Of a stretch of DNA of 64,000 nucleotides, positions 1 to 64,000 are shown one piece after another; positions within the stretch are counted from its first letter, which is position 1, and each line of letters starts with the position of its first letter. Location of the stretch: NCBI GenBank assembly GCA_031316155.1, contig JALDRB010000001.1, positions 62,001 to 126,000 on the forward strand, read 5' to 3'. The position numbers were made by a program, and so were the translations under genes. The notes beneath the pieces are model-generated. The model made no database searches, was not told the DNA's origin, and worked only from the letters and a program-made list of their open reading frames with translations. Source of the stretch: Candidatus Scalindua sp. GTDB taxonomy: Bacteria; Planctomycetota; Brocadiia; Brocadiales; Scalinduaceae.

Positions 1-890
1 TGCGAAGTTATCGTGATTTACCTTTAAGATGGGGAGAGTTAGGGACTGTTTACAGATTTGAAAGGTCGGGTGTCTTGCACGGACTATTACGAGTAAGAGG
101 TTTCACTCAGGACGACGCCCACATTTTCTGCAGGCCTGACCAGTTACAGAATGAGATTGAGGGTGTTATAGATTTGGCTCTTTTTATGCAAAAGAGCTTT
201 GGATTTGAAGAGTATGACATAGAACTCGCCGTAAGAGGCAAGGGAAATGAGGAGAAATATATCGGCGATAATGAGAACTGGATTCTTGCTGAGGAAGCGT
301 TAACGGCTGCCCTGAATCAGAAAAAGTTGCATTTTGAGAGAAAGGAAGACGAAGCGAAATTTTATGGACCGGCAATTGACATAAAGATTAAGGATGCCCT
401 TGGGAGAGGATGGCAAGGACCGACTATCCAGGTAGACTTTAATCTGCCTGCAAGATTTGATGTGAACTATATCGGTTCTGATGGTTCACAGCATAATGTG
501 GTGATGGTACATCGCACCGTAATTGGCGCCATGGAAAGGTTTCTCGGATGTTTGATAGAACATTACTCAGGTGATTTTCCCCTATGGCTGGCGCCGATAC
601 AGGTAAGAATACTTCCCATAACAGACAAACTCAATGATTTTGGTATGGAGATAAAAAATAAATTATCTCAGGCCGGGATTCGATCAGAGTGTGATACAAA
701 GAGTGCAAAAATAGGCTACAAGATCAGAGAAGGTACTCTAGAGAAGATACCCTATCTTCTCATTGTTGGTGACAAGGAGCTAGAAGAGGGAACGGTTTCT
801 GTGAGAAGTCGAAAGAAAGGAGACGAAGGAACGGTTCCTATTTCAGACTTTACCTTACGTGTTGAACATGAAGTAAGAGATAAAATTTAG
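1..890 (+). CDS. thrS: Threonine--tRNA ligase, 3' part (5' end outside window)
   Basis: Charges tRNA-Thr with threonine in the cytoplasm. The reading frame is already open at base 3. Its first visible residues form class II synthetase motif 2 (YRDLPLRWGELGTVYRFERS), followed by RGFTQDDAHIFC, which is typical of ThrRS. Motif 3 is seen as HRTVIGAMERFLG at about base 525. The C-terminal 100 or so residues are the anticodon-binding domain (LWLAPIQVRILPI onward). A TTG at 75 lies inside motif 2 and is not a real start. The gene ends in TAG at 888-890, 168 bases before infC, in the common thrS-infC-rpmI-rplT order. The identification is secure; only the N-terminal editing and catalytic parts are missing from view. 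Confidence 0.97.
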   Translation, partial: RSYRDLPLRWGELGTVYRFERSGVLHGLLRVRGFTQDDAHIFCRPDQLQNEIEGVIDLALFMQKSFGFEEYDIELAVRGKGNEEKYIGDNENWILAEEALTAALNQKKLHFERKEDEAKFYGPAIDIKIKDALGRGWQGPTIQVDFNLPARFDVNYIGSDGSQHNVVMVHRTVIGAMERFLGCLIEHYSGDFPLWLAPIQVRILPITDKLNDFGMEIKNKLSQAGIRSECDTKSAKIGYKIREGTLEKIPYLLIVGDKELEEGTVSVRSRKKGDEGTVPISDFTLRVEHEVRDKI

Positions 891-999
891 GTTTCTCCTG
901 AACAGAGGCCTCTTTACCATACATGACGTAACATGCAGTCAGGATGAGAATCACCGATTTTATTTAGCGAAACGTTATTTTTGATTCTCTTAACCGCAG

Positions 1000-1016
1000 A
1001 TTGTGCAGCGCACAAT
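1000..1016 (+). promoter_or_regulatory. Hairpin in the infC leader
   Basis: A perfect 7-bp stem (ATTGTGC / GCACAAT) with a 3-base loop sits 42 bases upstream of the infC start and is followed by a short T run after a gap (about 1023-1027). It could be a leaky terminator of thrS or an attenuator/leader structure for the infC-rpmI-rplT operon. Seen directly; the function is inferred. Confidence 0.4.
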
Positions 1017-1058
1017 AAGAGAGTTTTTAGGATCTTTTTAAGAATGGGGGGATGATAT

Positions 1059-1559
1059 ATTACAAGATTTACCAGGATAAATCAGCGAATTGTTGCGAAA
1101 ACCGTTAGACTTATTGATGAAAATGGTGCCCAGCTGGGCATTATAAAAAAGGAGGATGCTCTTAGTAAGGCATTAGATTTAGGTTTAGATTTAGTTGAAG
1201 TTTCACCAGATTCCGATCCGCCTGTTTGTCGTATTTTAAATTATGGTAAATATAAATATAAACAGAATAAAAAATCACATAAGAAGACCCACACCGTTCA
1301 GTTAAAGGAGATCAGAGTAAGACCGAAAATTGGCGAACATGATCTTCAGACCAAGGTTAAACAGGCACGGAAATTTGTTGAGAGGAGTGACCGTGTTCTC
1401 ATTAACATGATGTTCAGAGGACGGGAAATGAGGCATAAGGAAAATGCTCAAGACGTTTTTGATGTATTTATCAAAGCTTTGGAGGATATCGCCAAAGTTG
1501 AAACTCTCTCAAAAGCTAAAGGAAGAAATATCAGTATTATTTTAACACCAATCAAATAG
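1059..1559 (+). CDS. infC: Translation initiation factor IF-3 with AUU start codon
   Basis: Binds the 30S subunit and checks initiator tRNA and start codon choice. The frame gives INQRIVAKTVRLIDENG near the N-terminus, then the mid-protein stretches VCRILNYGKYKY and LKEIRVRPKIGEHDL and the C-terminal MFRGREMRHKE, all classic IF-3 sequence, for 166 codons. No ATG, GTG or TTG fits: an in-frame TGA lies at 1053-1055, so translation must begin at ATT (1059-1061). A G-rich ribosome binding site (GGGGGG at 1046-1051) is suitably spaced. AUU starts on infC are known in enterobacteria, where IF-3 represses its own translation by rejecting the non-standard codon, so the same control is likely here. 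rpmI follows after 12 bases. Confidence 0.95.
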   Translation: MTRFTRINQRIVAKTVRLIDENGAQLGIIKKEDALSKALDLGLDLVEVSPDSDPPVCRILNYGKYKYKQNKKSHKKTHTVQLKEIRVRPKIGEHDLQTKVKQARKFVERSDRVLINMMFRGREMRHKENAQDVFDVFIKALEDIAKVETLSKAKGRNISIILTPIK

Positions 1560-1571
1560 AAAGGGGCTAAT

Positions 1572-1769
1572 ATGCCTAAATTAAAATCACGAAGCTGCCT
1601 GAAGAAACGGATCAGGGTATCACCGAAAGGCAAGATAAAAAGACAGAAGGCTTTTGCAGGGCATCTCATGTCCGGAAAAAGTGGAAACAGACGAAGAAAA
1701 CTAAGGAGAAAGTCACTTGTCGCAAAAGGCTTTACCAAGACATTCCTGCGCGCCTTAGGAAGAGGTTAG
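1572..1769 (+). CDS. rpmI: 50S ribosomal protein L35
   Basis: A small, very basic large-subunit protein of 65 residues, the usual length for L35. It starts MPKLKSRSCLKKRIRVS and contains KRQKAFAGHLMSGKS and RRRKLRRKSLV, matching the family pattern (PKxKT...KRF, then a basic KKRxLR segment). It lies between infC and rplT with a 12-base gap upstream and 53 bases downstream, the standard order, so it is almost certainly co-transcribed with them. Confidence 0.95.
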   Translation: MPKLKSRSCLKKRIRVSPKGKIKRQKAFAGHLMSGKSGNRRRKLRRKSLVAKGFTKTFLRALGRG

Positions 1770-1822
1770 TAAGTATTTAAGATTAAGTGATATTTTTGTG
1801 GTAGAAGAAAGGATAAAGAAGG

Positions 1823-2191
1823 ATGCCAAGAGCAAAAAACGGACCAGCAAAGAAGAGAGCCAGGAAGAGACTTCTCAAAGCAACAAAAGGATATTGGGGC
1901 AGCAGGAACAATCTCTATCGAAAGGCCAGTGAAACGTATGTGAGGGCGATGGTATTTGCTTTCAGGGATAGAAAATGCAAAAAAAGAACCTTCAGGAAGC
2001 TTTGGATAGTACGCATAAACGCTGCTGCCAAGCTGCGAGGTTTAAATTACAGCCGGTTCATGAACGGACTAACGAAAGCTAATATTGAGATTGATAGAAA
2101 AATATTGGCCGAGACGGCAGTTAATGACCCCGCAGCATTTGATAAATTAGCTGAACTAGCCAGGAAGCATATACAAGCCCAGAACGCATGA
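1823..2191 (+). CDS. rplT: 50S ribosomal protein L20
   Basis: Assembly-initiating protein of the large ribosomal subunit, 122 residues. The N-terminus MPRAKNGPAKKRARKRLLK and the body KGYWGSRNNLYRKASETYVRA followed by FRDRKCKKRTFRKLWIVRIN are diagnostic. The family is usually about 117-120 residues, so this one is full length. In other bacteria L20 represses the infC-rpmI-rplT messenger by binding a leader structure; no copy of that leader can be assigned with certainty here. A hairpin overlaps the stop codon. Confidence 0.97.
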   Translation: MPRAKNGPAKKRARKRLLKATKGYWGSRNNLYRKASETYVRAMVFAFRDRKCKKRTFRKLWIVRINAAAKLRGLNYSRFMNGLTKANIEIDRKILAETAVNDPAAFDKLAELARKHIQAQNA

Positions 2192-2203
2192 CTTGCGTTC
2201 TGG
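2179..2203 (+). terminator. Hairpin overlapping the rplT stop
   Basis: A perfect 10-bp stem (CCAGAACGCA / TGCGTTCTGG) with a 5-base loop includes the rplT TGA in its loop and is followed by the weakly T-rich TATTTGT. It is probably a partial terminator separating the ribosomal protein genes from pheS-pheT, which lie 175 bases downstream. Confidence 0.55.
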
Positions 2204-2366
2204 TATTTGTCACTCAATTACGGGTTTTTTCGTAATCCACTACAACTAATCCCCTATTTGAAGATCGCATTTAAGGTGTTTCCTCTCGTATTGTTTATAC
2301 GTGTGAAAATTTTCACATTTCACCTAAACTACCATAAAATGAAAGGCTGAAGGAAACTGTTATACT

Positions 2367-3416
2367 ATGCAAGAGCAATTGGTAGATTTACAGAACCAGG
2401 CAAAGAATGATTTAGCTAAAGCGAAATCACTCAAAGAGATCGAAGAGGTAAGGACCAGCTACCTGGGAAGAAAAGGAGCGCTCAACAATATAATGAAGAG
2501 AATTCCGGGTTTATCTCCCGAACAGAAAGCGTTAATAGGAAAATTGGCAAATAAGCTTAAAGTGGAGATTGATCGGGATGTAGAGGAAGCGATAAAAAGG
2601 TTAGATCTCACTTCAGAGGTACCACTTGTAATGAAAGGAGAGAAAACCACTGCGCAGGACACAGGAGGTGTTTTCGACTTGACGTTACCGGGCAAACGCA
2701 AACCTTACGGGCACCTGCATCCTATTACACAAACTATCAATGAGATCAAGAGGATATTCTGCATGCTTGGTTTTGCCGTAGAATACGGTCCGGAAGTGGA
2801 ACAGGAATATTATAATTTTGATGCCTTGAATGTTCCCCAGGAACACCCGTCAAGAGAGGATTTTGATACGTTTTACCTGGACAACAAACTTCTTTTAAGA
2901 AGCCAGACTTCAACGGTGCAAATCAGAATAATGGAGAAAAAGAAGCCGCCTGTTCGGATGATTGCTCCCGGAAAGGTATTCCGTCCTGATACCGTTGACG
3001 CTCGCCATGCTTCCATGTTTCATCAGATTGAAGGGCTGATGGTTGATGAAGAAGTGAGTTTTCGCGATCTGAAATTTGTACTCACTTCATTTTCTGAAAT
3101 ATATTTTGGCCAGGATATTAAAATGAGATTTCGACCTTCATTCTTTCCCTTTACCGAACCCAGTGCGGAAGTCGATATTTCCTGTTCCATTTGCAATGCG
3201 AAAGGATGCAGTGTTTGTTCCTATAGCGGATGGGTTGAAGTATTAGGAGCGGGCATGGTAGATCCGAATGTCTTTGAGGCAGTTGGATACGATCCGGAAA
3301 AGTATACGGGTTTCGCTTTTGGTTTAGGTGTTGAAAGACTTACGATGCTGAGATACGGAATTGATGATATCCGGCTTTTCTTTGAAAATGATATAAGATT
3401 TTTGTCCCAATTCTGA
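2367..3416 (+). CDS. pheS: Phenylalanine--tRNA ligase alpha subunit
   Basis: Catalytic subunit of the alpha2beta2 PheRS, 349 residues, the usual bacterial length. The N-terminal coiled-coil arm (about residues 1-90) precedes the class II core: HPITQTINEIKRIF, then the motif 2 region (APGKVFRPDTVDARH and FHQIEGLMVD), then FFPFTEPSAEVD, and motif 3 (FAFGLGVERLTMLRYGI) near the C-terminus. It begins at ATG 2367. pheT starts 5 bases after its stop, so the two subunits are translated from one messenger. Confidence 0.97.
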   Translation: MQEQLVDLQNQAKNDLAKAKSLKEIEEVRTSYLGRKGALNNIMKRIPGLSPEQKALIGKLANKLKVEIDRDVEEAIKRLDLTSEVPLVMKGEKTTAQDTGGVFDLTLPGKRKPYGHLHPITQTINEIKRIFCMLGFAVEYGPEVEQEYYNFDALNVPQEHPSREDFDTFYLDNKLLLRSQTSTVQIRIMEKKKPPVRMIAPGKVFRPDTVDARHASMFHQIEGLMVDEEVSFRDLKFVLTSFSEIYFGQDIKMRFRPSFFPFTEPSAEVDISCSICNAKGCSVCSYSGWVEVLGAGMVDPNVFEAVGYDPEKYTGFAFGLGVERLTMLRYGIDDIRLFFENDIRFLSQF

Positions 3417-3421
3417 GATTC

Positions 3422-5437
3422 ATGAAAATAAGTTACCAATGGCTCAAAGATTATTGTAACCACAACCTTTCGGTAAATGAGTTGTCAGAAGGGTTGACGA
3501 ATGTAGGGCTGGTAGTTGATACCTCAACACCAATAGGTGATGATTATTGTCTAGATGTAGAGGTTACCTCTAACAGGCCTGATTGTTTAGGCATAATGGG
3601 GATCGCAAGAGAGGTTGCAGCCATTGTTCATGGCAAATTTGTTGTGCCAGATGTTGATTATGATACAACTGATGAAAACATAGAGGGAGCAACACATGTC
3701 ACTATTGAAGAAAAAGATTTATGTTCGCGGTACACTGCCCGCATTATCAGAGGAGTAACCATAGCTCCTTCTCCAGAATGGCTTCAGCGACGGTTGCAGG
3801 TTATTGGATTGCGACCCGTTAATAACGTTGTAGATATAACCAACTATGTATTGATGGAATGCGGCCAGCCGTTACACGCTTTTGACCTGGATAGATTAGA
3901 GGAGAAGAGGGTCGTTGTCAGGTGTGCCTCAAATGGAGAAGCTCTGGTGGCAATCGATGGAAGTAAATGTACCTTTACCTCTGATCTTCTGGTAATTGCA
4001 GATTCGAAGAAACCGGTTGCTGTGGCAGGCATAATGGGAGGAAAAGAGACAGAAGTTGCGGAAGTTACAAAAGATATTTTTCTGGAAAGTGCCTTTTTTG
4101 AGCCCAGAAACGTGAGAAAATCATCGAGAAAACTGGGAATTGCGTCAGATTCTTCTTTCCGTTTCGAACGTCATGTTGACCCAGAATGTGTCGATTGGGC
4201 ATCCAGGAGAGCGGCCAAGATGATACAGGAGATAGCGGGAGGTAAGATTCTCAAAGGTGTAATAGATTCAAATTTTATCAAACAGAAAAAAAAGAGTGTC
4301 TCCCTCAGGACTTCCAAACTTAATAATTTGCTGGGAATTCATCTTGACAAGAGTGAAATAAAAAAAATTCTCGAGCGTTTATGTTTTACCATCATTTCTG
4401 AAACAGAGGAAAGCCTCGAAGTCGAAGTTCCAAGTTTCAGAGGAGACGTGTACCGTGAGATAGATCTGGTAGAGGAAGTAGCCAGAATTCACGGATACAA
4501 AAACATTCCAGCAATAAGCAACATTGGAGTTAAGCTAAACCGGGAAAACAAATTCGACAGGGTTGTAGTAAAAGCAAAGAGTATTTTATCTGGGATGGGA
4601 TATCATGAAGTTGTTACTGATTCTATCGTAGAGAATACGCAGGATAAATATGCGGGTATCTGGTCTGAAAACAACAGTATCAGAATCATAAACCCAATCC
4701 GGCAGGATGAAGCTCTCTTACGGAAGACAATCATACACAATCTCTTAAAGGTAAAAAAACACAACCAGAATCACGGTATTGACTTTACGCATATTTATGA
4801 ATTATCCAAGGTGTATTTAGGTCAGAAAAACGGTGAACTGCCGGAAGAAAAGGAATGTCTCTGCATCCTTGGAGAGGAAGGGTTTCTCCCTTTGAAAGGT
4901 ATTGTCGAGACGATCCTGCTGAATCTGAATATTAACCAAGCGCTGGAATCTGTACCCTACAGGTCTGATTTATTTACTTCTGAAAAATCGGCTGAACTCA
5001 AACTGGGAGATCAGGCTTTCGGATACATGGGCGAGTTAAGGAAAGAAGTTGTTCATAACTATGATTTCAGAAATACCCCCTGTATTACGGAATTGGATTT
5101 TAACATGCTTGTAAATCTCGCTAATTTCAAAAACTCATACCACAAGGCGCCCTCATTCCCGGCCATAGTCAGAGACTTGGCTGTCATAGCCAGTGAAGAG
5201 ACCAGATGGGCTGACATAAAGAGATGCATTGTATCTTTGAAGGTAAATTATCTGGATGCCATTGAATTTTTTGATGTCTACAAGGGTAAACAGATAGAGC
5301 AGGATAAAAAAAGCGTCGCTTTCCGGCTGATATTCAGGGCTGGCGACAGAACACTAAGAAGCGACGAAGTGGACGTTTACCAGGAAACGATTCTTGAAAA
5401 CCTGAAAAACTCCCTTGGTATTAAACTCCGGACATGA
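3422..5437 (+). CDS. pheT: Phenylalanine--tRNA ligase beta subunit, short form lacking the tRNA-binding OB domain
   Basis: Editing and structural subunit of PheRS. It begins MKISYQWLKDYC like all PheT proteins. It then runs from GLTNVGLVVDT straight into DVEVTSNRPDCLGIMGIARE, so the EMAP-type OB fold normally found at about residues 40-150 is absent. The B3/B4 editing module (VVDITNYVLMECGQPLHAFD), the B5 domain, the catalytic-like core and the C-terminal ferredoxin-like anticodon-binding domain (FPAIVRDLAVI to the end) are all present. The length of 671 residues compares with roughly 790-800 in E. coli, which fits loss of that one domain. The gene is continuous, so this is architecture and not a frameshift. 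Confidence 0.93.
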   Translation: MKISYQWLKDYCNHNLSVNELSEGLTNVGLVVDTSTPIGDDYCLDVEVTSNRPDCLGIMGIAREVAAIVHGKFVVPDVDYDTTDENIEGATHVTIEEKDLCSRYTARIIRGVTIAPSPEWLQRRLQVIGLRPVNNVVDITNYVLMECGQPLHAFDLDRLEEKRVVVRCASNGEALVAIDGSKCTFTSDLLVIADSKKPVAVAGIMGGKETEVAEVTKDIFLESAFFEPRNVRKSSRKLGIASDSSFRFERHVDPECVDWASRRAAKMIQEIAGGKILKGVIDSNFIKQKKKSVSLRTSKLNNLLGIHLDKSEIKKILERLCFTIISETEESLEVEVPSFRGDVYREIDLVEEVARIHGYKNIPAISNIGVKLNRENKFDRVVVKAKSILSGMGYHEVVTDSIVENTQDKYAGIWSENNSIRIINPIRQDEALLRKTIIHNLLKVKKHNQNHGIDFTHIYELSKVYLGQKNGELPEEKECLCILGEEGFLPLKGIVETILLNLNINQALESVPYRSDLFTSEKSAELKLGDQAFGYMGELRKEVVHNYDFRNTPCITELDFNMLVNLANFKNSYHKAPSFPAIVRDLAVIASEETRWADIKRCIVSLKVNYLDAIEFFDVYKGKQIEQDKKSVAFRLIFRAGDRTLRSDEVDVYQETILENLKNSLGIKLRT

Positions 5438-5524
5438 CAGGAAGGTAATTTTTTTATGAAATTTTGCTTTTCCTGAACAACCTGTTTGGTGATGTACACT
5501 TTTTTAAGCACTATGATAAATAAT

Positions 5525-6283
5525 TCATTCCCTTGTTCTTACAGGATGCGTCTTGGGAAGATCTCTGGCAATGGCAGCAGATTCTGCTGAGCATACCGGA
5601 TGGCCCCATCCGCTTGCACTTTTGTCATCAGAGATATCACAGATAATATTGTCATCACTGCTTGGACTAACTCCTGCCGGTACATAATCCAGTTTAACAG
5701 CATGACGCACCTTCCATGCAACATTATGGTCTGCGCAGGAAGTGTCACCACTTACGCCTATTGCCCCTATCAGCTTACCATCGCTGTTGTATAGCCCCAG
5801 ACCACCGCCAAAAACATTAACGCCACCAATCTTTTTCCCAACCATCGGATCGTGCGGGGTTCCGTTATTTTGAGATGGGCCACCGTAAGCAACATCGGTA
5901 TCTACGGGATTACTGTGCTGCAGACCAAACAAGCTGCCGCCCGGCTGAACCGCAGAAAAAAGGTTTGCCGTTGACAATGGCAGTCCCGGAAGGCTGAAGG
6001 AGTTTGCAGTATTTGCTTTTTGTGCCGAAATGACACGGCTACCCGGCCATTGGTCGCCTCTCTCTTCGCCAGAGAAAACAACTACTCTTACAATGCCATC
6101 CCTGTCCACTATTGATGCCCACATATGCAAACCAAACCCACCATTTTTTTCTTTTACAACTTCTTTGAGCACTTTTTGCAGTTCTGAATGGGTCGGCAAA
6201 CCATCAGCATAAACGGGTAATACAAAGAGCATCGAGATCCAAACAGTAAGACAGACATAAGGTAATGTTATTTTTTTTGGCAT
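5525..6283 (-). CDS. Secreted GlcG/HbpS-like heme-binding family protein
   Basis: A protein of 252 residues with a clear signal peptide (hydrophobic stretch at about residues 8-25, likely cut near VYADG), so it is exported. The mature part has the DUF336 (GlcG/HbpS) pattern: WASIVDRDGIVRVVVFSG, SRVISAQKANTANSFS, a Gly-rich core VNVFGGGLGLYNSDGKLIGA, and IGVSGDTSCADHNVAWKVR near the end. Family members bind heme or sense redox state in the cell envelope; no substrate can be read from the sequence. It is longer than cytoplasmic GlcG (about 135 residues) because of inserts. It faces pheT tail to tail, and sppA lies upstream on the same strand with a 43-base gap. Confidence 0.8.
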   Translation of the reverse strand: MPKKITLPYVCLTVWISMLFVLPVYADGLPTHSELQKVLKEVVKEKNGGFGLHMWASIVDRDGIVRVVVFSGEERGDQWPGSRVISAQKANTANSFSLPGLPLSTANLFSAVQPGGSLFGLQHSNPVDTDVAYGGPSQNNGTPHDPMVGKKIGGVNVFGGGLGLYNSDGKLIGAIGVSGDTSCADHNVAWKVRHAVKLDYVPAGVSPSSDDNIICDISDDKSASGWGHPVCSAESAAIARDLPKTHPVRTRE

Positions 6284-6326
6284 CGCTAAATCCTCCCTGG
6301 TTTTATGTAAACCGTTCCAATCGAGT

Positions 6327-7406
6327 TTAATTGAATACAGCGTATTGAGTATCCTGCTGATATCCAGTCCACAAATACATCAGTTTCGGAAAATCTTCTT
6401 CTCCTGTTATGGTATGAATGCCAAATGGAATGCTGCGATGACCGGAAAGATTATTCATGGTTGCCGTAAAGAGGTCTGCCAGGTCAAACATTCGCTTATA
6501 CCTGATCACCTTTGCTTCCTCTAATCCTGACATTTCTTTAGCAACGGCGATGGAGTCCTCAATATAACCTAACTGATCGACTAAACCATTCCCGACAGCT
6601 TGACTTCCCGTAAAGATCCTGCCATCTGCGAGCTTTCTCACATCCTCTATCTTCATATTTCTGCCATCAGCGATAATCTGCAAAAACCTGGTATACATCT
6701 CATCAACAATGTCATGCAGGACCTTTCGTTCCTCATCAGACATCTCTTTAAAAGGAGAACCGATGTCCTTCATATCCCCCGATTTGATTGGAGAAATTGT
6801 AATGCCAAATTTTTCTGCCAGAACGGCAACATTAACAAGAGGCATTATGACGCCAATACTTCCCGTAACCGATGTTGGATGAGCAACGATCCTATCCGCA
6901 GCAGCTGAAATGTAATAGGCTCCGGAAGCAGCAACATCCCGCATGATGACGATTACTTTTTTCCCGGTCGTTTCTTTAAAAGATAAAATCTCTTTATAGA
7001 TGATGTCGCTTGCTGTTATTCCTCCACCGGGACTATCGACATCAAGTATAACAGCCTTCACAGCATCATCTTCACCTGCCTGATCAAGCTGTTTTTTCAC
7101 GTTTTCTACGATACTTGGCGTTTCAACGAGAAGGTTTTTGGTTGATTGAGCAGTAATGACACCCTTTATGGGTATTATGGCAATCTTATCATTCCCTGTA
7201 CCCTTTATCACCACTTCTGCGAGTTTTCTTGTACTCTCATCTTCCACACCTGGCGATAGTGACCTCTTCATTACAAACACAGCCATCAGCGAAAAGAATA
7301 AGATAATGCAGCAAAGAAAAAAGAATATTGCAAATGAAGTTGAAATCCAGAAACCTGCTCTGCCTCTTTTCCTGGGACTCTCCATATTTTCCCGTTCAAT
7401 TTCCAA
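6327..7406 (-). CDS. sppA: Signal peptide peptidase SppA, short (36K) type
   Basis: Membrane-anchored serine/lysine protease that degrades cleaved signal peptides, 359 residues. One transmembrane segment at about residues 20-45 anchors the N-terminus. The catalytic domain shows AVILDVDSPGGG, the nucleophile Ser161 in DVAASGAYYISAAADRIVA, and the general base Lys213 in GDMKDIGSPF. TGSIGVIMPLVN follows the nucleophile as in the family. The single-domain length matches the Bacillus/36K class and not the double-length E. coli enzyme. It may be co-transcribed with the secreted heme-binding gene downstream. An internal ATG at codon 8 is a possible alternative start. Confidence 0.92.
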   Translation of the reverse strand: MEIERENMESPRKRGRAGFWISTSFAIFFFLCCIILFFSLMAVFVMKRSLSPGVEDESTRKLAEVVIKGTGNDKIAIIPIKGVITAQSTKNLLVETPSIVENVKKQLDQAGEDDAVKAVILDVDSPGGGITASDIIYKEILSFKETTGKKVIVIMRDVAASGAYYISAAADRIVAHPTSVTGSIGVIMPLVNVAVLAEKFGITISPIKSGDMKDIGSPFKEMSDEERKVLHDIVDEMYTRFLQIIADGRNMKIEDVRKLADGRIFTGSQAVGNGLVDQLGYIEDSIAVAKEMSGLEEAKVIRYKRMFDLADLFTATMNNLSGHRSIPFGIHTITGEEDFPKLMYLWTGYQQDTQYAVFN

Positions 7407-7594
7407 AATTATCTCCTCTGAAGAAACCGGGCAAACCCGTATGACACAGAAACTTTTTAAATTACGCCAGTCTCAATCTCCGGTCTGATTTACCAGACTC
7501 AATGTTGCACAAAATTAAAACCTCTCTCCTGCCGTGTACAACAGAAACTGATCTCTTTGGTCTCTCCAGATTGTAGTTAAGGTACACCTGATTG

Positions 7595-8212
7595 TCAACA
7601 TATTTGGACAGAGGAATCCAACCCCTTGTATCCTTTTTTGATAAAAGGCAAATGCTCGATGCCGACATAACCAAGGATTTTCCCCACGATAAAATCAATC
7701 TGATCTTCAATGGTTTCCGGGTGAGAATAAAAACCAGGCATTGCCGGCATGATGCAGGCTCGGGCCTGAGACAACTTCAACATACCTTCTAAATGAATAG
7801 AGGTCAAGGGTGTTTCCCTCGGCACAACGACCAGCTTTCTTCCTTCCTTCAGGTTGACACTCGCTACACGCTGAACCAGATTGGTAGAAATACCGTTAGC
7901 GATGGAGCAGAGAGTATTCATACTGCACGGCACAATAATCATCGCCTCGGTCTCGAATGTTCCGCTTGATATCGGTGCAGCAATATCTGACACGTTATAT
8001 TGCGTAATAGCAGAACTTTCCCGTCCGGTAAATTTGCTGACATTAAACTTGTCCTGGTTTAATGAAAGACCTAATTCGTGTTCTATCACTTTTATGGCAG
8101 AGTCAGACACAATTAAGTGTGTGTGATACACCTTATCGCATAACACCTGTAAGAGGCGCTGTCCATACACAACACCACTGGCTCCCGTAATGGCCACGAC
8201 GATATTTTTCAT
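7595..8212 (-). CDS. ubiX: Flavin prenyltransferase UbiX/Pad1
   Basis: Makes prenylated FMN, the cofactor of UbiD-type decarboxylases, from FMN and dimethylallyl phosphate. The N-terminus MKNIVVAITGASGVVYG is the family signature. Later motifs are PCSMNTLCSIANGIS, the RKLVVVPRETPL segment and the C-terminal MPGFYSHPETIEDQIDF. The start was set at 8212 because MKNIVVAITG is the universal N-terminus and AGGG lies 7 bases upstream; an upstream in-frame ATG would add 12 unrelated residues. At 205 residues it has normal length. No ubiD partner is visible in the window. It probably serves quinone synthesis, which is inferred. Confidence 0.93.
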   Translation of the reverse strand: MKNIVVAITGASGVVYGQRLLQVLCDKVYHTHLIVSDSAIKVIEHELGLSLNQDKFNVSKFTGRESSAITQYNVSDIAAPISSGTFETEAMIIVPCSMNTLCSIANGISTNLVQRVASVNLKEGRKLVVVPRETPLTSIHLEGMLKLSQARACIMPAMPGFYSHPETIEDQIDFIVGKILGYVGIEHLPFIKKGYKGLDSSVQIC

Positions 8213-8288
8213 AAGATTTCCCTGTATAATAATTACATAACATGGCACAAACGTATACGCCAGATGAAATTACTCCCCTGCATTGTTG

Positions 8289-8460
8289 TACACTAAAACC
8301 AATTTGGTTTTAGATTTTTCTAAAAACCAAAACCTGGTGAAGGTATCTCCGTACAAAAGGCGCCGAGAACTTTACTCGCTCAGTTTTTTCTCGGATTTTA
8401 CCTGTCTGCGTGCGTTCCATACGCACAGGCAGGTTCGAAAACCCTTATAAGATAAGCATA
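8289..8460 (-). repeat. MITE-like dispersed repeat, copy 1 (inverted orientation)
   Basis: One of six related elements in the window. It reads, on the plus strand, ACTAAAACCAATTTGGTTTT, then GGTGAAGGTATCTCCG, GCCGAGAACTTTACTCGC and a degenerate far end (GATAAGCATA). Unlike most copies it carries an internal palindrome (CCTGTCTGCGTGC...GCACAGGCAGG, about 8400-8434) that is shared only with the 60459 copy. It fills the gap between ubiX and the CPBP gene. Confidence 0.7.
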
Positions 8461-8509
8461 TACCGACTCTCTGTCGGGAAAAACCAGGAAAAAACACTTT
8501 TTCTCTCAT

Positions 8510-9211
8510 TCAGCAATCGATCCTCAATACCACCATAATATCGTACATAGCATGAGTATATATAGCTATTCCTAATCCGCGTAATGCGAAAATTACGGCC
8601 AGAACAACTCCTGCCGCAAAGCGGAACAAAAAACTGTAAGTCGAAAAACTATCACCGTTTGCTCCCATGTAATGCATAGTAGAAAAAATACCCGCAGAGA
8701 GTATTATACCAAGACAAACCCCCATAAAGGCGTTTAATTTACCTACCTTAACAAAAACGAAACAAAGCCCGCTTAAGATGAAAAGACGAAAGAATACCTC
8801 TTCATATACCCCTGCTCCCAGGGAGAGAATCACACCACCTACTAAACCCTTTGAATTTATTCCCGTGGCGGTTAGAGGTAAATACCCGTAGACCAGAAAC
8901 AAGACCACATAACCAAGCAGAAAAGCATAAACAGCACTTTCAAGGAACATGGGAATAAAGATGCGACAATTGAATCGGTTTTTTTTCTCTATGTAAAATA
9001 TCGAACAAAAGGAAAAAACAACGACCAGTGAATTAAATATAAAAGCGGCGTTTTTCCCAAAAACCTCCAGAGGACTTTTTACCAGAAAATCTGCCGCATT
9101 TTTTACTTCAGAACCATAGAGAATAATTCCTATTTCGTAAAGAACCAGAAGAGGCAGGATAAAGAGGAAACTTTTTTTCAGGTTTTTGGATCGGACGAAA
9201 TAGTCATTCAT
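8510..9211 (-). CDS. CPBP-family intramembrane glutamic protease
   Basis: A predicted membrane protease of the CAAX/Rce1-like (CPBP) family, 233 residues with about seven hydrophobic segments. The catalytic signature is present in full: VYEEVFFR (Glu137, Glu138, Arg142), FSTMHYMG (His180) and THAMYDI (His220). Substrates of bacterial members are mostly unknown, so none is assigned. The start overlaps the end of uppP by 4 bases, indicating translational coupling. Both are envelope proteins. Confidence 0.85.
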   Translation of the reverse strand: MNDYFVRSKNLKKSFLFILPLLVLYEIGIILYGSEVKNAADFLVKSPLEVFGKNAAFIFNSLVVVFSFCSIFYIEKKNRFNCRIFIPMFLESAVYAFLLGYVVLFLVYGYLPLTATGINSKGLVGGVILSLGAGVYEEVFFRLFILSGLCFVFVKVGKLNAFMGVCLGIILSAGIFSTMHYMGANGDSFSTYSFLFRFAAGVVLAVIFALRGLGIAIYTHAMYDIMVVLRIDC

Positions 9212-10029
9212 AGGAAAAACAAGATTGCAAATAATCCAAGAGGCCAGCAGTAGTATGAGAAGAGATGAAGCTTACCGATAGAGATGATTTTTATGAGACA
9301 ACGTAAAGAGATATACCCGGATATCGCTGCAACAGCACTTCCAATTAAGAGAAAAGAGACTTCATCACTCGTAAGGGTTATCGGGTCTCTCAACATTGAT
9401 GCCATTGCCCCCAGAATTGCCGGTATTGAAAGCAAAAAGGAAAATCTGGCTGCCAATTCCCGGTCAATACCCAGGAAAGTAGCAGCAGCTATTGTAGTTC
9501 CTGCCCGTGATATACCGGGTGTTATCGCCAACCCTTGCACAGCACCTATTGCCAGAGCCCTGAAAACTCCCAAATCCTTTTTCTCTCTCTTTGTTTTTAA
9601 TGACCACCTCGTAAACCAGAGTACCGTACCCGTTACCATCAGCATAACACCAACCAGTAGAGGTTTCCCGAATAATTCCTCAAACAGATCTTTAAATAAT
9701 ATTGCTATTATGGCCGTTGGTAGTGTGCCTATGAGTAAAAGAATGAAAAGACGTGTATGAAAATCATTTCGATAGACATCGATACACTTTTCACCGTATA
9801 AAAGTCTTTTACACGATATACAGACACCCTTTATGATTAAGCCTATATCCTTGTAAAATACTCCGAAAACTGCTAAAAGGGTGCCGCAATGTACAGATAT
9901 TTCCCAGATAACACCTTGAGTTTTCAAATCCAAGAAGGCTTTTGAGAGAACCAGATGGCCGGAGCTGCTCACCGGCAGGAACTCTGTTAAACCCTGAACT
10001 AAACCCAGAATGATAGACTCTAAGAGCAT
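9208..10029 (-). CDS. uppP: Undecaprenyl-diphosphatase UppP (BacA)
   Basis: Integral membrane phosphatase that recycles undecaprenyl pyrophosphate to the monophosphate carrier used in peptidoglycan and polysaccharide synthesis. It also confers bacitracin tolerance in other species. At 273 residues it is full length. The two active-site motifs are intact: LTEFLPVSSSGHLVL (Glu17, Ser21-His25) and PGISRAGTTIAA (Arg175). Multiple transmembrane helices run through the protein. It is upstream of, and overlaps, the CPBP protease gene on the minus strand. Confidence 0.95.
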   Translation of the reverse strand: MLLESIILGLVQGLTEFLPVSSSGHLVLSKAFLDLKTQGVIWEISVHCGTLLAVFGVFYKDIGLIIKGVCISCKRLLYGEKCIDVYRNDFHTRLFILLLIGTLPTAIIAILFKDLFEELFGKPLLVGVMLMVTGTVLWFTRWSLKTKREKKDLGVFRALAIGAVQGLAITPGISRAGTTIAAATFLGIDRELAARFSFLLSIPAILGAMASMLRDPITLTSDEVSFLLIGSAVAAISGYISLRCLIKIISIGKLHLFSYYCWPLGLFAILFFL

Positions 10030-10144
10030 TGGTTAACCTATTGAAGGTTCTATTCCCCCCTCAATGGAGTAAAAAAAGGCAAGTATACCAATCTCCAAAT
10101 GGAGTGTCAACAGGTTTCGCAATTATCAGGTATATAAAATAATG

Positions 10145-10172
10145 TTGACAAAGATACCGTGTGTGTTAGAAT
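10145..10172 (+). promoter_or_regulatory. Sigma70-type promoter for the DUF151 gene
   Basis: TTGACA (10145-10150) and TAGAAT (10167-10172) are separated by 16 bases and sit 36 bases before the ATG at 10209. The intervening region also holds a GAGG ribosome binding site. This is a strong match to the consensus and the direction fits the downstream gene. Confidence 0.65.
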
Positions 10173-10208
10173 TTTTTGATAGAAAACATAGATCCTTGAG
10201 GAAAAAAC

Positions 10209-10616
10209 ATGATGATTCACATGGAATTATCCAGGATAATGATTTCGGAAACCAGTGATCACCAGATAATTGTACTGAAAGAGAAGGATGGTCAAAGGAG
10301 CTTTCCGATCGTTATCGGTTTGCATGAAGCGTGGGCAATCGACAGAGCTGTAAAGGGTATTCCTACACCACGGCCGCTAACACACGATTTACTTACAAGC
10401 GTAATAACGCAGTTATGTGGCGGTATATTAAGGATTGAAGTCAGCGATTTAAAGAATAACACATTCTACGCTAAAATTATTGTGAATAAAAATGGAGGCA
10501 ATCTGGAGATCGACTCCAGACCAAGTGACGCAATAGCGTTGGCTATGCAAAACAGCACTCCCATTTATGTATCGGACAAAGTCCTTGATGAAGTGTGTAA
10601 ATGGGACAATTTATAA
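10209..10616 (+). CDS. Bifunctional nuclease (BFN/DUF151) domain protein
   Basis: A single-domain protein of 135 residues that matches the BFN (DUF151) fold throughout: DHQIIVLKEKDGQRSFPIVI, the GLHEAWAIDRAVKG segment, RPLTHDLLTSVI, and ending SRPSDAIALAMQNSTPIYVS. Plant relatives have nuclease activity; bacterial members are mostly uncharacterised, so the activity is not asserted. ATG 10209 is preceded by GAGGAAAA. A second ATG two codons later is equally possible. It is transcribed alone from the promoter at 10145. Confidence 0.85.
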   Translation: MMIHMELSRIMISETSDHQIIVLKEKDGQRSFPIVIGLHEAWAIDRAVKGIPTPRPLTHDLLTSVITQLCGGILRIEVSDLKNNTFYAKIIVNKNGGNLEIDSRPSDAIALAMQNSTPIYVSDKVLDEVCKWDNL

Positions 10617-10754
10617 GATTACTCCGGATTGTTCGCAATAAGCATAATTCGTGATGAAAGGTTAAAAGCCGGCAAGCTTTCGGGGATATATGAGGATACA
10701 GTCCAGCTCTTTGAGTAAGAGAGGGTAACGGGCGAGAACTTCATGATTTAGTTT

Positions 10755-10846
10755 GGAGGGATGGCCGAGTGGATTAAGGCGGCAGTCTTGAAAACTGCAG
10801 TCCTGAGGAATTGGGACCGTGGGTTCGAATCCTACTCCCTCCGCCA
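10755..10846 (+). tRNA. tRNA-Ser(UGA)
   Basis: A 92-base sequence with a 7-bp acceptor stem (GGAGGGA / TCCCTCC), discriminator G and encoded CCA. The anticodon loop is CTTGAAA inside a GCAGT/ACTGC stem, giving anticodon TGA. A long variable arm, as in serine tRNAs, and the T-loop GTTCGAATC are present. Confidence 0.96.
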
Positions 10847-10903
10847 GTTTTGTGTTAACACGCAAAACTATTACACCATAAAATATTTAAGAAGGATAGT
10901 TTA

Positions 10904-10996
10904 GGAGAGGTGGCTGAGCGGCTGAAAGCGGTGGGTTGCTAACCCATTGTCCTGCCGTTGGTGGGACCCCGGGTTCGAATCCCGGCCTCTCCGCCA
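10904..10996 (+). tRNA. tRNA-Ser(GCU)
   Basis: A 93-base class II tRNA with acceptor GGAGAGG / CCTCTCC, discriminator G and encoded CCA. The anticodon loop TTGCTAA gives anticodon GCT. The long variable arm and GGTTCGAATCC T-arm are clear. It lies 57 bases after the UGA serine tRNA, and the pair is probably transcribed together. Confidence 0.96.
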
Positions 10997-11129
10997 TCTG
11001 GAGCAATTTATGGCTTTAGGTTTGCTGCGGCATGTCGTAACTTCGGCTGCTGCGCAGGAAGTTTTGAGAAGATTTTGCCATTTGACTTTTTCATTGTTAA
11101 CTTTGATATTTAAATTTCTAGGGATGCCC

Positions 11130-12255
11130 TCATTCTCTTGATTTAAATTTTCTCATAAATCTGCGGTCAATATAATTCTTGATAAAAAACGCAAGCCGGC
11201 CTTCAAGTACCACTGTTTTTTCTCAAAATCCCTGTACCGTCTCCCATATTGAAAATCAGCAGATATTCTCCACCGGGATCAAAAGTATGAAGGTCTGTTT
11301 CATCCAAAGATGCCATGAGGTTATGATAAAGGACCGGATTTTCCCGTACCGCATAAACACCCACTTTATCAAGTGGATGATCTTGTAAATAAACACAATC
11401 ACCACCTCCGAATATTTCGGTATGTGTTGTACACTGGAGGTATTTATTGACAAGGAGTTCCCCGCCAGGACCAATTGGCAATCCTGATTTCTGAAAAATA
11501 GGATACGGCTTTATTCCATGGGCCAGAACAATCAAGTCCTGATGATGCTTTTGTCCAGACTTCATGGTAATCTGTCCGGTTTTGATTTCACTGACAAAAC
11601 CCTGTTCCGTAATTTCAATACTGCGCTTTCTCAAGGATTGAAAAATTTTGGTGCGGACGTTTTCCGGAAAGCGGGTCATAAATTTTTCACCTGAAAAGAT
11701 TGTTATTTCAGGCATATTTTTGCCGTAGTATTTACCCAGTCTCCAGATGTTTCCGGCTATTTCAACAGAAGAAGGACCGCCGCCAATTATTCCGATAGTT
11801 ATTTTTTGCTGTAAAGCAAGTTCGAGAATCCGTTCCTGAACGTATATAAGTTTTTCAATAGGCTTCACAGGGAAAATATCTCTGTCTGTTCCTGATACAA
11901 TCGTCATTGGAACATAACTGCCAACATTAAACGATAGCACATCGTAGGGAATTGCCTGCTTGGATTCAAGGTATACCGTTTTGCTTTCAGGATCAACCCG
12001 GCTGACTCTATCCTGTCTGAATACTCCTCCCTGTTTCTCCACAACATGTTTTGTTGCAAAGCGGATCTCTTCCGGAGTATATGTTTTTCCTAGCATACCC
12101 GGCCCCATACCTGAATAGTAGTGATAGGGAGAAGGACCGATAACGGTTACTTTGTGACCTTTTTCAGTGAATTTGCGGAGATTGGCAAGTGTCAGCATAT
12201 GCGCATGTCCGCCGCCCGCAATTACGAGATGTTTTCCCACCGTTATCTCCCTCAT
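11130..12255 (-). CDS. FAD-dependent pyridine nucleotide-disulfide oxidoreductase, frameshifted near its 3' end
   Basis: A flavoprotein of the family that includes NDH-2, sulfide:quinone reductases and the oxidoreductase module fused to SelD. The FAD-binding Rossmann motif is VIAGGGHAHMLTLANL at about residue 10, a second nucleotide-binding site is IGIIGGGPSSVEIAG at about 155, and FGGGDCVYL near the end is the C-terminal FAD contact. The continuous frame stops after 350 residues (stop at 11203). The next frame then gives VVLEGRLAFFIKNYIDRRFM, the expected C-terminus of this family, ending at 11130. Removing one A from a run of six (T6 at 11216-11221 on the plus strand) joins them. The substrate is unknown. 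The rhodanese-rubrerythrin gene lies 60 bases upstream on the same strand. Confidence 0.8.
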
Positions 12256-12315
12256 CGATGAAGGAAAAGAAGCTATTCTTTCTGGAAGCTTGTCAGTAAA
12301 AATATAATACCGGTA

Positions 12316-13146
12316 TTACAAACTTTCGATCAATTTACCCAGTTGAATGAGATGTTTCCGTTCTTCATCAGCAATCTGTCTTAACACTTTTTGAGACTGC
12401 GAATCACCGCTTCTATCACTGACACGCAGATAAAGGTCAAGGGCCTGCGCCTCAATTGACATTGCCACTTCAATAATGTCTGATACAGTTTCCCAGTCCG
12501 GATGAAAAAGGTTTGCGTACTCTTCCGTGGTAAGGCCTCCTTCAAGAGCCTTGACAACGATATTTTTTTCAAATTCTTCTCTGGTTACGGATCCTCCGGT
12601 TAGTTTGATATACTCATCAAAAACATGTTTCTGGTGTTTCGCTTCTATTTCAGAGAGTTTCTCAAAAAGGCTCCTTGCGTCACTGTTGCTTACCCTGGTC
12701 TGCATTTTCTGATAAAAATTACGCAACCCTTCCTCAAGGGAATAAGCAACTACCAGCGTTTCTTCAACGGATTCATTACCGGTAAAAAGTTCCAATCCCT
12801 TTTCCTCTGCACCAAAAGCGGCCTCGCCTTTCCACGCCTTAAATCCACCGGAAAGATTGTATACATCGCTGAAACCTTGTCCCGCCATCATCTGGGCTGC
12901 GATACGGCTGCGTCCTCCTACGGCGCAGTATACCACAGTTGCTTTCTTGGAATCTATTTCACCGAGTCGTGATGGTATATCTGGCAAGGGTATAAGTTTG
13001 GCTCCGGGGATATGGCCCGCTTCATATTCTTTGGGTTGACGAACATCTAAAATGGTAAGCTCATCGGGAGACTTTTCTCCCATATAAGCTCTGGCCTGAT
13101 CCACATCAATCGATTTGACAGGAGTAAGAAATTGTTTCCAGCGCAT
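12316..13146 (-). CDS. Rhodanese domain fused to a rubrerythrin/ferritin-like domain
   Basis: A two-domain protein of 276 residues. The rhodanese domain (residues about 10-112) carries ILDVRQPKEYEAGHIPGA and the active-site loop VYCAVGGRSR with Cys74, so sulfur transfer is likely. The second half (about 125-276) is all helical, with YSLEEGLRNFYQKM, EAKHQKHVFDEY, EVAMSIEAQALDLYLRV and ADEERKHLIQLG. These are the Glu...ExxH pattern of di-iron rubrerythrin-like proteins. The fusion suggests a role in sulfur or peroxide detoxification. It is probably co-transcribed with the FAD oxidoreductase downstream. No signal peptide is seen. Confidence 0.88.
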   Translation of the reverse strand: MRWKQFLTPVKSIDVDQARAYMGEKSPDELTILDVRQPKEYEAGHIPGAKLIPLPDIPSRLGEIDSKKATVVYCAVGGRSRIAAQMMAGQGFSDVYNLSGGFKAWKGEAAFGAEEKGLELFTGNESVEETLVVAYSLEEGLRNFYQKMQTRVSNSDARSLFEKLSEIEAKHQKHVFDEYIKLTGGSVTREEFEKNIVVKALEGGLTTEEYANLFHPDWETVSDIIEVAMSIEAQALDLYLRVSDRSGDSQSQKVLRQIADEERKHLIQLGKLIESL

Positions 13147-13710
13147 AACACTCTCCTCGCATAATTTTAAAGTATAAAACGTAAAAAAAACTGTTTACAC
13201 CTTTCAATAATACATATTTCGTATAATATTTCACCTTATTTATTCGGATCTGGTGGGTGAATCTTTTCCCTTGTAACAGAATCTATGGAACATATATAAT
13301 ACTAATCAGAATTTCACTGACTTCACACATACATTGCAAACCCTTTTCAGTTATAGAGCATCAGGTTAAAGACGATTCAGATATACCTTCTTTACAAATA
13401 TCACAAAAAAAGACAAACGTACCTTGGAGGCAAGATTTTCATTGAACCACTCATTTAAGAGGTCTCTTGTTTGAAGGTATGTGAGAGTATTAAATTTGAC
13501 ATTTTGTTTCATTGCATTGTGAAGCACATTTGACCCAACAAAATGAATAACCGGTTTGTAGTCAGGCTGTGCAGGTGACTCTCTGATACCAACTCGATCG
13601 AACCGTACTACACCGTTATACAAATAAAGAGTAGCCGTATACAATATTTACGTATCCGAAACCAGATTTACGTATCCGAAACCAGTATTTATCAACCGGT
13701 TCTGATTTGA
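13147..13710 (+). other. Intergenic region before hsdR
   Basis: Low-GC sequence of 564 bases between the divergent rhodanese-rubrerythrin gene and hsdR. A 92-codon minus-strand open frame here has no family resemblance or ribosome binding site and is not called. The only structured feature is the 20-base tandem duplication at 13646-13685. Confidence 0.5.
13646..13685 (+). repeat. Perfect 20-bp tandem duplication upstream of hsdR
   Basis: The 20-base unit ATTTACGTATCCGAAACCAG occurs twice head to tail, ending 25 bases before the hsdR start. It could be a recent slippage product or a paired regulatory site. Confidence 0.85.
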
Positions 13711-16530
13711 GTGAGGCAAAGAGAGGTGAACAAAAGCGAAGCGCAAACAAGAAAAGAGATAATTGACAAACGGCTCAAGACTGCCGGGTGGGATGTTATG
13801 GATCCTTCACAGGTTATGCAGGAACTTGATATTTGGGTTGGTTTACCGCAGGGAGTTAGAGAACCGCAGGCTCCTTATCAAGGGCATCTGTTCGCGGATT
13901 ATGCTCTTCTCTCGAGAGTGGGCAAACCAATAGCGGTTGTTGAAGCAAAGAAGACGTCAGTTGATGCTGAAATCGGAAAAGAGCAGGCACGCAATTATGC
14001 AGAGAAAATTCAGAAAACGAGAGGTGGTCCAATTCCATTCGTTTTTTATACAAATGGTTACGATATCTTTTTCTGGGATACTGAAAACTACCCGCCGCGA
14101 AAGGTATCTGGCTTTCCCACAATTGTTGATTTAAATCGCATGCAGTTTCTGAGGGAAAACAGCAAGGTACTCTCAAGTGAGCTGATTAACACAGATATCG
14201 CAGGACGCCCCTATCAAATTCAGGCAATTCGTTCTGTGCTCGAACGTATTGAGAAGAAACACCGGAAGTTTCTTCTGGTTATGGCAACCGGTACAGGGAA
14301 AACACGCACCTGCATGGGACTTCTGGATGTTCTCATGCGTTCTAACTGGGTTCAGAAGATTCTGTTTCTTGTTGACCGTATTGCCCTGAGAGAACAGGCG
14401 TTAGAAGCCTTTAAGGATCACTTGCCCAATGCGCCGGTATGGCCTAAAACCGGTGAGGTAAAGTTTGTTCCAGACAGGCGCATTTATTGTACAACATATC
14501 CGACGATGCTCAACCTGATACAACAGGAAGAGTGTCCCTTAAATCCTCATTATTTCGACATGATTGTTGCCGATGAAAGTCACCGCTCAATTTATAATGT
14601 CTATAAGAATATCTTTGATTATTTTGACGCAATTCAGCTTGGACTTACGGCCACACCGAAGGATGCGATAGATCACAACACTTTTCGATTGTTTGACTGT
14701 GAAGATGGTCTGCCGACCTTTGCCTACTCGTATGAAGAGGCTATCAGCAATATTCCACCGTATCTATCCGATTTCGAAGTATTGAAAATACTCACCAGGT
14801 TTCAGCAGGAGGGAATCAACAGTGAAACCATAGCCGAGGCAGAAAAGAACAGACTGATCCAGGAGGGAGAGAATCCTGATGAATTCGATTTTGAAGGAAC
14901 GGAGCTTGAGAAGAAAGTTACCAATAAGGGAACGAATGCCCTAATTGTGCGCGAGTTTATGGAGGAGTGCATAAAGGATTCAAACGGTGTCTTGCCTGGA
15001 AAAACAATATTCTTTGCCATCTCGAAAAAGCACGCTTACCGGTTATGCGAGGTCTTCGACGCTCTTTACCCTGAATACAGGGGACAGCTTGCGGAAGTCA
15101 TTATCTCAGATGTCAAAGGCGTTCATGGCAAAGGTGGCATTCTTGACCGTTTTAAGACAAAGGATATGCCTCGCATTGCCATTAGTGTAGATATGCTGGA
15201 TACCGGTATCGATGTGCGTGAGGTGGTAAACCTCGTCTTCGCAAAACCGGTATTCTCTTACACAAAATTCTGGCAGATGATCGGACGCGGTACACGGGTA
15301 CTCGACCCTGACAAAATAAAACCATGGTGTCCCGAGAAAGATAAGTTTCTCATAATAGACTGCTGGGAGAACTTTGAGTACTTCCAGATGACACCCCGAG
15401 GGAGAGAACAGGTTGGAACACGTCCTCTTCCGGTGAGGCTCTTTGAAGCCCGGCTCGACAAATTATCTGTTTCTCAACAGAAGAAAGATGAACCGGTTGA
15501 ACAGAAAACCATTCGTACGATCAGAGAAAATATTACCGCATTACCAAAAAATTCCGTTGTTATCCTTGATAATCAGGAATACCTTGAAAAGGTAACCGAT
15601 GACAACTTCTGGATAAAGGTAGCTGACGAAAAGATTGATTATCTGCGCACGCACATCAGCCCACTTATGCGTGTGTTATCTGATGCTGATTTTAAGGCCA
15701 TGCGTTTTGAGCTTGATGGGATTGAAGCCCAGACTGCCCGCTTAGCCAGAGATGATGAGAGATACGAGACCCTTAAGGAAGCCATCATGGAAAAGGTCAG
15801 CGAACTGCCTCTGACCGTAAACATAGTTAATCGTGAGCGGGAATGGATCGAAAAAGTCCAGTCATACCATTTCTGGGTAACAGCATCAGACGATGCTCTT
15901 GATGAGATGATTGCTCGTCTTTCGCCTCTTATGAAATACCGGCAGACTCAGAAAATCTCAGAGAAAAAGCTCAATATTCAGGATCTTATCTCTGTGAAGG
16001 AGACCATCGAATTCGGCCCTCAGCATGAACGCATGAACGTTGATAAATACCGGCGTAAGGTGGAAGAATTTATTCGTGAAATGGTAAAGTCAAACCCGGT
16101 ACTTCAGAAGATTGTCAATGGCGACCCTGTTACCAATAAGGAATTAGAGGAATTAGCAGGTATTTTAAAATTGCATTATCCGCATGTGACCGAATACATA
16201 TTGCAGGAGATCTATGATAACAGGAGCGCGAAGTTTATTCAGTTTATCAAACATATTTTAGGCATTGAAGAGATAGCCGCCTATACAGAGACCGTGTCTG
16301 TTGCCTTTGATGATTTCCTGCGTAAACATAACACCTTTGGTGAGAAGCAGATACAATTCATTTTGACCCTCAAGACATTTATCCTTCAGCGGGGTTCCGT
16401 CGAGAAGAAGGATCTTATACACGCCCCATTCACACAACTCCATCCGCAGGGCATCCGTGGTATCTTCCCGCAGGCCGAAATCGAAGAGATCCTCGACTTT
16501 GTGCAGAAAATAGGGATGCAAAATAATTAA
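13711..16530 (+). CDS. hsdR: Type I restriction enzyme R subunit
   Basis: ATP-driven translocase and nuclease subunit of a type I restriction-modification complex, 939 residues. The N-terminal nuclease domain has the D...ExK core (Asp63, then VVEAK at 77-80). The superfamily 2 motor has Walker A MATGTGKTR (about 191-199), DESH at 288-291, LGLTATP, and the motif VI region WQMIGRGTRVLDPDK. The long C-terminal helical part (about 620-939) would contact the methylase. The first GTG at 13711 gives MRQREVNKSEAQTRK; a second GTG at 13726 is also possible, and neither has a convincing ribosome binding site. hsdM lies 2.6 kb downstream, separated by fic and repeats, an unusual layout. Confidence 0.93.
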   Translation: MRQREVNKSEAQTRKEIIDKRLKTAGWDVMDPSQVMQELDIWVGLPQGVREPQAPYQGHLFADYALLSRVGKPIAVVEAKKTSVDAEIGKEQARNYAEKIQKTRGGPIPFVFYTNGYDIFFWDTENYPPRKVSGFPTIVDLNRMQFLRENSKVLSSELINTDIAGRPYQIQAIRSVLERIEKKHRKFLLVMATGTGKTRTCMGLLDVLMRSNWVQKILFLVDRIALREQALEAFKDHLPNAPVWPKTGEVKFVPDRRIYCTTYPTMLNLIQQEECPLNPHYFDMIVADESHRSIYNVYKNIFDYFDAIQLGLTATPKDAIDHNTFRLFDCEDGLPTFAYSYEEAISNIPPYLSDFEVLKILTRFQQEGINSETIAEAEKNRLIQEGENPDEFDFEGTELEKKVTNKGTNALIVREFMEECIKDSNGVLPGKTIFFAISKKHAYRLCEVFDALYPEYRGQLAEVIISDVKGVHGKGGILDRFKTKDMPRIAISVDMLDTGIDVREVVNLVFAKPVFSYTKFWQMIGRGTRVLDPDKIKPWCPEKDKFLIIDCWENFEYFQMTPRGREQVGTRPLPVRLFEARLDKLSVSQQKKDEPVEQKTIRTIRENITALPKNSVVILDNQEYLEKVTDDNFWIKVADEKIDYLRTHISPLMRVLSDADFKAMRFELDGIEAQTARLARDDERYETLKEAIMEKVSELPLTVNIVNREREWIEKVQSYHFWVTASDDALDEMIARLSPLMKYRQTQKISEKKLNIQDLISVKETIEFGPQHERMNVDKYRRKVEEFIREMVKSNPVLQKIVNGDPVTNKELEELAGILKLHYPHVTEYILQEIYDNRSAKFIQFIKHILGIEEIAAYTETVSVAFDDFLRKHNTFGEKQIQFILTLKTFILQRGSVEKKDLIHAPFTQLHPQGIRGIFPQAEIEEILDFVQKIGMQNN

Positions 16531-16909
16531 ATGGGGTAATAGAAACTTGATATTGCCCTATTTATTTTCAGTACGGAAATCAAATATTTTGCTCATGAGC
16601 CAACAAAACATACAACATAAAACTGAACCTTAAATGATAATATGATGTCCCATTATTATCATTTAAGGCAATAAATAAAAATAAAATACATTTATATTAT
16701 TGTTTAGCACCAAAATGTTAAATATCTGACTTTGTGGCAATATAAATATACTTATTGATATTTAACACCACAAATGATAACATGGCTTTTTGTATGGAGC
16801 ATCTAGCGTTACAGTTTCATATAAGAATAAAGAAATGTTGTTCCGCGGAAGCAGGAATCCAAAAGCTGTTCGAGAATGCTTCTCTCATAATCTATAAAGG
16901 TGTCATACT
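16531..16909 (+). promoter_or_regulatory. Region with two inverted repeats between hsdR and fic
   Basis: It contains a perfect 14-bp inverted repeat (CCTTAAATGATAAT at 16628-16641 and its complement at 16655-16668, 13-base loop). Further on, a perfect 11-bp inverted repeat (TGTTAAATATC at 16716-16726 and GATATTTAACA at 16757-16767) is seen. The first may end hsdR transcription, and the second lies where a fic operator would be expected. No gene is seen here. Confidence 0.4.
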
Positions 16910-18028
16910 ATGTTTAATGCTGGAATATACAAACAACAATATGGATACAAAAGCTTTTTACCATCTTTCATTAATAAAGATTATGAGTGGAAGGACAGAC
17001 AGATAGCGCTTTTACTTGAAGAAGCTATGCGGTATTTGGGTGAGCTCAACGCTTATTCTACGCTTGTGCCAGACGTGGACTTTTTTATTCAAATGCATAT
17101 TGCCAAGGAAGCGACAACTTCAAGCCGCATTGAAGGCACAAGAACAAACATTGATGAAGTTGTTCTGCCGGAGAGTGAAATTAACCCGGAAAAAAGAGAT
17201 GACTGGGCTGAAGTGCGAAACTATATCAATGCCATGAATTACGCAATTGGGGAGCTTGAAAAACTTCCTTTATCCATGCGGCTTTTAAAAGAAGCTCATA
17301 GAAAGTTGTTGTCAGGGGTACGTGGTCAGAGTAAATTGCCCGGAGAGGTTCGGCGAAGTCAAAACTGGATTGGCGGGTCAAGTTTAAAGGACGCTTTCTT
17401 TATTCCACCGCATCATGAGGATTTACCGGATTTATTGAGCGATCTTGAAAAATTCTGGCACAATAGAGAACTCGATATTCCAAACCTCTTAAAGCTTGCT
17501 ATGAGCCATTATCAATTTGAAACAATTCATCCTTTTTTAGATGGTAACGGCAGGATAGGAAGACTACTTATCACTTTACAGCTTGTTGATATGAATATTT
17601 TAAGGAAACCGTGTCTGTATCTTTCAGACTTTTTTGAAAGGAACAAAGGCTCGTATTATGACGCTCTTACTGTTGTAAGAGGTTCTCACAATCTGGATCA
17701 GTGGATAAAATTTTTCTTATCAGGAGTGATTTCGACCGCCAGGAGCGGAAAAGAAACTCTTGAAACGATTGTAAATTTGAGAAAGCAGTATGAAGATAAA
17801 ATCATAACATTAGGGCGAAAAGGAAGGACAGCGCAGAAATTCCTGCTTTTTCTTTTTTCATGCCCGATTGTTTCAATCAATCAAACAGCAGAATATCTCA
17901 ATATGGGGTTTGCCGCAGGTTCAAGAATGATTGCTGATTTCCAGCGGTTTGGATTTTTAAAAGAGGTAACGGGTTTTTCAAGAAACAGATTGTTCGCTCT
18001 ATCTGAATATTTGGGATTGTTTAAGTGA
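16910..18028 (+). CDS. Fic-family protein with self-inhibitory motif
   Basis: Fic proteins transfer AMP, or another part of a nucleotide substrate, to target proteins. At 372 residues this one has the full catalytic loop [12 protein letters not shown] (His207 to Arg218). It also has the internal inhibitory motif SSRIEG (Ser71, Glu75, Gly76), so it belongs to the class that blocks itself with an N-terminal helix. The last 80 residues ([20 protein letters not shown]) look like a winged-helix DNA-binding domain, typical of Fic/DOC proteins that regulate their own promoter. The ATG at 16910 follows AAGGTG. It interrupts the hsd locus on the same strand, as accessory genes often do in type I loci. 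Its target is unknown. Confidence 0.92.
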
Positions 18029-18489
18029 TGATTTCTGGGAACAGAAATTAGTATTGTATTCTGTAAAGGCCAGACGAGCTACCTTCATCACAGTCCATAT
18101 TTTGCAAGGGTAGACTAATCATGTCATACCTGCGAAAACAGGTATCCATAAACGGGATAAACTCCAACAGACATCCATGAACGTAGCAAAGCACAGCAGG
18201 GTTGCAGAAACAAACAGTATATGGAACAGCTGCAATAGGATTTTAGACTTGAATTTCGCAATTTAGTAATTAAGACTGGACACCTGCTTTCGCAGGTGTG
18301 ACAAATGTGCGGTTGCTGGTCATAATTGAAACCAGAATAATTATTTATGAAGTATTACAACGTACATATGAAACAGCGTGATGATTAATTGTCATACATA
18401 CCCATAATTATCGCGGGTACAGGCTTACTTATGTCATTCCTGTGGAAGCAGGAATCTATGAATTAATGTAAAGGTTGCGGAAACAGAAT
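18029..18489 (+). repeat. Cluster of REP-like palindromes between fic and a broken GIY-YIG gene
   Basis: No gene is seen in this stretch. It carries three units of a common palindrome type: CATACCTGCGAAAACAGGTA near 18123, CACCTGCTTTCGCAGGTGTG near 18280, and TCATTCCTGTGGAAGCAGGA near 18434. They vary in the loop but keep GTCAT at one edge and a complementary core. Such units are moved by REP-associated tyrosine transposases, of which two relics occur later in the window. Confidence 0.65.
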
Positions 18490-18780
18490 ATGAAACAGTA
18501 TTATGTCTACATACTGGCAAGCAAAAGAAACCGTACTTTATATGTTGGTGTAACGAGTGATTTAATTCGTCGTGTTTATGATCACAAGAATAATTTAGTA
18601 GAAGGTTTTACGAAAAAGTATAGTGTGAATCGTCTCGTCCATTTTGAATCTACTTCAGATGTAAAGGCGGCTATACACAGAGAGAAATGCATTAAGAGAT
18701 GGAAACGATCCTAGAAAATAGAATTGATAGAAAAACATAACCCTGAATGGAATGACTTATATTATGGAATCATTGAATAA
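18490..18780 (+). pseudogene. GIY-YIG nuclease-superfamily small protein, nonsense-disrupted
   Basis: It starts MKQYYVYILASKRNRTLYVG and continues VTSDLIRRVYDHKNNLVEGF, the standard form of the short GIY-YIG proteins common in bacterial genomes. The frame stops at a TAG (18712-18714) after EKCIKRWKRS. It then continues in the same frame with KIELIEKHNPEWNDLYYGII to a TAA at 18778-18780, which is the normal C-terminus. Relatives have a tryptophan (KRW...W) at that point, so a TGG to TAG change is the likely lesion. It is flanked on both sides by REP-like palindromes. Function in this short family is not established. Confidence 0.8.
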
Positions 18781-19154
18781 AGTACTGTAGGCGTAGGATT
18801 ACCAATGTCATACCTGCCCCTGCCTTCGCAGGGATAAACTCCATCAGGTATCTATGAACGTAACATACTCTGGCAGGGTTGCCGGAATATGATATGAAAT
18901 AATTTACTGAGTTTCTCAACATTGTCCGGTATTTTTTACAATCCCTGAATTCTTTGTTAGGTATCCTGGATTCCCGCTCAGCAGACTGCGGGAATGACAG
19001 CGTTGCAGCAATAAATACAACACTAGCAAAATCATACCGGACAACGTTGAGAGGTTTTAATATTGAATTCTGAAAATTAATTCATAGACCTGAACACCTG
19101 ATGGAGCTTATCAACGCGAAGGCAGGGGCAGGTGTGATAGCGTGAGGAGTTATT
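18781..19154 (+). repeat. Repeat-filled gap upstream of hsdM
   Basis: This 374-base gap holds a REP-like unit near 18807-18865 (CATACCTGCCCCTGCCTTCG with a complementary AGGTATC further on), the composite inverted-repeat element at 18914-19052, and another partial palindrome near 19090-19137. GAGGAG just before 19155 is the hsdM ribosome binding site. No gene is seen. Confidence 0.6.
18914..19052. repeat. Composite inverted-repeat element enclosing a REP unit, copy A
   Basis: The 19-base arms TCTCAACATTGTCCGGTAT (18914-18932) and ATACCGGACAACGTTGAGA (19034-19052) are inverted with one mismatch. Between them lies a REP palindrome (GGATTCCCGCTCAG...CTGCGGGAATGACAG). A second element with the same arm core (GTTGTCCGGT) and the same kind of interior is at 50030-50193. 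Confidence 0.75.
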
Positions 19155-20842
19155 ATGCTGACAGCAAAAATGAAATCACTGATCAATCAGCTCTGGAACA
19201 ACTTCTGGAGCGGTGGAATTGCAAATCCCCTGACGGCAATTGAACAGATATCGTATCTTTTGTTTATGCGAAGGCTTGACGAGCTGGATCTGAAGCTGAA
19301 GAGAGATGCGGAATGGACCGGCGAGAAATACACATCGATCTTCGACGGTACATTTCTGTCGCCTCTTACGAATGAGAAGATTGACAAACAGACACTCCGC
19401 TGGAGCCATTTCAAACAGCTCGAAGGCGGAGAGATGCTCACTCAGGTACAGACCAGAGCCTTTCCCTTTATCAAACAGGTGAACGGCAAAGAGAGTGTGT
19501 TTGCAAAATACATGGCTGATGCCGTCTTTATCATCCCCAAACCGTCACTCCTGGTTGAGGCCGTAACCATTATTGACGCACTGTACGCGGAGATTGAAAA
19601 ACAGACACAAGCCGGACAGACATTTCATGATACGCAGGGAGACATGTACGAATTTCTGCTCTCAGAGATCTCCTCATCGGGCAAGAACGGGCAGTTCCGC
19701 ACACCGAGGCATATCATCAAACTCATGTGTGAACTGGCAAGCCCGAAGATCGGCGAGACGATCGGTGATCCCGCCTGCGGCACCGGAGGATTTCTCCTCG
19801 GCGCCTATCACTATATCCTGACCACCCATACCAGTAAAAAACTGATCACAAAGGATGAAGACGGTTTTGAGCGTGGGTTTGGTGATAAGCTTACCGATGA
19901 ACGGTTGTGGACGGCCATCAGGGAGAAGACCTTCTTCGGGTACGACTTTGATACCACAATGGTTCGCATTGGTTTAATGAACCTCCTGCTCCACGGCATC
20001 ACCCACCCGAACATCGAACGCGTAGATACCCCTCAAAAAAATACAATGAGGACGATCAGTATGATGTTATCCTCGCCAATCCGCCCTTTAAGGGCAGTAT
20101 CGACAAAGGGGATATCAACGAAAACCTTTCTCTAAAGACGACGAAAACAGAACTCCTCTTCGTCAACCGCCTGATCAATTCACTGAAAGTAGGCGGGCGT
20201 GCTTCTGTGATCGTGCCTGACGGAGTGTTGTTCGGCTCTTCAAACGCACATAAGAGTTTGCGGAAGATGCTGATTGACGACTGTGAACTTCAGGGAGTGG
20301 TCTCCATGCCGTCAGGCGTATTCAAGCCCTACGCAGGAGTGAGCACCGCAATTCTGGTATTTGTGAAAGGCGGAACAACCGAACATGTCTGGTTCTATGA
20401 TATGCAGGCAGACGGCTATTCACTCGATGACAAACGCGACAGAATAGAAGCAAACGATCTTCCCGACATTGTCGAAAAATGGAAATGTAGGGGCACGATA
20501 CACCGTGCCCAGGAAGAAAAGGACCACCGCCGTGTCATCACGGGCAGAGACCCAGGGACCAGGAAGTCCCGCCCCCTTGTCATCCCGGGCGAAGACCCGG
20601 GATCCAGGAAGGATCGCACAGATGTCATTCCCGACTCCGATCGGGAATCCAGAAAAAACAAACACTTCTTCGTCCCGGTAAATGAAATCATCGACAACAA
20701 CTACGACCTGAGTATCAACCGGTATAAAAAAATCAACTACACCCCGCTAGAGTACGATAAGCCGGAGGTGATTTTGGGGAAAATTGAGAACCTTGAACAA
20801 TTGATTAATAAAGATTTAAATATTTTGAAAAAGATGAAATAA
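19155..20842 (+). CDS. hsdM: Type I N6-adenine methyltransferase subunit, one frameshift and REP insertions
   Basis: Modification subunit of the type I system. The N-terminal helical domain (KMKSLINQLWNNFWSGG) leads into the methylase with the AdoMet motif DPACGTGGFLLGAY. The frame breaks in a run of seven A at 20035-20041. In the next frame YDVILANPPFKGS gives the catalytic NPPF, and FVNRLINSLKVGGRASVIVP and FVPVNEIIDNNYDLSINRYK follow as in normal HsdM. Adding one A restores the whole protein of about 560 residues. Residues encoded by about 20487-20652 are not HsdM sequence but translated REP palindromes inserted in frame. The stop overlaps the hsdS start (TAATG). ATG 19155 has GAGGAG upstream. 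Confidence 0.9.
20487..20652 (+). repeat. REP-like palindromes inserted in frame inside hsdM
   Basis: One palindrome GGGCACGATACACCGTGCCC is followed by three tandem units of the type GTCAT-core-ATCCAGG, beginning at 20533, 20579 and 20634. The middle unit has a perfect core (CCCGGGCGAAGACCCGGG). Translation stays open and adds about 55 residues rich in Arg, Asp and Pro between the methylase core and the conserved NNYDLSINRY segment. Confidence 0.85.
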
Positions 20843-22029
20843 TGAGCATAATTTGTCTTAAAGATGTCATAGCAAAACTTGAAAGTGGCTCACGGCCTAA
20901 AGGAGGAGCGTCTACTGTTGAGGGGATTCCCAGCTTAGGGGCTGAGCATTTAAGTTATGAAGGCCGTATTGTTTTTGATAAACCTAAATATGTAGCTCAG
21001 AATTTTTTTGACCAGTTGAGTTCAGGAATTTTAAAAGACCAGGATGTATTGATTGTCAAAGATGGAGCAACTACGGGAAAGGTTGCTATTTGGATGTCTG
21101 AGTTTGAAAAGGCATGTATTAATGAGCATGTTTTTAGAATTGAAATTGATTCCGACAAGGCATTGCCAAAATATATTTTTTATTTTCTGATATCATCATA
21201 TGGCAACAACCAGGTTTTAAAAGATTTTCGAGGTGCTACCGTGGGTGGCATCTCCAGGTCTTTTGCAGATAAAGTAAGGATGTATTTACCGTCATTGTCC
21301 GACCAAAAACAAATCGTCCAAATCCTCGACACAGCCGAAACCCTCCGCCAGAAACGCAGAGAACAGATCAAACTTCTCGATGATTATCTTAAATCTGTAT
21401 TTTTCGAAATGTTCGGCGATCCCAGGGTGAAGACTCGATGGGATATGATTGATTTTGGTAAAGTTATTGATATTTTGACTGATTATCATGCTAATGGTAG
21501 CTATGAGATATTGCGTAACCACGTTGAATTAAAGTCAACACCTGACTATGCCTTAATGGTGAGAACAACTGATCTGGAAAATAATAATTTTACAGATGAT
21601 GTTAAATATATTTCAAAAGAGGCTTATGAATTCCTAGAAAAATCAAAAGTCTATGGAGGTGAAATTATTATAAATAAGATAGGAAGTGCTGGCAATGTAT
21701 ATCTAATGCCACACCTTAATAAACCTGTTTCGTTAGGTATGCCCTTTTTGCTTCGTTTCAATGAGTTTGCCAATACGATATTTATTTATCATTTATTAAC
21801 CTCTGAATATGGGAAGTGCATTATTGATTCGAAAGTTAAGGGTGCTGTAACAAAAACTATTCGAAAAGATGCAATCAGAAGCTTAAGAATTCCATTACCC
21901 CCAATTGGATTACAAAACAAATTTGCCTCAATCGTTGAGCTGGCCGAACAAACAAAACAAAAAATGCACGAGTCATTAGACGAAATGAATAACCACTTCA
22001 ACGCTCTTATGCAGAGGTATTTTGGATGA
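20842..22029 (+). CDS. hsdS: Type I specificity subunit
   Basis: DNA-recognition subunit of the type I system, 395 residues. Two target recognition domains are each followed by a conserved helical spacer. The first is residues about 1-150 with its spacer at LSDQKQIVQILDTAETLRQK; the second is about 195-345 with its spacer at PPIGLQNKFASIVELAEQTK and onward. The two halves would recognise the two parts of a split target. It overlaps hsdM by one base, so the two are translationally coupled. The last 25 codons (KQKM...NALMQRYF) recur twice more downstream as remnants near 26000 and 26750, pointing to past hsdS duplication or shuffling. Confidence 0.93.
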   Translation: MSIICLKDVIAKLESGSRPKGGASTVEGIPSLGAEHLSYEGRIVFDKPKYVAQNFFDQLSSGILKDQDVLIVKDGATTGKVAIWMSEFEKACINEHVFRIEIDSDKALPKYIFYFLISSYGNNQVLKDFRGATVGGISRSFADKVRMYLPSLSDQKQIVQILDTAETLRQKRREQIKLLDDYLKSVFFEMFGDPRVKTRWDMIDFGKVIDILTDYHANGSYEILRNHVELKSTPDYALMVRTTDLENNNFTDDVKYISKEAYEFLEKSKVYGGEIIINKIGSAGNVYLMPHLNKPVSLGMPFLLRFNEFANTIFIYHLLTSEYGKCIIDSKVKGAVTKTIRKDAIRSLRIPLPPIGLQNKFASIVELAEQTKQKMHESLDEMNNHFNALMQRYFG

Positions 22030-22057
22030 AATGTGATTAAAAATAACAAAAAAAAGG

Positions 22058-23660
22058 ATGGATATTATTATGATAAATAAAATATTTATTCAGAACTATA
22101 AGATTTTTGATCAGTTTAATTTAAGTATGAATAGTGGCTTAAATATTATTGTTGGTGATAATGAAGTTGGCAAATCAACAATTCTTGAGGCGATTAATTT
22201 AGTTTTAACAAAAAGACTTAACGGGAAAATGATTGAAAATGAATTATCCCCTTATCTCTTTAATAGGAACGCAGTTAAAGAGTATATTAAATCTATAATA
22301 GAAGGAAAACCTACTCAATTACCAGAAATTATTATTGAACTTTATCTTGATGATAATTCAGCGCTTGAATCTTTACGGGGAAGCATGAATTCCAAAAGAG
22401 AAGATGCTATTGGTATAAAATTAGAAATTGTCTTTGATGAAGATTATAATGAAGAATACGAGAATCTTATCAAAGATAAGAAAGTACAATTAATACCTGC
22501 CGAATACTATAAGGTTCAATGGTATTCTTTTGCCAATAATGCAATTACCTTAAGAAGCTTGCCTGTCCGCCTCTCATATATTGACACAACAACAATACGC
22601 CTGGAAAGTGGTGCTGATTATTATCTTCAAGATATTATTAAGACAGATCTTGATGCGAAAGAAAGGGTAGAGCTTAATATTGCTTATCGAGATTTAAAAG
22701 AGGTGTTTTCTGAACAAAAATCAATTAAGAGCATTAATCAAAAGCTAACTAATAAGAAAGGCGCTATTACAGATAAAGATCTTTCTATTTCAATAGATAT
22801 ATCCCAAAAATCAAACTGGGAAACCCACCTGATTCCACATCTTGATGAGTTACCTTTCCAGCTTATTGGTAAAGGAGAACAAAATGCCTTAAAAATAATG
22901 CTTGCGCTTGAACGTAAGGCGGATGAATCAAACATAATATTAATTGAAGAACCAGAGAATCATTTGTCTTTTTCCTCAATGAATACTCTTGTTTCAAAAA
23001 TTAGAGATAAATGTGAGGGTAAGCAAATAATAACGACAACTCACAGTACTTATGTTCTCAATAAACTTGGGCTTGAACATCTTCTTTTGCTACATGATAC
23101 TAAGATAACTACTTTAAAAAATTTACCTAGTGATACTCAAAACTATTTCAAGAAGTTATCCGGATACGATACACTTAGGCTTGTTCTTGCTAAGAAAGCA
23201 ATATTGGTAGAGGGTCCCTCAGATGAGTTGATTGTACAGAAAGCTTTTTTGTTAAAACATGAAAAACTTCCTATCGAGGCAGGGACGGATGTAATAAACG
23301 TTCAAGGATTGTCGTTTGCTAGATTTCTTGATATTGCAAAAGAGTTAGGAAAAAAAGTTGTTGTTGTGACTGACAATGATGGCGATTACAAAAACAAGGT
23401 GGATAAAAAATATAATGATTATCAAGGTTGTTCGAATATTATGATCTGTAGATCAGATAATGATTGTGCCCCAACGCTTGAACCGCAGATTGTAGAATGT
23501 AATGAACTGACAGTTTTGAATAAAATCTTTAATACAGATTTTGATAAAAAAGATTTAATAAAAAAATATGAAAAAGAACAAAACAGAGTGTGCTTTGAAA
23601 ATATTTGAGACAAAAGAAGATATTAAATTTCCTCAATATATTGAAAATGCTATTAAATAA
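22058..23660 (+). CDS. OLD-family AAA ATPase/TOPRIM nuclease, GajA-like, frameshift near the 3' end
   Basis: Overcoming-lysogenization-defect type nuclease as in the Gabija defence system. The ATPase domain has Walker A VGDNEVGKST (about 32-41) and Walker B IILIEEPENHLSF (about 293-305), with the split hallmark GKGEQNALKIMLALE between them. The TOPRIM domain has Glu385 in VEGPSDELIV and the acidic cluster TDNDGDY at 438-444. The open frame stops at 23608. The alternative frame continues MKKNKTECALKIFE then DIKFPQYIENAIK, the usual OLD C-terminus, ending at 23660. Deleting one A from a run of seven at 23560-23566 joins them. It is followed by an overlapping UvrD-like helicase, the Gabija arrangement. 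GajA proper is slightly longer (about 580 residues). Confidence 0.85.
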
Positions 23661-24669
23661 AAACAAAGTAATAATAGCTTGTGCAGGATCGGGTAAAACA
23701 ACTAGTATTGTTAGAGATGCACTTAAAATAAAAGATCAAAGAGTGCTTGTTACTACTTATACAAATGAAAACTTGGATCAAATTAAAGCAATTTTTATTG
23801 AAGAAGCTGGTTGTATTCCTTCTAATATTACCGTTCAGTCGTGGTTTAGCTTTCTCCTACAGGAGGGTATACGCCCATATCAAAATTACATAACTGACAA
23901 AAAAAGGGTGCAATCGATTTTATTCCAAGCAAAACATTCACGGTATCATAGAAAAGATAATTACTTGACGAAATCAAATTTCATATATAGCAATAAGGTT
24001 TCAGAATTTGTATACGAATGCGATAGAAAAACCGAGGGGTTAGTTACTAATCGGCTTGAAAAGATTTATGATTATATTTTTATAGATGAACTGCAAGACT
24101 TTGCTGGTTATGATTTGAACTTGTTGGAAATATATTTTAATTCACGAATAAATGTTATTATTGTTGGAGATCCAAGGCAAGCAACATATAGCACTAACAA
24201 TGCACAAAAAAACAGACAACACAGAAGAAGTAATATTTATTCATGGGTAAAAGGGAAAGAAGATGAACTAACAACTCAAGAGATAAATGATTGTTATAGA
24301 TGTAATCAGCGTATATGTGATTTTGCCAATAAATTATTTCCTGATTTGCCACAAGCTGTTTCAAAAAATAAAAGCATAACAGGTCATGACGGAATATTTT
24401 GCATACATAATTGTGAGGTGAGAAGTTATATTGATACATACAACCCAACAATTCTTAAGTATAATAAAAGGGCAGATACTTTAGGTTTCTACGCACTTAA
24501 TATCGGACTGGCAAAAGGAAGAACATTCAATAGAGTTTTAATTTTCCCTACACAACCAATGCTTAATTATTTGAAAACAGACGATCTATCAAAGGTTGGT
24601 GATAAGCACAAATTATATGTTGCTGTTACAAGAGCAAAATACAGCGCAACTTTTGTAAAGGGGGAGTGA
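23647..24669 (+). CDS. Small UvrD/Rep-like helicase, GajB-like partner of the OLD nuclease
   Basis: A superfamily 1 helicase of 340 residues. Walker A is IIACAGSGKTTS (about 9-20), motif II is FIDELQDFAGYDL, motif III is VGDPRQATYST, and the C-terminal motif VI is LYVAVTRAKYSATFV. The start was placed at ATG 23647 because MLLNKNKVIIACAGSGKT is the natural N-terminus. This overlaps the repaired end of the OLD gene by 14 bases, a sign of coupled translation. The family partner GajB (about 490 residues) is longer, so this is a compact version. Together the pair is best read as a Gabija-like antiphage module. Confidence 0.85.
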   Translation: MLLNKNKVIIACAGSGKTTSIVRDALKIKDQRVLVTTYTNENLDQIKAIFIEEAGCIPSNITVQSWFSFLLQEGIRPYQNYITDKKRVQSILFQAKHSRYHRKDNYLTKSNFIYSNKVSEFVYECDRKTEGLVTNRLEKIYDYIFIDELQDFAGYDLNLLEIYFNSRINVIIVGDPRQATYSTNNAQKNRQHRRSNIYSWVKGKEDELTTQEINDCYRCNQRICDFANKLFPDLPQAVSKNKSITGHDGIFCIHNCEVRSYIDTYNPTILKYNKRADTLGFYALNIGLAKGRTFNRVLIFPTQPMLNYLKTDDLSKVGDKHKLYVAVTRAKYSATFVKGE

Positions 24670-24977
24670 AACATGAATAGGTATTTGTTATTCAATTAAG
24701 GAGAGGAAGAGAGTCAAACCTAATCTATTGACAATTGACTCAATCTATCATGTCTTCTTTTTATAGAAAAATCTTTCCAATACAAGTAAATCCTTTGCTT
24801 ACAAAGAAGGAAGATCAGGATCATCTTAACGATGATGGTTTATAAATGGAATACGTAGCTTTATATTATCTAGAGGTTTCTGTTCCTTTCAATTCTTGAC
24901 AACTCATTCAAACGGACGCGTGAAACGAATTGCTTAACTTAAGTAAGTCGTTCTATCAGGAGGTAATAACAAAATAG
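24670..24977 (+). other. Intergenic region before the deaminase
   Basis: AT-rich sequence of 308 bases without a convincing open frame. CAGGAGGTAAT at 24957-24967 is the ribosome binding site of the lipoprotein-type reading frame starting at 24978. A TTGACA at about 24895 may be a -35 box, without a clear -10. Confidence 0.4.
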
Positions 24978-25640
24978 ATGAACCTGAAAAACATCACTCA
25001 TATTTTACTCCTTGGAATATTAGCGATATATTTTAGTTCTTGTGCAATATAAGGAACCGACACTTCATCTATTTCCAGGCATAATGTTCCTGAAAGGGAG
25101 ACATTAACAAACCGGGAGCAACATCAGGACCATAAATATTTCATGAAGCGGGCTATTTTGATGGCAAAAAGAGCTCGAGAGTTTCCATTCGGTGCTGTAA
25201 TTGTCAGGCGTCAGACTGGTGAGATTGTTTCCGAGGGATTTAACCGTTCACGAAACAGCCCAACCTTTCACGCTGAAATCGATGCAATTAACCGTTGCGC
25301 AAAAACTCACCCTGTAATCAATTGGAAAGAACTGGATTTATATACAACTGCTGAACCTTGTGCCATGTGCCAGAGTGCAATCGAATGGTCCGGAATTTCA
25401 AATGTTTATTATGGAAGTTCGATTCCATTTTTGAAAAATAATGGATGGTGGCAAATCGATATTCGAGCGGAAGAGGTGGCACGACGCACACCCTTCAGAA
25501 AAACTCGTGTTGTCGGCGCTATTTTAGAAGAAGAGTGTAATCTGCTGTATAAAAAGCTTACAGTAGCGAAATCTATAAATAAAAGGGTTGGACAAATGGG
25601 GCAGTTGTTTCTATTATCGAGTCGTTTATACAACATTTAA
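24978..25640 (+). pseudogene. Lipoprotein-type nucleoside/cytidine deaminase, interrupted by a stop after the lipobox
   Basis: A single reading frame begins at ATG 24978 behind AGGAGG. It encodes a signal peptide MNLKNITHILLLGILAIYF with lipobox FSSC, hits TAA at 25050-25052, and continues without another stop through a spacer into a complete zinc deaminase domain. That domain (from 25143, 165 residues) has the proton shuttle and ligand motif FHAEIDAIN and the zinc-binding PCAMCQSAIEW, as in the cytidine/guanine/tRNA-adenosine deaminase superfamily. Export of a deaminase would be unusual. If the TAA is real, only the cytoplasmic form from the internal ATG at 25143 could be made, and no ribosome binding site is evident there. 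The substrate cannot be assigned. Confidence 0.75.
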
Positions 25641-25703
25641 CTTGCAATATAAATCAATCCTTGCTTAAAAAAATTGAAGACGTAAATATGGAGGCAATGA
25701 ATC

Positions 25704-25832
25704 ATGATTGAAATTATATCGGAAACCGAAATATCGGAAACCGAATGCAACATCCTTGTCGTTAAGGCAACGGAAAAGCTCATGGCCAGAGATTATGAAG
25801 AGAGAATTTTGAGAAAAATATGCGTCTATTAA
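25704..25832 (+). pseudogene. SpoIIAA/STAS-like small protein, N-terminal fragment
   Basis: MIEIISETE with a repeated ISETE, then CNILVVKATEKLMARDYEER, resembles the first 40 residues of the SpoIIAA-like (STAS) family, usually about 120 residues long. The frame ends at TAA 25830-25832, where the sequence switches to an hsdS-like fragment. A GGAGG site precedes the ATG. It contains an in-frame 15-base tandem duplication (ATATCGGAAACCGAA twice, 25716-25745). Only a fragment remains. Confidence 0.5.
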
Positions 25833-26102
25833 AGGATGTCATTTTTGCAAAAGATATTGGAGGAGAAGGCGCCTGAATCAGCTCAAAAGAATATAAATCT
25901 TGGAATATTACGGAACCTTGAGATACCAGTTCCGTCTATTAAATTACAAAACAAGTTTGTAGAAATAATTGAACAAGTCGAACGAACAAAACAAAAAATG
26001 CGCGTGTCTCTAAACGAAATGGACAACCAATTAAACGCCCTTATGCAGAGGTGTTTGGAAGAATTTTTATTTTCACAGGCTTTATTTAATGTGTTAAAAT
26101 GA
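25818..26102 (+). pseudogene. hsdS deletion remnant (start fused to the C-terminal end)
   Basis: The segment opens MRLLKDVIFAKD, like the HsdS N-terminus (compare LKDVIAKL in the intact gene). It then changes frame to the HsdS end: NLGILRNLEIPVPSIKLQNK, FVEIIEQVERTKQKM, NALMQRC. The recognition domains are gone. It closely matches the 3' end of the intact hsdS at 21900-22029, so it derives from a related specificity gene. It could act as a source of sequence for recombination but does not encode a working subunit. Confidence 0.75.
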
Positions 26103-26138
26103 ATTTTTTATATTAAAGAATATATAGGAAAGGAATCC

Positions 26139-26373
26139 ATGTCTACGGTAACCACAAATCATTTGTATATTATAAAAGACTCAACTATATATGAAGGGAA
26201 AGCGACTATTAAGGGTACACGTACCGGTAGCTTCTCTCGTTAATCATTATCGTTCTGGTATGGCAATAGAGGAGATATTGGAAGGGTACCCAAACATTAA
26301 CCATGCACAGTTGTTTGACGCACTGAGTTATTATTTTGACAATAAGGATGAAATTGATAAAGAGTTTGAATAA
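26139..26373 (+). pseudogene. DUF433-family antitoxin, frameshifted
   Basis: The first frame reads MSTVTTNHLYIIKDST then YEGKATIKGTR. The rest (PVASLVNHYRSGMAIEEILE and GYPNINHAQLFDALSYYFDN) is in the next frame, matching DUF433 antitoxins of VapBC-like modules. The break lies near 26218-26226 and is explained by loss of two bases (GTGTA to GTA) or gain of one. The partner DUF5615 toxin follows directly. Without a shift in frame no full antitoxin is made. Confidence 0.8.
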
Positions 26374-26707
26374 GTGATTCGACTTTATACAGATGAAGAC
26401 GTACACAAAAAAGTATCCGTAGCACTACGTACCCGAGGATATGATGTAGTCAGCGTACATGATAGTAAGAATTGGGGTCTCTGATTTACAACAACTGGAA
26501 TACGCCGCATCTCAGAAAAGAGCAATTTTTACGTTCAACACAGGTGACTTTGTAAGATTACATAAAGATTACCTTAGCAACAAGAAAAGCCATTTTGGTA
26601 TTATTCTCTCGAAACAAATTCCTCTTAAAGAAACCATTAATCATCTCATATCTTTTCTCTACAATCATTCATCAGAACAATTGAAAGACAATATTTTCTG
26701 GATATAG
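26374..26707 (+). pseudogene. DUF5615 (Mut7-C/PIN-like) toxin, frameshifted
   Basis: It starts at GTG directly after the antitoxin stop: VIRLYTDEDVHKKVSVALRT and RGYDVVSVHDSKNWGL, then TGA. The next frame continues SDLQQLEYAASQKRAIFTFN, TGDFVRLHKDYLS and ends DNIFWI, the normal body of DUF5615 PIN-like ribonucleases (acidic residues in LYTDED and NTGDF). The break at about 26475-26482 fits loss of one CT from a CTCTCT run. Both members of this toxin-antitoxin pair are therefore broken in the same way. Confidence 0.8.
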
Positions 26708-26795
26708 AAAACAGGTCGAAAAGGCAAAACAAAAAATGCGCGCGTCATTAAACGAAATAGACAACCACTTCAACGCCCTTATGCAGAGGTATTTT
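26708..26795 (+). pseudogene. hsdS 3' end remnant, third copy
   Basis: A short run encodes QVEKAKQKMRASLNEIDNHF then NALMQRYF, nearly the same as the last 25 codons of the intact hsdS. It follows the DUF5615 stop without its own start and runs straight into the RAYT relic. It marks an old duplication endpoint. Confidence 0.75.
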
Positions 26796-27116
26796 GATGA
26801 ATTTGTTATCATGCCAAATCACATTTAGGGAATTATCATAATAAATAAAATTGCGGGGAACGAAATGGTTGGGAACGATTTTGTAGGGAACAAAAATTTT
26901 TGTTCCCTACCGCAAAAAGATGAACAAATCTGGCAAAAACGATGGGGAAGTTCGTTGTCCTCCTCGATACGCGGATTTAAAATCGGTGTCACATCATGAT
27001 GTTGCCAAAATCGTCATGAATATTTTTTATGGCAGAAATCATTTAATGATCACATCATCCGCAACGAGAAGGCATTATATAAAATTCGCAAATACTTTTC
27101 CTTAAACCACCCATAA
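26796..27116 (+). pseudogene. REP-associated tyrosine transposase (RAYT) relic, 3' part
   Basis: One reading frame with two internal stops gives DEFVIMPNHI (stop) GIIIINK, then a divergent middle, SSSIRGFKIGVTS (stop), and FLWQKSFNDHIIRNEKALYK IRKYFL. The MPNHIHGI motif contains the metal-binding histidines of Y1 transposases and the C-terminal block is typical of RAYTs. The N-terminal half with its catalytic tyrosine context is missing. RAYTs mobilise REP palindromes, which are frequent in this window. Confidence 0.8.
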
Positions 27117-27164
27117 ATTGAAAGAAGAATGCATAGACAGACACGTATAAAACAACTGTATGAT

Positions 27165-27207
27165 TATCTAACAATATGTTGACATAATATCTAACATATG
27201 CTAAACT
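27165..27207 (+). promoter_or_regulatory. Promoter and likely operator of the Panacea toxin-antitoxin operon
   Basis: TTGACA (27179-27184) and TAAACT (27202-27207) are 17 bases apart and lie 24 bases before the ATG at 27232. Two direct repeats TATCTAACA(A)TATG (27165-27178 and 27188-27200) flank and overlap the promoter, as expected for binding by the helix-turn-helix antitoxin it drives. Confidence 0.65.
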
Positions 27208-27231
27208 CATTCATTAAAGGAGGAGATATTT

Positions 27232-28020
27232 ATGTTTAAATTTTATAAGAAGCTAGGGATAAAGATTAAAAAGATAAGAGAAAAGTTAGACTTGTCACAG
27301 GAAGCATTAGCAAAAAAACTAGGAGTAAGCAGGGTTGCTATTTCACAAATAGAAACCGGAGACAGGAAGATTAGCGCGGAAGAAATAGCCAAGCTTGCTA
27401 AGGTTTTCAATATTCCTACGGATGTTTTGTTAGATATAAAAAAAGATGTTGAGATTATATTTGAGAAAGCAGTGAAGAAATCAAAGAAGAAAAAGGACAT
27501 TAGAATTAGTGTCCCTCAGCGGAATTTGCAGAAATTTAAAGAGATATTAATTTATATCCTCGAAAAAGTTGGGTCAAAACCTAACATAGGAGAGACAGTA
27601 TTATATAAACTTCTTTATTTCATAGATTTTAATTTTTATGAGAAGTATGAAGAGCAGCTGATAGGGGCCACATATATAAAAAACCATCATGGGCCAACGC
27701 CTAAAGAATTTATAAAGATTGTAAAAGAGATGGAGGGTAAGGAATTGGTGAAAGTGCAGGATAAATATTTCCAATATCCACAGACAAAGTATCTGCCTTT
27801 AAGGAAATCTGATCTTACTCAGTTTAAGGCGCATGAAAAAGAAGTGATAGATGATGTATTGAATAGTTTATCAAACATGAACGCTTCCGAGATCAGCGAA
27901 TACTCTCATAATGATGTTCCATGGCAAACTACCGAGGATGGTGAAATTATTGAATATGAAGCAGTGTTTTATAGAACTCCGCCTTATTCAGTGAGAAATT
28001 ATAGTGAAAAAGATATTTAA
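27232..28020 (+). CDS. HTH-Panacea (DUF4065) antitoxin
   Basis: A protein of 262 residues. Residues about 8-65 are an XRE-type helix-turn-helix (IKKIREKLDLSQEALAKKLG then VSRVAISQIETGDR). Residues about 98-250 form the Panacea/DUF4065 domain (VGSKPNIGETVLYKLLYFID, ATYIKNHHGPTPKEF, SEYSHNDVPWQTTEDGE). Panacea domains are known antitoxin scaffolds that neutralise several unrelated toxins. A good ribosome binding site (AAAGGAGGAG) precedes the ATG. The gene overlaps the downstream toxin by 17 bases, and the HTH part probably represses the operon through the repeats at 27165-27200. Confidence 0.9.
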   Translation: MFKFYKKLGIKIKKIREKLDLSQEALAKKLGVSRVAISQIETGDRKISAEEIAKLAKVFNIPTDVLLDIKKDVEIIFEKAVKKSKKKKDIRISVPQRNLQKFKEILIYILEKVGSKPNIGETVLYKLLYFIDFNFYEKYEEQLIGATYIKNHHGPTPKEFIKIVKEMEGKELVKVQDKYFQYPQTKYLPLRKSDLTQFKAHEKEVIDDVLNSLSNMNASEISEYSHNDVPWQTTEDGEIIEYEAVFYRTPPYSVRNYSEKDI

Positions 28021-28384
28021 TGAGATACGAAAACTTGTTGAGTTTGAAAAAGACTTCAAAAGGCTAGCGAAGAGGTTTAAGACGCTTGATGATGATCTCA
28101 ATACTTTTATTGATAAACAGCTCATGATTACTCATAAATTGGGAATTGATAATAAGGGTGTAATTCCTATCTCTGGATTAGGGATCGAAGTTCCGAAGAT
28201 ATATAAGGCAAGAAAATTTGCCTGTAAAGCACTAAAAGGTAGTGGTGGAATGAGTGGCATAAGAATAATATATGCACATTATGAGAAAGAAGATGTTATT
28301 GAATTTATAGAGATTTATTTTAAGGGTGACAAGGAAAACGAGGATAGAAATCGAATTATAAAATATTATACTACTAACATTTAG
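28004..28384 (+). CDS. RelE/ParE-like toxin paired with the Panacea antitoxin
   Basis: A protein of 126 residues starting at GTG 28004 inside the end of the antitoxin gene. FEKDFKRLAKRFKTLDDDLN resembles the N-terminal helix of RelE/HigB-type toxins. The body ISGLGIEVPKIYKARKFACK, then SGIRIIYAHYEKEDVIEFIE and IYFKGDKENEDRNRI, follows the usual strand pattern (KAR, RIIY, IYFKG). Toxins of this superfamily cleave messenger RNA on the ribosome or poison gyrase; which applies here cannot be told. The overlap and shared promoter make the pairing convincing. Confidence 0.82.
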   Translation: MKKIFNEIRKLVEFEKDFKRLAKRFKTLDDDLNTFIDKQLMITHKLGIDNKGVIPISGLGIEVPKIYKARKFACKALKGSGGMSGIRIIYAHYEKEDVIEFIEIYFKGDKENEDRNRIIKYYTTNI

Positions 28385-28394
28385 GAGATAAAAA

Positions 28395-28691
28395 ATGGGA
28401 ATAAAAACAACAAATTTCAACAAAACAGGAATTGAAAAATTACCAAATAATAAGCCAGTTTTATATAAGATAAAGACAGAATCAGGTAGCACAAATTATG
28501 CTGGGGTTGCCAAAAGAGGCAGGATACAAGAAAGGCTTGGAGAGCATCTTGGAAACATTCCAGGAGTTAAAGTGCAGATAGAACAGTTTAATCGTAAACA
28601 GGATGCCGAAAAAAAAGAAGGTAACATTATAAAAAGAACCCAACCGAAATATAACAAAAAGGGAAAATATGAAAGTGGAGCAAACTTTTAG
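28395..28691 (+). CDS. Small GIY-YIG-like protein, third gene of the Panacea operon
   Basis: A protein of 98 residues starting 10 bases after the toxin stop, with GGAG upstream. The segment PVLYKIKTESGSTNYAGVAK then RGRIQERLGEHL has the strand-strand-helix layout and spaced Tyr/Gly/Arg residues of a GIY-YIG nuclease core, and TQPKYNKKGKYE near the end holds the usual NK/PKYN tail. The assignment to that superfamily is by pattern only. It is probably co-transcribed with the toxin and antitoxin, but a role in the system is not shown. Confidence 0.55.
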   Translation: MGIKTTNFNKTGIEKLPNNKPVLYKIKTESGSTNYAGVAKRGRIQERLGEHLGNIPGVKVQIEQFNRKQDAEKKEGNIIKRTQPKYNKKGKYESGANF

Positions 28692-28952
28692 TAAAAAACA
28701 ATTTAATACTTTTGTTATCACATGGATCATGGAAAGAAAGATGAATAAAAGGGATCTGAAAATAGTTCTTAAAGATGCTTCAGACTTCATTTCCTGCCAA
28801 TAATTTTCTTTAGTAGCATACCCAATTGCGAGATATGTATTGAATCCTAAAGAACCTTATATTGCCTTTGAAATGGTTAAAGAAAAGATATATTGTGGCC
28901 GTAAAGGGGAGATGGAGGGATTTGGTCTTAAAGTGTTCCCATAAAACAAAAA

Positions 28953-28970
28953 GCCTCTCATAAGAGAGGC
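28953..28970 (-). terminator. Hairpin terminator read on the minus strand
   Basis: A perfect 7-bp stem (GCCTCTC / GAGAGGC) with a 4-base loop. On the minus strand the stem is followed by TTTTTGTTTT, a proper terminator tail; on the plus strand there is no T run. No minus-strand gene is recognised upstream of it, so it may be a relic or act on antisense transcription. Confidence 0.5.
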
Positions 28971-29154
28971 CTTCTGCCGACCGAGGACACTCCGATCCAA
29001 ATTTCATGAAACCGAATTATATACAATACAAATAAGAAAAATCAAATGAAAATTTGCTAGAATTCTTGGGACGCCAACTTAGTTCTATAAATAAATAATT
29101 TGGTAAGGCAGGAACATGGCCAAACCTTGATTATTGAATACGCAGGTTTTCTTT

Positions 29155-29322
29155 TATACCCATCACAAAATAGTTTTCGGAAAAAAGCCGAAAACTATTT
29201 TGCCCGAGTAAAGTCATCGGCGCCTTTTGTCCGGGGAAAGTCCTCGGCGTTTTCCAGTCCGGGGATAACTCAACCAAGATTTGATTTTCAGGAAGCCAAA
29301 AAACCAAACCGGTTTTAGTATA
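29155..29322 (+). repeat. MITE-like dispersed repeat, copy 2 (longest internal form)
   Basis: Begins TATACCCATC and ends GGTTTTAGTATA, 168 bases. Its middle repeats the GTCCTCGGCG module (GAGTAAAGTCATCGGCG, then GGGAAAGTCCTCGGCG), so one internal block has been duplicated. The segment AGTTTTCGG...CCGAAAACT forms an extra hairpin. Confidence 0.75.
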
Positions 29323-29704
29323 TACCGGACAAGCAGAAACATTGGTATTATACACTACGACAGCAACCATCTCATCTCCCCCCCCCTATGATTTGATCCA
29401 GTTTGTGAATTCACATTTTGCAAGCAGGATGCAGCGCAAGCGTATTGAGGAACCCGATTCTGGCCCAAACCTTCAAGTGTATTAATTGTGCAATAGACCG
29501 TAAAGACATGACCTCAATGTGTGCCTACGAAGTCGAAAATGAAGTGAATGGGTTTGTACCTTGAACATAGAATGTGTTAGAATTACCAGCCCCTAATATT
29601 GATTAATAAAGAATAAACGTATTGTGCGGATTGATTTTGTTCTCTATTCTGATTTCAAAGTTTGACCTCAGAGGCACTTTACCGTTTTATTAATAAGGAG
29701 AAAA

Positions 29705-30901
29705 ATGGAAGATTCGGGTGATTTTATAGTTATAACAGTTAATGGGCCGGATGCGCAGGGTATTGTTTCATCTTTTACCTCAATACTATCTGAGAATGAG
29801 GTAAGAATAGTTGATATTGAACAGATTGTTATACATAATCTAATTTTACTCTCTATGTTATTAGACTTGAGACAAAGTAAAGGAGGTCAAATATCATTAC
29901 TTAAGGATTTGTTGCTTGAGGCGAAAAGACTTAATGTTGATCTTGACTTTAAAGTAGCGTCAAGGGATGATCAACTGCAATATGATAATAATTTCCTGTA
30001 CGCGATCACATGCCTGGGAGAAAAAATAACAGCGGATGTGCTTGCCAGGATTTCCAAGGCAATGTATTCTGAAAACGTTAATATAGAAAGAATTAGGCAG
30101 CTCAGCCAGGGAGAACTTAGCTGTGTTGAGATGATTGTTAACACCGACAAATCAATAAACGTTCGCGATATAACAAGGAAACTGCTCTCCATAAGCTCCG
30201 AATCTGGAGTTGACATAGCTGTTCAAAAAGAGAATATATTTAGAAGATCAAAACGGCTTGTTGTGATGGATATGGACAGTACTCTTATACAAGTTGAAGT
30301 TATTGATGAGCTTGCAAAAGCCGTCGGCAGAGGAGACGAAGTCAGCGCTATAACACGCAAGGCAATGAATGGTGAAATAAGTTTTAATGAGTCATTAGAG
30401 AAGCGTGTGTGTCTTCTCGCAGGTTTAGACGAAGAAGCTCTTGATAAAATTTACAATAACATCCCATTCACTCCGGGCGCTAAAAAATTTATAAAAATAT
30501 TAAAAAAAATAGGCTATAAAACAGCCGTAATAAGCGGAGGTTTTACGTTTTTTACCGATCGATTAAAAAAAGAACTTGGTCTTGATTATGCATTTGCCAA
30601 TAATCTTGAAATAAAGGACGGAAAGGTAACTGGCAAGGTCACGGGAAGAATTATCAATGGTGAATTTAAGGCAATAATCTTAGAGGATATAGCAAATAAA
30701 GAGGAGATTACTCTGGATCAGGTAGTGGCAATTGGTGACGGCGCAAATGATTTACTCATGCTTGGCAAGGCAGGTTTAGGAATAGCATTCAATGCTCACA
30801 AGGCTGTCAGAGAAAAGGCGGATTATAACATATCACAAAAAAACCTGGACTCTATAATATACCTTCTCGGCATTAGTGAAAAAGAGAAAAACACAATATA
30901 A
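29705..30901 (+). CDS. serB: Phosphoserine phosphatase with two N-terminal ACT domains
   Basis: Final step of serine biosynthesis: hydrolysis of O-phosphoserine. At 398 residues it has the long SerB layout. Two ACT domains come first (about 6-85, starting VITVNGPDAQGIVSSFTSIL, and about 95-175), likely for serine feedback. The HAD phosphatase follows, with motif I VVMDMDSTLIQ (Asp189, Asp191), motif II AVISGGFTFF and motif IV VAIGDGANDLLML. AAGGAG precedes the ATG. It stands alone among repeats, on the edge of the accessory region. Confidence 0.95.
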   Translation: MEDSGDFIVITVNGPDAQGIVSSFTSILSENEVRIVDIEQIVIHNLILLSMLLDLRQSKGGQISLLKDLLLEAKRLNVDLDFKVASRDDQLQYDNNFLYAITCLGEKITADVLARISKAMYSENVNIERIRQLSQGELSCVEMIVNTDKSINVRDITRKLLSISSESGVDIAVQKENIFRRSKRLVVMDMDSTLIQVEVIDELAKAVGRGDEVSAITRKAMNGEISFNESLEKRVCLLAGLDEEALDKIYNNIPFTPGAKKFIKILKKIGYKTAVISGGFTFFTDRLKKELGLDYAFANNLEIKDGKVTGKVTGRIINGEFKAIILEDIANKEEITLDQVVAIGDGANDLLMLGKAGLGIAFNAHKAVREKADYNISQKNLDSIIYLLGISEKEKNTI

Positions 30902-31256
30902 TTAAGAATTACACGTTTGTTACAACGCGGTAAAGATAAGAGGCATCAAATTAGAAAAGTATATGCATGTTATACTCATCTCATAATGGTTTTCGGATAA
31001 AATCCGAAATAAAATTGAGCGAGTATAACTGCAACCAAGATTTGGTTTCCAGTAAAACCGAAAACCAAATCGGTTTTAGTATAAATATAAGGATATGTTT
31101 TTAAAGGCATTTAAATATGCAAAGAAAACAAAAGAGCATCTGCTTGGAAACATTCAATAAAAAAAACAAATCAACATTTCATGCTGTATCGCACTTTTCA
31201 GGAATATAAGCCTGGCACAAACAATTCAAACACTATGACTTGAAAGAGGAATAAAA
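30902..31256 (+). other. Gap between serB and the SEC-C gene
   Basis: No gene is seen in these 355 bases. MITE-like copy 3 occupies 30971-31083. AAAGAGGAA just before 31257 serves as the ribosome binding site of the SEC-C gene. Confidence 0.5.
30971..31083 (+). repeat. MITE-like dispersed repeat, copy 3
   Basis: A 113-base copy with clean ends: TATACTCATCTCATAATGG at the left and CCAAATCGGTTTTAGTATA at the right. The internal AAAGTCCTCGGCG block is deleted. The right part contains the palindrome AAACCGATTTGGTTTTCGG type found in all copies. Confidence 0.8.
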
Positions 31257-32669
31257 ATGAGCAAGTTGGGAAGAAATGAACCGTGTCACTGTGGGAGTGG
31301 CAGAAAGTATAAAAAATGCTGTCTGAGTAAAGATGAAGAAAAGAATCAAATACACAGTAACATCAATAACGAAAGTTGCACAGATTATGATGAAGACTTT
31401 GAAGTAATAGATGATGAAAAGGATGATTATGATGAAGATGAATTTGAAGAGATCGCTGATAGAGAAGAGTACAATAAAATTAAACATAAGATAAGAGAAT
31501 TGAGAAAAAAATATTCCTGCAAGAAATTTGAGGAGAAACCGCCAGATATTTCTCCGGATGAGCAGAAGATTGTAGACGAGTGGTGGAATAAATTTGAAAA
31601 TGTGTATACGAAAAACTTTGATGTTCTCAAGTGCATAGACCTGATAAAAGATTTTGTAATTAACCATCCGAATCTTGTTCCAAATTTATATTTACATGAA
31701 GAGGCTATATTTGAAATTGAAGGCCACTCATTAAAGTCGGGAAATTATGATGATTTTATCGGTTTTTTAAAATGGTACAGAGATAATGCTTTTCGTGCTT
31801 ATATTCTGAGTGGAACCTATTATGATCTGTCTTTGATAACATATCAACTCGTCAACGGTGGTGATGAAGATATTACAAAGTATTTTTCAATCTACAGAGA
31901 GTATCCGGGCCACGATCCTGACAACCTCATGCGATTTGTGGATCTTTTCAGGGCAACAAATAACCAGGAATTGCTTATTGAATTATTAAAAGATATATAC
32001 CCATATGTCTATTATTCACCGGGTATAATTGGAGCTGAAGATTTTGTACAACCAGTCCTAAAGAATACATTTTGTAAATATTTTAAGAAAGATTATACCG
32101 ATCATGACATCAATTCATTAGTAAACAGTATAAAGGAGTTTGCTGACAAGTTTCCGGCCATGCGCATATGTATGAATAGAGAATACTGGGTTCACTTGTT
32201 GGAAGATATGTATAAACGAGTTCCGGAGAAAAAAGAGCTAAAAAACAGAAAAGAGGCTGAAGACTATTTTTCCCATATCAGAAACCATTTTGAAGTGTTT
32301 TTGCACGATACCAGAGGAAAACAGTGGATTACTGCAGAGTATTACTCCGTTTTAATCCTTGAATATCTTTTCAAACAACTGGAGAATAATAAGATTGGCA
32401 AGAAACCATTTCAGTTGAATAAAGACAGAGTTGATAACTATCTGGCAACTCAATTTCGCGATATTATCGGTATTCGTGAGATTCCAGGTTTAGCATTCAT
32501 CCAGTCGATGTTTTATTTCAATGAATATCTGGGTGAAACAGGATTAATTTCGTCAGAGTGTCGAGATTCTAATGAAAGTGTTTGTAAAGATTTGTTTGAG
32601 ATTGTCTATCGTATTTGCCTGAAATCAAATTATAGTGCAAAATTATTTGAAAAATTTCCACATTGTTAG
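31257..32669 (+). CDS. SEC-C zinc-finger protein with helical body
   Basis: A protein of 470 residues. The N-terminus GRNEPCHCGSGRKYKKCC is a SEC-C zinc-binding motif (Cys10, Cys12, Cys21, Cys22). A very acidic linker follows (residues about 40-75, rich in Asp and Glu). The remaining 390 residues look mostly alpha-helical, possibly TPR-like repeats (for example DLIKDFVINHPNLVPNLYLH), but no family is recognised. SEC-C motifs occur on SecA and on many proteins of conflict systems, where they are thought to aid ribosome or protein contact. The next gene, an AEP-primase/helicase, starts 67 bases downstream on the same strand, so the two may form a unit. Confidence 0.65.
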   Translation: MSKLGRNEPCHCGSGRKYKKCCLSKDEEKNQIHSNINNESCTDYDEDFEVIDDEKDDYDEDEFEEIADREEYNKIKHKIRELRKKYSCKKFEEKPPDISPDEQKIVDEWWNKFENVYTKNFDVLKCIDLIKDFVINHPNLVPNLYLHEEAIFEIEGHSLKSGNYDDFIGFLKWYRDNAFRAYILSGTYYDLSLITYQLVNGGDEDITKYFSIYREYPGHDPDNLMRFVDLFRATNNQELLIELLKDIYPYVYYSPGIIGAEDFVQPVLKNTFCKYFKKDYTDHDINSLVNSIKEFADKFPAMRICMNREYWVHLLEDMYKRVPEKKELKNRKEAEDYFSHIRNHFEVFLHDTRGKQWITAEYYSVLILEYLFKQLENNKIGKKPFQLNKDRVDNYLATQFRDIIGIREIPGLAFIQSMFYFNEYLGETGLISSECRDSNESVCKDLFEIVYRICLKSNYSAKLFEKFPHC

Positions 32670-32736
32670 CAAACAGCATAAATCACGAAATTTCTATTAA
32701 CACTGAAAACAATCAAACAATCCTGGTAAGCAACAC

Positions 32737-35196
32737 ATGAAAATTGATAATGAAAAATATAAACTCGAAAGTAAAATTAAACATATTGATGAACAGATTT
32801 CTTTATTGCAGAAGCTGAAAGTTCAACATCTTGCCGGTTTACATTCCTTAGATTCGGAACAGGAAATATCTTCCTCATTGCCTTCTCAACTTAATCAAGC
32901 CCAAGATGAAATTCACTTGTTCAAACAATATTTTCGTGGCCGGGATAATGTTTACGCTCGATTATGGATGAATCAGCATAGCCATAAAAAAGGTTATAGT
33001 CCCGCGTGTAAAAATGAATGGATTCGGGCTTTATGTAAAAAACCGGTTGTCAAGTGTTCTGAATGTTCCAATCAAGCATTCCTACCTTTTGATGGCAACG
33101 CCATTAAACGTCACATAGAAGGCAAAGAGGTTGTCGGTGTTTATCCAATGACAGTTGATGAGAAATGCTTCTTCCTTGCGTTTGATTTTGATAAGGAATG
33201 CTGGTTTGATGATATTAACGCTTTACGTAAGACGTGTAACAATGAAGACATTACTGTTGGTATTGAGCGGTCACGTTCAGGAAAAGGTGGGCATGCATGG
33301 ATATTTTTCGATGAAGCCATTCCCGCTATTCTGGCAAGACAGTTTGGGACCTATCTCATAACGAGGGCAATGTCTGCTCGTTTTGAGATAGACATGAAAA
33401 GTTATGACCGGTTATTTCCCAGTCAGAATACATTGCCAAAAGGCGGTTTCGGGAATTTAATCGCACTGCCATTTCAGAAAGCAGCTGTGGGATGTGGTGA
33501 TAGTGTGTTTATTGATGAAAAAGGAACACCTTATCAAGATCAATGGACATATTTATCATCAATTGAGAAGATTTCTTATGCGCGAGTTAGAGAGATTGTG
33601 GACCATGCGTTGGCGAATCATTCAATTATGGATGTTCGTTTTAGCTCCACTGAAGAGGAGAAAGAAGAACCCTGGTTTCGTCTGCCTTCAGGGAAAATGC
33701 GGTTCAAAACACAGATTAATAATTTGCCCAAAAGGATTAAAGCGGTTTTATCAAACCGTATCTTTGTCAAGACGGATCAGGCACCAGCCGTGTTGTTCAA
33801 TAAGTTGAAGCACCTGGCTGCTTTTCAGAATCCAGAATTTTACAAAAAACAAAAAATGCGGTTTTCCACCTACGATACACCTCGTATAATTTGTTGTGCC
33901 GAACTTGATAACGGATATATGTCATTACCCCGGGGTTGCTTGAATGATATGAAGGCGTTGTTAAAAGAGTATGATGTTGACTTGAGTATCGAAGACAAAA
34001 GAAATTCTGGCCAACCGGTAGACTATGCTTTTCAGGGAGTTCTTAATGAAAAACAATTATTAGCGCTGAATGATGTGTTATCTCATGATTGTGGTGTGTT
34101 TGTAGCTCCTCCGGGTTCGGGGAAAACGGTTTTGGCTATAGCGGCCATTGCCCGGAGGAAAGTTAACACATTGATCCTTGTCCATCGTAAACCACTAATG
34201 GAGCAGTGGAGACTGCAAATATCATCGTTGTTTGGTATTGATAAGAAACAGATTGGGCAAATTGGCGGAGATAAGAATAAACATACAGGTTTGATTGATA
34301 TAGCTATGTTTCAGAGTATGGACTGTAAGGATGGTGTCGATGATCATATGGAAGAATATGGATTTGTAATTGTGGATGAATGCCATCATGTCAGCGCGTT
34401 TTCATTCGAAAAGGTTTTAACACAAGCAAAGGCAAAATATGTTTTAGGTTTGACAGCAACACCTTACCGAAGAGACGGTCATCAACCGATAATTCACATG
34501 CAATGCGGATCAATTTGTCATCGCATTAAGCAAAAAGACGCGTTGTCGCATATTTCTCAGTCAAGAGTTATTCCTCGAATAACAGATTTTGATTATGACT
34601 GGAATGAAGATGCCAAGATTAATGATGTTTGGGCAAAGCTTGTAGCAAGCGAAGCCAGAAATCAATTAATCTTAAGAGATATCAACGATTCACTTGTTGA
34701 AGGGAGATTTCCATTGGTGTTAACGGAGCGCCGTGAACATTTAGAGTATCTAGCCGAACGTTTGGCAGATTGGGTCGATTTGTTGGCACTGATGTATGGT
34801 GGTATAAAAAAGAAACGGCGTGAAGAGCTAATTGCAGCCATTCACAGCGTACCTGAAAACAAAAGAGCATTGATCTTAGCAACTGGGTCATATATTGGTG
34901 AGGGATTTGATGCTCCTCAGTTAGATACGTTATTTTTAACAATGCCGAGTTCATTTAAAGGAAGAATTGTGCAATATGCCGGCCGTTTACATCGATACCA
35001 TGAAAACAAGGAAGATATACGGATTTATGATTATGTTGATTCTCATGTTTCTATCCTGGAGGTCATGTTTCGCAAACGGTGTAAAACATATAAAATGCTG
35101 GGATATTCAATTGATGACGAAGGCGAAGAGTATCAAACAAGATACAGAATAAAGAAACGAGAGAAAATTCCTGACATAGAGAAAAAAAGAGAGTAA
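32737..35196 (+). CDS. AEP-type primase domain fused to a superfamily 2 helicase (TOTE-like conflict-system protein)
   Basis: A protein of 819 residues. After a coiled N-terminus and a zinc-like pair (KCSECSNQAFLP), residues about 130-280 form an archaeo-eukaryotic primase-polymerase core. Its metal ligands are FFLAFDFDKECW (Asp150, Asp152) and its nucleotide-binding loop is RSRSGKGGHAWIFF (His186). The helicase half has Walker A VAPPGSGKTVLA (about 456-467), VDECHH at 546-551, GLTATPYRRDG, and motif VI RIVQYAGRLHRYH. I recall this primase-helicase fusion being described as part of TOTE conflict systems; that name is from memory. It lies between a SEC-C gene and nucleotidyltransferase genes. 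The length is complete and no lesion is seen. Confidence 0.85.
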   Translation: MKIDNEKYKLESKIKHIDEQISLLQKLKVQHLAGLHSLDSEQEISSSLPSQLNQAQDEIHLFKQYFRGRDNVYARLWMNQHSHKKGYSPACKNEWIRALCKKPVVKCSECSNQAFLPFDGNAIKRHIEGKEVVGVYPMTVDEKCFFLAFDFDKECWFDDINALRKTCNNEDITVGIERSRSGKGGHAWIFFDEAIPAILARQFGTYLITRAMSARFEIDMKSYDRLFPSQNTLPKGGFGNLIALPFQKAAVGCGDSVFIDEKGTPYQDQWTYLSSIEKISYARVREIVDHALANHSIMDVRFSSTEEEKEEPWFRLPSGKMRFKTQINNLPKRIKAVLSNRIFVKTDQAPAVLFNKLKHLAAFQNPEFYKKQKMRFSTYDTPRIICCAELDNGYMSLPRGCLNDMKALLKEYDVDLSIEDKRNSGQPVDYAFQGVLNEKQLLALNDVLSHDCGVFVAPPGSGKTVLAIAAIARRKVNTLILVHRKPLMEQWRLQISSLFGIDKKQIGQIGGDKNKHTGLIDIAMFQSMDCKDGVDDHMEEYGFVIVDECHHVSAFSFEKVLTQAKAKYVLGLTATPYRRDGHQPIIHMQCGSICHRIKQKDALSHISQSRVIPRITDFDYDWNEDAKINDVWAKLVASEARNQLILRDINDSLVEGRFPLVLTERREHLEYLAERLADWVDLLALMYGGIKKKRREELIAAIHSVPENKRALILATGSYIGEGFDAPQLDTLFLTMPSSFKGRIVQYAGRLHRYHENKEDIRIYDYVDSHVSILEVMFRKRCKTYKMLGYSIDDEGEEYQTRYRIKKREKIPDIEKKRE

Positions 35197-35426
35197 ACCT
35201 TATCCATCATGACGTGAATCATCCCTTCATCGATATCTTTTAGCACACATATTGACAACTAAAATTTTCTTTTAATCTTCTTATTTAGCTGGTACTCTTT
35301 ATTAAACTTGTCTCATGAGTATTAAATTAACAGATTAACAGTTTAAAATAGTGGAAGAAATTAAGCCTAATGTAAAAAGTTGAGCCGGCAAAAACTGAAT
35401 TGAGAAACTATTGGAGAAGTTGGATA

Positions 35427-35720
35427 ATGAGAGATCTTGAAGAAATAAAAAAAATTATTTATGAATACAAAGATGAATTTAAAAAAGAATACGGAGTATT
35501 TGCAATAGGGGTTTTCGGTTCATATTCTAAAGAGGAACAGAAAAAAACAAGCGATATTGATATCTTGATGGAATTTCAAAAACCCATTGACCTTTTTGCA
35601 TTTGTCCACCTGAAAAATCATCTCTCAGAGTTACTTGGTTTAAACGTGGATTTGGTAATGAAGAAAGCATTAAAGCCCAATATAAGAAAAAAGATTTTAG
35701 AAGAAGTAGTTTACATTTAA
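35427..35720 (+). CDS. MNT-type nucleotidyltransferase (orphan)
   Basis: A minimal nucleotidyltransferase of 97 residues, the kind that acts as antitoxin to HEPN toxins by AMPylating them. GVFGSYSKEEQ followed by KTSDIDILMEF is the GSx10DxD active site, and NVDLVMKKALKPNIRK follows. The start at 35427 was preferred to 35400 because GGAGAAG lies just upstream and MRDLEEIKK fits the family. No HEPN gene follows it, so it has lost its partner or acts alone. Confidence 0.82.
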   Translation: MRDLEEIKKIIYEYKDEFKKEYGVFAIGVFGSYSKEEQKKTSDIDILMEFQKPIDLFAFVHLKNHLSELLGLNVDLVMKKALKPNIRKKILEEVVYI

Positions 35721-36162
35721 TGGTTTTTTCATTTGTATGGGTTAAACCTTAACAGATTGTCCGAGAATAAATAACACAAAAAATTATACATTGGTTCTAA
35801 AGGACTTATGACTCGTAAATTTGTCAAAATACCTATTCTCGGACAATCTGTTATCTATTGAAAAATTATGTAATGCTTCATCTCAGATTTTTGAAGAAAA
35901 GTATTTTTAATAGCATGTATCGTTTAACATAAATCAATTCTTGATTTATCATTAGGCAATACAACACAAATGAGAAAGTGAGTGTTGTAGCCATATCTCA
36001 GTACCGATTAAATTTTGAGTGTACCATACTTAGTTCTATAAGGGTATTGATATTGTACTTGTTCATCCATGGGATTTTAAAAGGCCGTTTAACAACAAAA
36101 CGGTAAAAAAAGCAAAGGGATGAAGGAATTCAGCAGTCGAAATCGGGATCTAAGTGATATTG
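35721..36162 (+). other. Non-coding stretch after the first MNT gene
   Basis: No gene is seen in these 442 bases. The inverted-repeat element at 35750-35853 and a small hairpin near 36091 (CCGTTT/AAACGG) are the only structures. Confidence 0.4.
35750..35853. repeat. 104-bp element with 20-bp perfect terminal inverted repeats
   Basis: The arms TAACAGATTGTCCGAGAATA (35750-35769) and TATTCTCGGACAATCTGTTA (35834-35853) are exact complements. The inside is AT-rich and codes for nothing. A degenerate single arm (GTTCTCGGACAGCCTGT) is seen near 44114, so this may be a small mobile element family. Confidence 0.7.
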
Positions 36163-36177
36163 AAATGCTGGTTAGAA

Positions 36178-36253
36178 ATACCTGTTCATTTTCCGAATGT
36201 GTTATTGGATGAATTTATTATTATGCCAAATCACATTCATGAAATTATCATAA
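36178..36253 (+). pseudogene. Second RAYT relic, cut by a MITE-like element
   Basis: The stretch encodes IPVHFPNVLLDEFIIMPNHI then HEIIII, the same Y1-transposase motif as the relic at 26796. It is cut exactly where MITE-like copy 4 begins (36254). Only about 25 codons remain. Confidence 0.75.
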
Positions 36254-36392
36254 TATACTCATCTCATAATGATTTTCGGATAAAATCCGAGATAAAATTG
36301 AACGAGTAAAGTCCTCGGCATCTTTTATCCGGGGATACCTTCACCAGTATTTGGTTTCCAGTCATACCGAAAACCAAATCGGGTTTAGTATA
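36254..36392 (+). repeat. MITE-like dispersed repeat, copy 4
   Basis: A 139-base copy with left end TATACTCATCTCATAATGA and right end AAATCGGGTTTAGTATA. Internal blocks are complete (GAGTAAAGTCCTCGGCATC, then GGGGATACCTTCACC). It is the same length as the 46398 copy and close to the family consensus. Confidence 0.8.
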
Positions 36393-36483
36393 TAAAAAAT
36401 GATCTTTTTTTTCATCCGATACTGGGTCTCTTCTTTTTATCTGAATGTAAGAGAATATTTGTTTATAGCAAAGGGGCTTAATA

Positions 36484-36786
36484 ATGTTCAATCTAGCAGA
36501 TTACATATCAAAGGAAAAAACCACTGAATTCTGCCAGAGAAACCATATTATTAAACTTGCGATCTTCGGTTCTGCACTGCGAGACGAATATACATCTGAG
36601 AGCGATATTGATATTCTGGTTGAGTTTGAAGCCGAACACATTCCTGGCCTGATGGATATTGCGGGAATGGAAGTTGAATTGACTGAAATGGTGGGCAGAA
36701 AGGTTGATTTACGCACACCAGGAGAACTAAGTAGATTTTTCAGAGATGACGTTCTTTCAAAAGCGAGGATAGAATATGCTGTATGA
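36484..36786 (+). CDS. MNT-type nucleotidyltransferase antitoxin
   Basis: A minimal nucleotidyltransferase of 100 residues. KLAIFGSALRDEYTSESDID then ILVEF is the GSx10DxD catalytic motif, and GRKVDLRTPGELSRFFRDDV is the usual second half. In MntA-HepT modules this enzyme AMPylates and silences the HEPN ribonuclease encoded next to it. The downstream HEPN frame overlaps its 3' end by 11 bases, as in intact modules, but that gene is broken. Its sequence differs clearly from the MNT gene at 35427, so the two are not recent duplicates. Confidence 0.87.
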   Translation: MFNLADYISKEKTTEFCQRNHIIKLAIFGSALRDEYTSESDIDILVEFEAEHIPGLMDIAGMEVELTEMVGRKVDLRTPGELSRFFRDDVLSKARIEYAV

Positions 36787-37058
36787 GGATAAAATCCGCC
36801 TGCAGCGTATCCTTGAAGAGGCAAAAGAAGCTTGTCAATACGTAGAAGGCTATTCCATAGATGATTTTTACAAAGATGGCAAGACCGCGAGGGCTATAAA
36901 TTCGCTCCATCGAAGTTATTGGCGAGGCTGCATCTAAATTATCCAAAGAATACCGAATCAAACATCCAGAAACCCCATGGATAAAAATCATTGGAATGCG
37001 CAACCATCTAATCCATGTCTATTTTGATATTGACTATGATACAGTTAAGCTATCTTAA
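36776..37058 (+). pseudogene. HEPN-family (HepT-like) toxin, frameshifted and truncated
   Basis: The start reads MLYEDKIRLQRILEEAKEAC then GYSIDDFYKDGKTARAI. It goes out of frame near 36896-36903 (one extra A in ATAAATT) and continues in the next frame as RSIEVIGEAASKLSKEYRIK, with the RNase motif IGMRNHLIHVYFDID (R-x4-H). It then ends early at DTVKLS followed by TAA, whereas family members run about 20 residues further. Both lesions suggest a dead toxin beside an intact antitoxin. Confidence 0.8.
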
Positions 37059-37235
37059 GTGCATCAACTTTTTTTATATAAGGTATTTCTTTGCTGATTA
37101 AATCCTTATACAAACTTCCAAGTTTTCTTTTAATTCTTCTAAAGACTTGCCTTGAGTTAGATAATCGGGATAATCTACAAAATGACCTAAAAAAAACTCT
37201 TCATCTTGCCAATGGACATATTTATGAAATACCAT
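37045..37235 (-). pseudogene. HicB-like antitoxin, frameshifted
   Basis: From the ATG at 37235 with AAGGGG upstream it encodes MVFHKYVHWQDEEFFLGHFV then DYPDYLTQGKSLEELKENL, the HicB partial RNase H-like fold. The frame is lost near 37112; the alternative frame continues SLYKDLISKEIPYIKKVDAL to a stop at 37045, the normal end. No clear hicA is seen upstream; degenerate text near 37340-37390 (NPKGFIR, then TTVA) faintly resembles a HicA but has stops. Its 3' end meets the broken HEPN gene tail to tail. Confidence 0.7.
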
Positions 37236-37816
37236 TAAAGCCCCTTTATAAAAGTTAGTTGAAGTGAAATATATTAAATATTGTTGAATAAGTCTTCTGT
37301 AAATTAATATCTTGGGCAACTGTAGTTCATCTTATAAACCCTTTGGGATTGGACTTCGATCCCACAACCCTATAACAGTAAATTTCCAAACATACTTCTG
37401 CTTTCTGTTTTTCCTTCGACTCCTTTTTATCCGACGTGTTGATTGGGTGGCGGTAAGCAATCTTTTATATTGTAAAACACCCACACTCTTTTATAATAAC
37501 GTTAATATCACAATTTTCTATTTTACTTAGTTTTATACAGCAAAAGAGCCGTAAACAGCAGTTACAATTCACTTTTATCACATTTTAAATATCTTCAAAC
37601 AAGATAGTTTTACTTGTTTATATAAGTAAGATTTTCACACACATTTAAAGCTGTATCTATTTTCTTTCAAGGCTTAATCACTAATTACGTTTGAAACTAC
37701 TCTACAGCTATTCTTTTGGAAGTTTTCCCAAAAATCTTTTTTTTCAAAAAAGGTTTGTAGCCAAGGGGGAAAAATAACTATTGACATTGTTCGTTTCTTT
37801 CTAGGATGTTGTTCCT
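37236..37816 (+). other. Non-coding gap upstream of the DUF4365-TPR-PIN gene
   Basis: About 580 AT-rich bases with no convincing gene; faint HicA-like text on the minus strand near 37340-37390 is the only hint. A promoter for the downstream gene could be TTGACA at about 37781, but no good -10 box is apparent. Confidence 0.35.
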
Positions 37817-39972
37817 ATGCATAATACTAAATTACCCAAAGAGTCTGAATCACAGGAAATAGGTCATAACGCAGTTTTAACATTTCACAACTGTCATCCC
37901 ACTTCATGGAGAATTACTGCGACCGATGATGATGCGGATGCAGGTTTAGATATGCAAGTGCAAATAGTTGACCATGGCCATTTTACGAACATGTTTAATG
38001 CTCAAATAAAAGGATCAGCACAGAAAGAAAATGGACAGAATAAAAAACTCAGCGCTGATGGTAAGCATTTCGCACAATCAATGGATATTAATACCTTAAA
38101 TTATTATGCAAGAATCGAAAATCCTATTATGCTCGTCTTTGCGGACCTTACCTAAGACAATGATCCACGGAAGTGTCCAGCTTACTATTTATGGATAGAT
38201 GAAGAAATTGAACGACTTCGAAAAGGGAAACCAAGTTTAGATCATCTTGGCAAGGATTCACACACTTTTCATATTCCTGTAGAAAATATCTTAGATTCGG
38301 ATTTAAACGTTCTGCCATACTTAAATAGCCGCATAGAAAAAAAGAGAGCTTTTGAAGGAATATACAATATAGTTGAAGAAAAATATTCTGATCCAATAGA
38401 TAAGGTCAATCAGATTAGATATGTTTTTGAAACAAATAAAATCGCTATTGATACAATTCTAAACAAAGGGGAAACACCTTGGTTAGATGCACCAGAAGAC
38501 AGTTTTGCGTATGAGTTAAAGAAAGTCTCGGATATTTTATCATTAAACAATGAAAAACTTGCACAAGATAAGTTAGATAAATTAGCTGACCGATTAGAAG
38601 AAGCAAATAATCATGAAAAATCAGAGTATTATTATCAGAGAGCATACTTGACGGGTCTTGTTGGAAAACGTGTTGAGGCACTCCATTTACACAAGAAAGC
38701 TCATTTAACGTCTAAGGAGTTCAAAAAGTATCATCTTGCCTACTTAGAATCAAGAATCCCTTACGAAAAGAAAGATAAAAAAATAATAGATAATATTATA
38801 GCGGAGATATCTGAAGAGGCTGATGTTGATTACCTGCGACTAAAATCAAAATTGCTGGCTTTAAATGGGAATCATAAAGAGGCTTTTGAAATTTTAGAAG
38901 GCCAGGACGAAAAAGACGTTTTCATTCTTAAGGCACTTATACATTTGCTTGCAGGTTCATACGGCAGTTGTGTTAAACAGATTGATAAGGCATTTTCGGA
39001 ACAGGATTTAACGCCCAGACAAGAGCTTAGTACAAGAGCATTAAAAGCCAGATCATACTTCAACCTTGGATTTAGAAATCCTCCTAGAGATACAACAATA
39101 CCTTTCTCTGGCGCACCAGATATGAATCCAGAAACATTAAAAAAAGCTTGGGTAGAACTATTATTGGCTTGGGATCTGGCTAATCAATTAGGATACCCAC
39201 CTGATGTGGAATCTATGATAGATATCTTTATCATTTTAGGAATTTATTTTTCCGAACCAGGTATTATTAAAAAACATCTTATCAGGTTAGCAGAAATCAG
39301 ACCAAATGCTTCAATCATACAAGAGGGTTTGCTTCAGGTTGCAATGCATTTAGATGATAGAACCATTGCTGAGGAACAATTGTCTAGATTGCCAAAAACA
39401 CTAACAAACAAAGTAAATAAAATTGTTTTAACTTTTCGTAAAGACAAAAAATCGGAGGTTGTTAACTTAACCAGTGAGATACTTGATGATCTAATCAAGG
39501 AGAAACCGGCTAATTATGATACCGTTATCGCAATCGCAGCCGAATGTGCTAACGTCCTTTTCATGCATGATGAAAGGAACAGATTTCTCGAAGTATTACA
39601 TACATTTCCTGATTCGAAGACGTTAATTGCTGTTTATGACTATATTATTCAAGTAAAGCAGGAACTGTTAAAAAAGCCTCAAGCACTTGAGAAGTTATAT
39701 GGTGTTTACAAAGAAGGTTATAAGAATTACCAAATACTAGCTCAACTTTTTTATGATCTTAATCCTTATGAGAGAGATTCAGCACAAAAAATTATTGAAG
39801 TATCTGGTGATATTTTTTCTGAAAGAGATTTATTAGATAATGAATATATTATTCTTTGCCAAGCCAAAGCAACAACTCAAGACTGGAATGGCGTATTAGA
39901 AACCTCCCGAAAGGCGCAAATTAGATTTTCAATAAATCCTCGATTTAAAGCATTTGAAGCCTTAGCACTAGA

Positions 39973-41843
39973 CCTTATGCAAGCGTGATTTTTAACAAAG
40001 AGAGTTGAAGAGGTTTGAAATACCCCATTTTACTGGTTAAAATAGGATTTCTCAAAAAACCAATAACCAGCAAAAGGGGCATTTCAGATGAACAAAAAAT
40101 TACGAAAGAAGTATACCAAAACACTCAAGAGAAAGAAACGAGAAATTAAAAAACGACTGGAGAGGAAGCAGTGGGAGGAACAACCCCAACCGATGTTCAC
40201 CGCCAGGAATATCCATTACGAAATAGCAGAGAAGACACAGGCAATCAACTGCGGAGGAATAGGAGCAATACATCAAATGGTACTGAAGAGTGGTTTGGTA
40301 CACGAGATTAACCGGCAGGTCAAATTACTGAAAAGCCATATTCCCTACCACGAGTCAGATCATGTATTGAATATAGCATACAATGTCCTTTGCGGAAATA
40401 TACGATTAGAGGACATAGAGTTGAACCGACAGGATACGGGGTACCTCAATGCAATAGGAGCGCAGAGGATACCGGATCCGACGACAGCGGGGATTTACCC
40501 GTCGATTTAAGAAAGCGGATATCCTGAGACTGATGGAGTGCATCAATACCGCACGCACCGCGTATGGAAAGAGAGCAGGAAGGATTCCATGGAGGAGGCA
40601 CTGATAGATGTAGATGGTACGATAGCAAAAACGTATGGAGAGTGCAAGGAGGGAATAGATGTATCGTATAAGGGGATATGGGGGTATGCGCCGCTGGTGA
40701 TATCGCTGGGGAACACGGAAGGAGGGTGTTGTATCTGGTGAATCGTCCGGGAACAGGCCGAGCCATGACGGTTGTGTGGAGTGGATAGACCGTGCGATAG
40801 GATTGGTGAAGCGATACGCGAAGAGGGTATGTATCAGAGGAGATACGGATTTTCCTTAACGGGAAATTTTGATCGTTGGTCTGAGCAGGCAGACTTTGTG
40901 TTTGGTATGAATGCTCATGCGGTGTTGGAAAGACGGGCAGGGGGAGCTATCGAAGGAATCATGGAAGGAGATAAGGCGTAAACCGAAATACACGGTAAAG
41001 ACCAACGAGAGAAAGAGGCCAGAGAGGGTAAAAGAGCGGATCGTGGAAGAGCGAGGGTATAAGAATATTTGTCTTGAGGAAGAGCACGTGGGAGAGTTTG
41101 CGTATCGACCGGTGAAGTGTGAGAAGAGGTATCGAGTGGTAGTGGTCAGGAAGACCTTGAGAGTAGAAAGGGGTCAGATGAGATTATTTGATGACGTACG
41201 ATACTTTTTTTACATTACAACCCTGAGCGATATACCGGCAGAGGAAGTAGTGGAGTTAGCAAATGGGCGATGCAATCAGGAGAATGTGGTAGAGCAGTTA
41301 AAGAACGGGGTAAATGCGATGAAGATGCCGGTAAGAGATTTGGAGAGTAACTGGGCTTATATGGTAATAACAGCGCTGGCGTGGAATATAAAGGCGTGGT
41401 TTGGGATGTTAATGCCCGACAAGGCAAGGGGTACACAGGTTGTGAAGATGGAATTTCGGAGGTTTGCTTAACACACTGATTTTGCTGCCGTGTCAAATTA
41501 TCAAAACGGGGAGAAAAGATCTTGTATCGTGTTCTTGGGTACAATGACTGGTTGCAGGATTTCTTTGCTACCTGGGAGCGGATCAGAAAACTGAAGATAT
41601 GCATGAGAGGGTAACAAGATTTTGTGAGAAAAATGAATGGAGTTAAAAGTCTGCGGGATTGGTACATCAACATTGTATCATGACACAGTGATATTGTCTG
41701 TTCATAGTGGTATTTTTACGAATTCGAGAAGTTTTACAAACAAAAAAAGTATTGAGAGATGCATAAGGGATCAAACAAGCAACCAATTATTGATTAAAAT
41801 ATTATGAGTACGTGTGTGGTTAATAAACCTCGCTTGTTTTAGG
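39973..41843 (+). mobile_element. IS1380-like insertion sequence, 1871 bp
   Basis: The ends are related inverted repeats: CCTTATGCAAGCGTGATTTT at the left, and the complement of the right end reads CCTAAAACAAGCGAGGTTTA. They share CAAGCG and TTAAC. The element is flanked by a direct repeat ACTAGA (39967-39972 and 41844-41849), and excision restores the host frame. The length and transposase fit the IS1380 family, although that family usually duplicates 4-5 bases. A hairpin (GAAATACCCC/GGGGCATTTC) precedes the transposase start. Confidence 0.85.
40088..41614 (+). pseudogene. IS1380-family transposase, multiple frameshifts
   Basis: It starts MNKKLRKKYTKTLKRKKREI and shows the family text HVLNIAYNVLCGNIRLEDIE and GAQRIPDPTTAGI, then falls through several frames. 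Later pieces are recognisable: IDVDGTIAKTYGE, FSLTGNFDRWSEQADFVFGM, ELANGRCNQENVVEQLKNGV, LGYNDWLQDFFATWER. The catalytic Asp (in DVDGT) and Glu (in NQENV) are still visible in separate frames. At least four shifts mean no active enzyme can be made. The terminal repeats remain intact, so another active copy could still move it. Confidence 0.85.
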
Positions 41844-43673
41844 ACTAGATGAAATAGGAAAAACTGGAGAATCAATTAAACTTTTAGAAGAAATCGTGAA
41901 AGGGGAGAAACACGATCCGTTAGCCTTAGAAATCTATATTAATATATCAGCAAGATGTGGTTTGGTCGCAAAAGCCAAAACTCTAGTTTTACAATTTCTT
42001 GAGAAAGCAACTGAAAAAAAGCAGATACTACATCTTTTAAGAATGATGTTTAACATTGAAATGTATATTGATCCCAAAGGTGAAGGTTTGATTGAGATAT
42101 GTTTGAGATATGGTCAATTGTGCGATCAAGATGATGAATCAGAGGAGGGACTTTATCTAATACAGTTCTTTATGGCAACACTTAATACTGAAAATGTAGT
42201 TCAAAATAATAACGTTAAGGATTTCCAAAAACGATTGCAGAAATATGTAGATAAATTTCCGGAATCAAAAGTTTTAAGATCATTCACTTTGGAAGAAAAA
42301 GCTCCTGAAGAATTCTTGACTCAAATCAAGAAAATAGCAGGATTAACAGAAGAAAAAAGAAGTGGTATGAACGGAATAAGAATCTTTTATGCCGTGAAGG
42401 ATATCCTATTCCTTTTTTAGTCAGGCATAAGGCGCTATTAAACGTTTCCAATTTCCTGCACTTATGGGAATTATCAAAAATAGCTGACAAGGATTGTAAA
42501 CAATATCAATTAACTATTAGTATTGGTACAGAGCTTTATAAAATACGAGAAATAAAAAATTTCAAAGAAAGGATTCCCCTAATCGATGAGGTGTCTTTAG
42601 TGATTTTATTCGATTTGGGGTTACTAGAATATCTTTTTAAGATTTTTTATGAAGTTGCGATTGCAAAAAATACAATTTTAAATCTACAGATGCTAGCTCA
42701 GCAGTTCTTTGGTAGCTCACATGCTATAAAAGCCAAGTCAATTTTCAAATTACTATCAAGACATGTTGATAGAATTAATCAGCCTTCAAGTAATACTACA
42801 ATTGATGAAAATCACATTTTTTATGAATTAGATTGTATTAAATCTGTCTATGATTCTTCAATACACATATATTACACGGACGATGCAATATCAAGGCTCT
42901 ATGTTTGTGGTGATAATCATTATAAAAATACTATTTCTACAATAGATATAATAACGATTTTAAGAGATTATTCCTTAATAACTAAAAAAGAAGCGGCAGA
43001 GAAATTTGCCCAACTGTGTGCGTTTAATATAATGGGGACACTGATACACTATAATGATATATTGATTGTCCTCAAAGATGATCTTCCCGAGGGAGAAAGT
43101 ATAAAGAGCTATCTAGAAAGGTTAAACAACCATCAAAAATTCAAGTCATTTATGAATATGATTTGGTGGTTCAAGAGAGACTACAAGAAAGCCTTGACCG
43201 AAATTGGGCAATTTATCTCGCTCATGATAAGCAGAAGCAGAGAAGATGGTGTATTTATAGAGCAAGACATCATTACCGCCATATGGTGTTTTTGGTATCA
43301 AAAGGTGCAGTTCACTATAAAATCAGAACAAAGCAAACTGCATTTCTTTGCTAGATCATTTCTATTCACTGCTATTGAACTTTTGAAGAGAATAGAACCT
43401 GATCACGAGAATAAAGGAATCTGGGGACAATTATGGAGCATTTATAACGACATAGTAAAATTTACGTATGGAGAAGATATGGATAGAGGCATAGAGAATA
43501 AGTCAAAATCGTTATTAGCACAAATGATCTACGAATTTGAGTTTGAATCTAATACAAAAATTTTCAATTTTATTGCATCAGGATTAACAGCTGGTACATC
43601 AGAAAGCAACTTTTTTCAAAAAGCTTATGCTGAAAGCAGTATTATGATGCGGCAAAAAGGTGATGCTAAATAG

Positions 43674-44204
43674 ACTTTTGAACCGAAGCATAAAGAATGA
43701 TGCAGTAATCTGGTTTTCAAGATTTTATTAAAATAGAGGGAATCAGGATCGCATTTCACTATTGAACAAATGATTAAATCCATCATGCCTGTCTTTGATA
43801 ACAAGTAATAGAAACTTGATACTCGCTTTTCTAACAGGAGGTTTTGATAAAAAATATTCCTGCTAAACTAATCGTCCCCTGCCAGGATCAATCCGTTCGG
43901 ACGGGGACAAGTTGTAAAACAAATAAATCCTTGCTTTAATAGGAGACAATTTGGAACAATCTGATAAAGTTGCTATATTAACTATATTTTATACTACTCC
44001 GACTATGAAGAGAGAATTCGGAGATGTTAGAGATCCTCAAACAATACCGAATCTGGTTCAGTACAGGAGACGGGATGACAAATAGTAAGACTGGCTGCGG
44101 GGTCAGGATAACAGTTCTCGGACAGCCTGTAAATTGTTGACAAGAAAATAGTCTTTTATAAATAATGGATCGCATATTTTGGCGTCTTATGTGAAAGGCT
44201 TTCC
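43674..44204 (+). other. Non-coding stretch with a fragment of the GFA gene 5' end
   Basis: No gene is seen in these 531 bases. At 44004-44025 ATGAAGAGAGAATTCGGAGA is identical to the start of the broken GFA-family gene at 45168, so a third, very short copy of that gene began here. A degenerate inverted-repeat arm lies near 44114. Confidence 0.6.
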
Positions 44205-45023
44205 ATGACCAAAGAATACGAAACATATTGTGAGATGCAGCGTGAATATCGAAACTTTGTACAACTCAACTATATTCCCATGCATAAACATCTCTATACC
44301 ATAAACGACGATATCTTTGTTCCGTCATTTGTGCAGGCTCTCCGGATTAATACACCGGAGGCATTGCAACAAATATTACATGAAGAGCATCCGGGTATCT
44401 ATTCATTTGATATCCTGAAACTGGATTTTTGTAAAAAATTATTAGAGGAAATTATGTGGTTTGAAGAGTGGTGCGCAAGACAACAAATTGCTATACACAG
44501 ACCAAACAGTATGAATAACTACGGAGCAATTCTGGATGATTTTGGTTTTGACTCTTTTCTTAACCGCCTTATGAAAGAATACATTTCACCATTATCAACA
44601 TTACTATTCAACGATGTTGGAGGGGACTCGCTTGACGAGCACCACGGATTTGTTGTGGAATATAAAAGGGGAAAAGATGTTTCTCTCGCCTTTCATACCG
44701 ACGATAGTGATGTTACTTTTAATGTGTGTCTTGGAAGAGAATTTACCGATGGAAAAATTTATTTTCACGGATTGCGGTGCCGTACGTGCCAGGAATCATT
44801 TTCTTCAACAGAAGAGTACGTAGAGATTGTACACAAGCTGGGGCGTGCCCTCTTACATAGAGGTCAACACCGGCATGGCGCAAAAGAAATTACCAGTGGT
44901 GAGCGTTATAACCTGATTTTGTGGTGCAGAAGCAACCAATATCGACGACAAGTTAACTCCGGAGAATGTCCGGACTGGTGCGGCAGCAAGCTTGTGGGAC
45001 AGAGCAGCATAACCAGACCTTAA
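44205..45023 (+). CDS. 2-oxoglutarate/Fe(II)-dependent dioxygenase (prolyl 4-hydroxylase-like)
   Basis: A protein of 272 residues. The double-stranded beta-helix of the P4H/PKHD class is seen in its C-terminal half. The iron ligands are the HxD pair in SLAFHTDDSDVTFNVCLG (His164, Asp166) and a distal His in HRGQHRHGAKEI (His222 or His224). Arg234 in SGERYNLILWCRS would bind 2-oxoglutarate. The first 130 residues have no recognised domain. The C-terminal YRRQVNSGECPDWCG is Cys-containing. Substrates of such stand-alone bacterial enzymes are unknown. It is intact, although its neighbours are broken. Confidence 0.85.
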   Translation: MTKEYETYCEMQREYRNFVQLNYIPMHKHLYTINDDIFVPSFVQALRINTPEALQQILHEEHPGIYSFDILKLDFCKKLLEEIMWFEEWCARQQIAIHRPNSMNNYGAILDDFGFDSFLNRLMKEYISPLSTLLFNDVGGDSLDEHHGFVVEYKRGKDVSLAFHTDDSDVTFNVCLGREFTDGKIYFHGLRCRTCQESFSSTEEYVEIVHKLGRALLHRGQHRHGAKEITSGERYNLILWCRSNQYRRQVNSGECPDWCGSKLVGQSSITRP

Positions 45024-45167
45024 ATATTGAATACCCTTATCAAATAAAAACATGATGAATAGCTGCGCATTCTGCTTTCAATGTTTGAAACAACTGTATG
45101 AACTTTGTTATCATATGTTTGATGGAAAAGTTGTACCATTCAGGTTTTTCTTTATGTAGCTCAGACA

Positions 45168-45659
45168 ATGAAGAGAGAATTCGGAGAATCATACGCGTCA
45201 GTTGATGATGTGAGTTTTACCGCCAAATACCGGGCAAGTTGTTACTGCAGTGCAGTTGAATACGAAGTAAGATCTGATCCCGTCGATGCAAAAATATGCC
45301 ACTGCTTAGCATGTCAGAAATTACATGGCGCTCCCATGCAGTGAATAGCAATATTTCACAAACACGACGTCAGAATAACCAAAGGGATAGAACACCTGCA
45401 CTTTTATAACAGCGATCTCAATAAACAGGAAAGGATTCTTCCCTGTAAAGTGAGCTGTGCAGAGTGCCGCACGCTCATTGCGGATGAAGGACGCAATATG
45501 TGGCTTGCGTTTCCATCCCTCTTTCATTTTGGAGGTATGTCAAAAGTTCCAGAGACATTCAAACCAACCTGTCATATTTTCTATAGCATGCGTATTATCG
45601 ACATCGATGATGATTTGCCTAAGTGGTCGGGTCACAAAAATAAATCACGAAGATTGTAA
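45168..45659 (+). pseudogene. GFA-family (CENP-V/GFA domain) protein, nonsense-disrupted duplicate
   Basis: A single frame starts MKREFGESYASVDD and contains the zinc-binding CYCSAVEYEV and CHCLACQKLHGAP, is cut by TGA at 45342-45344 after PMQ, and continues open to 45659. The intact duplicate at 46790 has tryptophan (PMQWAAIFHKHD) at that site, so a TGG to TGA change is the lesion. About 130 bases upstream are also duplicated. The family includes glutathione-dependent formaldehyde-activating enzymes and many of unknown function. Confidence 0.88.
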
Positions 45660-45896
45660 TCAGCCTTATTGGGGGTAAGCCCAGAACATGCCTATGTACA
45701 CAGAAACCTTTATTGTAAATATCGGGAAGCCTTCGTCTCCACTATCCGGTTATCTTAAATGAACAGCCCTCCATAGATCTCACTTTTCGTCCCCACCTGG
45801 CCCTACCCGTCCAAAGTTGTCAACCACTTACATGTATAATCTCTTCAATGGACATATCGCTTTCTGCCGGGTTAACCTTGCCAATTGGCGACCCTG

Positions 45897-46166
45897 TTAA
45901 GTGATTTCCTCTAATATTTCTTCATCGCCCTCAATGGAATATTTAGAATCAGTTACATAATCGAAGTCAGTATTAGCACCTGTCCAAGGTCCGTACGCGG
46001 TTTCTTGTGACTCTATCGTATGCATTTGCGTTGTCTTGTACTTTAACCTTGCTAGCATTAGAGCGTTATCCGACTTTTCTGCCCGCACGATTATCGCACC
46101 CTTGAAATCGCTCCCTTCCCAAACTTTAGAACTTGGGTCCCTTGGTGTTAGCTTGTATATTTTCAT
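45897..46166 (-). CDS. Small protein of unknown function (89 residues)
   Basis: Not recognised. It has a strong ribosome binding site (AGGAG) nine bases before the ATG at 46166. MKIYKLTPRDPSSKVWEGSD then FKGAIIVRAEKSDNALMLAR reads like a compact beta-alpha domain, and the C-terminus is acidic. It lies between the two GFA copies on the opposite strand and is probably a real gene. There is no signal peptide or membrane segment. Confidence 0.6.
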   Translation of the reverse strand: MKIYKLTPRDPSSKVWEGSDFKGAIIVRAEKSDNALMLARLKYKTTQMHTIESQETAYGPWTGANTDFDYVTDSKYSIEGDEEILEEIT

Positions 46167-46789
46167 TGTCTTGTCTCCTGTGTATGTTCAAAAAACTCAA
46201 ATCTGCCAAATAGTTTTAATCAAACCTTTGTTTCCCCTTTTAAATGGCCATATATGATAGCGGAAATACGAATGTAAATCAAATGATTAACTCAAAGGGG
46301 GCTAAGGTATGTCCCTCTGCTCGCCCGGCACATACAGAAGGATTGTAGTTGATTCGGTTAGCCCTTACTTATCAATTCTTCTTGCTCATCCGGTACATAT
46401 ACTAAAACCGATTTGGTTTTCGGTTATACTGGAAACCAAATCTTGGTGAAGGTATCCCCGGACAAAAGTCGCCGAGGACTTTACTCGCTCAATTTTATTC
46501 AGGATTGTATCCGATAACCATTATCATATGAGTATATTCCAAGCCCCAATCCAAGGTGCATTAGCACCTCTTGCCCTATCCAGCTGCTCAGGCAGAGGCA
46601 CATATAAAATGAAACAGGGTCAAAAATGAAATAGGGCCAGAGCTTAAATATTGAATAAGCATATCCTGCAAAAACGGATGAATAGTTGCACATTCTGCTT
46701 TCAAGGTTTGAATGTTGTATGTGTTCCTGTTATCATAAGTTTGATGGGAAAGTTGTACCATTTAGGTTTTCTTTTATGTGGTTCAGATT
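46167..46789 (+). other. Non-coding stretch with MITE copy and duplicated leader
   Basis: These 623 bases hold MITE-like copy 5 (46398-46536). From about 46650 a leader closely resembles the sequence in front of the broken GFA copy (CACATTCTGCTTTCAA, then GTTGTACCATT). No separate gene is seen. Confidence 0.6.
46398..46536 (-). repeat. MITE-like dispersed repeat, copy 5 (inverted orientation)
   Basis: A 139-base copy reading TATACTAAAACCGATTTGG at its left edge and CATATGAGTATA at its right. It contains GGTGAAGGTATCCCCGG and GCCGAGGACTTTACTCGC, the complements of the blocks in copy 4. Confidence 0.8.
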
Positions 46790-47290
46790 ATGAAGAAAGA
46801 ATTCGGAGAAAAATACGAGTCAATTACGGATGTTAGTTTTACCGCCAAATACCGGGCAAGTTGTTTCTGCAATGCAGTAGGATACGAAGTACGCTCTGAT
46901 CCCGTTGATGCAAAAATATGTCATTGCTTTGGATGCCAGAAATTACATGGCGCTCCCATGCAGTGGGCAGCGATTTTCCATAAACACGACATCAGAATTG
47001 CAAAAGGGATAGAGCAGCTGCACTTTTATAACAGTGAGCTCAACAAACATGAAAGGATCCTGCCCTGTAAAGTGAGCTGTGCAGAGTGCCGCACGCTCAT
47101 TGCGGATGAGGGACGCACTATGTGGCTTGCGTTTCCATCCCTCTTCGATTTTGGAGGTACGTCAAAAGTCCCGGAGAAATTCAAACCTACGTGTCATATT
47201 TTCTATAGCATGCATATTATCGACATCGATGATGATTTGCCTAAGTGGTCGGGGCACAAAAACAAATCACAAGAATTGTGGAGCAAATAA
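46790..47290 (+). CDS. GFA-family (CENP-V/GFA domain) protein, intact copy
   Basis: A protein of 166 residues with a Mss4-like zinc fold. It has Cys25 and Cys27 in ASCFCNAVGYEV, Cys44, Cys46 and Cys49 in ICHCFGCQKLHG, and a later pair in KVSCAECRTLI. The family name comes from a formaldehyde-activating enzyme acting on S-hydroxymethylglutathione, but most members have no known reaction and no such pathway is visible here. The start at 46790 was chosen to match the duplicate; an in-frame start four codons upstream lacks support. The DinB-like gene begins 2 bases after its stop. Confidence 0.88.
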   Translation: MKKEFGEKYESITDVSFTAKYRASCFCNAVGYEVRSDPVDAKICHCFGCQKLHGAPMQWAAIFHKHDIRIAKGIEQLHFYNSELNKHERILPCKVSCAECRTLIADEGRTMWLAFPSLFDFGGTSKVPEKFKPTCHIFYSMHIIDIDDDLPKWSGHKNKSQELWSK

Positions 47291-47292
47291 CC

Positions 47293-47760
47293 ATGAATAA
47301 TAAGGCGTTACGAAAGGAGTTAATTGGATTATTAAAAGGTGGCCAGGCACATTCCACTCTGGAAGAAGTACTGAAAGAGCTTACACCTGAACTTTGTAAT
47401 AAGCATCCTCAAAAAGGAATACGTTCAGTATACGAAGAGCTCGAACATATGCGTCTTGCCCAGGAAGATATTTTAAGATACACACTGGATCCTTCATGGG
47501 AATCTCCTGAATGGCCGGATGAATTCTGGCCATCGGACAGTGATGAAATGACTGAGGAAATCCTGGAAAGTGCTGTTTCCGGATTCTTCAGTGATCTGGA
47601 TGAATTGATTGCTCTGGTAAAAAATCCTGAGTTTGACTTAATGTCTCAAATCCCTCATGGAGAAGGCCACACGTATCTGAGAGAAATACTGCTTGTTGCA
47701 GATCATAACGCTTACCATCTGGGAAAAATCGTGCGGACGTTAACACAGCTGGGTGAATGA
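47293..47760 (+). CDS. DinB-like (DfsB family) four-helix protein
   Basis: A protein of 155 residues with the DinB/YfiT four-helix layout: an N-terminal helix (LRKELIGLLKGGQAHSTLEE), a central YEELEHMRLAQEDILRY with a ligand His, and the C-terminal VADHNAYHLGKIVRTL with the HxxxH-type pair. Metal-dependent thiol transferases and many proteins of unknown function share this fold. The ATG 47293 lies 2 bases after the GFA-family gene, so the two are probably translated together. Confidence 0.85.
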   Translation: MNNKALRKELIGLLKGGQAHSTLEEVLKELTPELCNKHPQKGIRSVYEELEHMRLAQEDILRYTLDPSWESPEWPDEFWPSDSDEMTEEILESAVSGFFSDLDELIALVKNPEFDLMSQIPHGEGHTYLREILLVADHNAYHLGKIVRTLTQLGE

Positions 47761-48070
47761 CAGAAACTATTTAAATCTAAAATTGGAAGATTCGTGATCA
47801 AAAAATGTAGAGGCTGTTTCCCAAACGAGCCCTACAATTTATGATTCGTTTATCATAAATGTATCGTATTAATATTGATCAAGAATCGCTCAATATAGAT
47901 CAAATCTTTCAACATGTCTTATTATGTCTGATATGCGGTTTCTCTATATGGCATCTGTTCCTATCTGTTTACCATTTATTAAAACATGGAGAACGCTATA
48001 TCTGTCAACGACCGGGCATAATCAGAGAGGTTGTCTGACATATAAGAAAAAGCCCGGGTCAAGTCTATAA
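47761..48070 (+). other. Non-coding gap after the DinB-like gene
   Basis: An AT-rich gap of 310 bases between convergent genes. No gene, and no clear terminator, is seen. Confidence 0.4.
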
Positions 48071-48304
48071 CTAGAAATCAATCTTAAGGGTAGGATGTGC
48101 GCCATCAATTATCTGTTTGCCTAGATTTGTTGAATAATCATCTGCCTCTTCTTTTGTTTTAAAAGTGTCTTTATAGTAAAATGGTTTTATTTTATATTCA
48201 TCGGAACTGATCTTGCTAATATGAAGAGAAGTCATCCATTCATCACTGCAAGATGATTTTGATGTTGAAAGATCCAGATCGTAACCTTTATATTGTATAG
48301 ACAT
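48071..48304 (-). CDS. Small protein of unknown function (77 residues)
   Basis: Not recognised as a named family. MSIQYKGYDLDLSTSKSSCS then EWMTSLHISKISSDEYKIKP looks like a small beta-rich domain, and TFKTKEEADDYSTNLGKQII is a helix often seen at the end of short uncharacterised bacterial proteins. AAGGGG lies upstream of the ATG at 48304. Probably a real gene. Confidence 0.55.
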   Translation of the reverse strand: MSIQYKGYDLDLSTSKSSCSDEWMTSLHISKISSDEYKIKPFYYKDTFKTKEEADDYSTNLGKQIIDGAHPTLKIDF

Positions 48305-48759
48305 AATTATCCCCTTTAATAAATTTAATAAAAGTGTAACAATTAATGAATCCTACCCTATATAATAGTTATGTCAATTAAAAACGCAAATAATAGCAGT
48401 GAATAGTGAAGGATGAACAGGTATCGATTCTTAATATTTTTGTTTCATTGTTTTTAGTTTAGTATACCTCTGTTTAACCTTTTTTCTGCAGCTTTTTTAA
48501 TAATTTGGCATTTAATTACAGGACAGATATGTCCGAATGAATCCCTTCGTCAGCCCAACAAGGAAGTTCTGACTGGGACGGGGTGTAAATAACGACCTAA
48601 TGACAAATAGCCTGCCGGTAAAACCTCCGTCTCTCTTTTTAACTTCAGATATTTATATTGAATATATATAATATCTATTCAGGCGTAGTAATCTTGTCAT
48701 TTAGATTCGACATCCAAACATCCCAACATCTGTTATTTCGGGTCATCGTAGGAGAAAAA
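48305..48759 (+). other. Non-coding gap with no recognised structure
   Basis: AT-rich sequence of 455 bases without gene or clear repeat. AGGAG at 48750-48754 is the ribosome binding site of the following broken gene. Confidence 0.4.
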
Positions 48760-49936
48760 ATGAAACAAAACCCGTCGTTTTCCATGGCCGTTGAAATAAT
48801 GACTGAATTTGCCAGTTTGACCGGACTGACGCAGGTCGTGAAGGCTCAACGGCGCTACCTGTGGACAGACGCTTTTGCCGTATGCAACTTCCTGGGGCTC
48901 TATCGCCAGACGGGTGATGATAAATACAAAGCTCTAGCATTGCTGCTGGTAGATCAGGTACATAACATACTTGGTCGTCATCGCGAGGACGACTCAAGAA
49001 CAGGGTGGATCAGCGGCCTCGATGAAGAGGAGGGACTGCTGCATCCAACGAAGGGTGGCTTGAGGATCGGCAAGAAAATGAACGAACGGGGCCTTTCTGA
49101 TCGCTTTGACGAAAGAGTGGAATGGGATAGTGACGGACAGTACTACCATTATCTGACGAAATGGATGCATACACTCAATCGTGTAAGCCGAATCACCGGA
49201 GACACAACTTATAATACATGGGCTTTAGAGCTTGCGAAAACTGTTCATGCCGGATTTGTCCATGCTCCGTTATACGGCCTCCAGAAAAGCATATACTGGT
49301 AAATGAGCATAGATCTCTTCAGTCCGCTCGTGCCATCCATGGGACATCATGATCCTCTCGACGGATTCATTACCTACAATCAACTTCAACTGTATGCATC
49401 TGACAATTCTGAAAAAAACAGAAGGGCTGGACCTCAGCAATGAGATTACCGTTTTAAACACTATTTGCAAAGGAAAAAACTGGGTAACCGAAGATCCGCT
49501 CGGCATCGGCGGCCTTTTATGTGAAGCCTGCAGAGTAACGCAAATGATTATCAGTGAAAATTTTGAGCAATCTGAACTGTTGGAAACTTTGTTGGATTCT
49601 TCCCTGGAAGGTCTTGAATCATATTCGAGAATGAATTCCTTGAAACTTCCTATTGAGAACCGTCTTGCATTTCGGGAACTCGGACTCTCCATCGGAATGC
49701 GTGCAGTTGAAGAGGTGAGAAAATTGATTGAGAAAAAACCTGACCTGTTCAAAAAAAGAGATCACGTATACAAGCTCCTTGAGTTCCTGAAACCGTACAC
49801 CCCCTTAATCGAAACAATCGAGAACTGCTGGCTTGAACGCTCCAGCAGAGAAGCAAGAAGCTGGACAGATCATTGTGACATCAACATGGTAATGCTGGCT
49901 ACCAGCCTGGCTCCTGATGGATTTCTGATACTCTGA
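48760..49936 (+). pseudogene. Six-hairpin-like protein of unknown function, broken by a stop and a frameshift
   Basis: It starts MKQNPSFSMAVEIMTEFASL behind AGGAG. Repeated helix pairs such as WTDAFAVCNFLGLYRQTGDD and LNRVSRITGDTTYNTWALEL suggest an alpha/alpha toroid as in glycosidase-like proteins. The frame stops at TAA 49300-49302 (YW, stop, MSIDLFSPLVPSMGHHDPLD). It goes on in the same frame, then loses frame in a run of seven A at 49412-49418 and continues EGLDLSNEITVLNTICKGKN and onward to 49936. Reconstructed length is about 390 residues. No catalytic residues can be named. Confidence 0.65.
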
Positions 49937-50029
49937 ATGAGTTAAGTACGGCCAGTAATTTTTCCTCAGTTTTTATATCCCCCTAATTGGTACTACGAAC
50001 AAATAATTTAGAATTTTTTTTATTATGCC

Positions 50030-50193
50030 GCGTTGTCCGGTTAGATTTTTGCTTTCACCGCTTTTGTCGTACCCGAAAGCTTTTATCGGGTATCCATAGG
50101 CTCGAGTTCATACTAGATTCCCGCTAAAAACATGCGGGAATGACAGCTTAGGAACCAATAAGCGAAACGTGCAAAAACCTAACCGGACAACGC
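50030..50193. repeat. Composite inverted-repeat element enclosing REP units, copy B
   Basis: The 23-base arms (50030-50052 and 50171-50193) are inverted with one mismatch and share GTTGTCCGGT with the element at 18914. The interior holds ACCCGAAAGC...CGGGTATCC and a standard REP unit GATTCCCGCTAAAAACATGC followed by GGGAATGACAG. It fills most of the 334-base gap before uvrA, where no gene is seen. Confidence 0.78.
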
Positions 50194-50270
50194 TGATTAT
50201 TATGGTTTCGTCAAAATTATCATGAAAAATTTTTAATGCCCGCGTACTCATAAATGTTCCTGCAATACAT

Positions 50271-52847
50271 TTATTTCTCCAGAGACAACTCCCTTTTCAA
50301 ATACATTCCCGTATACGATCTTTCACTCGCAGCAACTTCTTCCGGGGTACCACATGCTACAATCTCCCCTCCTCTCTCTCCCCCTTCTGGCCCCATGTCA
50401 ATTATGTAGTCGGCCGTCTTGATAACATCAAGATTATGCTCAATAACGATAACCGTATTCCCCTTTTCAGTTAGCCTGTGAAGTATCTTTAAGAGATTGT
50501 GTATGTCTGCAAAGTGCAGTCCCGTGGTCGGTTCGTCCAGAATGTAAAGCGTCTTACCGGTACTCTGTTTTGCAAGCTCAGTAGAGAGTTTCACCCTCTG
50601 CGCCTCACCCCCGGAAATGGTAGTGCTGGACTGCCCAAGCGTTATGTATCCCAACCCCACCTCGCGCAGTGTCCTCAGTATGCGTTCTATACTCTGGATG
50701 TTCCTGAAGAAATCATATGCTTCGTCCACACTCAGGTCCAGGATATCGGAAATACTTTTCCCTTTATACGTAATTTCTAGCGTTTCAGAATTGTATCTCT
50801 TGCCTCTGCATTGCTCACAATCAATAAACACATCCGGCAAAAAGTGCATAGACACTCTCTTTGTTCCCTGTCCACCGCAATGTTCACACCTGCCGCCTTT
50901 CACATTAAAACTGTAACGGGCCGGTTTATACCCACGCATCTTCGATTCCTTTGTCTGGGCAAGGATCTTTCTGATATGATTAAAAAGATTTGTGTATGTT
51001 GCTGGGTTAGATCGTGGAGTGCGTCCAATCGGTGATTGATCTATGTCGATAACCTTGTCGATCTTTTCTATGCCGATTATTTTGTCAAATTTGCCGGCCT
51101 TAAGGCGACTGTGATAGAGCTCTTTCATTAACGACTTGTAGAGAATATCATTAATCAGGGTACTCTTGCCTGAACCGGAGACTCCTGTTATGCAGCAAAA
51201 CACCTTTAACGGAATCCTGACATCAATTGATTTCAGATTGTTTTCCCGTGCCTCTTTGATCACGATCGAGTTATTCAGGTCCACGGTTTTTCGAAACGAG
51301 GGGATTTCTATCCTGAGTTCATGAGTAAGGTATTGTGAGGTTAATGAGCTCTTAACGGAAACAATCTCATTCACCGTACCCTCCGCAACAACCTCACCTC
51401 CGTGTTTACCTGCACCGGGCCCCAGATCAATCACATAATCGGCACTGCGAATAGTTGTTTCATCATGTTCAACGATAATTACGGTATTCCCTAAATCCTT
51501 CATTCTTTTTAAGGTATGAATCAGTTTGTCATTGTCTCTCTGGTGTAAGCCGATCGTAGGCTCATCCAAAACGTAGCATGCTCCGGTTAATCCGGTTCCA
51601 ACCTGGGTAGACAACCTGATCCTCTGTGCCTCTCCCCCGGAAAGCGTATGGCTCTTTCTTTCTAGGGTTAAGTAGTATAGTCCGATATCAAGCATAAAGC
51701 TTAAACGCACCAGGATCTCTTTGATAATACCTTTTGCGATAGTGTCTCTCTCGCCTCCAAATCGAACGGATTGAAAAAAGGCAAATACCTTTTCTATCGT
51801 CATAGCAGTAACTTCATGAATTGATTTACCTTTGATCTTTACGGCCAGGGCCTCAGGTTTTAACCGTGCACCGTTACATGCTTCACAGATATGGTAATCC
51901 ATAAACTCGTAGTCCGGGCAATAGAGATCCGGATCATCCTCCAATATCATGCCAAGCCCGTCACACTCCTGACACGCACCGTATGGGCTGTTAAATGAAA
52001 ACATTCGAGGAGCGAGTTCTTCGTATCCCATTCCGCATTGCGGGCAGGAATACCGTTCACTGAAAACAATGTCATCCCATTTCTTACCCATTTCCTGGGA
52101 AACAATTACTATTCCCTCTCCCAATTCCAAAGCCGTAGTAATGGAATCATAAAGCCTTTTGCGCATGTCTTCCTTGACGACTAAACGGTCAACGACGATG
52201 TCTATATTGTGTATTTTATACCGGCTGAGTTTGGTTTCAGTATTTACGTCAGAAATGATCCCGTCGACTCGAGTACGGATAAACCCTTTGCGTCTTATCG
52301 TCTGAAAGACCTCTTTGTGCTCTCCCTTCTTCCCCTTGATAATGGGTGCAAGAACAATGATCTTTGTGCCCTCAGAGATAAGGCTCACCCTGTGCAAAAT
52401 CTGATCTACGGTCTGCCTGGTAATGGCTATTCCGCAGTTGAAGCAGAAGGGAGTCCCGACCTTCGCAAAAAGGAGACGCAAGTAATCGTATATCTCAGTT
52501 GTCGTAGCTACTGTGGAACGTGGTCCTGAATGGCTTGTGCGTTGCTCAATGGCAATAGTCGGGGGGAGACCTTCGATTATGTCAACATCGGGTTTTTGCA
52601 TTTGATCAAGAAACTGCCTGGCATACGAGGAGAGACTTTCTATATAACGCCTCTGTCCTTCAGCATAAATAGTATCAAATGCCAACGAGGATTTTCCTGA
52701 ACCGCTGACACCCGTAATAACCACAAGGCTATCTCTTGGCATGTTGATGTTGATACTCTTGAGGTTATGTTGCCTTGCGCCTCTTATTGAAATGGTATTA
52801 TCAATATCTGATTTGTTAATCTTATTTTTTATTTTTTTCGCCGGCAT
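50271..52847 (-). CDS. uvrA: Excinuclease ABC subunit A, shortened form
   Basis: DNA-damage recognition ATPase of nucleotide excision repair. Both ABC modules are present: Walker [20 protein letters not shown] near the N-terminus and [15 protein letters not shown] near the middle, signatures [14 protein letters not shown] and [14 protein letters not shown], and Walker [13 protein letters not shown] and [12 protein letters not shown]. Zinc motifs appear as [16 protein letters not shown] and CEHCGGQG. At 858 residues it is about 80-90 shorter than the usual 940. The missing part lies between [13 protein letters not shown] and [15 protein letters not shown], where other UvrAs have a longer linker. 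The start at 52847 (MPAKKIKNK) has an alternative 16 codons upstream. It overlaps pepA by 26 bases. Confidence 0.95.
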
Positions 52848-54354
52848 CAGATAACGTTTTCCAGTTCTGTAATAATTGTATGAGAAGTCGCACACCTACT
52901 CCCGTTGCGCCTCGTCGTATATAGGGGGTATCCTTCTCTGCGTAAAAAGTTCCGGCAATATCAAGGTGTACCCATGGAAAATCTTCTACGAACTTCTGCA
53001 AAAAACATGCTGCCGTAATAGATCCGGCGAATCGACCGCCAACATTCTTGATATCGGCAATACAGCTCTTGATTAATTCATGATACTCTTCCCAGATAGG
53101 CAGTTCCCACACCCGTTCGTAACAAGTTTCACTTGCTTTTCTTATCCGTTCCTTCAGGACATCATTGTTACCAAACATTCCGGACGCAAAAGTTCCGAGG
53201 GCAACAACACAGGAGCCCGTTAACGTGGCAATATCGATTACGGCATCAGGCTTGTATTTCTTCGCGTAACTGAGGGCATCAGCCAGAATCAAGCGCCCCT
53301 CGGCATCCGTATTGATAACCTCAACGGTTTTTCCTGAAAGACATTTTATGATATCACCCGGTTTCAAAGCGGCATCATTGAGCATATTTTCTGTGCATGG
53401 TATCAGTCCAACAATATTTACTGATGGCTTAAGATGAGATATCGCCATAAAGGTACCAAGGATTGCCGCTCCCCCTGACATATCCCCCTTCATCAAATCC
53501 ATGTCTTTACCCGGCTTCAGACAGATACCACCGGAATCAAAGGTCACGCCTTTACCGATAATGGCCACGGTATCACTTCCCTTTTTAGATGTTTTGTACT
53601 CAAGAATAATAAATTTTGGCTCTTCCAAGCTACCTCTTGAGACGCTCAAGATACCTCCCATGCCAATTCTTTTTAAATCGGGTTTTGATAAAATAGTGCA
53701 TTTGATATCTGATTTTTTTGCTATCTCTCTGGCTTTATTTGCCAGGAAGGTTGGCGTTGCGTCGCTTCCGGACATATTTACGATATCACGAGTAAAACAG
53801 ACAGCTTCAGCAATTGTTTGAGCACTTTTTGCTGTCGTCTTGACCTTGCCAAGGATGGTTTTATCTGCTATGAGCAGGGAAAAACTTTGTACGTCAGATT
53901 TTTCCTCTTTCTTTAAATTCTTGTATATCGTAAAATTATAAAGGGATAACAAAACTCCCTCTACAATTGAACGAACGGTATCTTCCATTGATACATCACT
54001 ATATGTACCCGGAAAAATAGAAAAACTGCAGAGTTGTTTTGATTGTATTACCCTGCTTGCGGTACCATATGCCTGCCGTATTTTGTCTAAAGTAAATGAT
54101 TCCGATTTACCCAGGCCGACCAATAGTATCCTTTTTGGAGAAATTTTGTGGTAGGTTGGAATCAACATAGTTTCATTTAACTTTCCACGGAAGTCTCTGT
54201 TGTTAAGCAGGTGAGATATCAATTCACCTGTAGCCTTGTTACAGGCTGTTAATTCGACAGGGATCTTTTTTGTGTCCTCAAAAAGACCTAACATCAGAAC
54301 CTCTGTTGATTCCATTTCCGGTTTGCAAAATTTCGTTACTATTTTTATCTTCAT
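52822..54354 (-). CDS. pepA: Leucyl aminopeptidase (M17)
   Basis: Two-metal exopeptidase that removes N-terminal residues from peptides, 510 residues, normal for the family. The catalytic C-terminal domain has [34 protein letters not shown] and the M17 signature [14 protein letters not shown], with the metal-binding Lys, Asp and Glu. The N-terminal 170 residues form the regulatory macro-like domain. GAGGAG lies just before the ATG at 54354. It is the first gene of a pepA-uvrA pair read leftwards, divergent from the PPIase gene. Confidence 0.95.
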
Positions 54355-54570
54355 AACTCCTCTTCCCTTAATAAATAAAAAGTCTTAATCAGGCTATGGC
54401 TAACAGTTTTACGTCATTTGCTTACGTAATATACTATAAACTGTTTAAGAATTCTACTATTCTCATTTTCATTGTTTCTTTTTGTTTTGACAATCTCAAT
54501 TATTGCATTACAATAAAAAGTTTACGTATTTATTTTTTTAAATTAACTAATTGAGGAATATAGAGATACC

Positions 54571-55920
54571 ATGAAAACAAAAATTATTATTACACTAATT
54601 TCCTTCAGCTTTCTGCTGCCACTGATAACCGGATGCGGGAAAAGTGATGACAAAGGAGGTCATGCCAATCAGTCAGGTCCAGGTAAAATGGATTTTGAAC
54701 AGCAGGCACTGAAAATGGAGGCAGAGGATCTTGCGAAGTTAAACAAGAGTAAAGATCCTCATTTAGATGCGTATTCCAAATCCGAAGGAAAGTATGACCT
54801 TGCCAAAATCCATGAAGGGTTAGATATGAAACATGATCCTAACGAAGTTATAGCAGTAGTGAATGGAGAAAACATTCTTCGCCTTGAGCTTGACAGAATA
54901 GTTGATAAGGTAAGGGATAAAGTCAGCAAATCAAGATTGAATCTTATCGAAAATCAGATTTTAAAAGACTTAATCACCCAGGTATTACTGAAACAATTTA
55001 TCAAGAAGGAAGGCATTACGGTAGATCCGGCTCGAGTTGAGGAAGAAATAAACATATACCGGGAAAATCTAAAGAAAAATCCTGAAACAAAGGATAAGAC
55101 TCTTGAGACAGTATTGGAAGAAGAGGGCGGAAGCATTGAAGAGCTAAGGATTGCACTGGATATATCCTTCTCTATAGATGATTATTTGAATAAAACAGTT
55201 GCCGAAGATGAGTTAAAAAAGTTCTTTAATGATAATCTCAGTGACTTCCGCGGAGAAACGGTAACGGTAAGTCATATCTTTTTAGATACAAGAAGCTTAA
55301 AAGATGAAGACAAGTTAAATGAAATAAAAGAGAAGATAAATAATATCAAGGAAGAGCTAGACAAAGGTTCAGATTTTGTTGAACTCGTAGAAAAATACTC
55401 CGAGTGTCCCTCCGCAAAAAACAGTGGTCAATTGGGGACTATTACCAGAAAAGAGATGGTAAAAACATTTACTGATGTTGCTTTTGCTATGGACGTTAAC
55501 ACCATAAGCGAACCCGTAAAAACTGAATACGGTTATCACATTTTAAAGGTTACCGACAAACAGGAAGGGAAAGATGTTACCTTTGAAGAAGTACGTGATA
55601 AAGTAAAAACGACACTCTATAACAGCAAAACTATCGAATTGATAGGAAATCTAACAAAAAATGCCAATACAGAGATTTTGATGAAACCCTCACCACAAGT
55701 ATCAGGCGCACACGGAGGAGCTTCGACCCATGGTGGAATGCAGGAAGGCGCATCTCCCCACGGTGGCATGTCTCCTCATGGAGGAATGCATAGTGTTGCA
55801 CCATCAGAGTCTTCTGCTCACGGTGGAAGCTTAGACACTGCCCACCAAGGCTTAGAACTTAAAGATATCCGGAAATCAAAAGAGGAAAGTATAGAAGAAT
55901 CATTTAGCCTTACACACTAA
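54571..55920 (+). CDS. Lipoprotein peptidyl-prolyl isomerase (SurA/PrsA-like) with His/Gly-rich tail
   Basis: A protein of 449 residues. It has a lipoprotein signal peptide with lipobox LITGC (Cys about 22), so it is attached to a membrane outside the cytoplasm. A SurA-type N-terminal chaperone domain (VIAVVNGENILRLELDRIVD) leads into a parvulin domain at about 225-325 (VTVSHIFLDTRS, SECPSAKNSGQLGTI, VKTEYGYHILKV). The function is likely folding of exported proteins. The last 80 residues hold six or seven repeats built on HGG (THGGMQ, PHGGMS, PHGGMH, AHGGSL), an extension not usual in SurA or PrsA and able to bind metal such as Ni or Cu. A long hairpin follows downstream. Confidence 0.88.
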   Translation: MKTKIIITLISFSFLLPLITGCGKSDDKGGHANQSGPGKMDFEQQALKMEAEDLAKLNKSKDPHLDAYSKSEGKYDLAKIHEGLDMKHDPNEVIAVVNGENILRLELDRIVDKVRDKVSKSRLNLIENQILKDLITQVLLKQFIKKEGITVDPARVEEEINIYRENLKKNPETKDKTLETVLEEEGGSIEELRIALDISFSIDDYLNKTVAEDELKKFFNDNLSDFRGETVTVSHIFLDTRSLKDEDKLNEIKEKINNIKEELDKGSDFVELVEKYSECPSAKNSGQLGTITRKEMVKTFTDVAFAMDVNTISEPVKTEYGYHILKVTDKQEGKDVTFEEVRDKVKTTLYNSKTIELIGNLTKNANTEILMKPSPQVSGAHGGASTHGGMQEGASPHGGMSPHGGMHSVAPSESSAHGGSLDTAHQGLELKDIRKSKEESIEESFSLTH

Positions 55921-55944
55921 AACGGGAAAAACCTGCCTGGTTGT

Positions 55945-55968
55945 CCCTTACCCGTTTAGATGTAAGGG
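55945..55968 (+). terminator. Short hairpin after the PPIase gene
   Basis: The 7-bp stem CCCTTAC / GTAAGGG with a 10-base loop lies 24 bases after the stop codon. There is no T run; it may stabilise the 3' end. Confidence 0.35.
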
Positions 55969-56066
55969 TAAATTGTATGTATGGACAGGAAGAGGAAGAT
56001 CAAATGACCTCATTAGACTGCAGCTCCATTTTGTCAATCCAACCATCAGGGCATGAAACACAAAAA

Positions 56067-56101
56067 GAAATATATCGTTCAGAACCTGAACGATATATTT
56101 C
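56067..56101 (+). terminator. Long perfect hairpin between the PPIase and ccsA-like genes
   Basis: A perfect 16-bp stem (GAAATATATCGTTCAG and its complement) with a 3-base loop. On the minus strand it is followed by CTTTTTGTG, so it may act as a terminator in either direction. Such a long perfect stem could also be an RNA processing site. Confidence 0.5.
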
Positions 56102-56184
56102 TCAATAAGTAGATTTCACCTCCTGAAAACAGTGTAATTGCCACAAATCCATTTAACCCTTATATACGCAGTCAGATATGTACG

Positions 56185-56946
56185 ATGAATCCACAATTTC
56201 TTATTAAATTATCTGTTATCTTTTTTTGGTGTTCTCTCTTCATAGATACGTCTTACTGGATAATCGGGTTTCTGGGAAGAAAAGTGAGATTTTATGTCCT
56301 GCTCAGTGGCGTTGTCCTCCATATTTCTGCGATAACATTCAGAGGTCTGGCCATAGAATACTTTCCCCTCACAAACAAGTTCGAGTCGTTCAGCGGTTTT
56401 GCCCTTGCTACGTTTATTGTTCTGTTATGTAACTCCAAGATAGAGAGCTATGTCTACAGAATTTCTCTCTTTTGTGTTGGGTACTGCTTTTTGGTTGCTG
56501 CTTCCTTTTTTCCCAAAAACCTGACATACGCTCCACCGCTTATGCTCACAATCTGGTATATCCTTCACGTCCCTATATCATTTTTTTGTTACGCACTGTG
56601 GACGAGTTCTTCTGCAGCAGCGTTAGCCAAGTACTTCTCTGCCGGCAATCAGAGACGATTTGAACAAATAATAGATTTTGGATTCCAATATGGCTTTATA
56701 GCATTTTCCATATCAATGATATTTGGAGGCCTGTGGGGATTTGTCGCCTGGGGATCTTACTTTATGTGGGATCCAAAAGTTCTGTGGTCGGTAATTATAT
56801 GGTTCTTTTATGCAACATGTATCCATCTGGATTATTGGACTGAGGCAAAGAAATTCAAGACACCTTTGGCCTTGGTTGGATTTGTAATTCTACTCACCAC
56901 CTATGTTGGAACGAGTTTCTTTACACAGAGTTCTCACAGGTTTTGA
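56185..56946 (+). CDS. CcsA/ResC-like cytochrome c biogenesis protein
   Basis: Heme-handling membrane protein of system II cytochrome c maturation, 253 residues with about eight hydrophobic segments. The tryptophan-rich heme-binding motif is present in a variant form, FGGLWGFVAWGSYFMWDPKV, with WDPK kept and the following Glu replaced by Val. Histidines flank it (VVLHIS at about residue 45, ILHVPIS at about 130 and CIHLDYW after the motif). It is about 60-100 residues shorter than CcsA/CcsB of plastids. The ResB-like gene starts 43 bases downstream, completing the pair that delivers and ligates heme to apocytochrome c. Confidence 0.88.
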   Translation: MNPQFLIKLSVIFFWCSLFIDTSYWIIGFLGRKVRFYVLLSGVVLHISAITFRGLAIEYFPLTNKFESFSGFALATFIVLLCNSKIESYVYRISLFCVGYCFLVAASFFPKNLTYAPPLMLTIWYILHVPISFFCYALWTSSSAAALAKYFSAGNQRRFEQIIDFGFQYGFIAFSISMIFGGLWGFVAWGSYFMWDPKVLWSVIIWFFYATCIHLDYWTEAKKFKTPLALVGFVILLTTYVGTSFFTQSSHRF

Positions 56947-56989
56947 ACTGGACGACCTTCATTCAATCATACATACAATCTGGTAGAAT

Positions 56990-57955
56990 ATGAAAATATA
57001 CGACTTTCTGAAATCTCAAAAAACGGGCATTATTATCGGGTTTACGGTTACAGGGCTTCTGATCATTGGCAGCCTGATCATGAACTTTTATCCACGCTCT
57101 TATGACGGGCTTTCCGGAGAAGACATTCTGTTTTTCTTTGAAAACGTTAAGCCCATAAATATCTGGTTCTACGTAATGTTTTTCGCCTTCCTAATGTATG
57201 GGATAGGTATTTTTTTCTGCACCCTGGACTCCGTTATCAGGAAGGTTAAAAGCCGTACCCGTAAGATTCCTCTCTATGGCGCATCCATTGTGCATGTCGG
57301 TTTTTTGGTCACCCTTGCCGCACACTTAATAGGGGGGATAAGTTCTAAATCCGGTAAACCTTTCACGGTTGCAAGTTCATGGGTCGAAGCCGGTGATTTT
57401 GAGATAAAGGTTGCTGATTTTAAATCGACAACATACCCTAATGGCATGCCGAAAAAAATATATGCCTCCATGAAGATAAGAAGAAACGGTCAAGAATTCG
57501 ATCGTGTGCTCGGCTATAACAACCCCATACTCTTAGATCATGGAACAAAAGAGATTTTGCTGCGTACCTACGGGAGTGTACCTGAATCGATTACGCTGGA
57601 TATAGGCGGTGCGAAACATGATTTGAGAATACGCGATTCAGTTAGCATAAACGGATCAAAAGTGTACCTGGCAGACATATACCTTCCTCCAAAAGTCCGG
57701 ATTCCTGTTATTAGATTAGTTTCCGAAGGAGGAAACTCCAAAAACAATCAAGTCTTTCTACCCATTGGAAGGCAGAATGCTCAAAATGTTCATGGTAAAG
57801 ATTTAGCATTTACTGACATAAGCACCTCCACTGCAGTAGCTGTAACGGTAAAAAAAAATCCGAGTATTCCGTTCACACTGGTAGCAATCGGATGCTTTGG
57901 TTCCGGGATGCTGCTCGTTGTTTTCAGGACGGCATATAAGATGGTCAGAATATAG
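56990..57955 (+). CDS. ResB-like cytochrome c biogenesis protein
   Basis: Partner of the CcsA-like protein in system II cytochrome c maturation, 321 residues. Transmembrane segments lie at about 12-32, 58-78 and 95-115, with HVGFLVTLAAHLIGG in the third (conserved histidines). A large periplasmic loop follows (about 125-295) that would hold the apocytochrome, and one more segment closes the C-terminus. Bacterial ResB/Ccs1 proteins are often 400-600 residues, so this is a short version. It is read together with the upstream gene. Confidence 0.82.
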   Translation: MKIYDFLKSQKTGIIIGFTVTGLLIIGSLIMNFYPRSYDGLSGEDILFFFENVKPINIWFYVMFFAFLMYGIGIFFCTLDSVIRKVKSRTRKIPLYGASIVHVGFLVTLAAHLIGGISSKSGKPFTVASSWVEAGDFEIKVADFKSTTYPNGMPKKIYASMKIRRNGQEFDRVLGYNNPILLDHGTKEILLRTYGSVPESITLDIGGAKHDLRIRDSVSINGSKVYLADIYLPPKVRIPVIRLVSEGGNSKNNQVFLPIGRQNAQNVHGKDLAFTDISTSTAVAVTVKKNPSIPFTLVAIGCFGSGMLLVVFRTAYKMVRI

Positions 57956-58121
57956 TTACTTAAATCGAAGTTTGTCTTTTTGAAAGAGCCCTCTGGATAA
58001 GAAAAAGGGGGCTGTACCTATCTCATTAGAGGCCATTGTGAAAAACAGTCATCTGAAAGGCAGGAGACTTTCATCGCATAATTGAGAAAATGAGAATAGG
58101 TAAATTTTACCCTCAAGACTC

Positions 58122-59060
58122 TTAATGTTGAAATGAAAGGCATGGGCGCATCGTTTTTACTTTCCCCTCAGTTTCCCACCAATGAACGCTACTCTCAGGG
58201 TGTGATTTATTACTTGAATTATTGGATAGCAACTCTGAGAAATCGTAGAAAGGATAACATTTTGCCAGATAATCTCTTTTGGAAGGAGACGCTGATTTTA
58301 AAATATCTGTTTTTTCTACGAAGAAATACTTTAAATCCCGAAAAGAATATGTATACTTATTTGCAAACTTTGTGAAATCCGTTTTTCTCTGGAAAAACAT
58401 TTTATAGAGACCCTTCATGTCCTCTGTTTTGTATTCCTTCTCAATAGAATTTAAATCAACATATTTGGCAACAGCAGGAGCCTCGTTAACTCCCCGGTAC
58501 GCCTTGACTCCTCCCAGATCCTTACAGCGTAAAAAATCATACGTGAGTTTATGTCTCGGGTTAATCGTTAAACAGATGTAATCGGGTTTAAGATATTCTC
58601 TTGTATAATCAAAGATGTGCTTAAAAAGGGAAAATACAAGAAAAAGTTTTTTAGAGTTTAACATCATTGATATCCCATCGTTGAAAAGCTCCGTGTCACT
58701 TGCAAGCATAGAAATTTCACACAGTTTTTTGTTCCCCTTTCTCATTTGATCCAATTCGTCCCGATAAACTTCATCCATTGGTAACCCTAAGGGAGAATCA
58801 GGTATTACGGTGGTCGTAGCAATTACTTCATTGCCCGCTTTTGCAATAAAGGTGGTAGTATCGGGGTGTGCGTTATATATGGCTAGTCGTAATTTTGAAT
58901 TTGATTTTTTGATGTAACCTTTCTTTGCATATTCTCTATGGACCAGAGCAGCAGCATTTTCTAAATCTTCTTTGGTTCTGGTGACACTGAAACTTATCTT
59001 ATTGAGGAAATTATGCAAATGAATTCGTCTAGATGTATCAAACTCTTTGATTGACTTCAT
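58122..59060 (-). CDS. FeeM-like N-acyl amino acid synthase / GNAT acyltransferase
   Basis: A protein of 312 residues. FSVTRTKEDLENAAALVHRE YAKKGYI, then TTTFIAKAGNEVIATTTVIP, and LCEISMLASD... followed by LFSLFKHIFDYT, follow the FeeM family. These acyltransferases are related to GNAT enzymes and acyl-homoserine lactone synthases and join fatty acyl chains from acyl carrier protein to amino acids. Related genes in other bacteria accompany exosortase systems, but none is visible here. The C-terminal 90 residues have no recognised domain. It reads leftwards, convergent with the ResB-like gene. Confidence 0.7.
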   Translation of the reverse strand: MKSIKEFDTSRRIHLHNFLNKISFSVTRTKEDLENAAALVHREYAKKGYIKKSNSKLRLAIYNAHPDTTTFIAKAGNEVIATTTVIPDSPLGLPMDEVYRDELDQMRKGNKKLCEISMLASDTELFNDGISMMLNSKKLFLVFSLFKHIFDYTREYLKPDYICLTINPRHKLTYDFLRCKDLGGVKAYRGVNEAPAVAKYVDLNSIEKEYKTEDMKGLYKMFFQRKTDFTKFANKYTYSFRDLKYFFVEKTDILKSASPSKRDYLAKCYPFYDFSELLSNNSSNKSHPESSVHWWETEGKVKTMRPCLSFQH

Positions 59061-59705
59061 ATTTATAGACAGGACAAAAGTGTAACAGGATTGCTGATTT
59101 TACTGTTAAGATTAGCAACAAATGGCATATCACAAATAATATGCCAAGTTGCTCAGTAAAAGAATTTCAACAAACACCCAAATTTGAACGGGTGCCTACT
59201 GGTATGAAGGAAAAATCATGCAGTGATTAATGGTGCCAGATACTTGCAAACTTGCAATGCTGTTTCGGAAAAAAAATATGCGAAGTTTTTGATGAAAATA
59301 TAATCTTTCACCTGGAAGCGTTAACCAAATCTTACTGCTACCGGCAACCCTTAAATTGTTTAAATTGTCAACAAGTGTATAAATTGTCAACAACAATTTC
59401 TTCTTTATCATTAAAAGCTAAAAATAAAAAAACCGCTTTTCGAGAAAAGAACAACAAACCGATGAGTGTCAGAAACAATTTAAGTGTCGAGGATTTGGAT
59501 ACTTACAATTTAGTCGCTTTCTCATGAAAAATGTTAATGAAGAGGTTTTTATGCTCGTCTGCAATTACGGCTTTATCTTTAAAGCAGCAATGAATGCACG
59601 GTGAAGGGACCAAAATTGTTGAAAATTTCAACAATTAAGAGATGTTTATCTTTTTTAAATGGCAAGAAAGTATGGAATGTTATCTATAAACAAAAGGAGT
59701 CTGTT
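59061..59705 (+). other. Non-coding stretch between the FeeM-like and PilZ genes
   Basis: About 645 AT-rich bases. A 91-codon plus-strand frame at 59252 has no ribosome binding site or family likeness and is not called. Direct repeats TAAATTGTCAACAA occur near 59362 and 59382. The stretch also separates two minus-strand genes, so the FeeM-like promoter must lie within it. Confidence 0.4.
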
Positions 59706-60140
59706 TTATGGTTCTTCGTCTTCGTCGTTAAAATATGAAGAGACGATTTTCCCGCAGATGAAATTTACATATCGTTGCCTATCTTCCTGGTCCATCTTAT
59801 AGAACTTGACGCCTATGCTATAATCGCCTTCGTTGTTTTGAGACGGAAGATTTTCAGTTTTTATGTTATTCTCACACCTCGCAACTTTACCCATAAAAAT
59901 AATAGGAGTATCGTCACTAGTTAGATTCATTTTAAGACGCAATTCTGTATTTTCTGCTATCTCAGTATTACTCCTGAATCTCAGTCCGTCTCCGCCAACA
60001 TCCTCAACGAATTGAGGTCCAATCCATTCGGTATCGGAAATGGAGGAATAAAAAAGGTTAACGGGTATGGAGATTCTTTCGCATCTTCTGCTATCTTTAG
60101 ATATAAAGTCTTTTATTTTATCTTTTCCAGAATTCATCAT
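59706..60140 (-). CDS. PilZ domain protein
   Basis: A protein of 144 residues consisting mainly of a PilZ domain. RRCERISIPVNLFYSS contains the RxxxR motif and FVEDVGGDGLRFRS the D/NxSxxG-type motif (Ser replaced by Gly) that together bind cyclic di-GMP. KVARCENNIK and YSIGVKFYKM are the later strands. A Ser to Gly change in the second motif might weaken nucleotide binding. It likely links second-messenger level to an unknown partner. No other signalling gene is adjacent. Confidence 0.85.
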   Translation of the reverse strand: MMNSGKDKIKDFISKDSRRCERISIPVNLFYSSISDTEWIGPQFVEDVGGDGLRFRSNTEIAENTELRLKMNLTSDDTPIIFMGKVARCENNIKTENLPSQNNEGDYSIGVKFYKMDQEDRQRYVNFICGKIVSSYFNDEDEEP

Positions 60141-60612
60141 TCACTTTCAGATGTCTCTCTTTTTGTTTGGTTAAATACATAAAGAATAATTGAATTTTAG
60201 AGAATCAAACAATTATGCTTATTCTACTTTTTTTTTTGTAAAAATCAAAATTTTTATATGCCGTATCTATGTCGTTATCTTTAATTGACATAGCGATAAC
60301 GATTAGTATAATAATTTCGTACGTAATGATTTGAAGCAACTCTTAAAGTTATTGAAAACTTGAAAGCTTATCCTCCTCCCACAGTAACTTGCAATGGGGC
60401 AGAGATTCAGCAGGAGAAGCCTTGTACCTTTCTGCCCAATTTATGAAAACCCATAAACTATACTCATCTGATAATGGTTTTTGGACATGCCTGTGCGATG
60501 CACGCAGACAGGTAAAACCGAAAACCAAATCGGTTTTAGTATACACAATCGGATGGACATGTTTAATAGTACTGAAGTCTGTGGACTTCCTAAACAAGGA
60601 AACTGTTCGTAA
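60141..60612 (+). other. Non-coding gap before ligA
   Basis: No gene is seen in these 472 bases. MITE-like copy 6 lies at 60459-60543, about 70 bases upstream of the ligA start. Confidence 0.45.
60459..60543 (+). repeat. MITE-like dispersed repeat, copy 6 (shortest)
   Basis: An 85-base copy with ends TATACTCATCTGATAATGG and CCAAATCGGTTTTAGTATA. The usual middle is replaced by the palindrome GCCTGTGCGATGCACGCAGA CAGG, which otherwise occurs only in copy 1. Confidence 0.75.
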
Positions 60613-62612
<2,000 letters not shown>

Positions 62613-62714
62613 ATGCTCGCACAAAAACCCATGGATCAGGAGTAAAAATATCTTGCAACCGATATTCACAGGAGAAACACCTCAAAGATCTGTGGAAAAA
62701 GAACGATATTAATA

Positions 62715-64000
62715 ATGGAAAAGTTAATTAAAAATGCCTTAAAAAACGCAAAGGCAGACTATGTTGAGATACGGATCCAGGAGGGAAGAGGGACTGGTAT
62801 CGCTTATGTGGGCAAGGAATTGGAAAGCATCGGTGAAAGCACCGCTATAGGGGGCAGTGTTCGTGCCTTGACAAAAGGAGGATGGGGTTTTGTGGCCTTT
62901 AATGATATTGAGAACTTGTCCCGGTATGTAAAGATTGCATGCGAACAGTCTCTCCTTGTTGAGAAGGAGGATGTCGCTCTTGCAGAAACAGAGGTTATTC
63001 GGGACAGGACAAAAACCAGAGTAGAAATTGATCCCGCGGATATTCCTCTGACCGAAAAACATGACCTGTGCCAAAAATATAATAACATAATTCTCTCTTC
63101 AGATAAAATACAGACTACCAACGTCAGATATATCGATTCTCACAGTACCTTTTATTTTGCAAACCTGGAGGGAAGTTTTATTATTAGTGAGAATATTTTC
63201 TGCGGTATTTCTTTTATGGCAATAGCAAAAGACGGTATGAATGTGCAGCAGGCTTATAGTTCCGTTGGAGATCTTAGAGGGTATAGCAATGTTGTAAATC
63301 TTGAGAAAAGCTGTGAAGAAGTTACCAGGAGAGCTGTAGACTTACTCACCGCAAGGCCGGCGGAAGGAGGCAAATATACCATAATTGTCGATCCGAAACT
63401 TTGTGGTGTGTTTACTCACGAAGCTTTTGGGCACCTGAGCGAGGCCGATTTTATTTATGAAAATGAAAAACTTCGTGAAATTATGAAGATCGGAAAACGT
63501 TTTGGCTCCGATGCTTTAACTATTGTTGATGATGGCACACGGGAAGGGGAGGCTGGCTACAGTAAATATGACAGTGAAGGCACCCGCTCACAAAAAACCT
63601 ATTTGATACAGGACGGAATTTTGAATAGCCGGTTACACTCGAGAGAAACCGCTGCAAAGATGAACGAAAGTCCGACAGGTAACTCACGGGCAATCAGTTA
63701 TGCATACGAACCAATTGTCCGTATGACAAACACCTATATAGAACCCAGAGACTGGACATTTGAAGATATGCTTTCAAGTACGGATAACGGAATTTATGCA
63801 ATCGGTTCACTTGGCGGCCAAACTAACACTGAAATGTTTACGTTCAGTGCCGAAGAAGCATATCAAATAAAAGGTGGAAAACTCTGCGAAAAGATCCGTG
63901 ATGTAGTCTTAACGGGTAATGTATTTGAAACATTATTAAATATAGATGCAATCGGAAACGACCTCGTTCTTCATGGAGGACTCGGAGGTTGTGGCAAAGG
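62715..64000 (+). CDS. tldD: TldD-like metalloprotease, 5' part (runs off the window)
   Basis: TldD/PmbA-family zinc protease, which in other bacteria matures peptide antibiotics and degrades unfolded peptides, usually as a TldD-TldE pair. It begins MEKLIKNALKNAKADYVEIR. The metal site HEAFGHLSEAD gives the HExxxH motif, which marks it as the TldD (active) subunit. GSLGGQTNTEMFTFSAEEAY follows near the end of the window. 428 codons are visible with no stop; the family is about 460-480 residues. It lies 102 bases after ligA. A tldE/pmbA gene may follow outside the window. Confidence 0.92.
   Translation, partial: MEKLIKNALKNAKADYVEIRIQEGRGTGIAYVGKELESIGESTAIGGSVRALTKGGWGFVAFNDIENLSRYVKIACEQSLLVEKEDVALAETEVIRDRTKTRVEIDPADIPLTEKHDLCQKYNNIILSSDKIQTTNVRYIDSHSTFYFANLEGSFIISENIFCGISFMAIAKDGMNVQQAYSSVGDLRGYSNVVNLEKSCEEVTRRAVDLLTARPAEGGKYTIIVDPKLCGVFTHEAFGHLSEADFIYENEKLREIMKIGKRFGSDALTIVDDGTREGEAGYSKYDSEGTRSQKTYLIQDGILNSRLHSRETAAKMNESPTGNSRAISYAYEPIVRMTNTYIEPRDWTFEDMLSSTDNGIYAIGSLGGQTNTEMFTFSAEEAYQIKGGKLCEKIRDVVLTGNVFETLLNIDAIGNDLVLHGGLGGCGK

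Follow-up and report, generated by a model that had tools for sequence, protein, structure and literature searches.

A lipoprotein-like leader and a zinc deaminase share one reading frame in the genome of a Candidatus Scalindua sp., with a single stop codon standing between them. Are these two parts of one gene and, if so, is the stop real? We addressed the question in a window of 64,000 nucleotides, this being the whole stretch of DNA that was analysed and the one to which all positions refer.

A leader, a stop and a spacer in one frame

The frame runs from 24978 to 25640 (+). It opens with a leader of lipoprotein type, is interrupted once by TAA and, past a short spacer, continues into a zinc deaminase. 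Its translation reads MNLKNITHILLLGILAIYFSSCAI-stop-GTDTSSIS...DHKYFMKRAI...HAE...EPCAMC..., with one internal stop. Translation and a match to Pfam family PF00383 thus confirmed the sequence-only reading, which had placed a signal peptide, a lipobox, a spacer and a full deaminase in one frame with a single TAA at 25050. The leader MNLKNITHILLLGILAIYFSSCAI (24978..25049, +) has 24 codons and is preceded by a Shine-Dalgarno-like AGGAGGT (24958..24964, +; a 7-base match found by script) located 13 nt before the ATG at 24978. As in the bacterial lipoproteins processed by signal peptidase II, it has a positive n-region and an uncharged hydrophobic stretch followed by S-S-C (residues 20-22), and it was recognized by a home-made rule for n-region, h-region and lipobox cysteine, drawn up once the leader was known. 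Unlike those lipoproteins, it does not run on into a mature protein, the single in-frame TAA (25050..25052, +) falling two codons past the codon of Cys22, and its lipobox-like FSSC carries Phe at -3, a position where Leu, Val or Ile are usual and Phe is atypical.

Could such a leader be there by chance? We estimated its rarity in a 464 kb sample of the host genome, including 400 kb beyond the window, with figures that are somewhat generous because the simple rule was drafted with this leader in view. Among the 423 ORFs of at least 120 aa in the sample, 7 start with a rule-positive leader and only the deaminase ORF has one within 70 codons upstream, whether in frame or in any frame; it is likewise the only one with an upstream leader set apart by a stop. 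When the 210 nt upstream were shuffled preserving dinucleotides, an in-frame leader appeared in 1 of 20,000 shuffles, and an in-frame leader together with a 5-base Shine-Dalgarno match in none of the 20,000. Leader-like stretches began at 13 of the 16,317 ATGs on both strands of the 464 kb, 9 of them in ORFs of at least 100 aa and 4 in short ORFs, and among these four only the leader upstream of the deaminase had a strong Shine-Dalgarno match. Since it is rare among ORFs, in shuffles and among ATGs with a Shine-Dalgarno sequence, the leader is probably real and not noise. That it belongs to the deaminase is a weaker proposition, which would follow from the shared frame, the nearness and the absence of another start; the agreement in frame is by itself a 1-in-3 coincidence, and 25 spacer codons with no further stop carry no information on the link.

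The spacer (25053..25127, +) has 25 codons and no canonical in-frame start codon. According to the start-codon list, the frame offers no ATG, GTG or TTG after the TAA until the internal ATG at 25143..25145 (+), the first canonical in-frame start past the stop, which encodes residue 31 of the post-stop frame and lies within the first helix of the domain (residues 27-38). Homology with the family begins at about residues 26-27 in most rows of the alignment, and AlphaFold2 (AF2) gave low pLDDT across the first 20 or so post-stop residues. In codon usage, about 93% of true coding windows outscore the spacer, and the spacer outscores about 76% of off-frame windows. Inspection of the upstream bases revealed no strong Shine-Dalgarno sequence before the ATG at 25143 or before an out-of-frame ATG at 25084. 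Because the full domain has no good start of its own, an interrupted gene fits better than a cytosolic one.

The deaminase domain

We assigned the post-stop part (25128..25640, +) to the CDA-fold zinc deaminases on the basis of its match to PF00383 (5.5e-25; 87.7 bits against a cut-off of 25), its conserved columns and its AF2 model. Numbering residues from 25053, the zinc and catalytic residues are His73 and Glu75 (about 25269-25277) and Cys103 and Cys106 (about 25359-25370); these four, invariant in the family and retained here, form the H-x-E and P-C-x-x-C motifs. In a comparison with 82 relatives (rows of at least 125 aa), the sequence keeps 27 of the 30 columns with at least 90% conservation and 21 of the 24 with at least 95%; only 2 of the 82 relatives keep fewer of the latter, suggesting a sequence somewhat unusual even aside from the stop. 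The model, built on a 52-row alignment that drew on 51 of the 80 scanned loci described below, has a mean pLDDT of 90 and resembles solved deaminases in foldseek comparisons (TM about 0.6-0.86), as predicted for the alpha/beta fold of the deaminase superfamily. With its catalytic residues complete and its conserved ones nearly so, the gene looks recently interrupted, and the domain would be either intact or freshly inactivated.

In a profile search of the PDB, the guanine deaminase of Bacillus scored best (1.1e-24), ahead of TadA, plant guanosine deaminase and yeast cytosine deaminase in that order; foldseek placed plant guanosine deaminase 7dc9 on top and also matched TadA. With TadA, the tRNA adenosine-34 deaminase, the domain shares the CDA fold, HAE and the PCxxC zinc site (foldseek 1e-12). 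It differs from TadA in the Trp after PCxxC (W112), invariant in the family and missing from the separate TadA-like ORF of 156 aa (L002) that the genome also has; the score against the TadA equivalog NF008113 was 64.4 bits, well under the cut-off of 150. With the guanine deaminase of Bacillus subtilis (1tiy/1wkq) and plant guanosine deaminase (7dbf/7dc9) it shares the EPCPMCxxAIxWA signature, but the match spans only profile positions 2-109 and the family has a G-W-x-Q-I-(D/N)-I stretch of its own, so that an identity as a GuaD-type guanine deaminase, taken from the best profile match, is suggestive only. Yeast cytosine deaminase, over positions 15-143 of the 152-position profile, gives about 1e-16 to 1e-19 for its group, a weaker match than that to guanine deaminase. 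The yeast enzyme carries HGE, as do most members of the family, whereas the window has HAE. As a guess, the putative substrate would be a purine base or nucleoside.

Two further candidates were rejected. The anti-phage dCTP deaminase model NF041025 gave 33.4 bits against a cut-off of 400. The MafB19-like polymorphic toxin deaminase (PF14437) reached 55.8 bits against a cut-off of 27, yet scored below PF00383, and the frame has no delivery domain, nor have the relatives a broadly common neighbour.

Relatives, their leaders and the origin of the gene

A scan of genome contigs yielded 589 pattern-matching stretches, of which 552 were relatives, and the best 80 of the 552 were kept (at least 80 loci). 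Adding L024-L029 brought the set to 86 sequences, 84 of which were classed and 83 placed in a tree with the window sequence; the tree omits L044 and L098, for which the script found no anchor, and L065, which shares a contig with L025. Among the 83 relatives, drawn from the best 80 of 552 plus L024-L029, 21 have a leader by a crude rule, a further 5 by eye (L024, L058, L085, L103 and L107, all rule-negative and called "leader?") and 57 none, a label that is not informative for L061 and L071, which begin at a contig end, or for L068, which has no start codon. One rule-positive case, L037, was overruled on account of its TTG start and its leaderless near relatives. A twin-arginine-like pattern is present in 16 of the 21 rule-positive leaders, and leader-bearing relatives occur in Streptomyces, several Pseudomonadota groups, Acidobacteriota, Myxococcota and others. 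The earlier view that an exported deaminase would be unusual was therefore too strong, 21-26 of 83 relatives having Tat- or Sec-like leaders. L024, L041, L090, L092, L094, L095 and L100-L108, all with such leaders, may represent an undescribed group of exported CDA-fold deaminases.

The closest relatives present a different aspect. All 12 in the starred clade of the window sequence (100/95), which come from Nitrospinota, Nitrospirota and Gammaproteobacteria of the methane-oxidiser type, are leaderless, as are further Nitrospirota relatives read by eye, whereas L041, on the next branch outside the clade (98/89), has a Tat-like leader. With both leader labels merged, the label changes at least 8 times on the tree, so leaders have been gained or lost repeatedly. 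The window's own rule found a lipobox leader in none of the 80 loci (best 80 of 552), and the search for homologues with an intact lipobox-deaminase fusion accordingly came back empty for the same 80; by eye, L091 (Myxococcota) is a near miss. The sequence-only reading would have been undone by homologues that always start at the internal ATG and have no signal peptide. The 12 leaderless relatives of the clade go part of the way, but the start Met of leaderless relatives lies a few residues upstream of the position of the internal ATG, and L041 has its Tat-like leader.

Relatives are thinly spread. At 1e-18 they were found in 6 of 392 genomes of the host phylum, its own included, and at 1e-22 in 1 of 297, 4 of 345 and 6 of 396 genomes of three other phyla, centre genomes included. 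Across 58 further genomes, taken as relatives from the host's own order, no match was better than E 1.1e-16; relatives in that order being so distant, the deaminase gene was probably acquired horizontally. On viral contigs, a single-protein query found no close relatives and a query with an alignment only 23 weak matches, and in phage and plasmid collections all matches were under 60% identity. At the DNA level, a comparison of the locus with 39 genomes returned only scattered repeats, with no match for the leader region.

The surrounding locus and the competing explanations

The host genome contains a hydrazine synthase alpha domain (1.8e-22, above the cut-off; found in 0 of 14 control genomes), and the host, a member of the Planctomycetota, is therefore most likely an anammox bacterium. 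Upstream of the deaminase lie a type I HsdM (split), an HsdS and a Gabija pair, GajA at 22058-23608 (+; PADLOC 2.6e-198) and GajB at 23605-24669 (+; PADLOC 1.1e-111); the GajB ORF has a TTG start and overlaps GajA by 4 nt. Downstream is a 3'-terminal fragment of HsdS (25836..26102, +; Pfam/PADLOC) that overlaps one copy of a 134-nt direct repeat of the HsdS tail. The three copies of this repeat (21889-22022, 25923-26056 and 26661-26794) flank the Gabija-deaminase stretch, which points to the HsdS tail as a site of insertion or duplication. With the HsdM break, the HsdS fragment and these repeats, the neighbours of the deaminase look mobile or decaying. There is no conserved gene neighbourhood: the deaminase aside, groups of similar neighbouring ORFs hold at most 6 of the 80 loci (best 80 of 552), except for one further group of 11 loci whose example ORF overlaps the deaminase match. 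Since no neighbour is broadly common to the relatives, nothing ties the deaminase to defence.

Other frames in the window are also broken. The NAD-dependent DNA ligase LigA (60613-62612) is divided into two overlapping frames, with the split near 61341-61356. LigA is essential in bacteria. Because of this, and because the ligase adenylation domain has no match in the genome outside these two pieces, the split is likely an assembly error. HsdM (19155-20842) changes frame beside a run of seven A (about 20035) and has a 45-nt tandem repeat in its 3' part (20533-20633). The LigA split makes an error at the TAA more probable as well, although the TAA is an in-frame stop and not a frame shift. With HsdM broken too, either decay or assembly error may have produced the stop.

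The explanation that we tentatively prefer, giving it not quite even chances, is that of an interrupted gene, a horizontally acquired and formerly lipid-anchored deaminase now cut by a nonsense codon. The gene would have come by horizontal acquisition into an accessory region, rich in defence genes, of its anammox host. Its ancestral product would have carried a signal peptide, complete with lipobox-like cysteine, ahead of a short, flexible spacer and a stand-alone zinc domain of the TadA/guanine deaminase type. A single nonsense codon just past the lipobox would halt translation after 24 residues and, as written, neither a lipoprotein nor a full-length enzyme would be produced. In favour of this explanation we counted the single frame with its one TAA, the rarity of the leader, the missing start codon in the spacer, the conserved columns that are kept, the thin spread of relatives, the mobile or decaying look of the neighbours and the exported-looking members of the family, including L041 beside the clade of the window sequence. 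Against it we counted the leaderless clade, the lack of lipobox leaders in the best 80 of 552 loci, the Phe at -3, the option that leader and domain are chance neighbours, with a spacer whose codon usage lies between coding and off-frame values, the split LigA, which suggests assembly errors, and the lost conserved columns. If the TAA were instead a base-calling or assembly error, which we regard as rather unlikely, the cell would make an intact, lipid-anchored extracytoplasmic deaminase. The otherwise intact domain and the frame splits in the single LigA and in HsdM beside its A7 run favour this, but the latter are frame shifts and the TAA an in-frame stop, that is, another type of error, and the region also has real-looking fragments such as the HsdS tail.

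It is unlikely that the deaminase is, or was, a cytosolic enzyme like its nearest relatives, with the leader a remnant of another gene or a coincidence. Its start would then be the ATG at 25143, some non-canonical codon or, followed by a change of frame, the out-of-frame ATG at 25084. Such an enzyme would agree with its 12 leaderless clade relatives, with a spacer whose codon usage is not clearly coding and with the frame-changing breaks elsewhere in the window. However, a start at 25143 would drop the beginning of helix 1, including residues aligned with the conserved stretch before M31, neither ATG has a strong Shine-Dalgarno sequence, and the leader is too rare for chance beside an ORF. Finally, reading through the TAA would give a little lipid-anchored deaminase plus a 24-residue peptide. 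We consider this very improbable: its sole argument is the frame open on both sides of the TAA together with the intact domain, which is not positive evidence, while no relative among the best 80 of 552 and L024-L029 has the same stop, and elsewhere the family is leaderless or plainly open. TAA is, besides, the stop codon least often recoded. Of the three options originally proposed for the stop (recent, read-through or error), the first and the last thus became our two leading explanations.

Taken alone, the locus is a probable broken gene, and the leader-bearing relatives are of more interest. It is a doubtful but larger proposition that stand-alone CDA-fold deaminases form a widespread, undescribed family that works outside the cytoplasm (Tat/Sec export, in many phyla) and that the host has, or recently had, a lipid-anchored form deaminating extracytoplasmic purines or nucleosides; if true, ammonium would be released next to an ammonium-oxidising cell. 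Should the leader-bearing relatives act outside the cytoplasm, bases or nucleosides would be deaminated extracellularly by a route so far unrecognised. Titles and abstract openings of the open-access literature yielded no description of CDA-fold deaminases of this type that are exported and act on bases or nucleosides, and the excerpt of PMC8289736 describes none; the deaminase-type toxins and the animal adenosine deaminases that such titles and abstracts do mention, though secreted, belong to other families. Fusions of signal peptides to deaminases in draft genomes need checking against assembly errors.

Further downstream, a protein with a helix-turn-helix and a SocA/Panacea antitoxin-like region (27232-28020) is followed by one of 126 aa with no Pfam match at E 0.01, and the pair (27232-28384) is a possible toxin-antitoxin system.
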